49,336 nucleotides of DNA from NCBI GenBank assembly GCA_024690725.1, contig JAILOQ010000088.1:1-49336 (forward strand), written 5' to 3'. The position numbers and the translations under genes were made by a program. The notes beneath the pieces were generated by a model. That model was not told the DNA's origin. It saw nothing but the letters and a program-made list of their open reading frames with translations, and made no database searches. The stretch comes from Lachnospiraceae bacterium (lineage in GTDB: Bacteria > Bacillota > Clostridia > Lachnospirales > Lachnospiraceae). Numbering within the stretch: position 1 is the first letter of the stretch; the number at the start of each line of letters is the position of its first letter. Positions 1-49,336 of the stretch are shown here, piece after piece.

Positions 1-255
1 GCCATCGTGATCGGTCTTGCGGCTGTCATCATCGGAGAGGTGATCTTCGGACGTTTTACCGCAAAACGGAAGATGGCATTTGCCTGGACGCTTTTGTCGG
101 TTGTGATCGGCGCGATCATTTACTATATCGTATATGCGATCGTCATCTGGTTAAAGCTTCCTTCCGAGAACATGAAACTGTTCTCCGCGATCATTGTAGC
201 CGTATTCCTTGCCATTCCTTATCTGAAGGAAAAGCATTCGAGCAAGGGGGTGTAG
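1..255 (+). CDS. ABC transporter permease, C-terminal fragment (truncated by window start)
   Basis: Open frame runs from base 1; hydrophobic TM segments; adjoins an ABC ATPase gene at 259. Confidence 0.7.
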   Translation, partial: AIVIGLAAVIIGEVIFGRFTAKRKMAFAWTLLSVVIGAIIYYIVYAIVIWLKLPSENMKLFSAIIVAVFLAIPYLKEKHSSKGV

Positions 256-258
256 ATC

Positions 259-1065
259 ATGGCTGAATTTATGTTGGAATTAAAAGACGTTCATAAGATC
301 TTCAATAAAGGGACCATCAACGAAAAGACTGCGTTAAGCGGTGTGAATCTGCAGTTAAACGCAGGAGATTTCGTGACGATCATCGGCGGTAACGGAGCCG
401 GAAAGTCCACGATGTTAAATGCGATCGCAGGTGTATGGCCGATCAATCAGGGAAGCATCCTGATCGACGGAAACGATGTGACCAAATTATCCGAATATAA
501 GAGAGCACCATATTTGGGAAGAGTTTTCCAGGATCCGATGAACGGAACCGCAGCAACCATGTCGATCGATGAGAATCTTGCGATCGCTGCCAGACGCGGC
601 AAGAAGCGCGGTCTGAAATGGGGCGTTACAAAAGCGGAACGCGAACGGTATATGAAAAAGCTTGCAAAGCTGGATCTGGGTCTGGAAGACAGGCTTACCA
701 CAAAGGTAGGACTGTTGTCCGGCGGACAGCGTCAGGCGATCACGCTTTTAATGGCTTCGTTGGAGAAACCGGATCTGCTGCTTTTGGATGAGCATACGGC
801 GGCTCTGGATCCGAAGACTGCAGCCAAGGTATTGGCACTTTCCGATAAGATCATCGAGGAAAACGGTCTGACCGCCATGATGGTAACGCACAATATGAAG
901 GATGCCATTGCACACGGCAATCGTCTGATCATGATGCATGAAGGAAACATCATCTACGATGTGAGCGGCGAAGAAAAGAAAGCGTTACATGTATCGGATC
1001 TGTTAAAGAAATTTGAAGAAGTCAGCGGCGGAGAGTTTGCCAATGACCGCATGATGCTGAGCTAG
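259..1065 (+). CDS. ABC transporter ATP-binding protein
   Basis: Walker A GGNGAGKST, signature LLSGGQRQA, Walker B LLLLDEHTAALDP. Confidence 0.93.
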   Translation: MAEFMLELKDVHKIFNKGTINEKTALSGVNLQLNAGDFVTIIGGNGAGKSTMLNAIAGVWPINQGSILIDGNDVTKLSEYKRAPYLGRVFQDPMNGTAATMSIDENLAIAARRGKKRGLKWGVTKAERERYMKKLAKLDLGLEDRLTTKVGLLSGGQRQAITLLMASLEKPDLLLLDEHTAALDPKTAAKVLALSDKIIEENGLTAMMVTHNMKDAIAHGNRLIMMHEGNIIYDVSGEEKKALHVSDLLKKFEEVSGGEFANDRMMLS

Positions 1066-1125
1066 TTCTTGTACGATCGCGGATTTCGTGATAGATTATA
1101 TATATGTTTTATTAGGAGACTTACT

Positions 1126-1416
1126 ATGGACAGAAAAACAACATCAATCGTAGCATATTTAACATGGATCGGTCTTTTGATCGCATATCTCGTGGGAGAC
1201 AGAGAAGGCGCTAAGTTTCATTTGAACCAGGCGCTGGTTTTGGTGCTTGCAGGAATCGTCCTCGGTATCGTGGCTGCCATTCCCGTGATCGGATGGATCG
1301 TCACGATCGTCGGAGATATCTTTTTGTTCGTCTGCTGGATCATCGGTCTCGTGGGCGCGATCAATGATGAAGAAAATCCGGTCCCTGTACTTGGCAGTAT
1401 TCAGCTGTTAAAGTAA
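1126..1416 (+). CDS. Small membrane protein, DUF4870-like
   Basis: ATG at 1126 preceded by TTAGGAGACTT; RE..KFHLNQAL motif followed by TM segments; the longer ORF start at 1069 lacks support. Confidence 0.6.
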   Translation: MDRKTTSIVAYLTWIGLLIAYLVGDREGAKFHLNQALVLVLAGIVLGIVAAIPVIGWIVTIVGDIFLFVCWIIGLVGAINDEENPVPVLGSIQLLK

Positions 1417-1432
1417 TAAGGAACATCGTGGG

Positions 1433-1464
1433 AACCGGATGCATGTGATGTATCCGGTTTTTTT
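1433..1464 (+). terminator. Rho-independent terminator
   Basis: AACCGGATGCAT-GTG-ATGTATCCGGTT stem (one G.T wobble) followed by TTTTT. Confidence 0.85.
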
Positions 1465-1496
1465 GCGCATAGAAACGGGAAACGTGTGGGTGGACG

Positions 1497-3941
1497 ATGA
1501 AAAAAGCGGAATTTCGTGAATTTCTGAAAGATAAAATCGTATATTTGGACGGTGCGACCGGCTCGAATCTGATGAAGGCCGGGATGCCGGTCGGCGTTTG
1601 TCCGGAACAGTGGATTTTGGAACATCCGGACGCGCTTGTCAAACTGCAGTCGGATTATGTGGCTGCGGGGTCGAATATTGTTTATGCACCGACCTTTACG
1701 GCGAATCGCATCAAGCTTGCGGAATATGGGTTCGAAGACAGATTGGTCGAGATGAATACGGAACTGGTAAAGCTTTCCAAGAAGGCGGTAGCCGGAAAAG
1801 CCCTTGTTGCCGGTGATCTTACGATGACCGGAAAGCAGTTAAAACCGATCGGGCCTTTGGAATTCGAAGAACTTGTCGATGTGTACAAAGAACAGATCCG
1901 TGCACTTTCCGATGCCGGAGCGGACCTATTGATCATCGAGACGATGATGAGTCTGCAGGAGACCAGAGCCTGTGCCATTGCGGCCATGGAGGTCTGCGAT
2001 CTTCCCGTTATGGCAACGCTGACCTTTGAAACCGACGGACGCACCCTGTTCGGTTCCGATCCGAAGAGTGCGGCCATTACCTTATCTCATCTGCATGTGG
2101 ATGCGATCGGTGCCAATTGTTCCACCGGTCCCGATCAGATGTGTGCCGTGATCTCGGCTATGGCAGAGGTGACGGATATTCCGCTTGTCGCAAAACCCAA
2201 TGCCGGACTACCTTCCTTGGATGCGGACGGCAATACGGTCTATGATATGGATGCCGAAACGTTTTCGGAAGAGATGAGATCCATCGTCGAAGCGGGAGCT
2301 TCCGTTCTCGGCGGTTGTTGCGGAACAAGTCCCGCATATATCCGATTGCTGGTCGAGAAAACACGTTCTTTGTCCTGTAAGCGGAAAGAGATCACGGGCA
2401 GACATTTCCTTTGCTCCGAGAGACAGAGCCTGGAATTTGGCTTGGATGATCCGTTCATGATCGTCGGTGAGCGCATCAATCCCACCGGGAAAAAGAAACT
2501 GCAGGCAGAACTTCGGGAAGGAAAACTGGATCTCGTTGAGCAGTTTGCCGAGGAGCAGGAAGCGTGCGGAGCCAAGATTTTGGATGTGAACTGCGGTATG
2601 AGCGGGATCGATGAAAAAGAAACGCTGATCCGTGTGATGGAAGACGTTGCAAATGTGACGAACCTTCCGCTTTCCATAGACAGCAGCCACGTGGATGTGA
2701 TTGAAGCGGCACTTCGCAGATATCCGGGACGTGCGCTCATTAATTCCATTTCCTTTGAATCGGAAAAGGTGGATAAACTTTTGCCGATCGCCGAAAAGTA
2801 CGGTGCGATGTTCATCCTCCTGCCGCTTTCCGATGCCGGACTTCCGAAGGATATGGAAGAAAAGAAACATATTATCGAAGAAGTCTTGCAGCGTGCCTTT
2901 GCGCTGGGGATCAAAAAGGATGATATCGTGGTGGACGGTCTGGTCGGTACGATCGCAGCGAACAGCGCGGCCGGGCAGGATACCTTAAACACCATTCGGT
3001 ACTGCAAAGAAAACGGACTCGCAACCATTTGCGGTCTTTCCAATATTTCCTTCGGCATGCCCGAGCGTATGGCGGTCAACACCGCATTTCTGACGATGGC
3101 GATCCAAAACGGACTGACCATGGCGATCGCAAATCCGAACCAGGAGATGCTGGTGCGTGCGTCGCTTGCTTCCGATCTGTTGCGCGGAAAGCCCGGCGCG
3201 GATATGACGTATATCGATTACGTCAATACCCATACCTATGAAGCGCCTACGGCAAAGAAGGTCGTCGATCCCGATAAGATGAGCGTGGCCAGACCCACGG
3301 ACATCGACGATTCGACGCCGATCGGCAAGGTCAAAAAAGCCGTGCTGAACGGAAAGCAGCGGGACATCAAAGAACTGACGAAGGAAGCCGTAGACAGCGG
3401 GATCGCACCGCAGAAAGTCTTGGATGATGCGCTTTTGCCCGCGATCGCACAAGTCGGCGATCTGTTTGATTCCGGTAAGTATTTCCTGCCGCAGCTCATT
3501 GCTTCGGCCGAAGCCATGAAGGCCTCGATCGAATATTTGGAGCCGCTCCTTCAAAAAGAAGGTGCGACGGAGGTCATGCCGACGATCGTCATTGCAACGG
3601 TAAAGGGCGATATCCATGATATCGGCAAGAATCTTGTGGCGATGATGCTAAAGAACAACGGGTTTACCGTGGTGGATCTCGGAAAAGATGTACCCAGAGA
3701 AGAGATCATCCGCGCGGCAAAAGAGAACAACGCAAAGATCATAGCGCTCTCGGCCCTTATGACCACAACGATGCGTGAGATGAAAAACGTGATCGACCTG
3801 GCCAAAGAAGAGGGACTGAAGAGTAAGTTCATGATCGGCGGGGCGGTGATCACCGAAGATTATGCCGATGAGATCGGTGCCGACGGGTATTCCAAAGATG
3901 CGGCAAATGCGGTAAAATTGGCAAAGAAATTGAGTGAATAA
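1497..3941 (+). CDS. metH: Cobalamin-dependent methionine synthase, short form: Hcy methyltransferase, pterin-binding, B12-binding domains
   Basis: N-terminal LDGATGSNL, GGCCGTSP zinc-site region, B12 motif GDIHDIGKNLV; ends after B12 domain. Confidence 0.93.
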   Translation: MKKAEFREFLKDKIVYLDGATGSNLMKAGMPVGVCPEQWILEHPDALVKLQSDYVAAGSNIVYAPTFTANRIKLAEYGFEDRLVEMNTELVKLSKKAVAGKALVAGDLTMTGKQLKPIGPLEFEELVDVYKEQIRALSDAGADLLIIETMMSLQETRACAIAAMEVCDLPVMATLTFETDGRTLFGSDPKSAAITLSHLHVDAIGANCSTGPDQMCAVISAMAEVTDIPLVAKPNAGLPSLDADGNTVYDMDAETFSEEMRSIVEAGASVLGGCCGTSPAYIRLLVEKTRSLSCKRKEITGRHFLCSERQSLEFGLDDPFMIVGERINPTGKKKLQAELREGKLDLVEQFAEEQEACGAKILDVNCGMSGIDEKETLIRVMEDVANVTNLPLSIDSSHVDVIEAALRRYPGRALINSISFESEKVDKLLPIAEKYGAMFILLPLSDAGLPKDMEEKKHIIEEVLQRAFALGIKKDDIVVDGLVGTIAANSAAGQDTLNTIRYCKENGLATICGLSNISFGMPERMAVNTAFLTMAIQNGLTMAIANPNQEMLVRASLASDLLRGKPGADMTYIDYVNTHTYEAPTAKKVVDPDKMSVARPTDIDDSTPIGKVKKAVLNGKQRDIKELTKEAVDSGIAPQKVLDDALLPAIAQVGDLFDSGKYFLPQLIASAEAMKASIEYLEPLLQKEGATEVMPTIVIATVKGDIHDIGKNLVAMMLKNNGFTVVDLGKDVPREEIIRAAKENNAKIIALSALMTTTMREMKNVIDLAKEEGLKSKFMIGGAVITEDYADEIGADGYSKDAANAVKLAKKLSE

Positions 3942-4003
3942 TGAATGCGTTTGAGTGAGATCAAACAATATATAGGTTTACATAACAAGAAAGGATGGTG
4001 CAT

Positions 4004-5638
4004 ATGATAGGAGCAGACGCAATGATAAAATCCCTGGAGGCTGAGGGAGTTAAGGTCGTCTTCGGTTATCCCGGAGTGGCGATCTGTCCGTTTTACAACA
4101 GTCTTTTGGATTCGAATGTGGAGTCTGTGCTCGTGCGTACCGAACAAAACGCGGCCCATGCGGCAAGCGGATATGCAAGAACAACGAAAGGTATCGGTGT
4201 TTGTGCCGTAACCTCCGGTCCCGGTGCGACCAATCTGATCACCGGTATTGCGACGGCATTTGCGGATTCCATTCCGATGATCTGTATCACCGGGCAGGTA
4301 AACAGCGCCCTTTTGGGATCCGACGTATTCCAGGAAGCGGATATCACCGGTGCTGTCGAAAGCTTCGTAAAATACAGCTATCTCGTGAAAGATGCCAAGG
4401 ATATTCCCCGTATCTTCAAGGAGGCTTTTTATATTGCCACGAGCGGACGGAAAGGTCCGGTTCTTATTGATGTGCCGATCGATGTACAAAATGCTACGGT
4501 CGATGAGTTCGTATATCCCGAAGAAGTAAAGCTTCGTACCTATAAGCCTACGGTAAAAGGCCACGTACAGCAGATCAAAAAAGCCATCAAGGAAGTCGAA
4601 AAATCCAAACGACCGATCATCTGTGTCGGCGGCGGTATCGCACTTTCCAATGCAAAGAAGGAATTCATCGAGTTTGTCGAAAAGAATCAGATCCCTGTCG
4701 TATCCACGATGATGGGCATCGGCGTTATGCCCACCGAGCATCCGCTTTACTTCGGTATGGTCGGAAATAACGGGAAACCCTATGCGAATCGTGCTATGAA
4801 GGAAGCGGATATGATCATTATGGCGGGAGCAAGAGTTGCGGACCGCGCGATCTCCCAGCCCGATCTTATGATCGGCGACAAGCTTTTGATCCATATTGAC
4901 GTGGATCCTGCGGAGATCGGTAAGAATATCGGTCCGAACATTCCGATCGTAGGAGATGCCAAGCATATTTTTGCGGACTTTACGGAGTTCGATATCGATA
5001 ATGTCTGTGATGACTGGATCGAAGTGCTGCGTGGATATAAGGCGGAAATGGAGCCGAAGCGTGCGGCTCATCCCGGTTTTGTGGATCCGGCAAAGTTCAT
5101 CACGGAGCTTTCCCTGAAGCTTCCGGAGGATGCCATTTATGTGGCGGACGTTGGTCAAAACCAGATCTGGTCCTGCGGATATCATATCGTAAAAAAGGGA
5201 AAGTTCTTTACGAGCGGCGGTATGGGAACCATGGGATATTCCATTCCCGCAGCCATGGGTGCGAAGTATGCCGCAGACCATGTCGGACGCAAAAAAGGAC
5301 GTACGGTCGTTGCCGTTTGCGGTGACGGATCCTTCCAGATGTCCATGATGGAATTTGCCACGATGCGTCAGCACGGTATCGCTGCCAAGGTCATCGTATT
5401 AAAGAACAATTACCTCGGTATGGTACGTGAGTATCAACATTACACCTATGAGGATCATTATTCCGTAGTGGATCTTTCCGGATCTCCGGATCTTGAGCAT
5501 ATTGCAAAAGCATATGATATGCCGTTCTTCCGTTTGAAGGACGATAAGGATATGAACGAAACGATCGACGCATTCTTAAAAGCGGACGGTCCGGCACTCA
5601 TGGAGTGTCTGGTGGATCCGATGGATTTGGTAAAGTAA
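4004..5638 (+). CDS. ilvB: Acetolactate synthase large subunit (ThDP-dependent)
   Basis: E..AAHAASGYAR, ThDP motif GDGSFQM..NNYLGMVR; AGAAAGG SD favours ATG 4004 over 3995. Confidence 0.9.
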   Translation: MIGADAMIKSLEAEGVKVVFGYPGVAICPFYNSLLDSNVESVLVRTEQNAAHAASGYARTTKGIGVCAVTSGPGATNLITGIATAFADSIPMICITGQVNSALLGSDVFQEADITGAVESFVKYSYLVKDAKDIPRIFKEAFYIATSGRKGPVLIDVPIDVQNATVDEFVYPEEVKLRTYKPTVKGHVQQIKKAIKEVEKSKRPIICVGGGIALSNAKKEFIEFVEKNQIPVVSTMMGIGVMPTEHPLYFGMVGNNGKPYANRAMKEADMIIMAGARVADRAISQPDLMIGDKLLIHIDVDPAEIGKNIGPNIPIVGDAKHIFADFTEFDIDNVCDDWIEVLRGYKAEMEPKRAAHPGFVDPAKFITELSLKLPEDAIYVADVGQNQIWSCGYHIVKKGKFFTSGGMGTMGYSIPAAMGAKYAADHVGRKKGRTVVAVCGDGSFQMSMMEFATMRQHGIAAKVIVLKNNYLGMVREYQHYTYEDHYSVVDLSGSPDLEHIAKAYDMPFFRLKDDKDMNETIDAFLKADGPALMECLVDPMDLVK

Positions 5639-5651
5639 AGGAGGAGACCGA

Positions 5652-6137
5652 ATGAAACGTATATATTCCGTATTGGTAGAAAACAGATCCGGTGTTTTGT
5701 TTAAGGTTTCCGGACTTTTTTCCCGTCGTAATTTCAACATCGACTCTTTGGCCGTCGGAGAAACCGACGATCCTTCCGTATCCTGCATGACCATCGTCAG
5801 TTCCGGCGACGATCATACGATGGAGCAGGTGGAAAAGCAGTTAAACAAAAAACTCGATGTCATCAAAGTAAAAACCTTCGGGGAAGAAAAGAGTATTTCC
5901 CGCGAATTGATGTTAATGAAGGTAAAGTACAATAAGTCCAATCGCCGTGATATCATGGAGATCTGCGATATCATGAAAGCCGATATCGTGGACATGAGCA
6001 AGACCTTTATGATGATCCAGATCTGCGATCAGCCGGAGAAGGTGAAACTTCTGATCGACATGTTTGCATCGGTCAGCGTGGTGGAAGTAGCCCGTACCGG
6101 AACACTGGCTTTGCCAAAATGCAGTGAAAATGAATAA
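5652..6137 (+). CDS. ilvN: Acetolactate synthase small (ACT) subunit, copy 1
   Basis: ENRSGVLFKVSGLFSRRNFNIDSL ACT motif; downstream of ilvB. Confidence 0.88.
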   Translation: MKRIYSVLVENRSGVLFKVSGLFSRRNFNIDSLAVGETDDPSVSCMTIVSSGDDHTMEQVEKQLNKKLDVIKVKTFGEEKSISRELMLMKVKYNKSNRRDIMEICDIMKADIVDMSKTFMMIQICDQPEKVKLLIDMFASVSVVEVARTGTLALPKCSENE

Positions 6138-6159
6138 ACCTTTGTATTTACAAAGGTTT
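6136..6159. promoter_or_regulatory. Perfect 11-bp inverted repeat between the two ilvN copies
   Basis: AAACCTTTGTA-TT-TACAAAGGTTT; TAAAAT (possible -10) at 6165-6170. Confidence 0.5.
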
Positions 6160-6218
6160 TGTGCTAAAATGTTATCGGTTGTTCGGAGGAACGGCTAATA
6201 AGTTAATGGAGACGTGAA

Positions 6219-6716
6219 ATGCAAAAGAAAGTTTTTCAGTTGCTCGTTGATAATACATCCGGTGTGTTAAGCAGAATTGCAGGTCTCTTCAGTCGCAGAG
6301 GCTATAATATCGAGAGCATCACGGCAGGAGATACCGCGGATACCAGATATTCCCGCATTACCATTGTGACATCCGGAGACGATGAGATCTTGGATCAGAT
6401 CGAGAAGCAGGTTGCAAAGCTTGTGGATGTCAGAGATATTAAGGTGTTGGAGAGGGACGTTTCCGTTTTCCGTGAACTTGTCCTTGTAAAGGTTCGGGTG
6501 GATGCCGCAAATCGTCAGTCCGTGATCGCTGTAGCAGATGTCTTTCGAGCGAATATCGTTGATGTTGCCAAAGATTCGGTTGTGATCGAGATCACAGGTA
6601 ACACGAATAAGCTCGACGCATTCATCAATCTCCTGGAAGGATATGAGATCCTGGAGATCGCAAGAACCGGTATTACCGGCCTCGGCAGAGGTACCGACAA
6701 CGTAACATATTTATAG
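6219..6716 (+). CDS. ilvN: Acetolactate synthase small (ACT) subunit, copy 2
   Basis: DNTSGVLSRIAGLFSRRGYNIESI ACT motif; divergent from copy 1. Confidence 0.88.
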   Translation: MQKKVFQLLVDNTSGVLSRIAGLFSRRGYNIESITAGDTADTRYSRITIVTSGDDEILDQIEKQVAKLVDVRDIKVLERDVSVFRELVLVKVRVDAANRQSVIAVADVFRANIVDVAKDSVVIEITGNTNKLDAFINLLEGYEILEIARTGITGLGRGTDNVTYL

Positions 6717-6722
6717 AACGCT

Positions 6723-7806
<1,084 letters not shown>

Positions 7807-7828
7807 TCGTTCTTTATCCCGGAATGAT

Positions 7829-7862
7829 AAACTCACCTGTCGGACGGCAGGTGAGTTTTTTG
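7829..7862 (+). terminator. Rho-independent terminator after ilvC
   Basis: AAACTCACCTG-TCGGACGG-CAGGTGAGTTT then T-tract. Confidence 0.93.
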
Positions 7863-7936
7863 CATTAAGACGGAAGCGGCAAGGCGGAAGTGACAAGACG
7901 GAGATTTCGCATTTGCCGAAAACATAAGGTTTCACA

Positions 7937-7965
7937 TTGAAAATAGCCGAAAAATCACGTATAAT
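7937..7965 (+). promoter_or_regulatory. sigma-A-type promoter for leuCD
   Basis: TTGAAA (7937-7942), 17-bp spacer, TATAAT (7960-7965). Confidence 0.8.
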
Positions 7966-8000
7966 GTATGAGATTATGAATGAGTTAGGAGGATTGTCCC

Positions 8001-9272
8001 ATGGGCATGACAATGACACAAAAGATATTGGCAGCACATGCGGGTCTTGAAAAGGTCGAAGCCGGACAGCTCATCGAAGCGAAGCTGGATCTGGTTTTGG
8101 GCAATGATATCACGAGCCCGGTTGCCATTAAGGAAATGAGCAAGATGAAGGTACAAAAGGTCTTTAATAAGGATAAGATCGCCTTGGTACCGGATCATTT
8201 TGTTCCGAACAAGGATATCAAATCTGCGGAGCATTGCAAATGCGTACGTGAATTTGCATATGCCAACGAGATCAGTAACTATTTTGAAGTCGGTGAGATG
8301 GGGATCGAGCATGCACTGCTTCCGGAGCGCGGACTTACCGTAGCCGGAGACGTGATCATCGGTGCGGATTCCCATACCTGTACCTACGGCGCACTCGGTG
8401 CATTTTCGACCGGCGTGGGCTCTACGGATATGGCTGCCGGTATGGCAACGGGAATGGCTTGGTTTAAGGTGCCTTCCGCCATCAAATTCAATCTCGTCGG
8501 TAAGTTTAACAAGCACGTATCCGGTAAGGATCTGATCCTTCACATCATCGGTATGATCGGTGTGGACGGTGCGCTTTACCGTTCCATGGAGTTTACCGGT
8601 CCCGGTGTGGCGGAGCTTAGCATGGACGACCGTTTCACGGTTTCCAACATGGCGATCGAGGGCGGGGCAAAGAACGGTATCTTCCCCGTGGACGAGAAGA
8701 CGATCGCATATATGAAAGAGCATTCCAAGCGTCCGTTTGTTGCATATGAAGCAGACGAGGATGCGGTATACGACGAAGAATACACCATCGATCTTTCCAC
8801 GCTTCGTCCGACGGTATCGTTCCCGCATTTGCCGGAGAATACACATACCATCGACGAGATCGAGCAGATGGATGAGATAAAGATCGACCAGGTGGTCATC
8901 GGTTCCTGTACGAACGGTCGTATCGACGATATGCGGATCGCAGCCGACATTCTGCGCGGCCGTCATATTGCAAAGGGCATTCGTTGTATCGTGATCCCTG
9001 CGACGCAGGATATTTATCTGAAATGTATCGAAGAAGGGCTTTTACGCGATTTCGTTCAGGCCGGTGCGGTCATTTCCACACCTACCTGTGGTCCCTGCCT
9101 CGGCGGTTACATGGGCGTTTTGGCAGAGAAGGAGCGTTGTGTTTCCACAACAAACCGTAACTTTGTCGGACGTATGGGTCATGTAACAAGTGAAATCTAC
9201 CTGGCAAGTCCCGCGGTTGCCGCAGCAAGCGCGCTTACCGGTACGATCTCAAATCCGGAAAAGATTGACTAA
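8001..9272 (+). CDS. leuC: 3-isopropylmalate dehydratase large subunit
   Basis: Aconitase-family motifs [23 protein letters not shown] and [17 protein letters not shown]. Confidence 0.94.
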
Positions 9273-9287
9273 GGAGGAACTGGCGAA

Positions 9288-9776
9288 ATGGAAAATGCAA
9301 AAGGAAGAGTATTTAAATACGGCGATAATGTGGATACGGATGTGATCATTCCCGCAAGATATTTAAATTCCTCCGATCCCGCAGAGCTTGCAACGCACTG
9401 CATGGAGGATATCGATAAGGATTTTGTAAAAAATGTAAGTAAGGGCGACATCATTGTGGCGACCAAGAACTTCGGCTGCGGTTCTTCGAGAGAGCATGCA
9501 CCGATCTCCATTAAGGCAGCCGGTGTCAGTGTGGTCATTGCAGAGACCTTTGCCCGTATTTTCTATCGGAACTGTATCAACATCGGTCTTCCGATCATCG
9601 AGTGTGCCGAGGCGTCGAAAGAGATCGCGGCAGGCGATGAAGTGGAAGTGGATTTCAATACCGGTATGATCAAGGATCTTACCACCGGAAAGGAATACAA
9701 GGGACAGGCTTTCCCGCCGTTTATGCAAAAGATCATTGATGCAGAAGGGTTGATCAATTATATCAACGCAAAATAA
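9288..9776 (+). CDS. leuD: 3-isopropylmalate dehydratase small subunit
   Basis: [24 protein letters not shown]; adjacent to leuC. Confidence 0.94.
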
Positions 9777-9780
9777 TCGC

Positions 9781-10245
9781 ATGAAAAAAGAACATTTGCG
9801 CAGTTTGATCCTCGTGATCGTGATATTGAGTATCAGCGGAGGAGCGCTTCTCGTACAGCACATGTACGGGAAACGTTCCTCTGTTTTGCGTGTACACGTT
9901 GAGGTGGAGGGAAACTGTATTTTGGATGTACCGATCACGGAAGACGGAACCTATGTCGTTCGGGAAGGGACGTTGACGGTGGAACCTGAGAAAAGCCGTG
10001 AAACAGTGGAAACAGTCGAAACAAGCGGAACAGTGGAAACAGCCGAAACATCTAAAACGGACGGAAACATAAATGTCATCGCGATCGAGGACGGGAGTGT
10101 ATCCGTAACCGAGGCAAATTGCAGCAATCATATCTGCGTAAAGACCGGAAACATTTCCAAAAGCGGTGAGACGATCTGCTGTCTGCCACACAGACTGATC
10201 ATTACCCTTACGGGAAACGGGGAGGTGGATGGCTTTGCGTACTGA
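9781..10245 (+). CDS. NusG domain II-like membrane-anchored protein with ET-rich insert
   Basis: N-terminal TM; C-terminal NVIAIEDGSVSVTEANCSNHICVKTGNIS..GETICCLPHRL pattern typical of NusG-II proteins. Confidence 0.75.
   Translation: MKKEHLRSLILVIVILSISGGALLVQHMYGKRSSVLRVHVEVEGNCILDVPITEDGTYVVREGTLTVEPEKSRETVETVETSGTVETAETSKTDGNINVIAIEDGSVSVTEANCSNHICVKTGNISKSGETICCLPHRLIITLTGNGEVDGFAY
10000..10062 (+). repeat. 9-bp in-frame minisatellite, about 7 units
   Basis: GAAACAGTG/GAAACAGTC/GAAACAAGC/GGAACAGTG/GAAACAGCC/GAAACATCT/AAAACGGAC. Confidence 0.9.
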
Positions 10246-10732
10246 CACAGCGCGCCGTGTGGCGCTTCTTGGTGTATTTGTGGCGCTCGGTATGATCTTA
10301 TCCTATATCGAAGCCATGTTTCCGATCGTAGCGAGCATGCCCGGTATCCGGATCGGACTTTCTAATGCGCTCGTGGTGTATTTGTTGTATAATTGTGATT
10401 GGAAAGATGCTTGTATCTATCAGGTTACCAGGATATTGTTAAGTTTTCTTTTGTTCGGGAACCTGTTTGCCCTGACATATTCTGCGGCAGGGGCGGTTTG
10501 CAGCATGACGGTGATGCTCCTCATTAAACGGATCAAACGCTTTGATACGGCAGGAGTCAGTGCTTGCGGCGGCTTGTTTCATAACCTGGGCCAGTTCCTT
10601 GTGGCATACATTCTTATGGGGGCAGCCGTGGTTACGTATCTGCCGGTGCTCGTGTTTTCCGGAGTGCTCAGCGGATATCTTATCGGATGGCTTTCTGCGC
10701 TTCTTATGCGCTACAACATTATGAAAGATTGA
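10229..10732 (+). CDS. Gx transporter family / heptaprenyl diphosphate synthase component I-like membrane protein
   Basis: LLGVFVALGMILSYIEAMFP..PGIRIGLSNALVVYLLY; overlaps the NusG-II gene end. Confidence 0.75.
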   Translation: MALRTDTARRVALLGVFVALGMILSYIEAMFPIVASMPGIRIGLSNALVVYLLYNCDWKDACIYQVTRILLSFLLFGNLFALTYSAAGAVCSMTVMLLIKRIKRFDTAGVSACGGLFHNLGQFLVAYILMGAAVVTYLPVLVFSGVLSGYLIGWLSALLMRYNIMKD

Positions 10733-10741
10733 GGTACATAC

Positions 10742-11347
10742 ATGTACGCATATATCAAAGGTATCGTTACGGATATATCGGAAGAAGGGATCGTGGTCGA
10801 AACGAACGGGATCGGTTACAACATCCGTGTTCCGTCTCCGTTTTCTTATAACATCGGCGAGGAAACCAAAGTCTATACCTATACCCAGGTGCAGGAGGAT
10901 GCCTTGAAACTGATCGGTTTTGAGAATAAGGATATGCTTACTGTCTTTAAACTTTTGATCTCGGTAACAAGCGTTGGACCGAAAGCCGGATTGTCGATCC
11001 TTTCCATTATGTCGGCCGACGATGTAAGGTTTGCCATCTTTTCTCAGGATGCGAAGGCGATCGCAAAGGCTCCCGGTGTCGGGAAAAAGTCGGCGGATCG
11101 CATTATCCTGGATCTGAAGGACAAGATTTCGCTTCGGGATACGACATCAATGCCCACGCAGTTACTTGCCGGGGATGATACGGAATCACTGGCGGGCTAT
11201 GACGATGTCAGAAAAGACGCGATCGAAGCCTTGCATGCGCTCGGTTATGGTATGAGCGAAGCGGCCAAAGCTGTCAGCAAGGTGGAAGTAACGGATGAAA
11301 CGAGTGCCGATGAGGTGTTAAAGGCGGCACTGAAGTTTTTGTTCTGA
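10742..11347 (+). CDS. ruvA: Holliday junction branch migration protein RuvA
   Basis: MYAYIKGIVTDISEEGIVVETNGIGYNI; PGVGKKSADRIILDLKDK. Confidence 0.95.
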   Translation: MYAYIKGIVTDISEEGIVVETNGIGYNIRVPSPFSYNIGEETKVYTYTQVQEDALKLIGFENKDMLTVFKLLISVTSVGPKAGLSILSIMSADDVRFAIFSQDAKAIAKAPGVGKKSADRIILDLKDKISLRDTTSMPTQLLAGDDTESLAGYDDVRKDAIEALHALGYGMSEAAKAVSKVEVTDETSADEVLKAALKFLF

Positions 11348-11389
11348 TGAGTAAGAAATTAAGGGAAATAACCGGAGATTTGGAGAAAT

Positions 11390-12394
11390 ATGGCACAGAT
11401 TATTGAAACTGCAATAACGGAAGAGGATCAGAAGTTAGACGGCTCACTAAGACCGCTGCGCATGGATGATTATATCGGTCAGAGCAAGGCGAAAGAGACG
11501 TTACAGATCTATATCGAAGCGGCTAAGAAACGAAATGAGCCCTTGGATCACGTTCTGTTTTACGGCCCGCCCGGACTCGGAAAGACGACGCTTGCGGGGG
11601 TCATCGCAAATGAAATGGGAACGCATATCAAGGTCACCAGCGGTCCCGCGATCGAAAAGCCGGGAGATATGGCTGCGATCTTAAACGGGCTTTCGGACGG
11701 CGATGTCCTGTTTGTGGATGAGATCCACAGGTTAAACAGACAGGTGGAAGAGGTGCTTTACCCGGCAATGGAGGACTATTGCATCGATATCATGATCGGC
11801 AAAGGTCCCACGGCAAAATCGATCCGCTTGGATCTGCCGAAGTTTACGCTGATCGGCGCAACAACGCGTGCCGGACTTTTGACGGCTCCGTTAAGAGACC
11901 GTTTCGGCGTGATCCACAGACTGGAGTTTTACAGCATTGAGGAACTCACACAGATCATTTACCATTCCGCCGGTATTTTAAAGGTGAAGGTGGATGCAAA
12001 GGGAGCTCTGGAAATGGCAAGGAGAAGCCGCGGAACACCGCGTCTTGCCAATCGCGTGCTGAAACGCGTCAGAGACTTTGCCGAAGTGCGCTATGACGGC
12101 GTGATCACGGGAGATGTAGCCGCAGAAGCGCTGGATCTTTTGGATGTGGATAAGCTGGGGCTCGATCATACGGATCGCAATCTGTTACTTACGATGCTGA
12201 CTCGGTTTCACGGCGGACCGGTCGGTCTGGATACCTTGGCTGCGGCAACGGGTGAGGACGCCGGCACGATCGAAGATGTGAACGAACCGTATTTTATCAA
12301 GACCGGACTGATTGAAAGAACGCCGCGCGGAAGGGTCGCAACCGAGGCTTGTTACCGCCATTTCGGGATTCCGAAGCCCGCAGATACAGTGTGA
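11390..12394 (+). CDS. ruvB: Holliday junction branch migration DNA helicase RuvB
   Basis: [45 protein letters not shown]. Confidence 0.97.
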
Positions 12395-12474
12395 CCGATC
12401 CGGTCAGTTGAACCGGTCAAAATCGTATTTTGGCAAAAATAATAGATTTCAATTGTTATTCTTAAGATTATATC

Positions 12475-12502
12475 TTGTTTTATAAAAACTTTCTGCTATA
12501 AT
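12475..12502 (+). promoter_or_regulatory. Promoter upstream of zapA-like gene
   Basis: TTGTTT, 16-bp spacer, TATAAT (12497-12502). Confidence 0.65.
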
Positions 12503-12605
12503 ATATGTTGTATCAGGCAAAAAATAAAATACCAAGATGTTGTGGTGATTGACCAATACGGACAATCGATATATTTATCGAGCATTTGAAACAGGGGAAG
12601 AGATC

Positions 12606-13004
12606 ATGAAAAACGAAACAGAGGTTTTGATCGGCGGAAAGATTTTTGTGTTGAGCGGACATGAGTCCGAAGAATATATGCAGAAGGTTGCCATGTATAT
12701 CAACGGCAAGATCGCTGAGTATGCGGATATCGATGCATACCGCAGCCTTTCGACAGATTATAAGAATGTTCTTTTGCAATTAAACATTGCAGACGACTAT
12801 TTCAAAGCGCTTAGCCGTGTGGAAGAGCTCGAAGAAGAACTCGAAGCCAAGGAACGAGAGCTTTACGGGTTAAAGAACGATCTGATCTCTCATCAGATGC
12901 TTTTGGAAAAGCGCGAAAAGACGATCCAGTCTCAGCAAAATGAGATCAACGAATGCAATCGTCAGATCGCCAGAATGGAAGCTGTTTCCAAGATCACGGG
13001 CTAA
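12606..13004 (+). CDS. zapA: Cell division protein ZapA family
   Basis: EVLIGGKIFVLSGHESEEYMQKVAMYINGKI followed by coiled coil. Confidence 0.8.
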   Translation: MKNETEVLIGGKIFVLSGHESEEYMQKVAMYINGKIAEYADIDAYRSLSTDYKNVLLQLNIADDYFKALSRVEELEEELEAKERELYGLKNDLISHQMLLEKREKTIQSQQNEINECNRQIARMEAVSKITG

Positions 13005-13029
13005 ACACAGTCCATTATAAAGCAGATGC

Positions 13030-13068
13030 AAACCATCCGGATCGAAAGACAGGATGGTTTTCATTTTA
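13030..13068 (+). terminator. Rho-independent terminator
   Basis: AAACCATCC...GGATGGTTTTCATTTT. Confidence 0.75.
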
Positions 13069-13122
13069 TCGCATGAAACGACTATGAAATAAAAAACTGG
13101 GATTTGATCAAAGAACCGGAAG

Positions 13123-15300
13123 ATGAACTCGCACAGTAAGGATAATGGGAAAAAGAACGTGGAACTGCTCGCCCCGGCGGGAGATTACGCCTGCTTTTTG
13201 GCGGCGGTAAATGCCGGAGCGGATGCGGTCTATTTGGGAGGTACCTTATTCGGTGCCAGAGCTTATGCCTCAAATTTCTCGAACGAAGAGTTGCTTGAGG
13301 CTATTTCGTATGCGCACGTATTCGGCGTGAAGGTCTACCTTACGGTCAACACCCTGGTAAAAGAACGGGAGCGAAAAGACCTGCTGCCGTTTCTGATCCC
13401 GTTTTACGAAGCCGGTCTTGATGGCGTGATCGTCCAGGATTTCGGCGTTTTGAAGATGTGCAGGGAACATTTTCCCGATATGGAATGTCATGCGAGCACT
13501 CAGATGTGCATCGCTTCCGCCTACGGAGCACGCCTGTTAAAAGCATATGGGGTGAGTCGCGTTGTACCCGCAAGGGAGCTTTCCTTGGAGGAATTAAAGG
13601 ACATCAAAAACGAAGGTGTGGAAGTGGAAGCGTTTGTTCACGGCGCCATGTGCTACGCCTATTCCGGACAATGCCTGTTTTCGAGTTTTCTCGGCGGAAG
13701 AAGCGGAAACCGCGGCAGATGTGCCGGTTCCTGTCGCTTACCGTATTCCTTCGGTGACAGGAAAGAAGAATACCCTTTGAGTTTAAAGGATATGTGTACC
13801 GTCACGATCCTCGATAAACTGATCGACGCCGGGATTGATTCTTTTAAGATCGAAGGAAGGATGAAAAATCCGTACTATGTGGCCGGAGTGACGGCGCTGT
13901 ATCGAAAATACATCGATCTGTATGAACGGGATCCGAACCATTTTCGGGTGACCGACGAGGATCTTGCGCTTTTGCATAAACTCTATATCCGTTCCGAACT
14001 TTCCGAAGGATACTATGAGCGGCACAACGGAAAAGAAATGGTTTCTTTGCACAATCCCGCTTATAAGAGTGCGGATGAAGCGGAGTTTGCGGAGATAAAA
14101 GAACGTTTTCTGGATAAAAACAGACAGCTCGGTCTGTCGGCGGAAGTGTATGCAAAGGTCGGAGAAGCACTTTCTTTGACCGTGTGGGACGGGATCCGTT
14201 CTGTCACGGTGCAGGGCGATATCGTGCAACAAGCCGAGAAGCGCACCGCGACAAAAGAAGATATTGAAAAACAAATTGCGAAGACGGGGAATACGCCGTT
14301 TCATTTTGATGAGATTTCGGTTATAATAGAGGGTAGTGCATTTTTGCCGGTGAAGCAACTGAACGATATTCGGCGAAATGCGCTCGAGGAAATGAAGCAT
14401 CTTCTTTGTTCCGAAGGCTGTAGAACTTATCGGGAGCCGGAACGTACAAAGGAGGAGACGGGCAAAGCGGAACAGGCAAAGCACGCTGCAAATGGCGGAA
14501 TTGTGTGTTATGTTTCAAACGAAGCACAGGCTGAAGATATTGCGGATTTTGTTGCAAAAGTTCCGGGGACGGAGATGACCGTACAGATTTCGCATCTGCT
14601 CTTGGAGCAGACCGATGTCGCAAAGCTTTGTGCGAAACTTCATGCATGCGGCATAAGGACAGAGTTTGCGCTTCCGAGAGTGTTTCGAAAACGAGCCGCA
14701 ACGTATCTGGATCATGCGCTTACGGAGGAGATCTTATCCGGTTTTGACGGGATTTTGGTCAATACCCTGGACGGTCTGGCATATGCCGCATCAAGGATCG
14801 AAGCGACGGACCGGAAGGCAGAGCTTTTGGGATCCGCCGGACTTTATGTCACGAATACCGAGGCTTTGCGGTTTGTGAAGGAACTGGGTGTGACGCGTTA
14901 CACCTCGAGCCTTGAGTTAAATGAGCATCAGCAAACGGATATCTTGCCGCTTCTTTCGCGGGATATCTTTGTTTACGGACATATTCCGTTTATGCAGACG
15001 GCCGGGTGCTTAAAAAAGACCTATGATCTATGCGATCATAAGAGCGGCTGGCAAGTTCTCACGGACAGACGGGGGCAGAAGCTGCCGGTGTATAACGATT
15101 GTATTCTTTGTGAGAATACGATATTTAACGGCGTTGTACTTTCTTTGCACAGGGAGTTTGCGGGCCTTACGGATGGCAACCGAAAGTTTTATTTTACGAA
15201 TGAGTCACATCCAAAAGCCGTACTTACGGCATTTTTGAACGGAGAAGATGTTCCCTATGCCGACTATACAAAAGGGCACTTCAAAAAGGGAATGGAATAG
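13123..15300 (+). CDS. U32 family peptidase
   Basis: ELLAPAGDYACFLAAVNAGADAVYLGG; MECHASTQMCIAS; FVHGAMCYAYSGQCLFSSFLGGRSGNRGRCAGSCRLPY. Confidence 0.92.
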   Translation: MNSHSKDNGKKNVELLAPAGDYACFLAAVNAGADAVYLGGTLFGARAYASNFSNEELLEAISYAHVFGVKVYLTVNTLVKERERKDLLPFLIPFYEAGLDGVIVQDFGVLKMCREHFPDMECHASTQMCIASAYGARLLKAYGVSRVVPARELSLEELKDIKNEGVEVEAFVHGAMCYAYSGQCLFSSFLGGRSGNRGRCAGSCRLPYSFGDRKEEYPLSLKDMCTVTILDKLIDAGIDSFKIEGRMKNPYYVAGVTALYRKYIDLYERDPNHFRVTDEDLALLHKLYIRSELSEGYYERHNGKEMVSLHNPAYKSADEAEFAEIKERFLDKNRQLGLSAEVYAKVGEALSLTVWDGIRSVTVQGDIVQQAEKRTATKEDIEKQIAKTGNTPFHFDEISVIIEGSAFLPVKQLNDIRRNALEEMKHLLCSEGCRTYREPERTKEETGKAEQAKHAANGGIVCYVSNEAQAEDIADFVAKVPGTEMTVQISHLLLEQTDVAKLCAKLHACGIRTEFALPRVFRKRAATYLDHALTEEILSGFDGILVNTLDGLAYAASRIEATDRKAELLGSAGLYVTNTEALRFVKELGVTRYTSSLELNEHQQTDILPLLSRDIFVYGHIPFMQTAGCLKKTYDLCDHKSGWQVLTDRRGQKLPVYNDCILCENTIFNGVVLSLHREFAGLTDGNRKFYFTNESHPKAVLTAFLNGEDVPYADYTKGHFKKGME

Positions 15301-15303
15301 ATT

Positions 15304-16695
15304 ATGGCACTTGTTATATCTGATTTATCAAAATATGTGATCGTGATCTTCATGGCGATTTATACCCTGGAGGCTTTTTTGTCGTTCGCGATCAGGAGTC
15401 GCGGATATTTGGAGGGGTTATATTACCGCCAGATCATTTGTATGTTTATCATTCATTTCGTTTCTTTTGCGGCCATATGCTTAGAGACGAGCGATCTGTC
15501 CTACATTGTCTTTTACGGTTTTCAACAGATCCTGTTGTTTGCCGCCATTGCGCTCAATCGCGCGATCTATCCGAATGTAAACAAATTGCTTTTGAACAAT
15601 ATGTCGATGCTTTTGGCGATCGGCTTTGTGATCCTGACACGACTCGATTACGAAAAGAGTATCCGTCAGGTGACGTATGCGGCGATTTCTTTGGTCTTAT
15701 GTCTTTTCATTCCGCTTGCGGTCAATCGGTTTCAGGATATCATCCCCAGGTTCGGCTGGGTGTACGGGGCCGTCGGTATTGTGATGCTCGCCGGTGTTTT
15801 GCTTTTGGGCGTTGCAACGAACGGATCGAAGATATCCTATACGATCTTGGGGTATACCTTCCAGCCGTCCGAGTTTGTGAAGATATTGTATGTCTTCTTT
15901 ATTGCGGGAATGCTGTATAAATCATCGAATTTCAAACAGGTGCTTTTGGCCAGCCTGATCGCGGGACTTCATGTGATCATCCTGGTGGTCTCGCGCGACC
16001 TCGGAAGCGCGCTGATCTTGTTTATCGTGTATGTGGCAATGATCTTTATTGCTACGAACAACCATTTCTACCTGATCGCATCCTTATTGGCGGGGGCGAT
16101 CGGCGGTATCATGGCCTCGCGGTACTTTAGCCATGTGCAGGTCCGTATTCAGGCATGGCGCGATCCGTTCAGTTATATTGACGGTACCGGCTATCAGATC
16201 ACACAGTCCCTGTTTGCGATCGGCACCGGCGGATGGTTCGGTATGGGACTTTATCAGGGCGATCCCACGGCGATCCCTTATGTTGAGGATGACTTTGTAT
16301 TCTCGGCGATCGCGGAAGAAATGGGCGTTTTGTTCAGCGGACTTTTGGTACTGCTTTGCTTAAGCTGCTTTATCTGCATGATCTATGTCTGTCTGAAGTT
16401 GAAACATCAGTTTTACCGTCTGGTTTCTGCAGGCCTGGCGGTTACGTATATATTCCAGATCTTCCTTACGATCGGCGGCGGAACCCGCCTGATCCCGTTA
16501 ACAGGTGTGACCTTACCGCTTGTCAGCTACGGAGGGAGCAGCGTCCTTACGACTTTGATCATGTTCAGCATTGTACAGGGCATTTATGCGATAGAAGCAG
16601 AGGAAGGAGAGCGTCGCATTGCAAGAAGAAGAAAGAAGCTTCAGCGCAGAAGAGAAAAAGAATATTTCGAGACAGAAGAAGGAGAAGAAGCATAG
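15304..16695 (+). CDS. FtsW/RodA/SpoVE family SEDS protein
   Basis: Multi-TM; QPSEFVKI, RDLGSALILF, FVFSAIAEEMG, TGVTLPLVSYGGSS. Confidence 0.9.
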   Translation: MALVISDLSKYVIVIFMAIYTLEAFLSFAIRSRGYLEGLYYRQIICMFIIHFVSFAAICLETSDLSYIVFYGFQQILLFAAIALNRAIYPNVNKLLLNNMSMLLAIGFVILTRLDYEKSIRQVTYAAISLVLCLFIPLAVNRFQDIIPRFGWVYGAVGIVMLAGVLLLGVATNGSKISYTILGYTFQPSEFVKILYVFFIAGMLYKSSNFKQVLLASLIAGLHVIILVVSRDLGSALILFIVYVAMIFIATNNHFYLIASLLAGAIGGIMASRYFSHVQVRIQAWRDPFSYIDGTGYQITQSLFAIGTGGWFGMGLYQGDPTAIPYVEDDFVFSAIAEEMGVLFSGLLVLLCLSCFICMIYVCLKLKHQFYRLVSAGLAVTYIFQIFLTIGGGTRLIPLTGVTLPLVSYGGSSVLTTLIMFSIVQGIYAIEAEEGERRIARRRKKLQRRREKEYFETEEGEEA

Positions 16696-18103
16696 CAATG
16701 TTCCGATCTGGATCGTTTTGTACATCTTCGTGATCCTGATGCTCGTTTGTGTGATCCACGAGTTTTACTTCATGCGTTACGAAAGCGAGACGGTCATCAA
16801 CAATTCCTACAATCCGCGCCAGACGATCCTTGCGTCCAGGAATATCCGCGGTTCGATCTTATCGGCGGACGGCGAGGCATTGGCGCAGACCGTAAAGAGC
16901 AAAGAAGACGGATCGGAGAAGCGCATTTATCCGTATGCAAACCTTTTCAGTCACGTGGTCGGCTTTTCCACAAAAGGAAAGACGGGTGTCGAGAATATCG
17001 GCAATATGCAGCTGCTTAACTCCCATTCTTCTCTGGGATCGAAGATCTCAAACGAGCTTTCCTCGGAAAAGAACATCGGTGACAATGTCGTAACGACGTT
17101 AAATGTGGCGGTTCAGAAGGAAGCCTATCTTGCACTCGGTGCATATGACGGAGCGATCATCGTAACGGAGCCCGATACCGGAAAGATCATTGCCATGGTC
17201 TCCAAACCCGACTTCGATCCGAACGAGATTGTCGATATCTGGGACGATCTGGTGGATAATACGGAATCGAGTGTGCTCTTAAACCGTGCGACCCAGGGAC
17301 TTTATCCGCCGGGATCCACCTTTAAGATCGTCACGAGCCTTGCTTATTATCGGCAGAATGCAGCCGACGTTTCGCGGTATTCCTTTAACTGCAACGGTTC
17401 ATTTACCTATGAGGGAAATCGCATCAACTGCTACCACGGAAGCAGTCACGGAAGTGAGGATTTCAAGAAGAGTTTTGCAAAATCCTGTAATTCCAGCTTT
17501 GCGAATATCGGTGTCTCGTTGGATCTTGCGGGCTTGAATTCCACCTGCGAGGATCTGTTGTTCAATCAGGATTTCAAACTGGATTATACCGTTGCGAACG
17601 GGAAATATGTCCTTGGAACGAATGCGGATTCCTATGATGTGATGCAGACATCCATCGGACAGGGAAAGACGCAGATCACACCGATGCAGTTGAATATGAT
17701 CACCTGTGCGGTGGCCAACAAAGGAAATTGCATGAAACCCATGGTCGTCGATCATGTCGAAAGCTATGAAGGCAACCTGGTAAAACAATATAACCCGGAA
17801 ACCTATGCCGAACTTATGACGGAAGACGAAGCGGCATTTTTGACGGATCTGATGACGGAGGTTGTTAAGACGGGTACCGCAACACGCCTCCAAAACGACA
17901 ATTACACAGCAGCCGGAAAGACCGGTTCTGCTGAGTATAACGGCAATAAAGCGGATTCTCATGCGTGGTTCACGGGCTTTGCACCGGCGGAAGATCCGCA
18001 GGTTTGCGTTACCATTATCGTAGAGGGTGCCGGAAGCGGCGGAGAGTATGCCGTTCCCATCGCAAAACGTATCTTTGATGCATATTTTGCATCTGTGGAT
18101 TAG
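16619..18103 (+). CDS. Penicillin-binding transpeptidase (class B, FtsI/PbpA-like)
   Basis: SxxK PPGSTFKI, SxN SCNSSF, KTG AGKTGSAE; TTG start with AGGAAGGAGA SD; 77-bp overlap with previous gene. Confidence 0.88.
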   Translation: MQEEERSFSAEEKKNISRQKKEKKHSNVPIWIVLYIFVILMLVCVIHEFYFMRYESETVINNSYNPRQTILASRNIRGSILSADGEALAQTVKSKEDGSEKRIYPYANLFSHVVGFSTKGKTGVENIGNMQLLNSHSSLGSKISNELSSEKNIGDNVVTTLNVAVQKEAYLALGAYDGAIIVTEPDTGKIIAMVSKPDFDPNEIVDIWDDLVDNTESSVLLNRATQGLYPPGSTFKIVTSLAYYRQNAADVSRYSFNCNGSFTYEGNRINCYHGSSHGSEDFKKSFAKSCNSSFANIGVSLDLAGLNSTCEDLLFNQDFKLDYTVANGKYVLGTNADSYDVMQTSIGQGKTQITPMQLNMITCAVANKGNCMKPMVVDHVESYEGNLVKQYNPETYAELMTEDEAAFLTDLMTEVVKTGTATRLQNDNYTAAGKTGSAEYNGNKADSHAWFTGFAPAEDPQVCVTIIVEGAGSGGEYAVPIAKRIFDAYFASVD

Positions 18104-18165
18104 GACTATCTTTTTTTGAAAAAATATTGTAAAATCTTACTAGGTATGTAAAGGAGGGATACAAT

Positions 18166-19053
18166 TTGTTTGATCGAATTTTCGGTAATTATTTAGTAAA
18201 TGCCGGGCACCTTACAAAAGAACAGCTTGCAGAGGTGATCGAGGCGGAGAGTACCACAAGAGTAAAACTCGGATTGATCGCAGTGGCGGAGAAGCTCATG
18301 ACGCAGGAACAGGCGGATGAAGTGAACCACTTACAGACCGTAATGGATAAGCGTTTTGGTGATATCGCAGTCAGCAAAGGTTATCTTACGGATGATCAGG
18401 TATCTTCTTTGCTCAAGAAGCAAGGAAATATCTACATGCTCTTTGTACAGACCGTGACGGAAAAAGGCTTTATGTCGATCGAAGAGATCGATGAGTCGCT
18501 CAGTGCTTATCAGGATGAAAACGGACTGACACATACCGATATGGACGATCTGTTAAGCGGAGACGTAGATCGTACCGTGCGTCTGTTTTTACCGCAGAAC
18601 GATGCGCTTTATGACCGGTTCTGTGCATTGGCTGTTCGTACATTGATCCGTGTGATCAATTCGGGTGCATATGTATCCAAGGCATTTTTGGTGGATGAGA
18701 TCTATACCGATCGTTTCGCTATGCAGAAGGTAGAAGGCGACCACAATATCAGTGCCGGATTCGCCGGTGTGGGTGACGGTCTTCTCTGTATCGCAGAACC
18801 TTTTGCGGATGAAGAATTTGACAGCGTCGATCTGGATGCATTGGATGCGGTAGGCGAGTTTATGAACTGTGTGAACGGTTTGTTTGCAACGGAATTGAGC
18901 AATGAAAACGTGGATATTGATATGCTGCCGCCTGAGTTTTTCGATCATCCGGTTCATATCAAAGGAAAACAGTTTTGCGTATTCCCGATCTATATCGGGG
19001 AAGGTGTTGTGAATTTTATCTTAGCAATTGACGAGTCGTTGGAAGTCAGCTAA
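18166..19053 (+). CDS. Three MshEN-like repeats fused to CheX-like domain
   Basis: TTG start after AAGGAGGG; three 24-aa repeats at 29-aa period (aa 5-86); C-terminal ..DALDAVGEFMNCVNGLFATELS with ExxN motif (E231-N234). Confidence 0.7.
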   Translation: MFDRIFGNYLVNAGHLTKEQLAEVIEAESTTRVKLGLIAVAEKLMTQEQADEVNHLQTVMDKRFGDIAVSKGYLTDDQVSSLLKKQGNIYMLFVQTVTEKGFMSIEEIDESLSAYQDENGLTHTDMDDLLSGDVDRTVRLFLPQNDALYDRFCALAVRTLIRVINSGAYVSKAFLVDEIYTDRFAMQKVEGDHNISAGFAGVGDGLLCIAEPFADEEFDSVDLDALDAVGEFMNCVNGLFATELSNENVDIDMLPPEFFDHPVHIKGKQFCVFPIYIGEGVVNFILAIDESLEVS

Positions 19054-19072
19054 GAATTTAGGAGGTATGAAA

Positions 19073-19432
19073 GTGGCAAATATTCTCATTGTGGATGACT
19101 CCAGAACATCCAGAAAAGTATTACGAGGCATTCTGGAAGAGGCCGGATATACCGTAATTGATGAGGCGGTAAACGGTCAGGAAGGCGCGGACAAGTATAA
19201 AAGTTTAAACCCCGATCTTGTGACGCTTGATATTACAATGCCCGTGATGGATGGAATCGAGGCACTTCGCCTGATCAAAGAAGCCAATGCGAATGCAAAG
19301 GTGATCATGGTGACGGCTGCCGGTCAGAAGAACAAGATGATCGAATGCATCAAGATCGGTGCGGACGATTTCCTTACCAAGCCTTTTGACAAAGAGGAGA
19401 TCATTAACGTTATCAAAAAAATCGTAAAATAA
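19073..19432 (+). CDS. CheY-like single-domain response regulator
   Basis: ILIVDDSRTSRKV, phospho-acceptor TLDITMPVMDG, MVTAAG, LTKPF; GGAGG SD spacing favours GTG 19073. Confidence 0.92.
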   Translation: MANILIVDDSRTSRKVLRGILEEAGYTVIDEAVNGQEGADKYKSLNPDLVTLDITMPVMDGIEALRLIKEANANAKVIMVTAAGQKNKMIECIKIGADDFLTKPFDKEEIINVIKKIVK

Positions 19433-19466
19433 ATCCGATACACCAGCGCATAGAGGAGGATTGCAT

Positions 19467-19919
19467 ATGATCGAAGCAACGAGCTGTGGCGGTGTGGTGA
19501 TTTTTCGCGGTAAGATACTTCTTTTATACAAGAATATTTATCACAGAAACGACGGCTGGGTATTACCGAAGGGGACCGTGGAAGAAGGCGAAGAGTTTTC
19601 GGAAACGGCGCTCAGAGAGGTAAAAGAAGAAAGCGGAGCAAACGCTACCATTATCAAATATATCGGGAAGAGCGCATATTCTTTCCGGGGGAACGATGAC
19701 ATCGTCGAAAAAGAAGTGCATTGGTATCTGATGATGGGCGAAAGCTATTACTCCAAGCCTCAAAAAGAAGAGTTTTTTACGGATTCCGGGTTTTACAAAT
19801 ATCATGAGGCCTACCATCTTCTGAAGTATGACAACGAGCGTCAGATCTTAGAGCAGGCTTATGAAGAATATCTCAGTTTGAAAAAAGCAAACCTATGGGG
19901 GAGTAAAAAATACTTTTAA
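19467..19919 (+). CDS. NUDIX hydrolase
   Basis: GWVLPKGTVEEGEEFSETALREVKEESG Nudix box. Confidence 0.92.
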   Translation: MIEATSCGGVVIFRGKILLLYKNIYHRNDGWVLPKGTVEEGEEFSETALREVKEESGANATIIKYIGKSAYSFRGNDDIVEKEVHWYLMMGESYYSKPQKEEFFTDSGFYKYHEAYHLLKYDNERQILEQAYEEYLSLKKANLWGSKKYF

Positions 19920-19927
19920 TGCAATAT

Positions 19928-19952
19928 GGGGAAGGCGTAAGCCTTCCCTTTT
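19928..19952 (+). terminator. Rho-independent terminator
   Basis: GGGAAGGC-GTAA-GCCTTCCC-TTTT. Confidence 0.85.
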
Positions 19953-19990
19953 AGATAACGGAACACAGAAAGATTTGCCGGTGATTGCAG

Positions 19991-20305
19991 ATGCATGTAT
20001 ACAAAGAATTATACTGTGATGAGAAATGCAAAAAGAAAAAGCAGGTGATCCTGCACAGAATTCGGGTACATGCGGGACTTGCCCCGTCTGTATACCTGAT
20101 CACGCTGGCGGGTTCCGATGACTATTTTGATATTTTGCCCGGGTATGTACTGAAGCAAAAGCAGTATCCCATCGACGATCTTTACGTCATGGGAATGGCG
20201 GATGGATACGACAGTGCCGTGGAACTGGTACAGGAAATGATCCGGGATTTCAGCGAACAATTTGAAACCGTATATTTTAAGGAACAGCTATGGGGATTGT
20301 TTTAA
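19991..20305 (+). CDS. Hypothetical protein, about 104 aa
   Basis: Open frame overlapping the next CDS start by 16 nt; no recognised domain; start codon uncertain. Confidence 0.55.
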   Translation: MHVYKELYCDEKCKKKKQVILHRIRVHAGLAPSVYLITLAGSDDYFDILPGYVLKQKQYPIDDLYVMGMADGYDSAVELVQEMIRDFSEQFETVYFKEQLWGLF

Positions 20306-21411
20306 CGATTCTAAAAATCCTCGGGATCATATTGCTTGTGCTCCTTTGTCTGGTGCTTTTGATCCTTTTGATCGTTTTGTTCAACCCGATTTCCTATTCC
20401 GTCGAAGCCGATTTTGACGTGGATTCGGAAGAAAAGGTGCATGCTACGGCGAAGATTGCCTGGTTTTTTCATATCCTTTCCGTATTGCTGCACGTGAACG
20501 GATTGGAGGATAAATCCTTAAAGATCAAGGTCTTTGGCATCACGATCATGGATGTTTTTCATCCCAAAGAAAAGAAGGAACGAAAGAAGAAAACCGCCGG
20601 GACAAAGAAGGACGATGCGCAGACGGTGTATTACGATGCCGCTAAGGACGATCCTCTCACTGAAGCGGGAGCGGATCAAACGGACGCAGAGGCCGAAGTT
20701 GCGGAAGATCAAACGGACGCAGAGGCCGAAGCTGCGGAAGGTCAGACGGCGGATGAAGCCGAAAACGTCGGCGATCCATCGGAAACTGCCGGCGCGGATG
20801 AGACCTTAAGTTATGAAGAACAGGTAAAGAGGAAGAGCCTCGATTATAAACTGGATCGTCTGGAAGAAAAGCTTGCCGCGATCTTCGAAAAGGTTTCGGC
20901 CTTCCTTCAAAAGATCGGCGACTTCTTTGATAAAACGGACGAAAAGCTGGATAAGATCGAAGATAAGGCTTTATACGCAAACTGCTGGCTCAGAGTCTTG
21001 GAGCATGAAACGACGCAGAATGCGCTCGCCATGGGCAAGGATGATCTGATCGTTCTTTTCAAAGGTATCCTGCCAAGGGAATGGCAGGCGTATCTCAGGC
21101 TTGGAACCGGAGATCCCGGCTCGACGGGACAGATCTACGGATATTACTGGATGTTCATCGCATTGTACTTCGGTCATTTTGTCATGGAACCGGATTTTGA
21201 AAATAAGGTGACTTGTGGTACAATACAAGCCGAAGGGAAAATATATCTGTATCGGATCGTTCGTATCGGTCTGAAGGTATTATTGAAGAAGGAATATAAG
21301 TATTTACTGAAGATCAAGGATCGCGTGGATGCGCTCTATCGTAAGAAAAAGGGCATTGCGGATCCGGTGAAAAAAAAGAAAAAGGCCGGGAAAAAGAAAA
21401 AGGCCGCATAA
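20290..21411 (+). CDS. DUF2953-like membrane protein with acidic repeat insert
   Basis: N-terminal TM, position upstream of a gerW-like gene (ytfI-ytfJ-type context); C-terminal Lys-rich tail. Confidence 0.75.
   Translation: MGIVLTILKILGIILLVLLCLVLLILLIVLFNPISYSVEADFDVDSEEKVHATAKIAWFFHILSVLLHVNGLEDKSLKIKVFGITIMDVFHPKEKKERKKKTAGTKKDDAQTVYYDAAKDDPLTEAGADQTDAEAEVAEDQTDAEAEAAEGQTADEAENVGDPSETAGADETLSYEEQVKRKSLDYKLDRLEEKLAAIFEKVSAFLQKIGDFFDKTDEKLDKIEDKALYANCWLRVLEHETTQNALAMGKDDLIVLFKGILPREWQAYLRLGTGDPGSTGQIYGYYWMFIALYFGHFVMEPDFENKVTCGTIQAEGKIYLYRIVRIGLKVLLKKEYKYLLKIKDRVDALYRKKKGIADPVKKKKKAGKKKKAA
20674..20760 (+). repeat. 33-bp in-frame tandem repeat, about 2.6 copies
   Basis: GATCAAACGGACGCAGAGGCCGAAG(T/C)TGCGGAA at 20674-20706 and 20707-20739, then a degenerate copy. 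Confidence 0.93.
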
Positions 21412-21441
21412 ACCGTAAAGGGAATTTACAGGAGAAAAAGC

Positions 21442-21849
21442 ATGAGTGAAAACAATTTTACCGGTGCCATTGAATCATTAACGAAGGGATTGGAAGGATT
21501 CTTGTCCACAAAGACCGTGGTCGGCGAACCGACACAGGTGGGCGATACCATCATCATTCCTTTGGTGGATGTGTCGTTCGGTATCGGTGCGGGATCTTCG
21601 ATCAGTGACCAGAGCAAGCGCAGCGGCGCGGGCGGCGGTTTAAGCGGAAAGATGTCTCCGAATGCCGTTTTGATCATTCACAACGGGCAGACAAAGCTTG
21701 TGACGATCAAGAATCACGACAGTCTTTCCAAGATCATCGATATGGTGCCCGAGCTTGTGGATAAGTTTACGGGACCGAAGGAAGACATTCCCGTAAGTGA
21801 TGAGGAAGCGGTGGATGTTGCTTTCCCGGAAAGTGACAGCGTATTGTAA
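21442..21849 (+). CDS. gerW: GerW/YtfJ family sporulation protein
   Basis: VVGEPTQVGDTIIIPLVDVSFGIGAG...GAGGGLSGKMSPNAVLII. Confidence 0.9.
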   Translation: MSENNFTGAIESLTKGLEGFLSTKTVVGEPTQVGDTIIIPLVDVSFGIGAGSSISDQSKRSGAGGGLSGKMSPNAVLIIHNGQTKLVTIKNHDSLSKIIDMVPELVDKFTGPKEDIPVSDEEAVDVAFPESDSVL

Positions 21850-21858
21850 GGATAGCGC

Positions 21859-22314
21859 ATGGCAAAAGAAAAGGATAAGAAGCCGGAACTGACGAAGGAG
21901 TGGCTGTTTCGTGAAAATGTACGATTGCAGGCGCTTTCCGAAGAGTTGGAGAACCAAAAGCGGATCCTGAAACTGGAGCGTGATAAGTTATCCGGCGAAC
22001 AAAAGGTTTTTGAGCAAAAGCAAAAGATCCTGGAAATGAATTTCAGACAGCTGGCCGCGGAACGCGAGGATTTCAAGAAATATGTCAAAAAACATATGAA
22101 AGCGGAGCGGGAAGAAAAAGAGCAGTTGCCTTTTGATCTTTCCGATGAGGAATCGGTGTTCTTTTGCGGCATAAACTCTTATGCGACGTTAAAGAAGCGA
22201 TATAAGGCGCTTCTAAAGGTGTATCATCCCGATAATCGCACGGGAGATACGGAGAGTGTAGCCAGGATCAACCATGAATTCGAAAGACTCAAAAAGAAAT
22301 TGAAAAAGACATAA
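21859..22314 (+). CDS. J-domain-containing protein
   Basis: C-terminal YATLKKRYKALLKVYHPDNRTGD with HPD motif; N-terminal coiled coil. Confidence 0.82.
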   Translation: MAKEKDKKPELTKEWLFRENVRLQALSEELENQKRILKLERDKLSGEQKVFEQKQKILEMNFRQLAAEREDFKKYVKKHMKAEREEKEQLPFDLSDEESVFFCGINSYATLKKRYKALLKVYHPDNRTGDTESVARINHEFERLKKKLKKT

Positions 22315-22319
22315 AAAAG

Positions 22320-22355
22320 CGGCACCGTCAAATGACAGTGCCGTTCCTTTTATTT
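22320..22355. terminator. Bidirectional terminator between J-domain gene (+) and rpmB (-)
   Basis: CGGCACcGTCA-AA-TGACaGTGCCG stem; T-rich on + side, A-tract on the other. Confidence 0.75.
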
Positions 22356-22368
22356 TTGTGAAAGATTA

Positions 22369-22554
22369 TTAAGCGCGTTCTACTTTGCCGGATCTCAAAC
22401 AAGAAGAGCAAACATGCATGGTCTTGGTAGCTCCGTTAACCTTACATCTTACATTCTTTATGTTCGAATTCCAGATATGATTTGATCTTCTATGAGAATG
22501 GCTGACGTTATTACCGAAATGAACGCCCTTGCCGCAAACATCACACTTAGCCAT
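22369..22554 (-). CDS. rpmB: 50S ribosomal protein L28
   Basis: MAKCDVCGKGVHFGNNVSHSHRRSNHIWNSNIKNVR. Confidence 0.96.
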   Translation of the reverse strand: MAKCDVCGKGVHFGNNVSHSHRRSNHIWNSNIKNVRCKVNGATKTMHVCSSCLRSGKVERA

Positions 22555-22785
22555 ATCGCACCTCCTAATCTGAATTTATTTCGCAACAAATCACATATTA
22601 GCAGATTTTTGCGCATATTGCAAGCAAAAAATGAACGGAATTTAAATTTATTATAAAAGTTGTTTCCATTTCAGGGAATTATTGTTATAATACGAATGTT
22701 GATATTTTGAAGTGTAAAAGATGCAATCAATCTTGGATGCGTTTCGACCGGGAAGTCGGAAGGTGTCTGATCGGGAGGTGTTAAC

Positions 22786-23142
22786 ATGAAAAGTACACTT
22801 AATACACATTTGGGTGACATTGCAATTGACAGTGAGGTAATTGCCAATTATGCCGGCTCTGTTGCGATAGAGTGCTTTGGTGTGGTTGGAATGGCCAGCG
22901 TAAATGTAAAGGAAGGCTTGGTAAAATTGTTAAAGCCTGCGAATCTGACGACGGGCATCGCAGTTCGTACGGATAACGGTGGTATCAGTCTGGATTTCCA
23001 TTTGATCGTTGCTTACGGGGTGAATATTCTGACGGTGTCCGAGAATCTGATCAGTACGGTAAAGTACAAAGTAGAAGAGTTTACGGGCATTAAAGTAGAA
23101 AAAGTGAACATCTATGTGGAAGGTGTTCGAGTGATCGACTAA
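22786..23142 (+). CDS. Asp23/Gls24 family envelope stress response protein
   Basis: IAIDSEVIANYAGSVAIECFGVVGMA... VNIYVEGVRV; precedes DAK2-domain gene. Confidence 0.9.
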   Translation: MKSTLNTHLGDIAIDSEVIANYAGSVAIECFGVVGMASVNVKEGLVKLLKPANLTTGIAVRTDNGGISLDFHLIVAYGVNILTVSENLISTVKYKVEEFTGIKVEKVNIYVEGVRVID

Positions 23143-23155
23143 GGAGGAAATAGGC

Positions 23156-24805
23156 GTGGCAACTGTAATCGATAAGACTTTGCTCTGCAAGATGTTCTTG
23201 GCAGGTGCAAAAAATCTGGAAGCCCACAAAGATATTATCAATGAATTAAATGTATTCCCGGTACCGGACGGTGATACGGGTACCAATATGACAATGACGG
23301 TCATGTCTGCGGCGAAGGAAGTTGCGGAACTGGTCGATGATGCGGAATCCCTTGATATGAAGGTGATCACAAAGGCGATCTCTTCGGGATCTTTGCGCGG
23401 TGCCAGAGGTAACTCCGGTGTTATCATGAGTCAGCTTTGCCGTGGTTTTTGCAAGATCATCGGCGGCAGCGACGAGATCGACCGTGTCTTGATCGCAAGA
23501 GCGAGCGAACGTGCCGTTGAGAGCGCATATAAGGCCGTTATGAAGCCGAAAGAAGGTACGATCCTTACCGTTGCGAAGGCAGCGTGTGAAAAGGCCGTAG
23601 AGCTTTCTGAGGACGAATCCGTGGATCTGGACGGCATGATCGATGCCGTGATCGCATATGCCAAAGAAGTCTTGGAAAAGACGCCCGAGATGCTTCCCGT
23701 ATTAAAGGAGGCAGGCGTTGTGGATTCCGGCGGTGCCGGTCTTGTGGAATTTTTGGTCGGCGCACAGGCTGCATTCCGTGGCGAAGTTACGGACTTCTCT
23801 TTGGATGCGACCGAACAAAAAGAAGAAAAGAAGAGTGACGAGATCAATCTGAAGTATCCGTATAAAACGGTGATCACTTCGGTTGCGATCCGCAATTTCA
23901 ATATCAAGCAGGAGAATGATTTTATTGATTATCTTGCTTCCATCGGTGAGAATGCGGAAGTTAAGGTTGACGGAGACAAGATCGATGTTGATGTACAGAC
24001 GGCGGATCCCGGTCTTGTGATCCAGAAGGTACTTACCTTCGCCAATATCGATAAGGTAACGGTGGAGAACATCGCAAAAGAGCTGATGGAAATGAATACC
24101 GATACGAAGGAAGCGGAAGAAGAGGCTCCCATGGAGCATAAGGCGGTTGGATTTATTTCCGTATCCGTCGGTGACGGTATCAACTCCATCTTCAAGGATC
24201 TTGGCGTAGATCGCATCATCGAAGGCGGTCAGACCATGAATCCGAGTACGGAAGATATCCTTTCCGCGATCGAAAAGGTAAATGCGGATACCATTTTCCT
24301 GTATCCGAACAATAAAAACATCGTAATGGCAGCAAACCAGGCCAGAGATCTGACCAAGGACAAGAAGATCATTGTGATCCCGACAAAGAACATTCCGCAG
24401 GGAATCACGGCTCTTATTACTTTCGTCCCGGAGCTTTCCGATGAGGAAAATGAAGCAGCCATGAACGAAGAGATCGGAAATGTTTCCACCGGTCAGGTAA
24501 CCTATTCCGTAAGAGATACGGAGATCGACGGATTCACCATTCACGAGAACGATATCATGGGTATCGGTGATAAGGGAATGCTTGCTGTAGGAACCGACAT
24601 GGCGGAAGTATCCTTCGATATGATCGGAAAGATCATGGAAGAGAAAGAAGATGCGGAACTGATCAGTATCTACTACGGTGCGGATGTAACGGAAGCGGAT
24701 GCCGAAGCTTTAAAGAGCAAAGTAGAGGAAGCTTATTCGGATTGTGATGTGGAACTGCAGTACGGCGGACAACCTGTTTATTATTATGTAGTTTCGGTTG
24801 AATAA
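23156..24805 (+). CDS. fakA: DAK2 domain protein / fatty acid kinase catalytic subunit-like
   Basis: NELNVFPVPDGDTGTNMTMT, SLRGARGNSGVIMSQLCRG. Confidence 0.9.
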   Translation: MATVIDKTLLCKMFLAGAKNLEAHKDIINELNVFPVPDGDTGTNMTMTVMSAAKEVAELVDDAESLDMKVITKAISSGSLRGARGNSGVIMSQLCRGFCKIIGGSDEIDRVLIARASERAVESAYKAVMKPKEGTILTVAKAACEKAVELSEDESVDLDGMIDAVIAYAKEVLEKTPEMLPVLKEAGVVDSGGAGLVEFLVGAQAAFRGEVTDFSLDATEQKEEKKSDEINLKYPYKTVITSVAIRNFNIKQENDFIDYLASIGENAEVKVDGDKIDVDVQTADPGLVIQKVLTFANIDKVTVENIAKELMEMNTDTKEAEEEAPMEHKAVGFISVSVGDGINSIFKDLGVDRIIEGGQTMNPSTEDILSAIEKVNADTIFLYPNNKNIVMAANQARDLTKDKKIIVIPTKNIPQGITALITFVPELSDEENEAAMNEEIGNVSTGQVTYSVRDTEIDGFTIHENDIMGIGDKGMLAVGTDMAEVSFDMIGKIMEEKEDAELISIYYGADVTEADAEALKSKVEEAYSDCDVELQYGGQPVYYYVVSVE

Positions 24806-24806
24806 G

Positions 24807-26870
24807 ATGAATCTGGAATCAAGTATATCGGAATTAAAGGGCATCGGCGAAAAAAGCGGTGCCCTTTTTCATAAATTGCATATCGATACGATCGAAGACC
24901 TGCTTCGGTACTTTCCGCGTGCATACGAGTCATATCCGCCTTGCGGGGTGCTTGCCGATATGGAAGACGGCATGAACCGGGCGGTATATGCGCATATCAC
25001 ATCGGTACCGACCGTGATCCGTGCGCGGCGTCTGACGATTCTGAGGTTTTGGGCGGAGGATATGAACGGAGACGCCTTTGTCGTGCGGATCTTTAACATG
25101 CCGTATATGAAAAAGAATTTAAATGTCGGTGATTTCCATGTGTTTTATGGAAAACTTCTGACAGTAGCCGATCACAGGCAGATCGACATGCCAAAGATCT
25201 TCAAAAAGGAAGCCTATGAAAAGCTGTTAAAGGGCTACCGGCCGATCTATGCATGTACGAAAGGACTTTCCAATGACAGTATCCGGAAATACGTGACGAT
25301 GGCGATGAAAGAAACCCTTTCTTTGGTGGAGGATCCGCTTCCGGAAAAGTTCCGGGCGGCGCATGCCTTTCCGTCTCTTTCCGATACGTACCGGGTGCTC
25401 CACGATCCGGTTTCGATGGAAGAGGTGTATCATGCGAAGAAACGCGTCGCCTATGAGGAGTTTTTGTACTTTCTCCTCTCCTTAAAGCAGAATGAGGAGA
25501 AGATCGCGCTTACGACGGACACCAATGTGTATCTTCCAAGCGCATATATCGAGCGGTTTCTTACGGCACTTCCGTTTGACATGACGGAGGCGCAAAAGAA
25601 ATGTTTTGCGGAGATCGAGGAAGAGCTGGAAGGCGGGAAGATCTGCAATCGCCTGATCCAGGGAGATGTCGGCTGCGGAAAGACGTTGATCGCGGTTTTG
25701 GCGCTCTTACTTTGTGTTGCCAACGGAAAACAGGGCGCACTCATGGCTCCGACCGAAGTATTGGCGGTGCAGCATTTTCAGACCATAACCGAATATACCG
25801 AACAATATGACCTGCCGTTTCGACCCGTTCTTTTAACAGGCGGGATACGTGCGAAGGATAAAAGAGAAGCGCTTTCGGCACTAAAGGATGGATCGGCGAA
25901 TCTGGCCATCGGTACACATGCACTGTTGGAGGATCCGGTGGAGTTTCGGGACCTGAGTCTGGTCGTCACGGATGAGCAGCATCGGTTCGGTGTCAGACAG
26001 CGCTCGGTACTGGCAAAAAAGGGGGAAGACGTGCATACGCTCGTCATGTCCGCAACGCCGATCCCACGTTCTTTGGCCATGATCTTGTACGGCGGACTGT
26101 CCGTTTCCGTGATCGGGGAACTGCCCGCGGATCGCATTCCCATCAAAAATGCAGTTGTTGACGTATCGTACCGCGAAAATGCATACCGGTTCATGGCAAA
26201 GGAGATCAAAGCCGGGCATCAGGTTTATGTGATCTGTCCGATGGTGGAGAGCGGCGTCATGGAGGAACTCGAAAACGTGGCGGATTATGCGAAAAAACTG
26301 GAAGAGTTCTATGGTGCGGGCGGGCCGAGGATCGCCGTACTGCACGGAAAGATGAAGGGCAAGGAGAAAAACCGCATCATGAATGAGTTTGCGGAGCATC
26401 TTACCGATATCCTGGTCTCCACGACCGTGATCGAGGTCGGGATCAACGTTCCCAATGCCACGGTCATGATGATCGAAAATGCCGAGCGGTTCGGACTGGC
26501 GGCGCTGCATCAGCTGCGCGGGCGTGTCGGACGTGGAAAGGACCAAAGCTACTGCGTATTTGTGGACAGTACCGGAAACGAAAAGACGAAAAAACGGCTG
26601 GATATTTTAGGGCATACGAACGATGGCTTTGAGATCGCGAATGCGGATCTTAAGATGCGAGGACCGGGAGAGATGTCGGGAACGTTGCAAAGCGGCGATA
26701 CGGGCTTTGTTTTTGCCGATATTTACGAGGATTCCGATATGCTCTATCTGGCAAGTGCGGACGCAGACGAGATCCTAAAGGACGATCCCACCCTGGAAAA
26801 AGAAGAGCATGCTATGTTAAGTGCACGGTATAAACAGGTTCTGAACGAGGGATTTGTTCGCACGATATAA
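24807..26870 (+). CDS. recG: ATP-dependent DNA helicase RecG
   Basis: QGDVGCGKT, TDEQHRFGVRQR, MSATPIPRSLA, QLRGRVGRG; ATG 2 nt after fakA stop. Confidence 0.95.
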   Translation: MNLESSISELKGIGEKSGALFHKLHIDTIEDLLRYFPRAYESYPPCGVLADMEDGMNRAVYAHITSVPTVIRARRLTILRFWAEDMNGDAFVVRIFNMPYMKKNLNVGDFHVFYGKLLTVADHRQIDMPKIFKKEAYEKLLKGYRPIYACTKGLSNDSIRKYVTMAMKETLSLVEDPLPEKFRAAHAFPSLSDTYRVLHDPVSMEEVYHAKKRVAYEEFLYFLLSLKQNEEKIALTTDTNVYLPSAYIERFLTALPFDMTEAQKKCFAEIEEELEGGKICNRLIQGDVGCGKTLIAVLALLLCVANGKQGALMAPTEVLAVQHFQTITEYTEQYDLPFRPVLLTGGIRAKDKREALSALKDGSANLAIGTHALLEDPVEFRDLSLVVTDEQHRFGVRQRSVLAKKGEDVHTLVMSATPIPRSLAMILYGGLSVSVIGELPADRIPIKNAVVDVSYRENAYRFMAKEIKAGHQVYVICPMVESGVMEELENVADYAKKLEEFYGAGGPRIAVLHGKMKGKEKNRIMNEFAEHLTDILVSTTVIEVGINVPNATVMMIENAERFGLAALHQLRGRVGRGKDQSYCVFVDSTGNEKTKKRLDILGHTNDGFEIANADLKMRGPGEMSGTLQSGDTGFVFADIYEDSDMLYLASADADEILKDDPTLEKEEHAMLSARYKQVLNEGFVRTI

Positions 26871-26904
26871 AATCACAAAAACTACAAGATATTGCTTTTT
26901 GTGC

Positions 26905-26932
26905 TTGAATTTCCAACAAAATATGGTAAAAT
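26905..26932 (+). promoter_or_regulatory. Promoter upstream of topoisomerase genes
   Basis: TTGAAT, 16-bp spacer, TAAAAT. Confidence 0.6.
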
Positions 26933-26996
26933 TGCTATGTATACGTAAACATCCCGGGTACGTTTATGCCCGTTCGTATGCCAAAAACTGATACAG

Positions 26997-27022
26997 AAAA
27001 CGAATGTGACCCATTCGTTTTT
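26997..27022 (+). terminator. Intrinsic-terminator-like hairpin in the topoisomerase leader
   Basis: AAAACGAATG-TGACC-CATTCGTTTT, T-tract 27018-27022; lies between promoter and ATG. Confidence 0.65.
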
Positions 27023-27057
27023 CGTATGTAAAGAAAGAAAAGAAAGCGGAGAGAATC

Positions 27058-28980
27058 ATGGCAAAGGCAAATGAGTACGGTGCCGAAAGTATCAAAGTAT
27101 TGGAAGGCCTGGAGGCCGTCAGAGTAAGACCGGGAATGTATATCGGTTCCGTTTCCACCAAAGGATTGAACCACTTGATCTACGAGATCGTGGACAATTC
27201 CGTGGATGAGCATTTGGCGGGCTTTTGTGACCATATTAAAGTATATCTGGAGAAAGACGGCTCCTGTACCGTCAGCGATAACGGACGCGGTATTCCTGTG
27301 GAAATGCATGAAAAGGGCGTTTCCGCGGAACGTTTGGTGTTTACGACCTTGCATGCCGGCGGTAAGTTTGACGATACGGCATATAAGACCAGCGGTGGTC
27401 TGCACGGCGTCGGCAGTTCCGTTGTCAATGCGCTTTCCGCCTATCTGACGATACGGATCGCGCGCGGCGGCTCGGTATATGAGGATAAATACGAACGCGG
27501 CGTTCCCACGATCGAACTGGAAAAGGGGCTGCTTCCCGTTGTCGGAAAGTCCCGGACGACCGGTACGACCGTCAACTTCCTTCCGGATGACGAGATCTTC
27601 GATAAGACCTGGTTTAAGGCGGAGGATGTGAAGAGTCGTCTGCATGAAACGGCATACTTAAATCCGAATCTTACCATCGAATTCGAAGACCGGCGCGGAG
27701 ATGAACTTGATGCCGTGACCTTCCATGAACCCGAAGGACTGGTCGGCTTTATCCATGCCATTAACGAAGGAAAAGAAACCGTGAGTGATGTGATCACGTT
27801 TACGGGAGAGTTGGAAGGCATCGAAGTCGAAGCGGCATTTCAGTATATCAACGAATTCCACGAGAATGTGATGGGATTCTGTAACAATATCCACAACGCC
27901 GAAGGCGGTACGCATATCACGGGCTTTAAAACGGCTTTTACGACCGTGATCAACAACTATGCGAGAGAATTAAACATCTTAAAGGATAAGGATCAGAATT
28001 TTACCGGTGCCGATGTCAGAAATGGTATGACGGCGATCATATCCATCAAGCATCCGGATCCCAGATTTGAAGGACAGACCAAGACCAAGCTTGACAATCA
28101 GGACGCGGGTAAGGTCTGCACGAAGGTCACGCAGGATGAGATCCAGCATTATTTTGATCGAAACTTAGAGTCATTAAAGAATGTCATTGCTTGCGCGGAA
28201 AAGTCCGCAAAGATCCGTAAGAGTGAAGAAAAAGCAAAGACCAATATGCTCACGAAGCAAAAATATTCCTTTGACCAAAACGGTAAATTGGCGAATTGTG
28301 AGTCGAAGGATGCCGAAAAGTGTGAGATCTTCATCGTCGAAGGTGATTCCGCCGGAGGCAGTGCCAAGACGGCAAGAGACCGGAAGTATCAGGCGATCCT
28401 TCCGATCCGCGGTAAGATCTTAAATGTCGAAAAGGCAACAATGGATAAGGTTTTGGCCAACGCCGAGATCAAGACCATGATCAATGCGTTCGGCTGCGGC
28501 TTTTCCGAAGGCTACGGAAACGATTTCGATATTTCGAAGCTGCGCTATGACAAGATCATCATCATGGCAGATGCCGATGTCGACGGTGCGCATATTTCAA
28601 CGTTGTTGTTGACGCTCTTTTACCGGTTCATGCCGGAACTGATCAGCGCGGGACACGTTTATATCGCCATGCCGCCGCTTTATAAGGCCATGCCTTCCAA
28701 GGGCAAGGAAGAGTATCTCTACGACGATAAGGCGCTCGAACGCTACCGGAAGACGCACAAGGGTTCTTTTACCCTGCAGCGCTATAAGGGCCTTGGTGAG
28801 ATGGATGCCGAACAGCTTTGGGAGACAACCTTGAATCCCGAGACCAGAAAGCTTAAGCTGGTCGAGATCGATGACAATTTCCAGGCGGATAAGATCACCG
28901 AGATGTTGATGGGAACCGAAGTGGCACCCAGAAAGAGTTATATCTACAAGCACGCAAAGGACGCTTTGCTCGACGTATAG
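27058..28980 (+). CDS. parE: Type IIA DNA topoisomerase subunit B (ParE/GyrB-like)
   Basis: EAVRVRPGMYIGS, GLHGVGSSVVNALS, EGDSAGGSAK, DADVDGAHI. Confidence 0.85.
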   Translation: MAKANEYGAESIKVLEGLEAVRVRPGMYIGSVSTKGLNHLIYEIVDNSVDEHLAGFCDHIKVYLEKDGSCTVSDNGRGIPVEMHEKGVSAERLVFTTLHAGGKFDDTAYKTSGGLHGVGSSVVNALSAYLTIRIARGGSVYEDKYERGVPTIELEKGLLPVVGKSRTTGTTVNFLPDDEIFDKTWFKAEDVKSRLHETAYLNPNLTIEFEDRRGDELDAVTFHEPEGLVGFIHAINEGKETVSDVITFTGELEGIEVEAAFQYINEFHENVMGFCNNIHNAEGGTHITGFKTAFTTVINNYARELNILKDKDQNFTGADVRNGMTAIISIKHPDPRFEGQTKTKLDNQDAGKVCTKVTQDEIQHYFDRNLESLKNVIACAEKSAKIRKSEEKAKTNMLTKQKYSFDQNGKLANCESKDAEKCEIFIVEGDSAGGSAKTARDRKYQAILPIRGKILNVEKATMDKVLANAEIKTMINAFGCGFSEGYGNDFDISKLRYDKIIIMADADVDGAHISTLLLTLFYRFMPELISAGHVYIAMPPLYKAMPSKGKEEYLYDDKALERYRKTHKGSFTLQRYKGLGEMDAEQLWETTLNPETRKLKLVEIDDNFQADKITEMLMGTEVAPRKSYIYKHAKDALLDV

Positions 28981-29032
28981 AGCGATGCGACATTCGTGAA
29001 ACAATATGAAACGGTAAAAACAAGGAAGAAAA

Positions 29033-31270
29033 ATGGAAGAGACAATTTTACGAACCGAATACTCCGAAGTGATGGAACAGTCCTACATTGATTATGCGAT
29101 GTCCGTCATTGTGGCACGTGCACTTCCGGATGTCAGAGACGGATTAAAGCCGGTACAGAGACGAACGCTTTATGATATGAGCGAACTGAAGATCCGTCCG
29201 GACGGCCCGTATCGAAAATGTGCCCGTATCGTCGGCGATACGATGGGTAAATACCATCCGCACGGAGATTCCAGTATCTATGATGCTTTGGTCGTGATGG
29301 CCCAGGATTTCAAAAAGGGCCTTCCCATGGTGGACGGACACGGTAACTTCGGCTCCATCGAAGGCGACAGTGCCGCAGCCATGCGTTATACCGAGGCGAG
29401 ACTTGCAAAGGTCACGCAGGAGGCATTCCTTGCGGATCTGGATAAAGATGTTGTCGATTTCATGCCGAACTTCGACGAAACGGAAAAAGAACCCGTTGTT
29501 TTACCCGTTAAGATCCCGAACATCCTTATAAACGGCGCAGAAGGCATTGCGGTAGGTATGGCGACCTCCATTCCTCCCCATAACGTGGGAGAGGTCATTG
29601 ACGGTTTAAAGGCCTATATGCAGGACCCGACGCTTAGCACCAGACAGCTGATGAAGTATGTCAAGGGGCCGGATTTCCCGACCGGCGGTATTGTCTGCAA
29701 CAAAGACGACCTGAAGGAAATCTATGAGACCGGTGTCGGCAAGATCAAGCTGCGCGGAAAAGTGGATGTGGAAAAAGGGAAGAACGGTCATGTCAACATC
29801 GTGATCAGCGAGATCCCTTATACGATGATCGGCACGGGTATTTCCAAATTCCTTATGGATGTGGCCGCACTTGCTGAGACGAAGAAAACGAACGATATCG
29901 TGGATATCACCAACCAGTCCGGAAAAGAAGGCATTCGTATCGTGATCGAATGCAAGCGCGATACCGACACGGAGCAGTTTATCAACATGCTCTACAAAAA
30001 GACGAAGCTGGAAGATACCTTCGGTGTCAATATGCTCGCGGTGGCATCCGGTCGTCCCGAGACCTTGTCTTTGGATCAGATCTTTAAGCATTGCGCAGAC
30101 TTTCAGTTCGAAGTGGCGACCAGAAAGTATACAAACCTTCTAGCCAAAGAACAGGAAAAGCGTGAAGTAGAGGAAGGCCTGATCAAGGCCTGCAACCTGA
30201 TCGATCTGATCATCGAGATCCTGCGCGGTTCAACGGATCGTGCCATGGCCAAGAAATGTCTCGTGGAAGGTATTACCGATGGAATCCGTTTCAAATCCAA
30301 GGAATCCAAGCTGATGGCCCAGCAGCTCATGTTTACCGAGCGTCAGGCCAATGCGATTTTAGAGATGCGTCTGTATAAGCTGATCGGTCTGGAGATCAAC
30401 GCCCTGTTAAAAGAACATGAAGAGACGGTAGCGAACATCTATCGCTACGAGGATATTCTCTCAAGCCGTTCCTCCATGACGCAGGTTTTGATCGAGGAAT
30501 TGGACGGGATCAAGAAGGCATACGGACAGAAACGAAAGACAGAGATCACAAATGCGGAAGAAGCCGTATATGTGGAAAAGAAGGCAGAAGAGATCGATGT
30601 ATACTTCATGATGGACCGTTTTGGTTATGCAAGGCTCATCGATGTTCCCACATATGAACGAAACAAAGAGACTGCGGATGAAGAGAGCAAGTTCCTCTTC
30701 AAACTGAAGAGTCAGGCAAAGGTCTGCATCTTTACCGCATCCGGGCAGATGCACACGATCAAGGTCGAAGATGTGCCGCTTGGCAAGTTCCGCGACAAGG
30801 GCGTTCCGATCGACAACATCAGTAACTATAAGTCCGAAGAGGATGTGATCATTTATGCCTGCTCGCAGAGCGAGGTGAACCTGTATCGTCTGATCTTCGT
30901 GACAAAGAACAGTTTCTGCAAGATCGTCGACGGCGGAGAATTCGACGTCAGCAAGCGAACGGTGGCAGCGACCAAGTTAAACGACGGCGATGAGGTGATC
31001 TCCGTAAATGCATTAAACGATGCGACATCCGTCGTACTGAAGTCAAAGGATGGGTATTTCCTCCGCTTTGCGGTGGATGAGATCCCGACCATGAAGAAAA
31101 CGGCAGCCGGCGTAAAAGGAATGAACCTCTCCGCAAAGGATGAGATCGATGAAGTCTTCTACATCCAAAATGCGGTAGAATCCATTTACGAATACGGCGA
31201 ACGACAGATCGAGCTGCAAAAACTGAAGTTGAATCACCGTGCGGCAAAGGGTACGAAAGTAAGAGGATGA
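29033..31270 (+). CDS. parC: Type IIA DNA topoisomerase subunit A (ParC/GyrA-like)
   Basis: [41 protein letters not shown]; no QRRGGKG GyrA box seen. Confidence 0.82.
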
Positions 31271-31273
31271 TCT

Positions 31274-31834
31274 ATGAGAGTGATAGCCGGAGAGGCCAGA
31301 AGTTTACAGCTTGTAACACCCGAAGGGGAGGATACCAGGCCAACGACTGACCGGATCAAAGAAACGCTTTTTAACATGATACAGTTTGATATTCCCGGCT
31401 GTAAGTTTTTGGATCTGTTTGCGGGAAGCGGCGGGATCGGTATTGAAGCGTTAAGCCGCGGAGCCGAGAAGGCGGTATTTGTGGATTCCGCAAAGGAAGC
31501 GCAGGCTTGTATCGAACAGAATCTGGAACATACGCACTTTACCGACAAAGCGCAGCTGTTAAAGCAGGACGCGTTTGTCTCCATGATGATGTTGGAGTAT
31601 AGAGAGGTCTTTGATATCGTATTTATGGATCCGCCGTATCACAAAGAACTTGAGCGAAGAGTATTGGAATACCTTTCCACGTCGCCCATCATAAACGCAG
31701 ATACGCTCGTTATATTCGAAGCGGCCGTGGATACGGATATTTCCTATATCGACCAATTGCCCTTTACGATAACGAAAGTCAAGAAATATAAGAATAACAT
31801 GCATGTATTTTTGAAAAAGGATGTGGCAGAATGA
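31274..31834 (+). CDS. rsmD: 16S rRNA (guanine(966)-N(2))-methyltransferase
   Basis: [40 protein letters not shown] motif. Confidence 0.93.
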
Positions 31835-32325
31835 AAAAAGCGATCTATCCCGGAAGTTTTGATCCGGTAACCTACGGACATTTGGATATCATCAAACGGG
31901 CTGCGGCGATCTTCGATGAAGTGACCGTCAGCGTTCTCTATAATGTTAAGAAATCTTCATTGTTTTCTGTAGATGAACGTGTTAAAATGCTAAAGGAGGC
32001 AACAAAGGATCTTCCCAATGTCAAGGTGGATTCTTTCAGCGGTCTGTTGATCGATTATGCGAAATCCAAGGATGTACATTGTGTGATCCGAGGACTCCGT
32101 GCGATCACCGATTTCGAATACGAACTTCAGGTATCGCAGACCAATCATTTGCTTTCCCATGGGGACTTGGATACGGTGTTCTTCACTACAGATCTGCAAT
32201 ATTCGTATCTTTCCAGTTCCAGTGTAAAGGAGATTGCATATTTCCAAGGGGATGTGTCCCCTTGCGTGCCGGATTTTGTGGCGGACGCATTGGAAGCAAA
32301 ATATGCCGAGCAGGATAGAAAATAA
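31831..32325 (+). CDS. coaD: Phosphopantetheine adenylyltransferase
   Basis: [28 protein letters not shown] overlap with rsmD. Confidence 0.96.
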
Positions 32326-32346
32326 GTAAAAGGTGTAGGAGATGTC

Positions 32347-33009
32347 ATGGCAGAGAGAAGTGAACAAACAAGTAAAATAGAACAGGCGATCGATGATCTG
32401 GAGAATTACCTTTCAAGCTGCAAGCTGCAGTTCATGAGCAGTACCAATATCATCGTAAATACCGAAGATGTTATGGAGCTGGTGAACGATCTTCGCAGAA
32501 AGGCTCCGGATGAGATCAGAAGATATCGTAAGATCATCCAGAATCAGGAAGCCATTTTGGCGGATGCACATCAGCAGGCGGAACAGATATTAAAGGAAGC
32601 CGCAGTGCATACATCCGAATTGGTCAATGAGCAGGAGATCATGCGTCAGGCATACGAGCAAGCGGAAGAGATCGTTGCGATGGCGAACAGACAGGCACAG
32701 GAGATCATCGATCAGGCTACGATCGAAGCAAATCAAATGCGTGATGCCGCAACGGTTTATACGGATGATCAGTTGGCAGGAATCGAAGATATCCTGACAC
32801 ACAGTATTGAGACTGCATCCAATCGTTATGAGAATCTCCTTCGTTCCTTAAACGAGACCTTGGAGATCGTAACCGCTAACAGAGCGCAACTGTATCCGGT
32901 GGATGCCATGGCTGAAATTCAGGAAGAAAATGCAGTTGATGTTCCTGTTGCAAGACCGAAGCCGAACGGTGGCGATGCCGGTAACGGTGGCGGAATTGAT
33001 CTGATTTAA
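32347..33009 (+). CDS. Coiled-coil protein (DivIVA/ATP synthase b-like helical region), function unknown
   Basis: Long heptad-rich helix ILADAHQQAEQILKEAA...EIVAMANRQAQEIIDQATIEANQMRD; Gly/Pro-rich tail. Confidence 0.65.
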   Translation: MAERSEQTSKIEQAIDDLENYLSSCKLQFMSSTNIIVNTEDVMELVNDLRRKAPDEIRRYRKIIQNQEAILADAHQQAEQILKEAAVHTSELVNEQEIMRQAYEQAEEIVAMANRQAQEIIDQATIEANQMRDAATVYTDDQLAGIEDILTHSIETASNRYENLLRSLNETLEIVTANRAQLYPVDAMAEIQEENAVDVPVARPKPNGGDAGNGGGIDLI

Positions 33010-33022
33010 TGAAATTGACGAG

Positions 33023-33052
33023 AAACTGCACGATTCGTGCAGTTTTTCTTTT
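33023..33052 (+). terminator. Rho-independent terminator 8 nt upstream of next ATG
   Basis: AAACTGCACG-ATT-CGTGCAGTTTTTCTTTT, perfect 10-bp stem. Confidence 0.88.
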
Positions 33053-33060
33053 GGAATCCT

Positions 33061-33768
33061 ATGCGTTTAGACAAATACTTATCCGATATTTCCGTCGGTA
33101 CACGAAGTGAGTGTAAAAAGTACATACGTAACGGGGCCGTAACGATCAACGGCGCGGTCGAAAAAGATCCCGGCGCCACGGTTTTCGCAAACGATGTGGT
33201 ATGTTTCCGGGGGCAGATTGTCGAACGAAAGGAACATCTGTATTATATGTTTCACAAGCCCGCCGGCTGCGTCAGTGCAACGGAAGATGCAAAGGAGAAA
33301 ACGGTTCTTTCCTATTTTCCGCCGGAATTACGGAAACGCCTTTTGATCGCGGGACGGCTCGATAAGGATACCGAGGGGTTCCTTCTTTTAACAGATGACG
33401 GTGCGTTTGTGCATCGGATCATGCATCCGAAACGCCATGTGAAGAAGACCTATTATTTTGAAGGAAAAGGTCGGCTTTCGGATCACGCAGAGGACCTGGT
33501 CAAAGAAGGGCTTGATATCGGAGACGAGACACGCACGAAACCCGCCGCACTTTACGATGTTACGCTTGACGGCGACGGCTTTCGCGGGTATCTGACGATC
33601 ACCGAGGGAAGGTATCATCAGGTGAAACGGATGATCCGGGCGCTCGGAGGAGAAGTCACATATCTGAAGCGCACGGCGATCGGAAATCTTTCCCTGGATG
33701 AGACCTTGGAAAAAGGCTCATTTCGGGAATTAACGGAGGAAGAATTTGAAGAAATATTACAAGGGTGA
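33061..33768 (+). CDS. Pseudouridine synthase, RsuA family
   Basis: MRLDKYLSDISVGTRSECKKYIRNG S4 domain; AGRLDKDTEGFLLLTDDG. Confidence 0.92.
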   Translation: MRLDKYLSDISVGTRSECKKYIRNGAVTINGAVEKDPGATVFANDVVCFRGQIVERKEHLYYMFHKPAGCVSATEDAKEKTVLSYFPPELRKRLLIAGRLDKDTEGFLLLTDDGAFVHRIMHPKRHVKKTYYFEGKGRLSDHAEDLVKEGLDIGDETRTKPAALYDVTLDGDGFRGYLTITEGRYHQVKRMIRALGGEVTYLKRTAIGNLSLDETLEKGSFRELTEEEFEEILQG

Positions 33769-34309
33769 ATTTGCGTATTACGAATGGAAAAAGAAACGGA
33801 TCACCATCCAGACGATTCTGCTTTTTGCCCTGTCTTTGGGCTTGTATCTCGTTGGATTCGTAACCAGCGGAAGCAATAAGAACCTTCTTACGATCGTTGC
33901 GGTATTGGGCCTTTTGCCTGCCAGTAACTCTTTGGTAAGCGCCGTTATGTACTATCGTTATCACGGCTGCAGCAAAGACGATCATGACGCAATGGAAGGT
34001 GTGTTTGCGGATTTCGTCAGTGGATACGGCTTTGTTTTCACGACATACAAAAAGAATTATGAGGTTTCCGGCCTGATCGTTAAAAACGGCTATGTATACG
34101 GCCTTTTAAAGAATCACCCCGAAGAGACCGGGGATATCGAGGAGCATATCAACTCGATCGCCAAGCAGAACGGTCATAATGTGGTCTGCGGAATGTTTAC
34201 GGATCGTGACGGGTTTTTAAAACGCTTAAAGGAACTGTCCGAGAAGGAAACGGAAGACAGTAAAAAGGATGAAGCGGTATTTCGTTTGATGACGGAGATT
34301 TCATTGTAA
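33746..34309 (+). CDS. Hypothetical protein with two predicted TM segments
   Basis: TTG start after GGAGGAAG; overlaps both neighbours. Confidence 0.6.
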   Translation: MKKYYKGEFAYYEWKKKRITIQTILLFALSLGLYLVGFVTSGSNKNLLTIVAVLGLLPASNSLVSAVMYYRYHGCSKDDHDAMEGVFADFVSGYGFVFTTYKKNYEVSGLIVKNGYVYGLLKNHPEETGDIEEHINSIAKQNGHNVVCGMFTDRDGFLKRLKELSEKETEDSKKDEAVFRLMTEISL

Positions 34310-35295
34310 TGAAGGAGTTCGTGATTTCGAAAAACGAAGCCGGTCAGCGCTTCGACAAATATATTGCCAAACGCCTCCCCCATGCAACGACGGGGTTTAT
34401 TTACAAAATGCTTCGCAAGAAGAATTTTGTTGTAAATGCGAAAAAAGCGGACGGCAAAGAAATTCTGAAAACCGGAGATGTGATCCGGTTTTATTTGAGT
34501 GACGAGACGTATGAAAAGTTCGCGAAAACCGAAGGATCATCGTCTGCCTCTAAAGAATTGTCACTGCCGGACGATCTGAACGTCATATATGAAGATGACG
34601 ATATCCTGATCTTTTCAAAGCCCGCGGGGATGCTGAGTCAAAAGGCCTCGCAAGACGATGTGTCCTTAAACGAATATCTGATCTCCTATCTGGTAAAAGA
34701 AGGGAAGATCACAAAGGAAGAGTTGGAAACCTTTCGACCATCCGTCTGTAACCGGCTGGATCGCAACACTTCGGGACTGATCCTGTGCGGGAAAAGCCTT
34801 TCCGGTTCCCAATATCTTTCCCGGATCATCAAGGATCACTCCCTGGAAAAATATTATCGCACGATCGTTTTGGGAAGGCTTACGGAGCATATCCTGCTCG
34901 AAGGGTATATGACAAAGGATGAGGCGGCCAACAAGGTTTCTTTGTCCCGGACGCGTCCGAAAGAAGGGGAAGCTGCATATTTAAAGACCGAGGTATGGCC
35001 GGAACGTTTCGCGATGTTTCACGGACAGGAATATACGCTCTGCAAGGTGAAGATCTATACCGGAAAGAGCCATCAGATCCGTGCACAGCTTGCGGATCGT
35101 GGGTTTCCTTTGGCGGGGGACGGAAAATACATGGGGAAACGTAAGGATCCGCTTTCCGAGGAAATAAAGAACCGCTATCAGATCTTGCATGCATATCGCG
35201 TTGTTTTTCCGAATGATGACAGATATCGCGGCATGGAAGTTGTTTGCGATGACAGCAAAATATTGGATAAGGCCTTGTGGATGCTTGGCGAATGA
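34309..35295 (+). CDS. Pseudouridine synthase, RluA family
   Basis: S4-like N-terminus; VCNRLDRNTSGLILCGKS; YTGKSHQIRAQLADRGFPLAGD. Confidence 0.92.
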   Translation: MKEFVISKNEAGQRFDKYIAKRLPHATTGFIYKMLRKKNFVVNAKKADGKEILKTGDVIRFYLSDETYEKFAKTEGSSSASKELSLPDDLNVIYEDDDILIFSKPAGMLSQKASQDDVSLNEYLISYLVKEGKITKEELETFRPSVCNRLDRNTSGLILCGKSLSGSQYLSRIIKDHSLEKYYRTIVLGRLTEHILLEGYMTKDEAANKVSLSRTRPKEGEAAYLKTEVWPERFAMFHGQEYTLCKVKIYTGKSHQIRAQLADRGFPLAGDGKYMGKRKDPLSEEIKNRYQILHAYRVVFPNDDRYRGMEVVCDDSKILDKALWMLGE

Positions 35296-35412
35296 TCGGT
35301 GGATAAGCCGGCAGAGAGGCTTGCGTATCTGCGGATGGAACCTGCGATGGCCTGTGAATCAGCGAATGGATCGGCGGCAGGGGCCTGTGAATAGGATCAG
35401 CGGATAAAGCAT
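35287..35412 (+). repeat. Degenerate tandem repeat of 31-33 bp, 3-4 units
   Basis: GGCCTGTGAAT at 35349-35359 and 35382-35392 (33-bp offset); related units start near 35287 and 35318. Confidence 0.5.
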
Positions 35413-35438
35413 GTAAAACATGCGGATGAGGAAGAGAA

Positions 35439-35981
35439 ATGGGAACATGGAACAGCCGCGGGCTGAGAGGCTCGACGCTCGAAGAAATGGTCAATCGAAC
35501 AAACGATAAATACAGGGATCAGGGGCTTGCACTGATGCAAAAGATCCCTACGCCCATAACGCCTGTCAAGATCGATCAGCAGAGCAGGCATATCACGCTC
35601 GCGTATTTCGATAAGCAAAGTACCGTAGACTACATCGGTGTGGTGCAGTCCATTCCGGTCTGTTTTGATGCGAAGGAAAGTGCGGTGGACACCTATGCCA
35701 TTGCCAATATTCACGAGCATCAGGTGAAGTTTATGCAGGACTTTGAAAAGCAGGGCGGGATCGCGTTCTTTTTGCTGTATTACACGCACAAAGACATCTT
35801 GTTTTACCTGCGGCTCAGGGAGTTGATGCCGTTTTGGGAGAGGGCGGAAACCGGCGGAAGAAAGAGCTTTCGCTTTGATGAACTCGATCATGCCTGGGAT
35901 TTTGAAGTGAAAAACGGGATTTGGGTGCCGTATCTGGAAATGCTGCAAAAGGATTTAAACGACCGCGAAACCGAAGGATGA
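35439..35981 (+). CDS. recU: Holliday junction resolvase RecU-like
   Basis: NRGLRGSTLEEMVNRTNDKYRDQGLALMQKIPTPI, STVDYIGV, CFDAKES, IHEHQVKFM..QGGIAFFLL match RecU motif order. Confidence 0.85.
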   Translation: MGTWNSRGLRGSTLEEMVNRTNDKYRDQGLALMQKIPTPITPVKIDQQSRHITLAYFDKQSTVDYIGVVQSIPVCFDAKESAVDTYAIANIHEHQVKFMQDFEKQGGIAFFLLYYTHKDILFYLRLRELMPFWERAETGGRKSFRFDELDHAWDFEVKNGIWVPYLEMLQKDLNDRETEG

Positions 35982-35993
35982 TCCGTCAAAAAG

Positions 35994-36022
35994 TTGACAT
36001 AAATTTATAAATAATTTATACT
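35994..36022 (+). promoter_or_regulatory. Near-consensus sigma-A promoter for his genes
   Basis: TTGACA (35994-35999), 17-bp spacer, TATACT (36017-36022). Confidence 0.88.
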
Positions 36023-36100
36023 AATTCTGTGTGCGCAAACATAGGAAAATCAAGGTGTTGCGACGATTTACGAAGGACTTCGCACAGAAGAGGAGTGTTT

Positions 36101-37303
36101 ATGAAAAAACTGATCCATACGCCGGAAGGTGTCAGGGATATATACGGAAGCGAACTGCATTCCAAATTATGGGTAAAACAGCAGATTTCCGATGTGTTCC
36201 ATACCTTCGGTTATGAAGATATTCAAACCCCGACATTCGAATTTTTCGACGTTTTCGGTTCCGATATCGGAACGACGCCGAGCAAGGAACTCTATAAATT
36301 CTTTGACAAAGAAGGCAATACGCTCGTGCTTCGTCCGGACTTAACGCCCGGTGTGGTAAGAGCGGCTTCCAAGTATTTTGTGGAGGATGAGGCGGCGATC
36401 CGTCTCTGCTATGAGGGAGAGACCTATACCAATACGTCGAATCTTCAGGGAAAGCTCAAAGAAGTTACGCAGATGGGCGTGGAGTTTATCGGAGACGGAA
36501 GTGTGTATGCCGATGCCGAGATCGTGCATCTGGCCGTATCCGCGCTGAAGGCTTCCGGCTTGAAGGAATTTACCGTAAGTGTGGGTGATGTCAGCTTCTT
36601 TAAGGGAATCTGCCAGGAAGCAAAGCTTTCGGAAGAAACGGAAGATGAACTCAGAGAATATATTTCCGACAAGAATCTCTTCGGTGTGGAAGAAGTCTTG
36701 CAGGAAAAGAATATCAGCAAAGAAAATACCGATGCGTTTTTGCGGATCACGGAGTTGTTCGGTTCTGCGGAGGTGTTGGAAGAAGCGCAGGAACTTGTGC
36801 ATAACGATGTGAGCCGTGCCGCTATCGCGCGCTTGAAGGAATTCTATAACCTGATCTGTTTCTACGGAGATGAGAAATATGTCTCCTTTGATCTGGGTCT
36901 CGTCAGTCGTTATCATTATTATACCGGCATGATCTTTAAGGGGTATACCTACGGAACCGGTGATGCCATTTTACTCGGCGGTCGCTACGATCAGCTGGTT
37001 TCTTACTTTGGAAAGGAAGCTCCGGCGGTCGGCTGTATGGTAGTTCTCGACGGCCTTTTGCAGGCACTTGCAAGTCGTGAATTATTACAATCCTATGATC
37101 AAGATGTGACGTACGCGGTATTTGCAAAAGAAGATACGAAGCTTGCTTTGCAGTTTGTGAATCAGGCCAGAGCGCTCGGTGACCGGATGGCGGTCTTCGT
37201 GCTCGACGAGAAAAGAAATGAAGCGTATTATAAAAAACTCGGCGAAAAGCATCATGCAAAAGAGGTTCTCAAGATCGATGCGAAGGGCGCCAAAAAACTG
37301 TAA
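36101..37303 (+). CDS. hisZ: ATP phosphoribosyltransferase regulatory subunit
   Basis: HisRS-like TPEGVRDIYG, LRPDLTPGVVR; adjacent to short-form hisG. Confidence 0.92.
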   Translation: MKKLIHTPEGVRDIYGSELHSKLWVKQQISDVFHTFGYEDIQTPTFEFFDVFGSDIGTTPSKELYKFFDKEGNTLVLRPDLTPGVVRAASKYFVEDEAAIRLCYEGETYTNTSNLQGKLKEVTQMGVEFIGDGSVYADAEIVHLAVSALKASGLKEFTVSVGDVSFFKGICQEAKLSEETEDELREYISDKNLFGVEEVLQEKNISKENTDAFLRITELFGSAEVLEEAQELVHNDVSRAAIARLKEFYNLICFYGDEKYVSFDLGLVSRYHYYTGMIFKGYTYGTGDAILLGGRYDQLVSYFGKEAPAVGCMVVLDGLLQALASRELLQSYDQDVTYAVFAKEDTKLALQFVNQARALGDRMAVFVLDEKRNEAYYKKLGEKHHAKEVLKIDAKGAKKL

Positions 37304-37314
37304 AGGATTTTGTT

Positions 37315-37962
37315 ATGAGTGAGGATATGAGATACATTACCTTTGCCTTGGGCAAAGGAAGACTTGCAAATAAAACACTGGATATACTGGATCGGATCGG
37401 TGTACATTGCGAGGAAATGAAAGATAAATCGACAAGAAAACTGATCTTCGTCAATGAAGAACTGAAGTTTAAGTTCTTCCTTGCAAAAGGACCGGACGTT
37501 CCGACCTATGTGGAATACGGCGCAGCGGATATCGGTGTTGTCGGAAAGGATACTTTGCTGGAAGAAGGCAGAAGAGCCTATGAGGTATTGGATCTTGGCT
37601 TTGGAAAATGCAGAATGTGTGTCTGCGGACCGGAGAGTGCGAGAGAGTTGTTGCAGCACCATGAAATGATCCGCGTGGCCAGCAAATACCCGCATATCGC
37701 AAAGGATTATTTTTACAACAAAAAGCATCAGACTGTGGATATCATCAAGTTAAACGGTTCTGTTGAGCTTGGCCCCATCGTCGGTCTTTCGGATGTGATC
37801 GTCGACATCGTGGAGACCGGTTCCACCTTGAAAGAAAACGGACTTGTGGTTTTGGAAGAGATCTGTCCGCTTTCCGCACGCATGATCGTCAATCAGGTGA
37901 GTATGAAGATGGAATCTCAGAGGATCATGGATTTGGTGCATAAACTCAAAGCAAATTTATAG
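37315..37962 (+). CDS. hisG: ATP phosphoribosyltransferase, short form
   Basis: TFALGKGRLANKTLD, GAADIGVVGKD, DVIVDIVETGSTLKENGL. Confidence 0.95.
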   Translation: MSEDMRYITFALGKGRLANKTLDILDRIGVHCEEMKDKSTRKLIFVNEELKFKFFLAKGPDVPTYVEYGAADIGVVGKDTLLEEGRRAYEVLDLGFGKCRMCVCGPESARELLQHHEMIRVASKYPHIAKDYFYNKKHQTVDIIKLNGSVELGPIVGLSDVIVDIVETGSTLKENGLVVLEEICPLSARMIVNQVSMKMESQRIMDLVHKLKANL

Positions 37963-37971
37963 GAGGCAATT

Positions 37972-38565
37972 ATGTCCAGAAAAGTAACGGTTTCCAGAAA
38001 AACCGGAGAAACAGATATTACGATCACATTGGATCTTGACGGAAGCGGTGTCTGCAAGGCGGATACCGGGATCGGATTTTTGGATCATATGTTTTGCGGT
38101 TTCGCAAAGCACGGATATTTCGATCTGGAAGTCAGCGTAAAAGGCGATCTTGAGATCGACGGACACCACAGCGTGGAGGATTGCGGTATCGTCTTTGGCG
38201 AAGCGATCGCAAAAGCGGTGGGCAACAAAGCCGGGATCAATCGCTTCGGCTATTTCATCCTTCCCATGGATGAAGCGCTCGTTCTTTGTTCCGTAGATCT
38301 GTGCGGCAGACCGTATTATGCGTCAAACGCAGACTTTACGGTACCGATGGTCGGCGAACTTGATACGCAGCTCGTGAAGGAATTCTTTTATTCCGTTTCC
38401 TACGGTGCAATGATGAATCTGCACTTCGATGTGATGCGCGGTGAAAATGCACATCATATCATCGAGGCAATGTTCAAAGCCTTCGGAAAGAGCCTGGATA
38501 TGGCCGTAAAATATGACGAAAGATGTAAAGGGATCCCGTCCACAAAAGGTTCCCTGGGAGATTAA
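37972..38565 (+). CDS. hisB: Imidazoleglycerol-phosphate dehydratase
   Basis: TGIGFLDHMFCGFAKHG, DGHHSVEDCGIVFGEA. Confidence 0.96.
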   Translation: MSRKVTVSRKTGETDITITLDLDGSGVCKADTGIGFLDHMFCGFAKHGYFDLEVSVKGDLEIDGHHSVEDCGIVFGEAIAKAVGNKAGINRFGYFILPMDEALVLCSVDLCGRPYYASNADFTVPMVGELDTQLVKEFFYSVSYGAMMNLHFDVMRGENAHHIIEAMFKAFGKSLDMAVKYDERCKGIPSTKGSLGD

Positions 38566-38571
38566 GACAAG

Positions 38572-39852
38572 ATGAAAAAATTTATAGCCAGTATGTATTT
38601 ATCGGAAAAGAAGGCGATCCGTTCCATCACGGATCAGACGGTGATATCGGAAGATCCCGTGGCACTTGCCGTAAGTTACGCCGAAGCGGATATCGATGCC
38701 ATTTTGGTCTTCGATCTGTCTTACAACGATCAGACACATGACGATGCGATCCTTTTGATCAAACAGATCGCGGACAGTGTGGGTGTTCCCGTTTACGGTT
38801 CCGGTAATATCAAACGTATGGAGGATGTGAAAAAACTCCTTTATGCAGGATGTCAGAAAGCATATCTGAACTTAAACAAAGACAGTTCCTTTGAGATTTT
38901 GGAAGAAGTCTCCAAGAAGTTCGGGCGCGACAAGATCGGCGGAACCTTCCGTTCGACTGACCAGATCCCGCAGGATACCGCGGATGTGGACGTGTATATG
39001 GATGAACTCCTTTGTCTGGATGAACTTGGCGTAAAGAAAGCCTTTTCCATGACAAAGCTTCCGCTCATTGCGAACCTTCCCGAGATTTCCTTGGATAAGA
39101 CCTTGGAGTATCTGGAAATGGAGCAGATTTCCGGTATCACCGGCCGTCAGGTTTCCGCCAATATCAAAGAGATCGATTCGATCAAGAAGATCGCCGTGGA
39201 ACGCGGGATCGATGTGCATCAGTTTGCACCCACCATGCCGTTTTCCGAATTTAAACTCGGTGAGAACGGACTGGTAACGGTGGTGGTTCAGGACTATCGC
39301 AGCAATGAGGTCCTGATGGTCGCATACATGAACGAAGAAGCTTATGTGAAGACCTGCAAGACCGGACGTATGCATTATTACAGCCGTTCCAGAAAGAGTC
39401 TCTGGTTAAAGGGCGAGACCAGCGGACATTTCCAATATCTGAAAGGACTTTCCGTGGACTGCGATAACGATACTTTGCTCGCGAAGGTAAAACAGGTCGG
39501 AGCGGCCTGCCATACCGGCAATTACAGCTGCTTTTACCGCGATCTGATCGAGATGGTCAATGAAGACGTTGACAATCCGCTGACCGTCTTTGAAAACGTG
39601 ATGAACGTCATAAAGGACAGAAAAATACATCCGAAGGAAGGGTCTTATACCAATTATCTGTTTGACAAAGGTATCGATAAGATCTTAAAGAAACTTGGCG
39701 AGGAAGCAACCGAAATTGTGATCGCCGCAAAGAACCCGAATCCGGAAGAGGTAAAATACGAGATTTCCGATTTCCTGTATCACTGTATGGTTCTGATGGT
39801 GGAAAAGGGCGTCACCTGGGAAGATATTACCGAAGATCTCGCAAAAAGATAA
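38572..39852 (+). CDS. hisI: HisIE (PR-AMP cyclohydrolase/PR-ATP pyrophosphatase) with N-terminal HisA/HisF-like domain
   Basis: His[28 protein letters not shown]; His[20 protein letters not shown]; first ~225 aa HisF-like. Confidence 0.88.
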
Positions 39853-39855
39853 TAC

Positions 39856-41718
39856 ATGAGAAAACTTGCTCTTAGTGATGAAATTCTATTAACCATTGAT
39901 AAACCTGCCCGTTACATCGGGCAGGAGATCAATGCTGTCTCTAAAAACGTATCCGATGTGGATATTCGTTTTGTTATGTGTTTTCCCGATGTCTATGAGA
40001 TCGGGATGAGCCATCTTGGAATTCAGATCCTCTACGATCGTCTGAACCGTTATGACGATGTCTGGTGCGAACGCGTCTATTCGCCCTGGATGGATCTGGA
40101 TGAAATCCTGAGAAAAGAACAGATACCGCTGTTTGCCCTGGAGAGTCAGGATCCGATCAGGGATTTTGATTTTCTCGGCATTACGCTGCAATATGAAATG
40201 TGCTATACCAACGTACTGCAGATCCTGGACCTTTCCGGGATCGCTCTTCGCGCAAAGGATCGAAGGGAGTCCGATCCGATCGTGATCGGCGGAGGACCTT
40301 GTTCGTATAATCCCGAACCGATCGCGGATTTCTTCGATCTGTTTTATATCGGAGAAGGAGAGGAGGGGTACCGGGCCCTTTTGGATCTGTACAAAGAATG
40401 TAAAGCCGCGGGCTTAAAGCGTGTGGATTTTTTGAAGAAAGCGGCTAAGCTTGCAGGTATTTACTGTCCCATGTTTTATGAGGCGCACTATAACGAAGAC
40501 GGTACCTTAAAAGAATTCGTTTGCCTGGAAGAAGGGCTTCCTGAAAGGATCGAAAAAACACTGATCAAGGATTTAAACGAAGTAAGCTATCCGAAGAATC
40601 CGATCGTACCTTATATGCGTGTTACACAGGATCGCGTGGTATTGGAGATCCAGCGTGGCTGTATCCGCGGCTGCAGATTCTGTCAGGCCGGGATGTTGTA
40701 TCGTCCGGTCCGCGAACGCAGCGTGGATTATCTGATGGATTATGCCACGACCATGCTGGATGCGACGGGACATGAAGAGATATCCCTAAGTTCCTTAAGT
40801 TCCAGTGATTACAGTCATTTGCCGGAACTGATGGATCGCCTGATCGACGAATGCACGAAGCGGCATGTCAATATTTCTCTGCCGTCGTTACGTATCGATG
40901 CGTTTTCTTTGGATGTAATGAATAAAGTACAGGATGTAAAGAAGAGTTCTTTGACCTTTGCACCCGAAGCCGGCAGTCAGCGCATGCGAAATGTCATAAA
41001 CAAAGGTCTGACCGTGGATGACATCATGGGTGGCGCAAAGATGGCATTTTCCGGTGGGTGGAATAAGGTAAAGCTTTACTTCATGCTCGGCCTTCCGTTT
41101 GAAACGGATGAGGATGCGGTTGCGATCGCCGAACTTGCCGATCAGATCGCGCGTCTGTATTATGAGACCGTTCCCAAGGAAGAACGCACGGGAAAAGTAC
41201 AGATCACGGCATCGAGCTCTTTCTTTATCCCGAAGCCGTTTACGCCCCTGCAATGGGCGCCGATGGGGACCAAAGAAGATTTTCTGCACAAGGCGGATGT
41301 CGTAAAATCGGCCGTCCTTGCGCAGTTGAATAAAAAGAGTATCCGTTATATGTATCATGAGGCAGATGTCTCGGTTTTGGAAGGCGTATTTGCCAGAGGC
41401 GACCGAAGACTCAGCGATGTGATCGAAAAGGCATATAAAAAAGGCTGTTTTTACGATGCCTGGGGCGAATACTATCATCACGACGTATGGTTATCCTGCT
41501 TTGAAGAATGCGGTCTGGATGTGGATTTTTACACCACACGCGTCCGCAAAGAAGATGAGCTTTTTCCATGGGATTTCATCAGCTGTGGCGTGACAAAGGC
41601 CTTTTTGCTGCGGGAATGGAAGAATGCCGCAAAGAATCAGGTAACGCCCAATTGCAGCATGGCCTGCAGTGGTTGCGGTGCCGCTTGTTACGGTACGGGA
41701 GAATATTGTCCGAAATGA
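39856..41718 (+). CDS. B12-binding domain radical SAM protein (TIGR03960-like)
   Basis: N-terminal MCFPDVYEIGMSHLGIQILY; IQRGCIRGCRFCQAGMLYRP; C-terminal Cys cluster. Confidence 0.88.
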   Translation: MRKLALSDEILLTIDKPARYIGQEINAVSKNVSDVDIRFVMCFPDVYEIGMSHLGIQILYDRLNRYDDVWCERVYSPWMDLDEILRKEQIPLFALESQDPIRDFDFLGITLQYEMCYTNVLQILDLSGIALRAKDRRESDPIVIGGGPCSYNPEPIADFFDLFYIGEGEEGYRALLDLYKECKAAGLKRVDFLKKAAKLAGIYCPMFYEAHYNEDGTLKEFVCLEEGLPERIEKTLIKDLNEVSYPKNPIVPYMRVTQDRVVLEIQRGCIRGCRFCQAGMLYRPVRERSVDYLMDYATTMLDATGHEEISLSSLSSSDYSHLPELMDRLIDECTKRHVNISLPSLRIDAFSLDVMNKVQDVKKSSLTFAPEAGSQRMRNVINKGLTVDDIMGGAKMAFSGGWNKVKLYFMLGLPFETDEDAVAIAELADQIARLYYETVPKEERTGKVQITASSSFFIPKPFTPLQWAPMGTKEDFLHKADVVKSAVLAQLNKKSIRYMYHEADVSVLEGVFARGDRRLSDVIEKAYKKGCFYDAWGEYYHHDVWLSCFEECGLDVDFYTTRVRKEDELFPWDFISCGVTKAFLLREWKNAAKNQVTPNCSMACSGCGAACYGTGEYCPK

Positions 41719-42404
41719 AATATCGAATCAAATTTTCAAAATATGATATTATGATCTTCATCGGCCATCTGGATATGATGCGTTTCTTCCAGAAGGCTTT
41801 TCGGCGTTCCGGTCTGCCGATCGCGTATTCGACCGGGTTTTCGCCGCATCAGATCATGTCGTTTGCGCAGCCCCTGGGTGTCGGCGTATATTCGGACGGC
41901 GAGTATTTTGATGTGGAGTTTGAGGAAAAGGTGGAACCCGACCTGATCAAAGAACGGTTATCGGCCGTTATGGCGACGGGTGTGGATATCATCAATGTCA
42001 GAGAGCTGCCGGATGACGCAGGCAATGCCATGGCTTCCATTGCGGCTGCGGGATATACGATCCGTCTCAGAGACGGGCATTTTCCGGAACTTTCTCTTAC
42101 GGAGCACTTTGAAGCTTTTATGGCGCAACCTGAGATCCTTTACGAAAAAGAAACGAAACGCAGTGTGAAGGAATTGAACATCAAAGACTTCATATTTGAA
42201 TACAAGGTCATGGATGAAGAGATTTATCTGTTCTTGGATGCGTCGAGCGCCGGAAATCTGAATCCTGCCTTTGTCATGGATGCGTATTTCAAATGGATGG
42301 GTAAGGAGTCGCAAAAATTGGATTTTGTGATCAAACGCATGGAAATATATTACCGTACAGACGAAGGAAAACTACTTCCCTTGGAAGAAGCCGGAGTCCG
42401 GTAA
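41715..42404 (+). CDS. Radical SAM-associated protein (TIGR03936/DUF2344-like)
   Basis: MKYRIKFSKYDIMIFIGHLDMMRFFQKAFRRSGLPIAYSTGFSPHQIMSFAQPL; ATGA overlap. Confidence 0.88.
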   Translation: MKYRIKFSKYDIMIFIGHLDMMRFFQKAFRRSGLPIAYSTGFSPHQIMSFAQPLGVGVYSDGEYFDVEFEEKVEPDLIKERLSAVMATGVDIINVRELPDDAGNAMASIAAAGYTIRLRDGHFPELSLTEHFEAFMAQPEILYEKETKRSVKELNIKDFIFEYKVMDEEIYLFLDASSAGNLNPAFVMDAYFKWMGKESQKLDFVIKRMEIYYRTDEGKLLPLEEAGVR

Positions 42405-42502
42405 TCATAGATGGGTATAAACGCTAATAAACATAGGGGATTTAAGGCTTTTAAGAACAAAGACGTGCATATTTTCCGATATGATGGATTAGGGGTGCAT
42501 AT

Positions 42503-43693
42503 ATGGATACAGCGATTTTTACAACGATAGAAGGTGTTTCGGCCTTCTTCTTATTACAGGAAAAAGAACTTGCGGAGGCCTGCTTTGATCTTTCAAAGAC
42601 AAGAGATGTAGGAAAAGTCTATTTGGGGCGCATTTCCGAGATCGTACCGAATCTTCGTGCGGCCTTTGTGGAATACAAAAAAGGGACAAAAGCATTTTTG
42701 CCGCTTTCGGAAGAAGAACTTAAGACACTTCATTGTGAGCAGGTGATCCCTGTACAGGTAAACAAAGAAGCGGTCAAGACGAAGAGTGCGGTACTGACGA
42801 GAAACATCGTATTGTCCGGCCTCTATTCCGTTGTGACAATGAACGGAGCGAACGAAGTGCGTGTTTCAAAAAAGATCAAGGGAAGACACGCGGAAGTTTT
42901 GGCGCAACTAGCTTCTTCGGTCGATCCCAAAGGACATTCCGTTGTGATCCGTACCAATGCGGATGCGTTGTTTCGCGACGACACCTTAGAAGATCACGGC
43001 AAAGAAATATGGATGACCGAATTGGATAATCTCATGTCGGCCGCAGAAAGAATGCAGCAATACAGCGAACAACGGACCATGTATTCCTTGCTTTGGGAAC
43101 CGGATTTTACATGCCGTATGCTCGCAAAATCAAGATTGACCGATTTGGAAAAAGTGGTGACCAACGCGGTTAATATTGGAAAGAAATGCAAAGATGTTTT
43201 AATTACGGAGGATCGTACTGAGATTTCTCTTTATACGGATACTTCGTTCCCCTTGCTTTCTTTGTATGAGTTAAAAGCGAAGCTTCACGAGGCTTTGGGC
43301 AGGAAAGTATGGTTGAAATCCGGCGGATATCTCGTATTTGATTCCAATGAGACCTTATCGACCATCGATGTCAATTCCGGCAAGGATCAAAGCAAGATCA
43401 CCAAGCAGGAATTGATCCATAAAACGAACAAAGAAGCGGCGATCAAGATCGCAACGCAGTTACGGTGCAGAAATTTAAGCGGTATGATCCTGATCGATTT
43501 CATGAACGGCGATCAGGCCGAACAAACAAGCCTTATGAACCGTATGCATGCCCTTGTTTTGAAGGATTCCGTAAAAACAAATGTCATAGATATCACCGGC
43601 TTGCAGCTGATGGAACTGACCAGAAAAAAAGATGAACTATCGCTTGTTGAGCAATGTAAGGAGGCCGGCCTTTATGAAACTTTTGCGCTTTGA
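42503..43693 (+). CDS. Ribonuclease E/G family protein
   Basis: VGKVYLGRISEIVPNLRAAFVEYKKGTKAFLPL; GGYLVFDSNETLSTIDVNSG. Confidence 0.9.
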   Translation: MDTAIFTTIEGVSAFFLLQEKELAEACFDLSKTRDVGKVYLGRISEIVPNLRAAFVEYKKGTKAFLPLSEEELKTLHCEQVIPVQVNKEAVKTKSAVLTRNIVLSGLYSVVTMNGANEVRVSKKIKGRHAEVLAQLASSVDPKGHSVVIRTNADALFRDDTLEDHGKEIWMTELDNLMSAAERMQQYSEQRTMYSLLWEPDFTCRMLAKSRLTDLEKVVTNAVNIGKKCKDVLITEDRTEISLYTDTSFPLLSLYELKAKLHEALGRKVWLKSGGYLVFDSNETLSTIDVNSGKDQSKITKQELIHKTNKEAAIKIATQLRCRNLSGMILIDFMNGDQAEQTSLMNRMHALVLKDSVKTNVIDITGLQLMELTRKKDELSLVEQCKEAGLYETFAL

Positions 43694-44246
43694 TAAAGTC
43701 AGAGACGGCAAATATTTAAAGACGTATGAACTTACGTATTTAAACAAATCCGATCGGGAAAAGAAATTTGAGATCGTAAGTTATAACGATCTTTCTTCCG
43801 TAGAGGAACTTGGTCAGAATATGAACGGCCTTTCCATAGTGGCGTTTCACGAAGGAAAGATGCTTTTGTTACGTGAATTCCGCATGGGTGTAAACCGCTA
43901 TATCTACAATCTCTGTGCCGGTCGCAAGGAAGCGGACGAAACCGTACAACAGTGCATAGACCGCGAATTGTACGAGGAGACGGGATTGAAGGTAAAGAAG
44001 ATCATAAAGATCTTGCCTCCCAGTTTTGCGGCGGTTGCGATGTCCGATGTTCGTACGCAGATCGTTTTTTGTCAGGTGGAAGGAAACTTTTCCGATCACA
44101 CCTCGGAAAATGAAGATATTAAAACACGATTCTATTCTAAGGAAGAGTGTGCAAGGCTTCTCGAAACCGAGGAATTCTCTTCCCGCTGCCAGGCGATCGT
44201 ATATTTTTATTCCTGCGGCATGCTGGATGAAATTGCAAACGGATAA
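43674..44246 (+). CDS. NUDIX hydrolase (ADP-ribose pyrophosphatase-like)
   Basis: AGRKEADETVQQCIDRELYEETGLK; GTAAGGAGG SD; 20-bp overlap with RNase G. Confidence 0.87.
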   Translation: MKLLRFDKVRDGKYLKTYELTYLNKSDREKKFEIVSYNDLSSVEELGQNMNGLSIVAFHEGKMLLLREFRMGVNRYIYNLCAGRKEADETVQQCIDRELYEETGLKVKKIIKILPPSFAAVAMSDVRTQIVFCQVEGNFSDHTSENEDIKTRFYSKEECARLLETEEFSSRCQAIVYFYSCGMLDEIANG

Positions 44247-44267
44247 GTGAGAATTGCACGCTGTTCG

Positions 44268-44276
44268 TGTTATAAT
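44268..44276 (+). promoter_or_regulatory. Extended -10 promoter upstream of AI-2E-like transporter
   Basis: TGTTATAAT; no convincing -35. Confidence 0.5.
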
Positions 44277-44336
44277 GGAAATGGATCCTGCAGTTGGTTT
44301 TTATCAGTTTTTATTTGAAAGGAAGTAATCGGAATA

Positions 44337-45761
44337 GTGGAACCTGAAATCAAAAAGAATTCCCACTATGTAAAATGGGGGATCACCGCATTTTTGGTAC
44401 TTGCGGCTGTTGTTGTATTTGCACTGATCATATCGAATTTTACCAGTGTGTTTGCATGGATCGAGCGATGTTTAAAAGTGTGTTCGCCGATTATCATCGG
44501 GCTGGTATTCGCTTACATTCTGACACCGATCTGCAACTTTTTTGAAAACGGAATTTTAATCCCGCTCTATAAAAAACTGAAGATTCAAACAGATACGCAT
44601 GGGGCCAAAAAGAGATTGCGGGCACTCGCCATTTTGATCACAATGTTTTTGACCTTTTATCTGCTTTATATCTTCTTTTACATCGTATTAAAAGAAGTGA
44701 TCGCGAGTGTGCAGAGTATTATCCTCCAGTTTCCTATTTATATTCAGAATCTCGAGGAATGGGGAGATAAGATATTAAAGAATAATTCAACTTTTGAAGA
44801 ATACTTCACAACCATTTCCAATAAGTATTATGAAGAGATCAATCGCTGGTTCAACAAGAATTTTGTATCACAGTCGACCGATCTGCTTTCCACGGTATCA
44901 AGCGGTGTGTTCGGCGTTGCAAAGGGAATTTGGAATGTTGTGATCGGCTTTATCGTTTCCGTATATGTTCTCGGCGCGAAAGAAACCTTTGCGGGTCAGG
45001 CAAAGAAGATCGTTTATTCTTTCTGTAAGCGTGATCGTGCGAACCAGATCCTGGAAGATTTTCGGTATGCGAACAGGATCTTCGGAGCGTTTATCAGCGG
45101 AAAATTAATTGATTCTTTAATCATTGGAATTTTGTGCTTCATCCTGATGTCAATACTTAAGATCAATTATCCGGTTTTGATCAGTGTGGTGATCGGTGTA
45201 ACGAACATCATTCCGTTCTTCGGACCGTTTATCGGCGGTATTCCCTGTGCACTGTTGATCCTCGTGATCAGTCCGATCAATGGTTTGAAGTTTATCCTTC
45301 TGATCCTTCTGTTGCAGCAATTTGACGGAAATATCCTCGGGCCGAAGATCTTGGGCGAATCCACCGGGTTATCCAGCTTCTGGGTATTGTTCTCCATTAC
45401 GTTGTTCGGTGCATACTTCGGTGTGATCGGTATGCTCATCGGATGTCCGACCTTTGCGCTGATCTATGCTTCGATCCGCAGAAAGGTCATTAAGAACCTG
45501 GAAGAGAAACATCTTCCTACGGGAACGAGCCAATACGTGTATTTGGAAGAAATTGACGGAACCGGTCAATTCAAACAATTAACGGAAGAAGACCGGAGAA
45601 ATTCCCGAAAGAACGAGAAATCCGTGCAAAAACGTCGCCTAAGGAAAATACCGAAGGAAGAAACCGATGATGGCGCTACGGATAAATCCGGAACAGATAA
45701 ATCCAGAACAGAAAATGTTGTATCGAAGGCCGGTGCAGACAACAATGAGGAAGAATCATGA
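44337..45761 (+). CDS. AI-2E family transporter (UPF0118)
   Basis: Multi-TM; TNIIPFFGPFIGGIPCAL, QQFDGNILGPKILGESTGLSSFWVLFSI; GTG start. Confidence 0.88.
   Translation: MEPEIKKNSHYVKWGITAFLVLAAVVVFALIISNFTSVFAWIERCLKVCSPIIIGLVFAYILTPICNFFENGILIPLYKKLKIQTDTHGAKKRLRALAILITMFLTFYLLYIFFYIVLKEVIASVQSIILQFPIYIQNLEEWGDKILKNNSTFEEYFTTISNKYYEEINRWFNKNFVSQSTDLLSTVSSGVFGVAKGIWNVVIGFIVSVYVLGAKETFAGQAKKIVYSFCKRDRANQILEDFRYANRIFGAFISGKLIDSLIIGILCFILMSILKINYPVLISVVIGVTNIIPFFGPFIGGIPCALLILVISPINGLKFILLILLLQQFDGNILGPKILGESTGLSSFWVLFSITLFGAYFGVIGMLIGCPTFALIYASIRRKVIKNLEEKHLPTGTSQYVYLEEIDGTGQFKQLTEEDRRNSRKNEKSVQKRRLRKIPKEETDDGATDKSGTDKSRTENVVSKAGADNNEEES
45681..45710 (+). repeat. 15-bp tandem duplication in C-terminal tail
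   Basis: GATAAATCCGGAACA / GATAAATCCAGAACA (14/15 identical). Confidence 0.85.
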
Positions 45762-46210
45762 AATTTTTAACGCAGAATGTCTTACAGGCAAGTGTTTCCA
45801 TTGACGATGAAATTGTCGGCGCGATCGATCAAGGACTTTTGGTCCTGATCGGTGTTTCCGACACGGATACCTATGCCACAGCGGATAAAATGATCCAAAA
45901 GCTGTTAAATCTGCGAATATTTGAGGATGAAAACGGCAAGACCAATATCAATATCTTTGATGCAAAAGGAGAGTTGCTCTTGGTATCGCAATTTACTCTC
46001 TATGCGGATTGTAAGCACGGAAATCGTCCAAGCTTCATTCGAGCGGGTAAACCGGATCACGCCGTAGATCTTTACGAATACATTATTAAAAAATGTAAAG
46101 AGTCAGGACTTAATGTTGCCACCGGAAAATTCGGTGCATATATGCAGGTGAGTCTGGTAAACAACGGACCGTTCACAGTAATCCTGGATTCCGAAGAATT
46201 GGGCTATTAG
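45758..46210 (+). CDS. dtd: D-aminoacyl-tRNA deacylase
   Basis: ISQFTLYADCKHGNRPSF-like (VSQFTLYADCKHGNRPSFIRAG); NNGPFTVILDS. Confidence 0.94.
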   Translation: MKFLTQNVLQASVSIDDEIVGAIDQGLLVLIGVSDTDTYATADKMIQKLLNLRIFEDENGKTNINIFDAKGELLLVSQFTLYADCKHGNRPSFIRAGKPDHAVDLYEYIIKKCKESGLNVATGKFGAYMQVSLVNNGPFTVILDSEELGY

Positions 46211-46237
46211 CCGTATTTTGGGCTTTTTTAACTAATT

Positions 46238-46269
46238 ACTATTCGCAAAACTTGTCTTTTGCGAATAGT
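46238..46269. repeat. Perfect 13-bp inverted repeat, AT-rich hairpin
   Basis: ACTATTCGCAAAA-CTTGTC-TTTTGCGAATAGT. Confidence 0.85.
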
Positions 46270-46315
46270 TGGAAGGATCGGGAAACCCCTCTTTCCGTTC
46301 AAAAATACAGACATA

Positions 46316-46349
46316 AAAATGACTTCGGATACCCCGAAGTCATTTTCTT
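46316..46349. terminator. Bidirectional terminator between dtd side (+) and LysM gene (-)
   Basis: AAAATGACTTCGG-ATACC-CCGAAGTCATTTT, perfect 13-bp stem. Confidence 0.9.
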
Positions 46350-46361
46350 TGGATGAAAAGA

Positions 46362-46739
46362 TTATTTATAATACGGTAACACCAAATGATTTCCACTCTC
46401 GATGTATTCCGTATCGGAAATCTGATTTAACTCGATCACGGTCTTAAAATATTCCTTTGTATTTTTATAATGATCCGGATCCGCATGATCCTCACAGATC
46501 GACCATAAAGTTTCGCCGGAACGGATCGTATAAGACGTATAATATAATGTCTCATCCATTCCTGCGCTCGATTTCGCCTTTGCGGTCATGCTGAATACGG
46601 AAATCCCCACGATCAATACAAACAATGCGGAAACGGCCCAAAAACTCCATTTACGAGCTGCTCTTTTCATTCTTCTGTTATTATGATTATTTCGATCAGA
46701 CGGTTTACGATAACCTGTATTTATCCTTGTGTGCCTCAT
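46362..46739 (-). CDS. yneA: YneA-like cell division suppressor candidate: basic N-terminus, one TM, LysM domain
   Basis: TM WSFWAVSALFVLIVGISVFS; LysM YTIRSGETLWSICEDHA..IELNQIS..GNHLVLP; divergent from lexA; GGAGG SD places start at 46739. Confidence 0.75.
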   Translation of the reverse strand: MRHTRINTGYRKPSDRNNHNNRRMKRAARKWSFWAVSALFVLIVGISVFSMTAKAKSSAGMDETLYYTSYTIRSGETLWSICEDHADPDHYKNTKEYFKTVIELNQISDTEYIESGNHLVLPYYK

Positions 46740-46769
46740 GATTGATTCCTCCCCGAAAAGCTCGTGCAT

Positions 46770-46783
46770 CGAACAACTGTTCT
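46770..46783. promoter_or_regulatory. LexA (Gram-positive SOS) box 1
   Basis: CGAACAACTGTTCT. Confidence 0.85.
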
Positions 46784-46792
46784 TATATCGGT

Positions 46793-46822
46793 ATTATATA
46801 AAACATTTGTTCGATTTGTCAA
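46793..46822 (-). promoter_or_regulatory. Promoter of LysM/YneA-like gene
   Basis: Minus strand TTGACA (46822-46817), 18-bp spacer, TATAAT (46798-46793). Confidence 0.85.
46800..46813. promoter_or_regulatory. LexA box 2, inside the minus-strand promoter spacer
   Basis: Minus strand CGAACAAATGTTTT. Confidence 0.75.
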
Positions 46823-46830
46823 CATAAAAT

Positions 46831-46844
46831 CGAACAAATTTTCG
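46831..46844. promoter_or_regulatory. LexA box 3 (imperfect), near lexA promoter
   Basis: CGAACAAATTTTCG; possible lexA -10 TATAAT at 46877-46882. Confidence 0.65.
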
Positions 46845-46936
46845 GAATGTATGTTTGCTTTTTTACAAAATTGTGTTATAATCATGAAAAAGCAACAAGA
46901 TGTAGTTCTTTTGAATGAATGTTAGGAGGAGAACCT

Positions 46937-47554
46937 ATGCCGGGTAAGATCACTGCAAAACAGACGGAAATACTTGAATTTTTAAAAGAAGAAATTTTAG
47001 AGAAGGGATACCCGCCTGCCGTGCGTGAAATCTGTGAAGCGGTTCATTTAAAGTCCACTTCTTCCGTGCATGCACATTTGGAAACATTGGAGAAAAACGG
47101 CTATATCCGCAGAGATCCGACCAAACCGAGAGCGATCGAGATCTGTGATGACAGTTTTCAGATGGTACGTCGTGAGACCTCTTCCATTCCGATCGTCGGT
47201 ACCGTTGCAGCCGGTCAGCCGATCTTAGCACAGCAGAATATCGAGGGCTACTTCCCCATTCCCGCGGATTTCATTCCGAGCGGCAATGAAGAGACCTTTG
47301 TTTTGCGCGTACAGGGTGAATCCATGATCAATATCGGTATCATGGACGGGGATTATGTCTTCGTTAAACAATGTAATACGGCTCGTAACGGAGATACCGT
47401 CGTTGCCCTTGTAGAGGATTCCGCTACTGTGAAGACCTTCTATAAAGAAAGCGATCATATCCGTCTTCAGCCGGAGAATGACACGATGGATCCGATCATC
47501 GTAGAGGATTGTATGATCCTCGGAAAAGTGTTCGGTGTTTTCCGCTTATGCTGA
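46937..47554 (+). CDS. lexA: LexA repressor
   Basis: [34 protein letters not shown] cleavage site; GESMINIGI Ser; ATVKTFY Lys. Confidence 0.96.
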
Positions 47555-47587
47555 TACGAACGGCTTTCTGTTTTTTGTAAATTAAAA

Positions 47588-47622
47588 CGGTGTATTGAGA
47601 CTAATTCAGTCCCAATACACCG
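47588..47622 (-). terminator. Terminator hairpin overlapping the end of the glycosyltransferase CDS
   Basis: Minus strand CGGTGTATTGGGACT-GAATT-AGTCTCAATACACCG then TTTTAATTT; stop codon 47603-47601 in loop/3' arm. Confidence 0.8.
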
Positions 47623-48635
47623 GAGCACAAACGATATAATCTTTTGCTGACGGAGCACCCCATCTTCCCGGGGAGGTTCGTCAGTCTTAATGTTACACGA
47701 TGCTGTAACTCTTCCGCTGCCTGGTCGTCGATCTTCTGGATCGATTCCCACAGCTCTTTTTTCTTTTTCAAGTCGTCTTCCGTCGGATCGATGCTCAGAA
47801 AAACACAGGTGATCGAGCAGATGATCTCCAGATAATCCAGCATATATTTTCTGCATACCGGTGAAGAATCGATCTCTTTGCTGTCATGATAGATCTGCGT
47901 CATGGTGTTTACGACCGTGATATATTGATCGATCTGACGGATCACATTTTCTTCCGCTACCGACTGCCCTTCGCGCCCGATATAGTAATAATACAGGTCG
48001 ATATCCTTATAACAGATCGTTTTGATATAAGGAAGGGGCTGGAATGCAAAGATATTATCCACATAAAACGTATGCTCGGGAAGCTTTAGCTTACACTCTC
48101 TGATCGCTTCCGTCCGGTAAATGATCGAATGCATCAGAATGTAATGATACTTTCTGATATGCTTGATATCATCCCAACCGAGCATGGTATCCTTCGGGAT
48201 CCCCTTTGGCTTCATAATGAACTTCCGCTTGGCATCCTTCTTGTCATACACGTAATTGGTCAGCAACATATCAAGCGAAATATTTCGACGGATTACTTCC
48301 TTCAGATAAGAAAGGACCGCATGCAAGCCTTCTTCGGAAAGGCGGTCATCGCTGTCAACAACCTTATAATACGTTCCCTTGGCTTCTTTGATACCAACAT
48401 TGATACAGGAACCGTGTCCTCCGTTTTCTTTGTGGATCACCCGGATAAAAGAAGGATGTTCTTTGACCAGGCGGTCTGCTATTTCGGCCGTTGCATCCTT
48501 AGATCCGTCATCGACAATGATGATATCCAAATCCTCTCCTCCGGGGAGTAAGGACGAAATGCAGCGCTCCAAATAGGCTTCGGAATTATAACTTGGTACG
48601 ATGATGCTCAAAATCTTTTTCATAGTCTCACTCAT
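47601..48635 (-). CDS. Glycosyltransferase family 2
   Basis: LSIIVPSYNSEAYLERCISSLL..DIIIVDDGSKDATAEIADR..KENGGHGSCINVGI. Confidence 0.92.
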   Translation of the reverse strand: MSETMKKILSIIVPSYNSEAYLERCISSLLPGGEDLDIIIVDDGSKDATAEIADRLVKEHPSFIRVIHKENGGHGSCINVGIKEAKGTYYKVVDSDDRLSEEGLHAVLSYLKEVIRRNISLDMLLTNYVYDKKDAKRKFIMKPKGIPKDTMLGWDDIKHIRKYHYILMHSIIYRTEAIRECKLKLPEHTFYVDNIFAFQPLPYIKTICYKDIDLYYYYIGREGQSVAEENVIRQIDQYITVVNTMTQIYHDSKEIDSSPVCRKYMLDYLEIICSITCVFLSIDPTEDDLKKKKELWESIQKIDDQAAEELQHRVTLRLTNLPGKMGCSVSKRLYRLCSGVLGLN

Positions 48636-48654
48636 TTATTTTCTGCGTAGCATA

Positions 48655-49320
48655 TTATTCGGTAACACAGGTCTCGCTCTCCGCTTCCGTCCGCTTTCTG
48701 TCCGCATAAAGGTTGCAGCAAAAACGGATCAGGGGATATAACAAAAGGCCACCGATCACATCGAGGATGGAATGCTGTTTTAAAAAGAGGGTCGAAAGGA
48801 TGATCCCCAAAGACATTCCGATCGCACACAGGCGAAATGCTTTCCTTTGAAACAAACGGCCCTGTGCTTCAAACACACAGACCAGGACGGCAACGGTATT
48901 ATACACATGGATGCTTGGAAACACATTCGTCGAGGTGTCTGTGTGATACAAAATTCGCACCGCCTGAGAAAAGAAGGTGTTTTCCACAACCAATGGTCGT
49001 AAGTACAGTTTTGTGGGAAGTACCGCCGAAATCGCCAAAAAGAAGGTCATGCCGAGACAAAGGTACAACCCGGTCTTTCGAAAGGCGGATTCGTCCGTAA
49101 AGAGCGCATATACGCAGATAAACGGGATCCAAAGAAACCATCCCAAGTAAAATACAATAAACTCCGGAACAAACGGGATCCTTTGATCCGCCATAAGTTC
49201 CGGAATGTAGTATTGCCGAACCTCACGTACTTCCAAATAATGAAAGACGATCACATAGATCACACCGTATAAAAGGATCGGCATTGCAATCTTCAGTTTT
49301 TGTTTTAACGTATCACTCAT
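48655..49320 (-). CDS. PAP2 superfamily membrane phosphatase-like protein
   Basis: STNVFPSIHVYNT ... STLFLKQHSILDVIGG matches C-terminal PAP2 motifs; multi-TM. Confidence 0.8.
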   Translation of the reverse strand: MSDTLKQKLKIAMPILLYGVIYVIVFHYLEVREVRQYYIPELMADQRIPFVPEFIVFYLGWFLWIPFICVYALFTDESAFRKTGLYLCLGMTFFLAISAVLPTKLYLRPLVVENTFFSQAVRILYHTDTSTNVFPSIHVYNTVAVLVCVFEAQGRLFQRKAFRLCAIGMSLGIILSTLFLKQHSILDVIGGLLLYPLIRFCCNLYADRKRTEAESETCVTE

Positions 49321-49336
49321 AAAGCATTACCCACAC

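Follow-up and report, generated by a model that had tools for sequence, protein, structure and literature searches.

A conserved gene pair of Lachnospiraceae: MshEN-type repeats fused to a CheX-like phosphatase domain, next to a CheY-like receiver

A pair of adjacent genes in a Lachnospiraceae genome encodes a protein in which helical MshEN-type repeats are followed by a CheX-like phosphatase domain and, immediately downstream, a stand-alone CheY-like receiver (CheY2). Both genes lie within the window, which is the whole 49,336-nucleotide stretch of DNA that was analysed. We put the probability at about one half that the two genes form a CheY phosphatase module controlled by a cyclic dinucleotide, in which the CheX domain acts on CheY2 and CheY2 is charged by CheA.

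In such a module, the N-terminal MshEN array would bind a cyclic dinucleotide, with c-di-GMP the likeliest, and the change in the array on binding, in whichever direction it gates, would set the activity or accessibility of the phosphatase. The CheX domain would strip phosphate from CheY2 through the ExxN mechanism, while CheY2 itself would most likely be phosphorylated by the CheA of the flagellar and chemotaxis operon. The level of the messenger might then alter the duration of a chemotaxis-type signal, or divert phosphate away from the main pathway.

The gene pair and its repeat array

The locus had been described, in a first-pass annotation made from the sequence alone, as two reading frames separated by 19 nt, and re-reading of the sequence recovers both frames and the gap between the stop codon of the first and the GTG of the second (Table 1). 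The TTG start of the MshEN-CheX gene is supported by its relatives: in a family alignment of 95 proteins, 91 carry Met where the TTG lies. The neighbours of the pair are housekeeping genes, encoding FtsW, a penicillin-binding protein, a Nudix hydrolase, a DUF2953 protein, and a YtfJ-type sporulation protein. A scan for promoters and terminators returned sites no more commonly than shuffled sequences did.

Table 1. Coordinates of the gene pair and its features within the window.
Feature	Position	Strand	Details
AAGGAGG ribosome-binding site, MshEN-CheX gene	18151..18157	+	Direct reading; TTG 8 nt further
MshEN-CheX protein gene	18166..19053	+	295 aa; TTG start; stop included
MshEN unit 1	18178..18249	+	aa 5-28, IFGNYLVNAGHLTKEQLAEVIEAE; Ile at position 1; Glu replaces ligand Gln at position 24
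MshEN unit 2	18265..18336	+	aa 34-57; retains K34, G36, Q57; A50/N54 for two guanine-platform leucines
MshEN unit 3	18352..18423	+	aa 63-86; R63, G65, V79, L83, Q86 intact; invariant F64 for MshE Leu39
Fourth helical repeat, non-canonical	18439..18510	+	aa 92-115; same 29-residue period; lacks Gly3 and Gln24
CheX/CheC-like phosphatase domain	18604..19050	+	aa 147-295; Pfam, Foldseek
ExxN motif E231-F-M-N234	18856..18867	+	In long helix, aa 223-245
AGGAGG ribosome-binding site, receiver gene	19060..19065	+	Direct reading; GTG 7 nt further
CheY-like receiver (CheY2)	19073..19432	+	GTG start; catalytic D8, D9, D53, T81, K103

The array repeats with an exact period of 29 residues, consisting of 24-residue units and 5-residue spacers. 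None of 5,000 residue shuffles reached the score observed at periods 29/58 (p < 1/5000), which rules out a chance repeat, and autocorrelation across the family places the highest peak at 29 and the next at 58. The first-pass annotation had noted the regular spacing of G7/G36/G65, T17/T46/T75, and Q20/Q49/Q78, all of which do recur every 29 residues. It was right about the period but counted three units, and the number now stands at four. In the AlphaFold model of the MshEN-CheX protein (62 sequences; mean pLDDT 93.4, pTM 0.84), the helix pairs extend through residue 118, and a fourth unit is therefore recognised after the three first seen.

Profile and structure comparisons agree on the identity of the repeats. 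The NCBIfam model NF053729, an MshE-related c-di-GMP motif, matches three stretches of the MshEN-CheX protein (59.9 bits; cutoff 38) and matches all 15 family members that were scanned. Foldseek superposes the model on the structure of MshE with c-di-GMP (5htl) at 0.8-1.2 A over 53-56 columns with a probability of 1.00, providing the structural match to MshEN that had been anticipated, at an E-value of 0.37 that is weak because the matched segment is short. That the protein combines MshEN repeats with a CheX domain can be regarded as practically certain. Separately, the N-terminal part of TIGR03029, which models EpsG-type tyrosine kinases, weakly matches residues 33-92 of the window protein, and this resemblance suggests that such kinases may also carry an MshEN-type repeat.

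The putative ligand pocket

In MshE, each guanine rests on three leucines, with an Arg above it and a Gln holding the ribose and phosphate (PMC5013675). Projecting these contacts onto units 2 and 3 shows that the second half-site has kept its character (L35, R63, V79, L83, Q86). The first retains K34, G36, and Q57, and has A50, N54, and F64 in place of MshE Leu25, Leu29, and Leu39. All four polar contact positions, namely the position-1 base and Gln24 of both units, are near-invariant among 95 proteins: position 34 is Lys in 92 (Arg in 3), position 63 is Arg in 92 (Lys in 2), and Q57 and Q86 are found in all 95. The same ligand contacts are kept in other classes of the phylum. The remodelled residues are conserved too, with Asn at position 54 in 90 proteins and Phe at position 64 in 95, and the first guanine pocket is usually built from Ala/Val, Asn/His, and Phe rather than three leucines. 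Divergent members follow suit, as 19/22 have Asn or His at position 54 and 22/22 have Phe at position 64; a 23rd (L176), with Ile at position 54, is off the pattern.

We infer a second-messenger-gated phosphatase, one in which the guanine pocket of unit 2 departs, in a conserved manner, from the c-di-GMP consensus. Comparison of the pocket with those of MshE, PilF, and XpsE makes it reasonably likely that the ligand is a cyclic dinucleotide, and leaves c-di-GMP itself less sure, at roughly even odds. What counts against c-di-GMP is the non-canonical platform created by A50, N54, and F64, since the changes in XpsE, which has lost c-di-GMP binding, include the equivalents of Leu29 and Leu54 (PMC5013675). 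Tight binding is further called into question by E28 at position 24 of unit 1, a Glu shared by 25/95 proteins, the window protein included. It resembles the Q190E change in PilF, a Gln-to-Glu substitution at position 24 of one motif that weakens binding ~83-fold (PMC11731258). Units 1 and 2 had initially been considered more degenerate than unit 3, and for unit 1 this was overstated, because PilF can bind very tightly with Lys or Leu at position 1 (PMC11731258).

These features invite a different reading, in which the array has lost nucleotide binding and is now an arm for structural support or protein docking, with CheX acting constitutively on CheY2; a chemoreceptor array, the motor, or a pilus machine would be examples of its target. 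The loss of the guanine-1 leucine platform, the lack of motif residues in the fourth unit, and the degraded or missing arrays of some distant loci that keep both CheX and receiver all speak for such an arm. A pure scaffold, however, would need neither the two ribose/phosphate Gln residues nor the two basic residues, which are near-invariant across divergent families, and the pocket substitutions are conserved rather than drifting. We consider this reading unlikely.

Another alternative keeps nucleotide binding and changes the ligand, so that the array is a receptor for another or an asymmetric cyclic dinucleotide, such as 3'3'-cGAMP, with a normal half-site at unit 3 and a remodelled one at unit 2. 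The intact unit 3 half-site fits this picture, as do the conserved change in unit 2, mostly to Asn or His at position 21, and the Phe at position 2 of unit 3, which varies rarely or not at all. All 18 other MshEN proteins from these genomes have hydrophobic residues at positions 17 and 21, the two platform positions in their first motif; nine were matched with a pattern that itself favours such residues, and the remaining nine were read by eye. MshE itself also binds cGAMP, weakly (PMC5013675). Against this, the Phe could simply make up the volume lost through the small residue at position 17, with the guanine still stacked, and guanine specificity comes from backbone amides beside the invariant Gly. 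A ligand of this kind therefore seems improbable. A broader proposal is speculative and rather doubtful: in several classes of the phylum, the dephosphorylation of CheY~P would be gated by a distinct subclass of MshEN receptors with an asymmetric pocket, whose ligand might differ from c-di-GMP.

The predicted phosphatase, its receiver and their conservation

The C-terminal domain passes both relevant Pfam thresholds, scoring 32.3 bits for CheX (cutoff 27) and 31.4 for CheC (cutoff 22). In Foldseek searches, the 13 best matches to the model are all CheX-family structures, with E-values from 2.7e-8, and include the Borrelia CheX-CheY complex 3hzh. FliM, FliY, or CheC as the best reading was rejected given these top 13 structures and the single ExxN helix. 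The CheX identity and the ExxN motif (EFMN, residues 231-234) that had been proposed from the sequence thus both withstand scrutiny: residue 231 is Glu in 92/95 proteins and Asp in 3, and residue 234 is Asn in 95/95. The members with Asp (L020, L022, L024) all have their receiver upstream.

CheY2 is, as had been claimed, a complete CheY-like receiver, with a Pfam Response_reg score of 116.7 bits and a full, conserved catalytic set (Asp-Asp, phosphoacceptor Asp, Thr/Ser, Lys). It was rejected as the canonical flagellar CheY of the organism, since the flagellar/chemotaxis contig carries its own, located between fliY and fliO. The two are 50% identical, and the alpha-1 signature DDSRTSRK, found in CheY2 across 80 relatives, is lacking in the canonical protein.

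The association between the two genes is strongly conserved. A scan of ~85,000 species genomes returned 442 matching stretches, and the best 80 of the 442 are nearly all from Lachnospiraceae. In 78 of these 80, the receiver gene is the next one downstream. One exception (L033) has an insertion of ~1.6 kb between the phosphatase gene and the receiver. The other (L010/L101) carries an internal TAA in the phosphatase frame, which represents a pseudogene or an assembly error. About half of the 80 loci have no other tested neighbour in common with the window, which excludes the possibility that the pair is kept together merely by its housekeeping locus. Where the housekeeping flanks differ, the receiver remains the common neighbour.

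The pairing extends to 44 further loci in other orders and classes. In all but a few of these the receiver adjoins the phosphatase, being encoded downstream, upstream, or fused in the same chain, and the tree requires two separate receiver fusions. The exceptions are L004, with an insertion, L023, near a contig end, and L185, which is a second paralogue in genome G307 and has no adjacent receiver. In the distant loci L180-L184, the receiver is upstream, the MshEN array is degraded or absent, and the CheX domain is retained. The conservation of the gene pair, which the first-pass annotation had suggested checking, is thus well established, and CheX very probably acts on the adjacent receiver.

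Cultured species carry the module as well. Kineothrix alysoides encodes it as separate genes. In Lachnospira eligens ATCC 27750, the homologue WP_012740644.1 is annotated only as "response regulator" and has a length that fits an MshEN-CheX-receiver fusion; its gene lies at NC_012780.1 327730-329037 (L190:4001-5308), and the replicon, which is circular and 627 kb long, also bears housekeeping genes.

Genomic context and known systems

Inspection by eye of the ORFs in the window turned up no gene for an MCP, CheA, or a flagellar component. The earlier statement that kinase, MCP, and flagellar genes are missing holds for the window, but such genes are present elsewhere in the genome. Input and output, previously called unknown, thus have candidates in the same genome, which encodes one CheA, a full flagellar and chemotaxis set, flagellins, and 29 GGDEF domains. 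One of its contigs carries flhA-flhF-cheB-cheA-cheW-cheC-cheD together with a flagellar-type sigma factor, with CheC verified by profile, CheA in a separate search, and the remaining genes recognised by eye. An ORF on the flagellar/chemotaxis contig (L113:13461-14177) has, by eye, the look of a PilZ/YcgR-type flagellar brake, which, if so, would offer a second route from c-di-GMP to the motor.

Since no kinase or motor gene is linked to the pair, the assignments of CheA and of a flagellar output draw on genome content. In a set of 53 related genomes, picked mainly for completeness and before the CheA result was known, CheA is present in 19/19 carriers of the module and 17/34 non-carriers (one-sided Fisher p = 7e-5). 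The association persists at one genome per genus (p = 7e-4), the only way in which shared ancestry was handled. Three distant genomes (L186:1979-4350, L171, L179) have a kinase with CBS, HPt, and HATPase domains after the receiver, possibly a dedicated CheA-like partner in those members. As a general partner this linked kinase was rejected, as it is adjacent in distant members only, and in the window's own genome CheA is the only strong match, at threshold, to the HPt-type kinase of a distant relative. CheA is probably the kinase of CheY2.

A flagellar output is slightly favoured. Flagellin was found in 18/19 carrier genomes, and CheY2 keeps the form of a stand-alone, single-domain CheY. The competing view is that the module is not dedicated to the motor, with CheY2 directed instead at type IV pili, sporulation, or metabolism, or serving as a sink for CheA phosphate. 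This view draws on the separate canonical CheY, the limited identity and different alpha-1 signature of CheY2, the other, PilB-sized MshEN proteins of these genomes, and the carrier G048, which has CheA and no flagellin match. With the flagellin count and the CheY form against it, it is a possible reading that we hold to be somewhat doubtful.

If the phosphatase is gated as proposed, the step that ends a chemotaxis-type signal would be under the direct control of a second messenger, and the open papers that were searched yielded no report of such control. Gut Lachnospiraceae commonly carry the module (442 matching stretches in a single genome collection), cultured species among them, and it is consequently open to direct testing.

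The array shares with the MshEN/GSPII domain of Vibrio cholerae MshE and Thermus PilF (PMC5013675, PMC11731258) the 24-residue motif, the 5-residue spacer, the two-helix units, and the fold, and units 2 and 3 also share the position-1 base, Gly3, and Gln24. It differs in having four units per array fused to a phosphatase rather than an ATPase, in the absence of both platform leucines from unit 2, and in the replacement of Leu by Phe at the second position of unit 3. The MshEN-CheX architecture is not new, as Wang et al. 2016 already listed CheX among MshEN-associated domains. The main text of that paper does so in one sentence, naming the same two domain families without receiver pairing, distribution, residue analysis, or mechanism. 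No study of an MshEN-CheX protein was found in the open papers searched. Within that literature, the receiver dedicated to this phosphatase, the three ways in which it is arranged, and the conserved remodelling of the pocket appear to be undescribed.

The CheX proteins of Thermotoga maritima and Borrelia burgdorferi (3hzh) have the same fold, single ExxN helix, and receiver partner. The window protein is 15-20% identical to the solved CheX proteins and adds an N-terminal sensor array, and the pair sits outside the flagellar and chemotaxis operon. Cyclic di-GMP also meets chemotaxis in other ways: it binds the receiver itself in the CheY-like Cle proteins, and a methyltransferase regulator in MapZ. 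In both, the messenger likewise acts on chemotaxis or the motor, whereas here it would act on the dephosphorylation of CheY~P.
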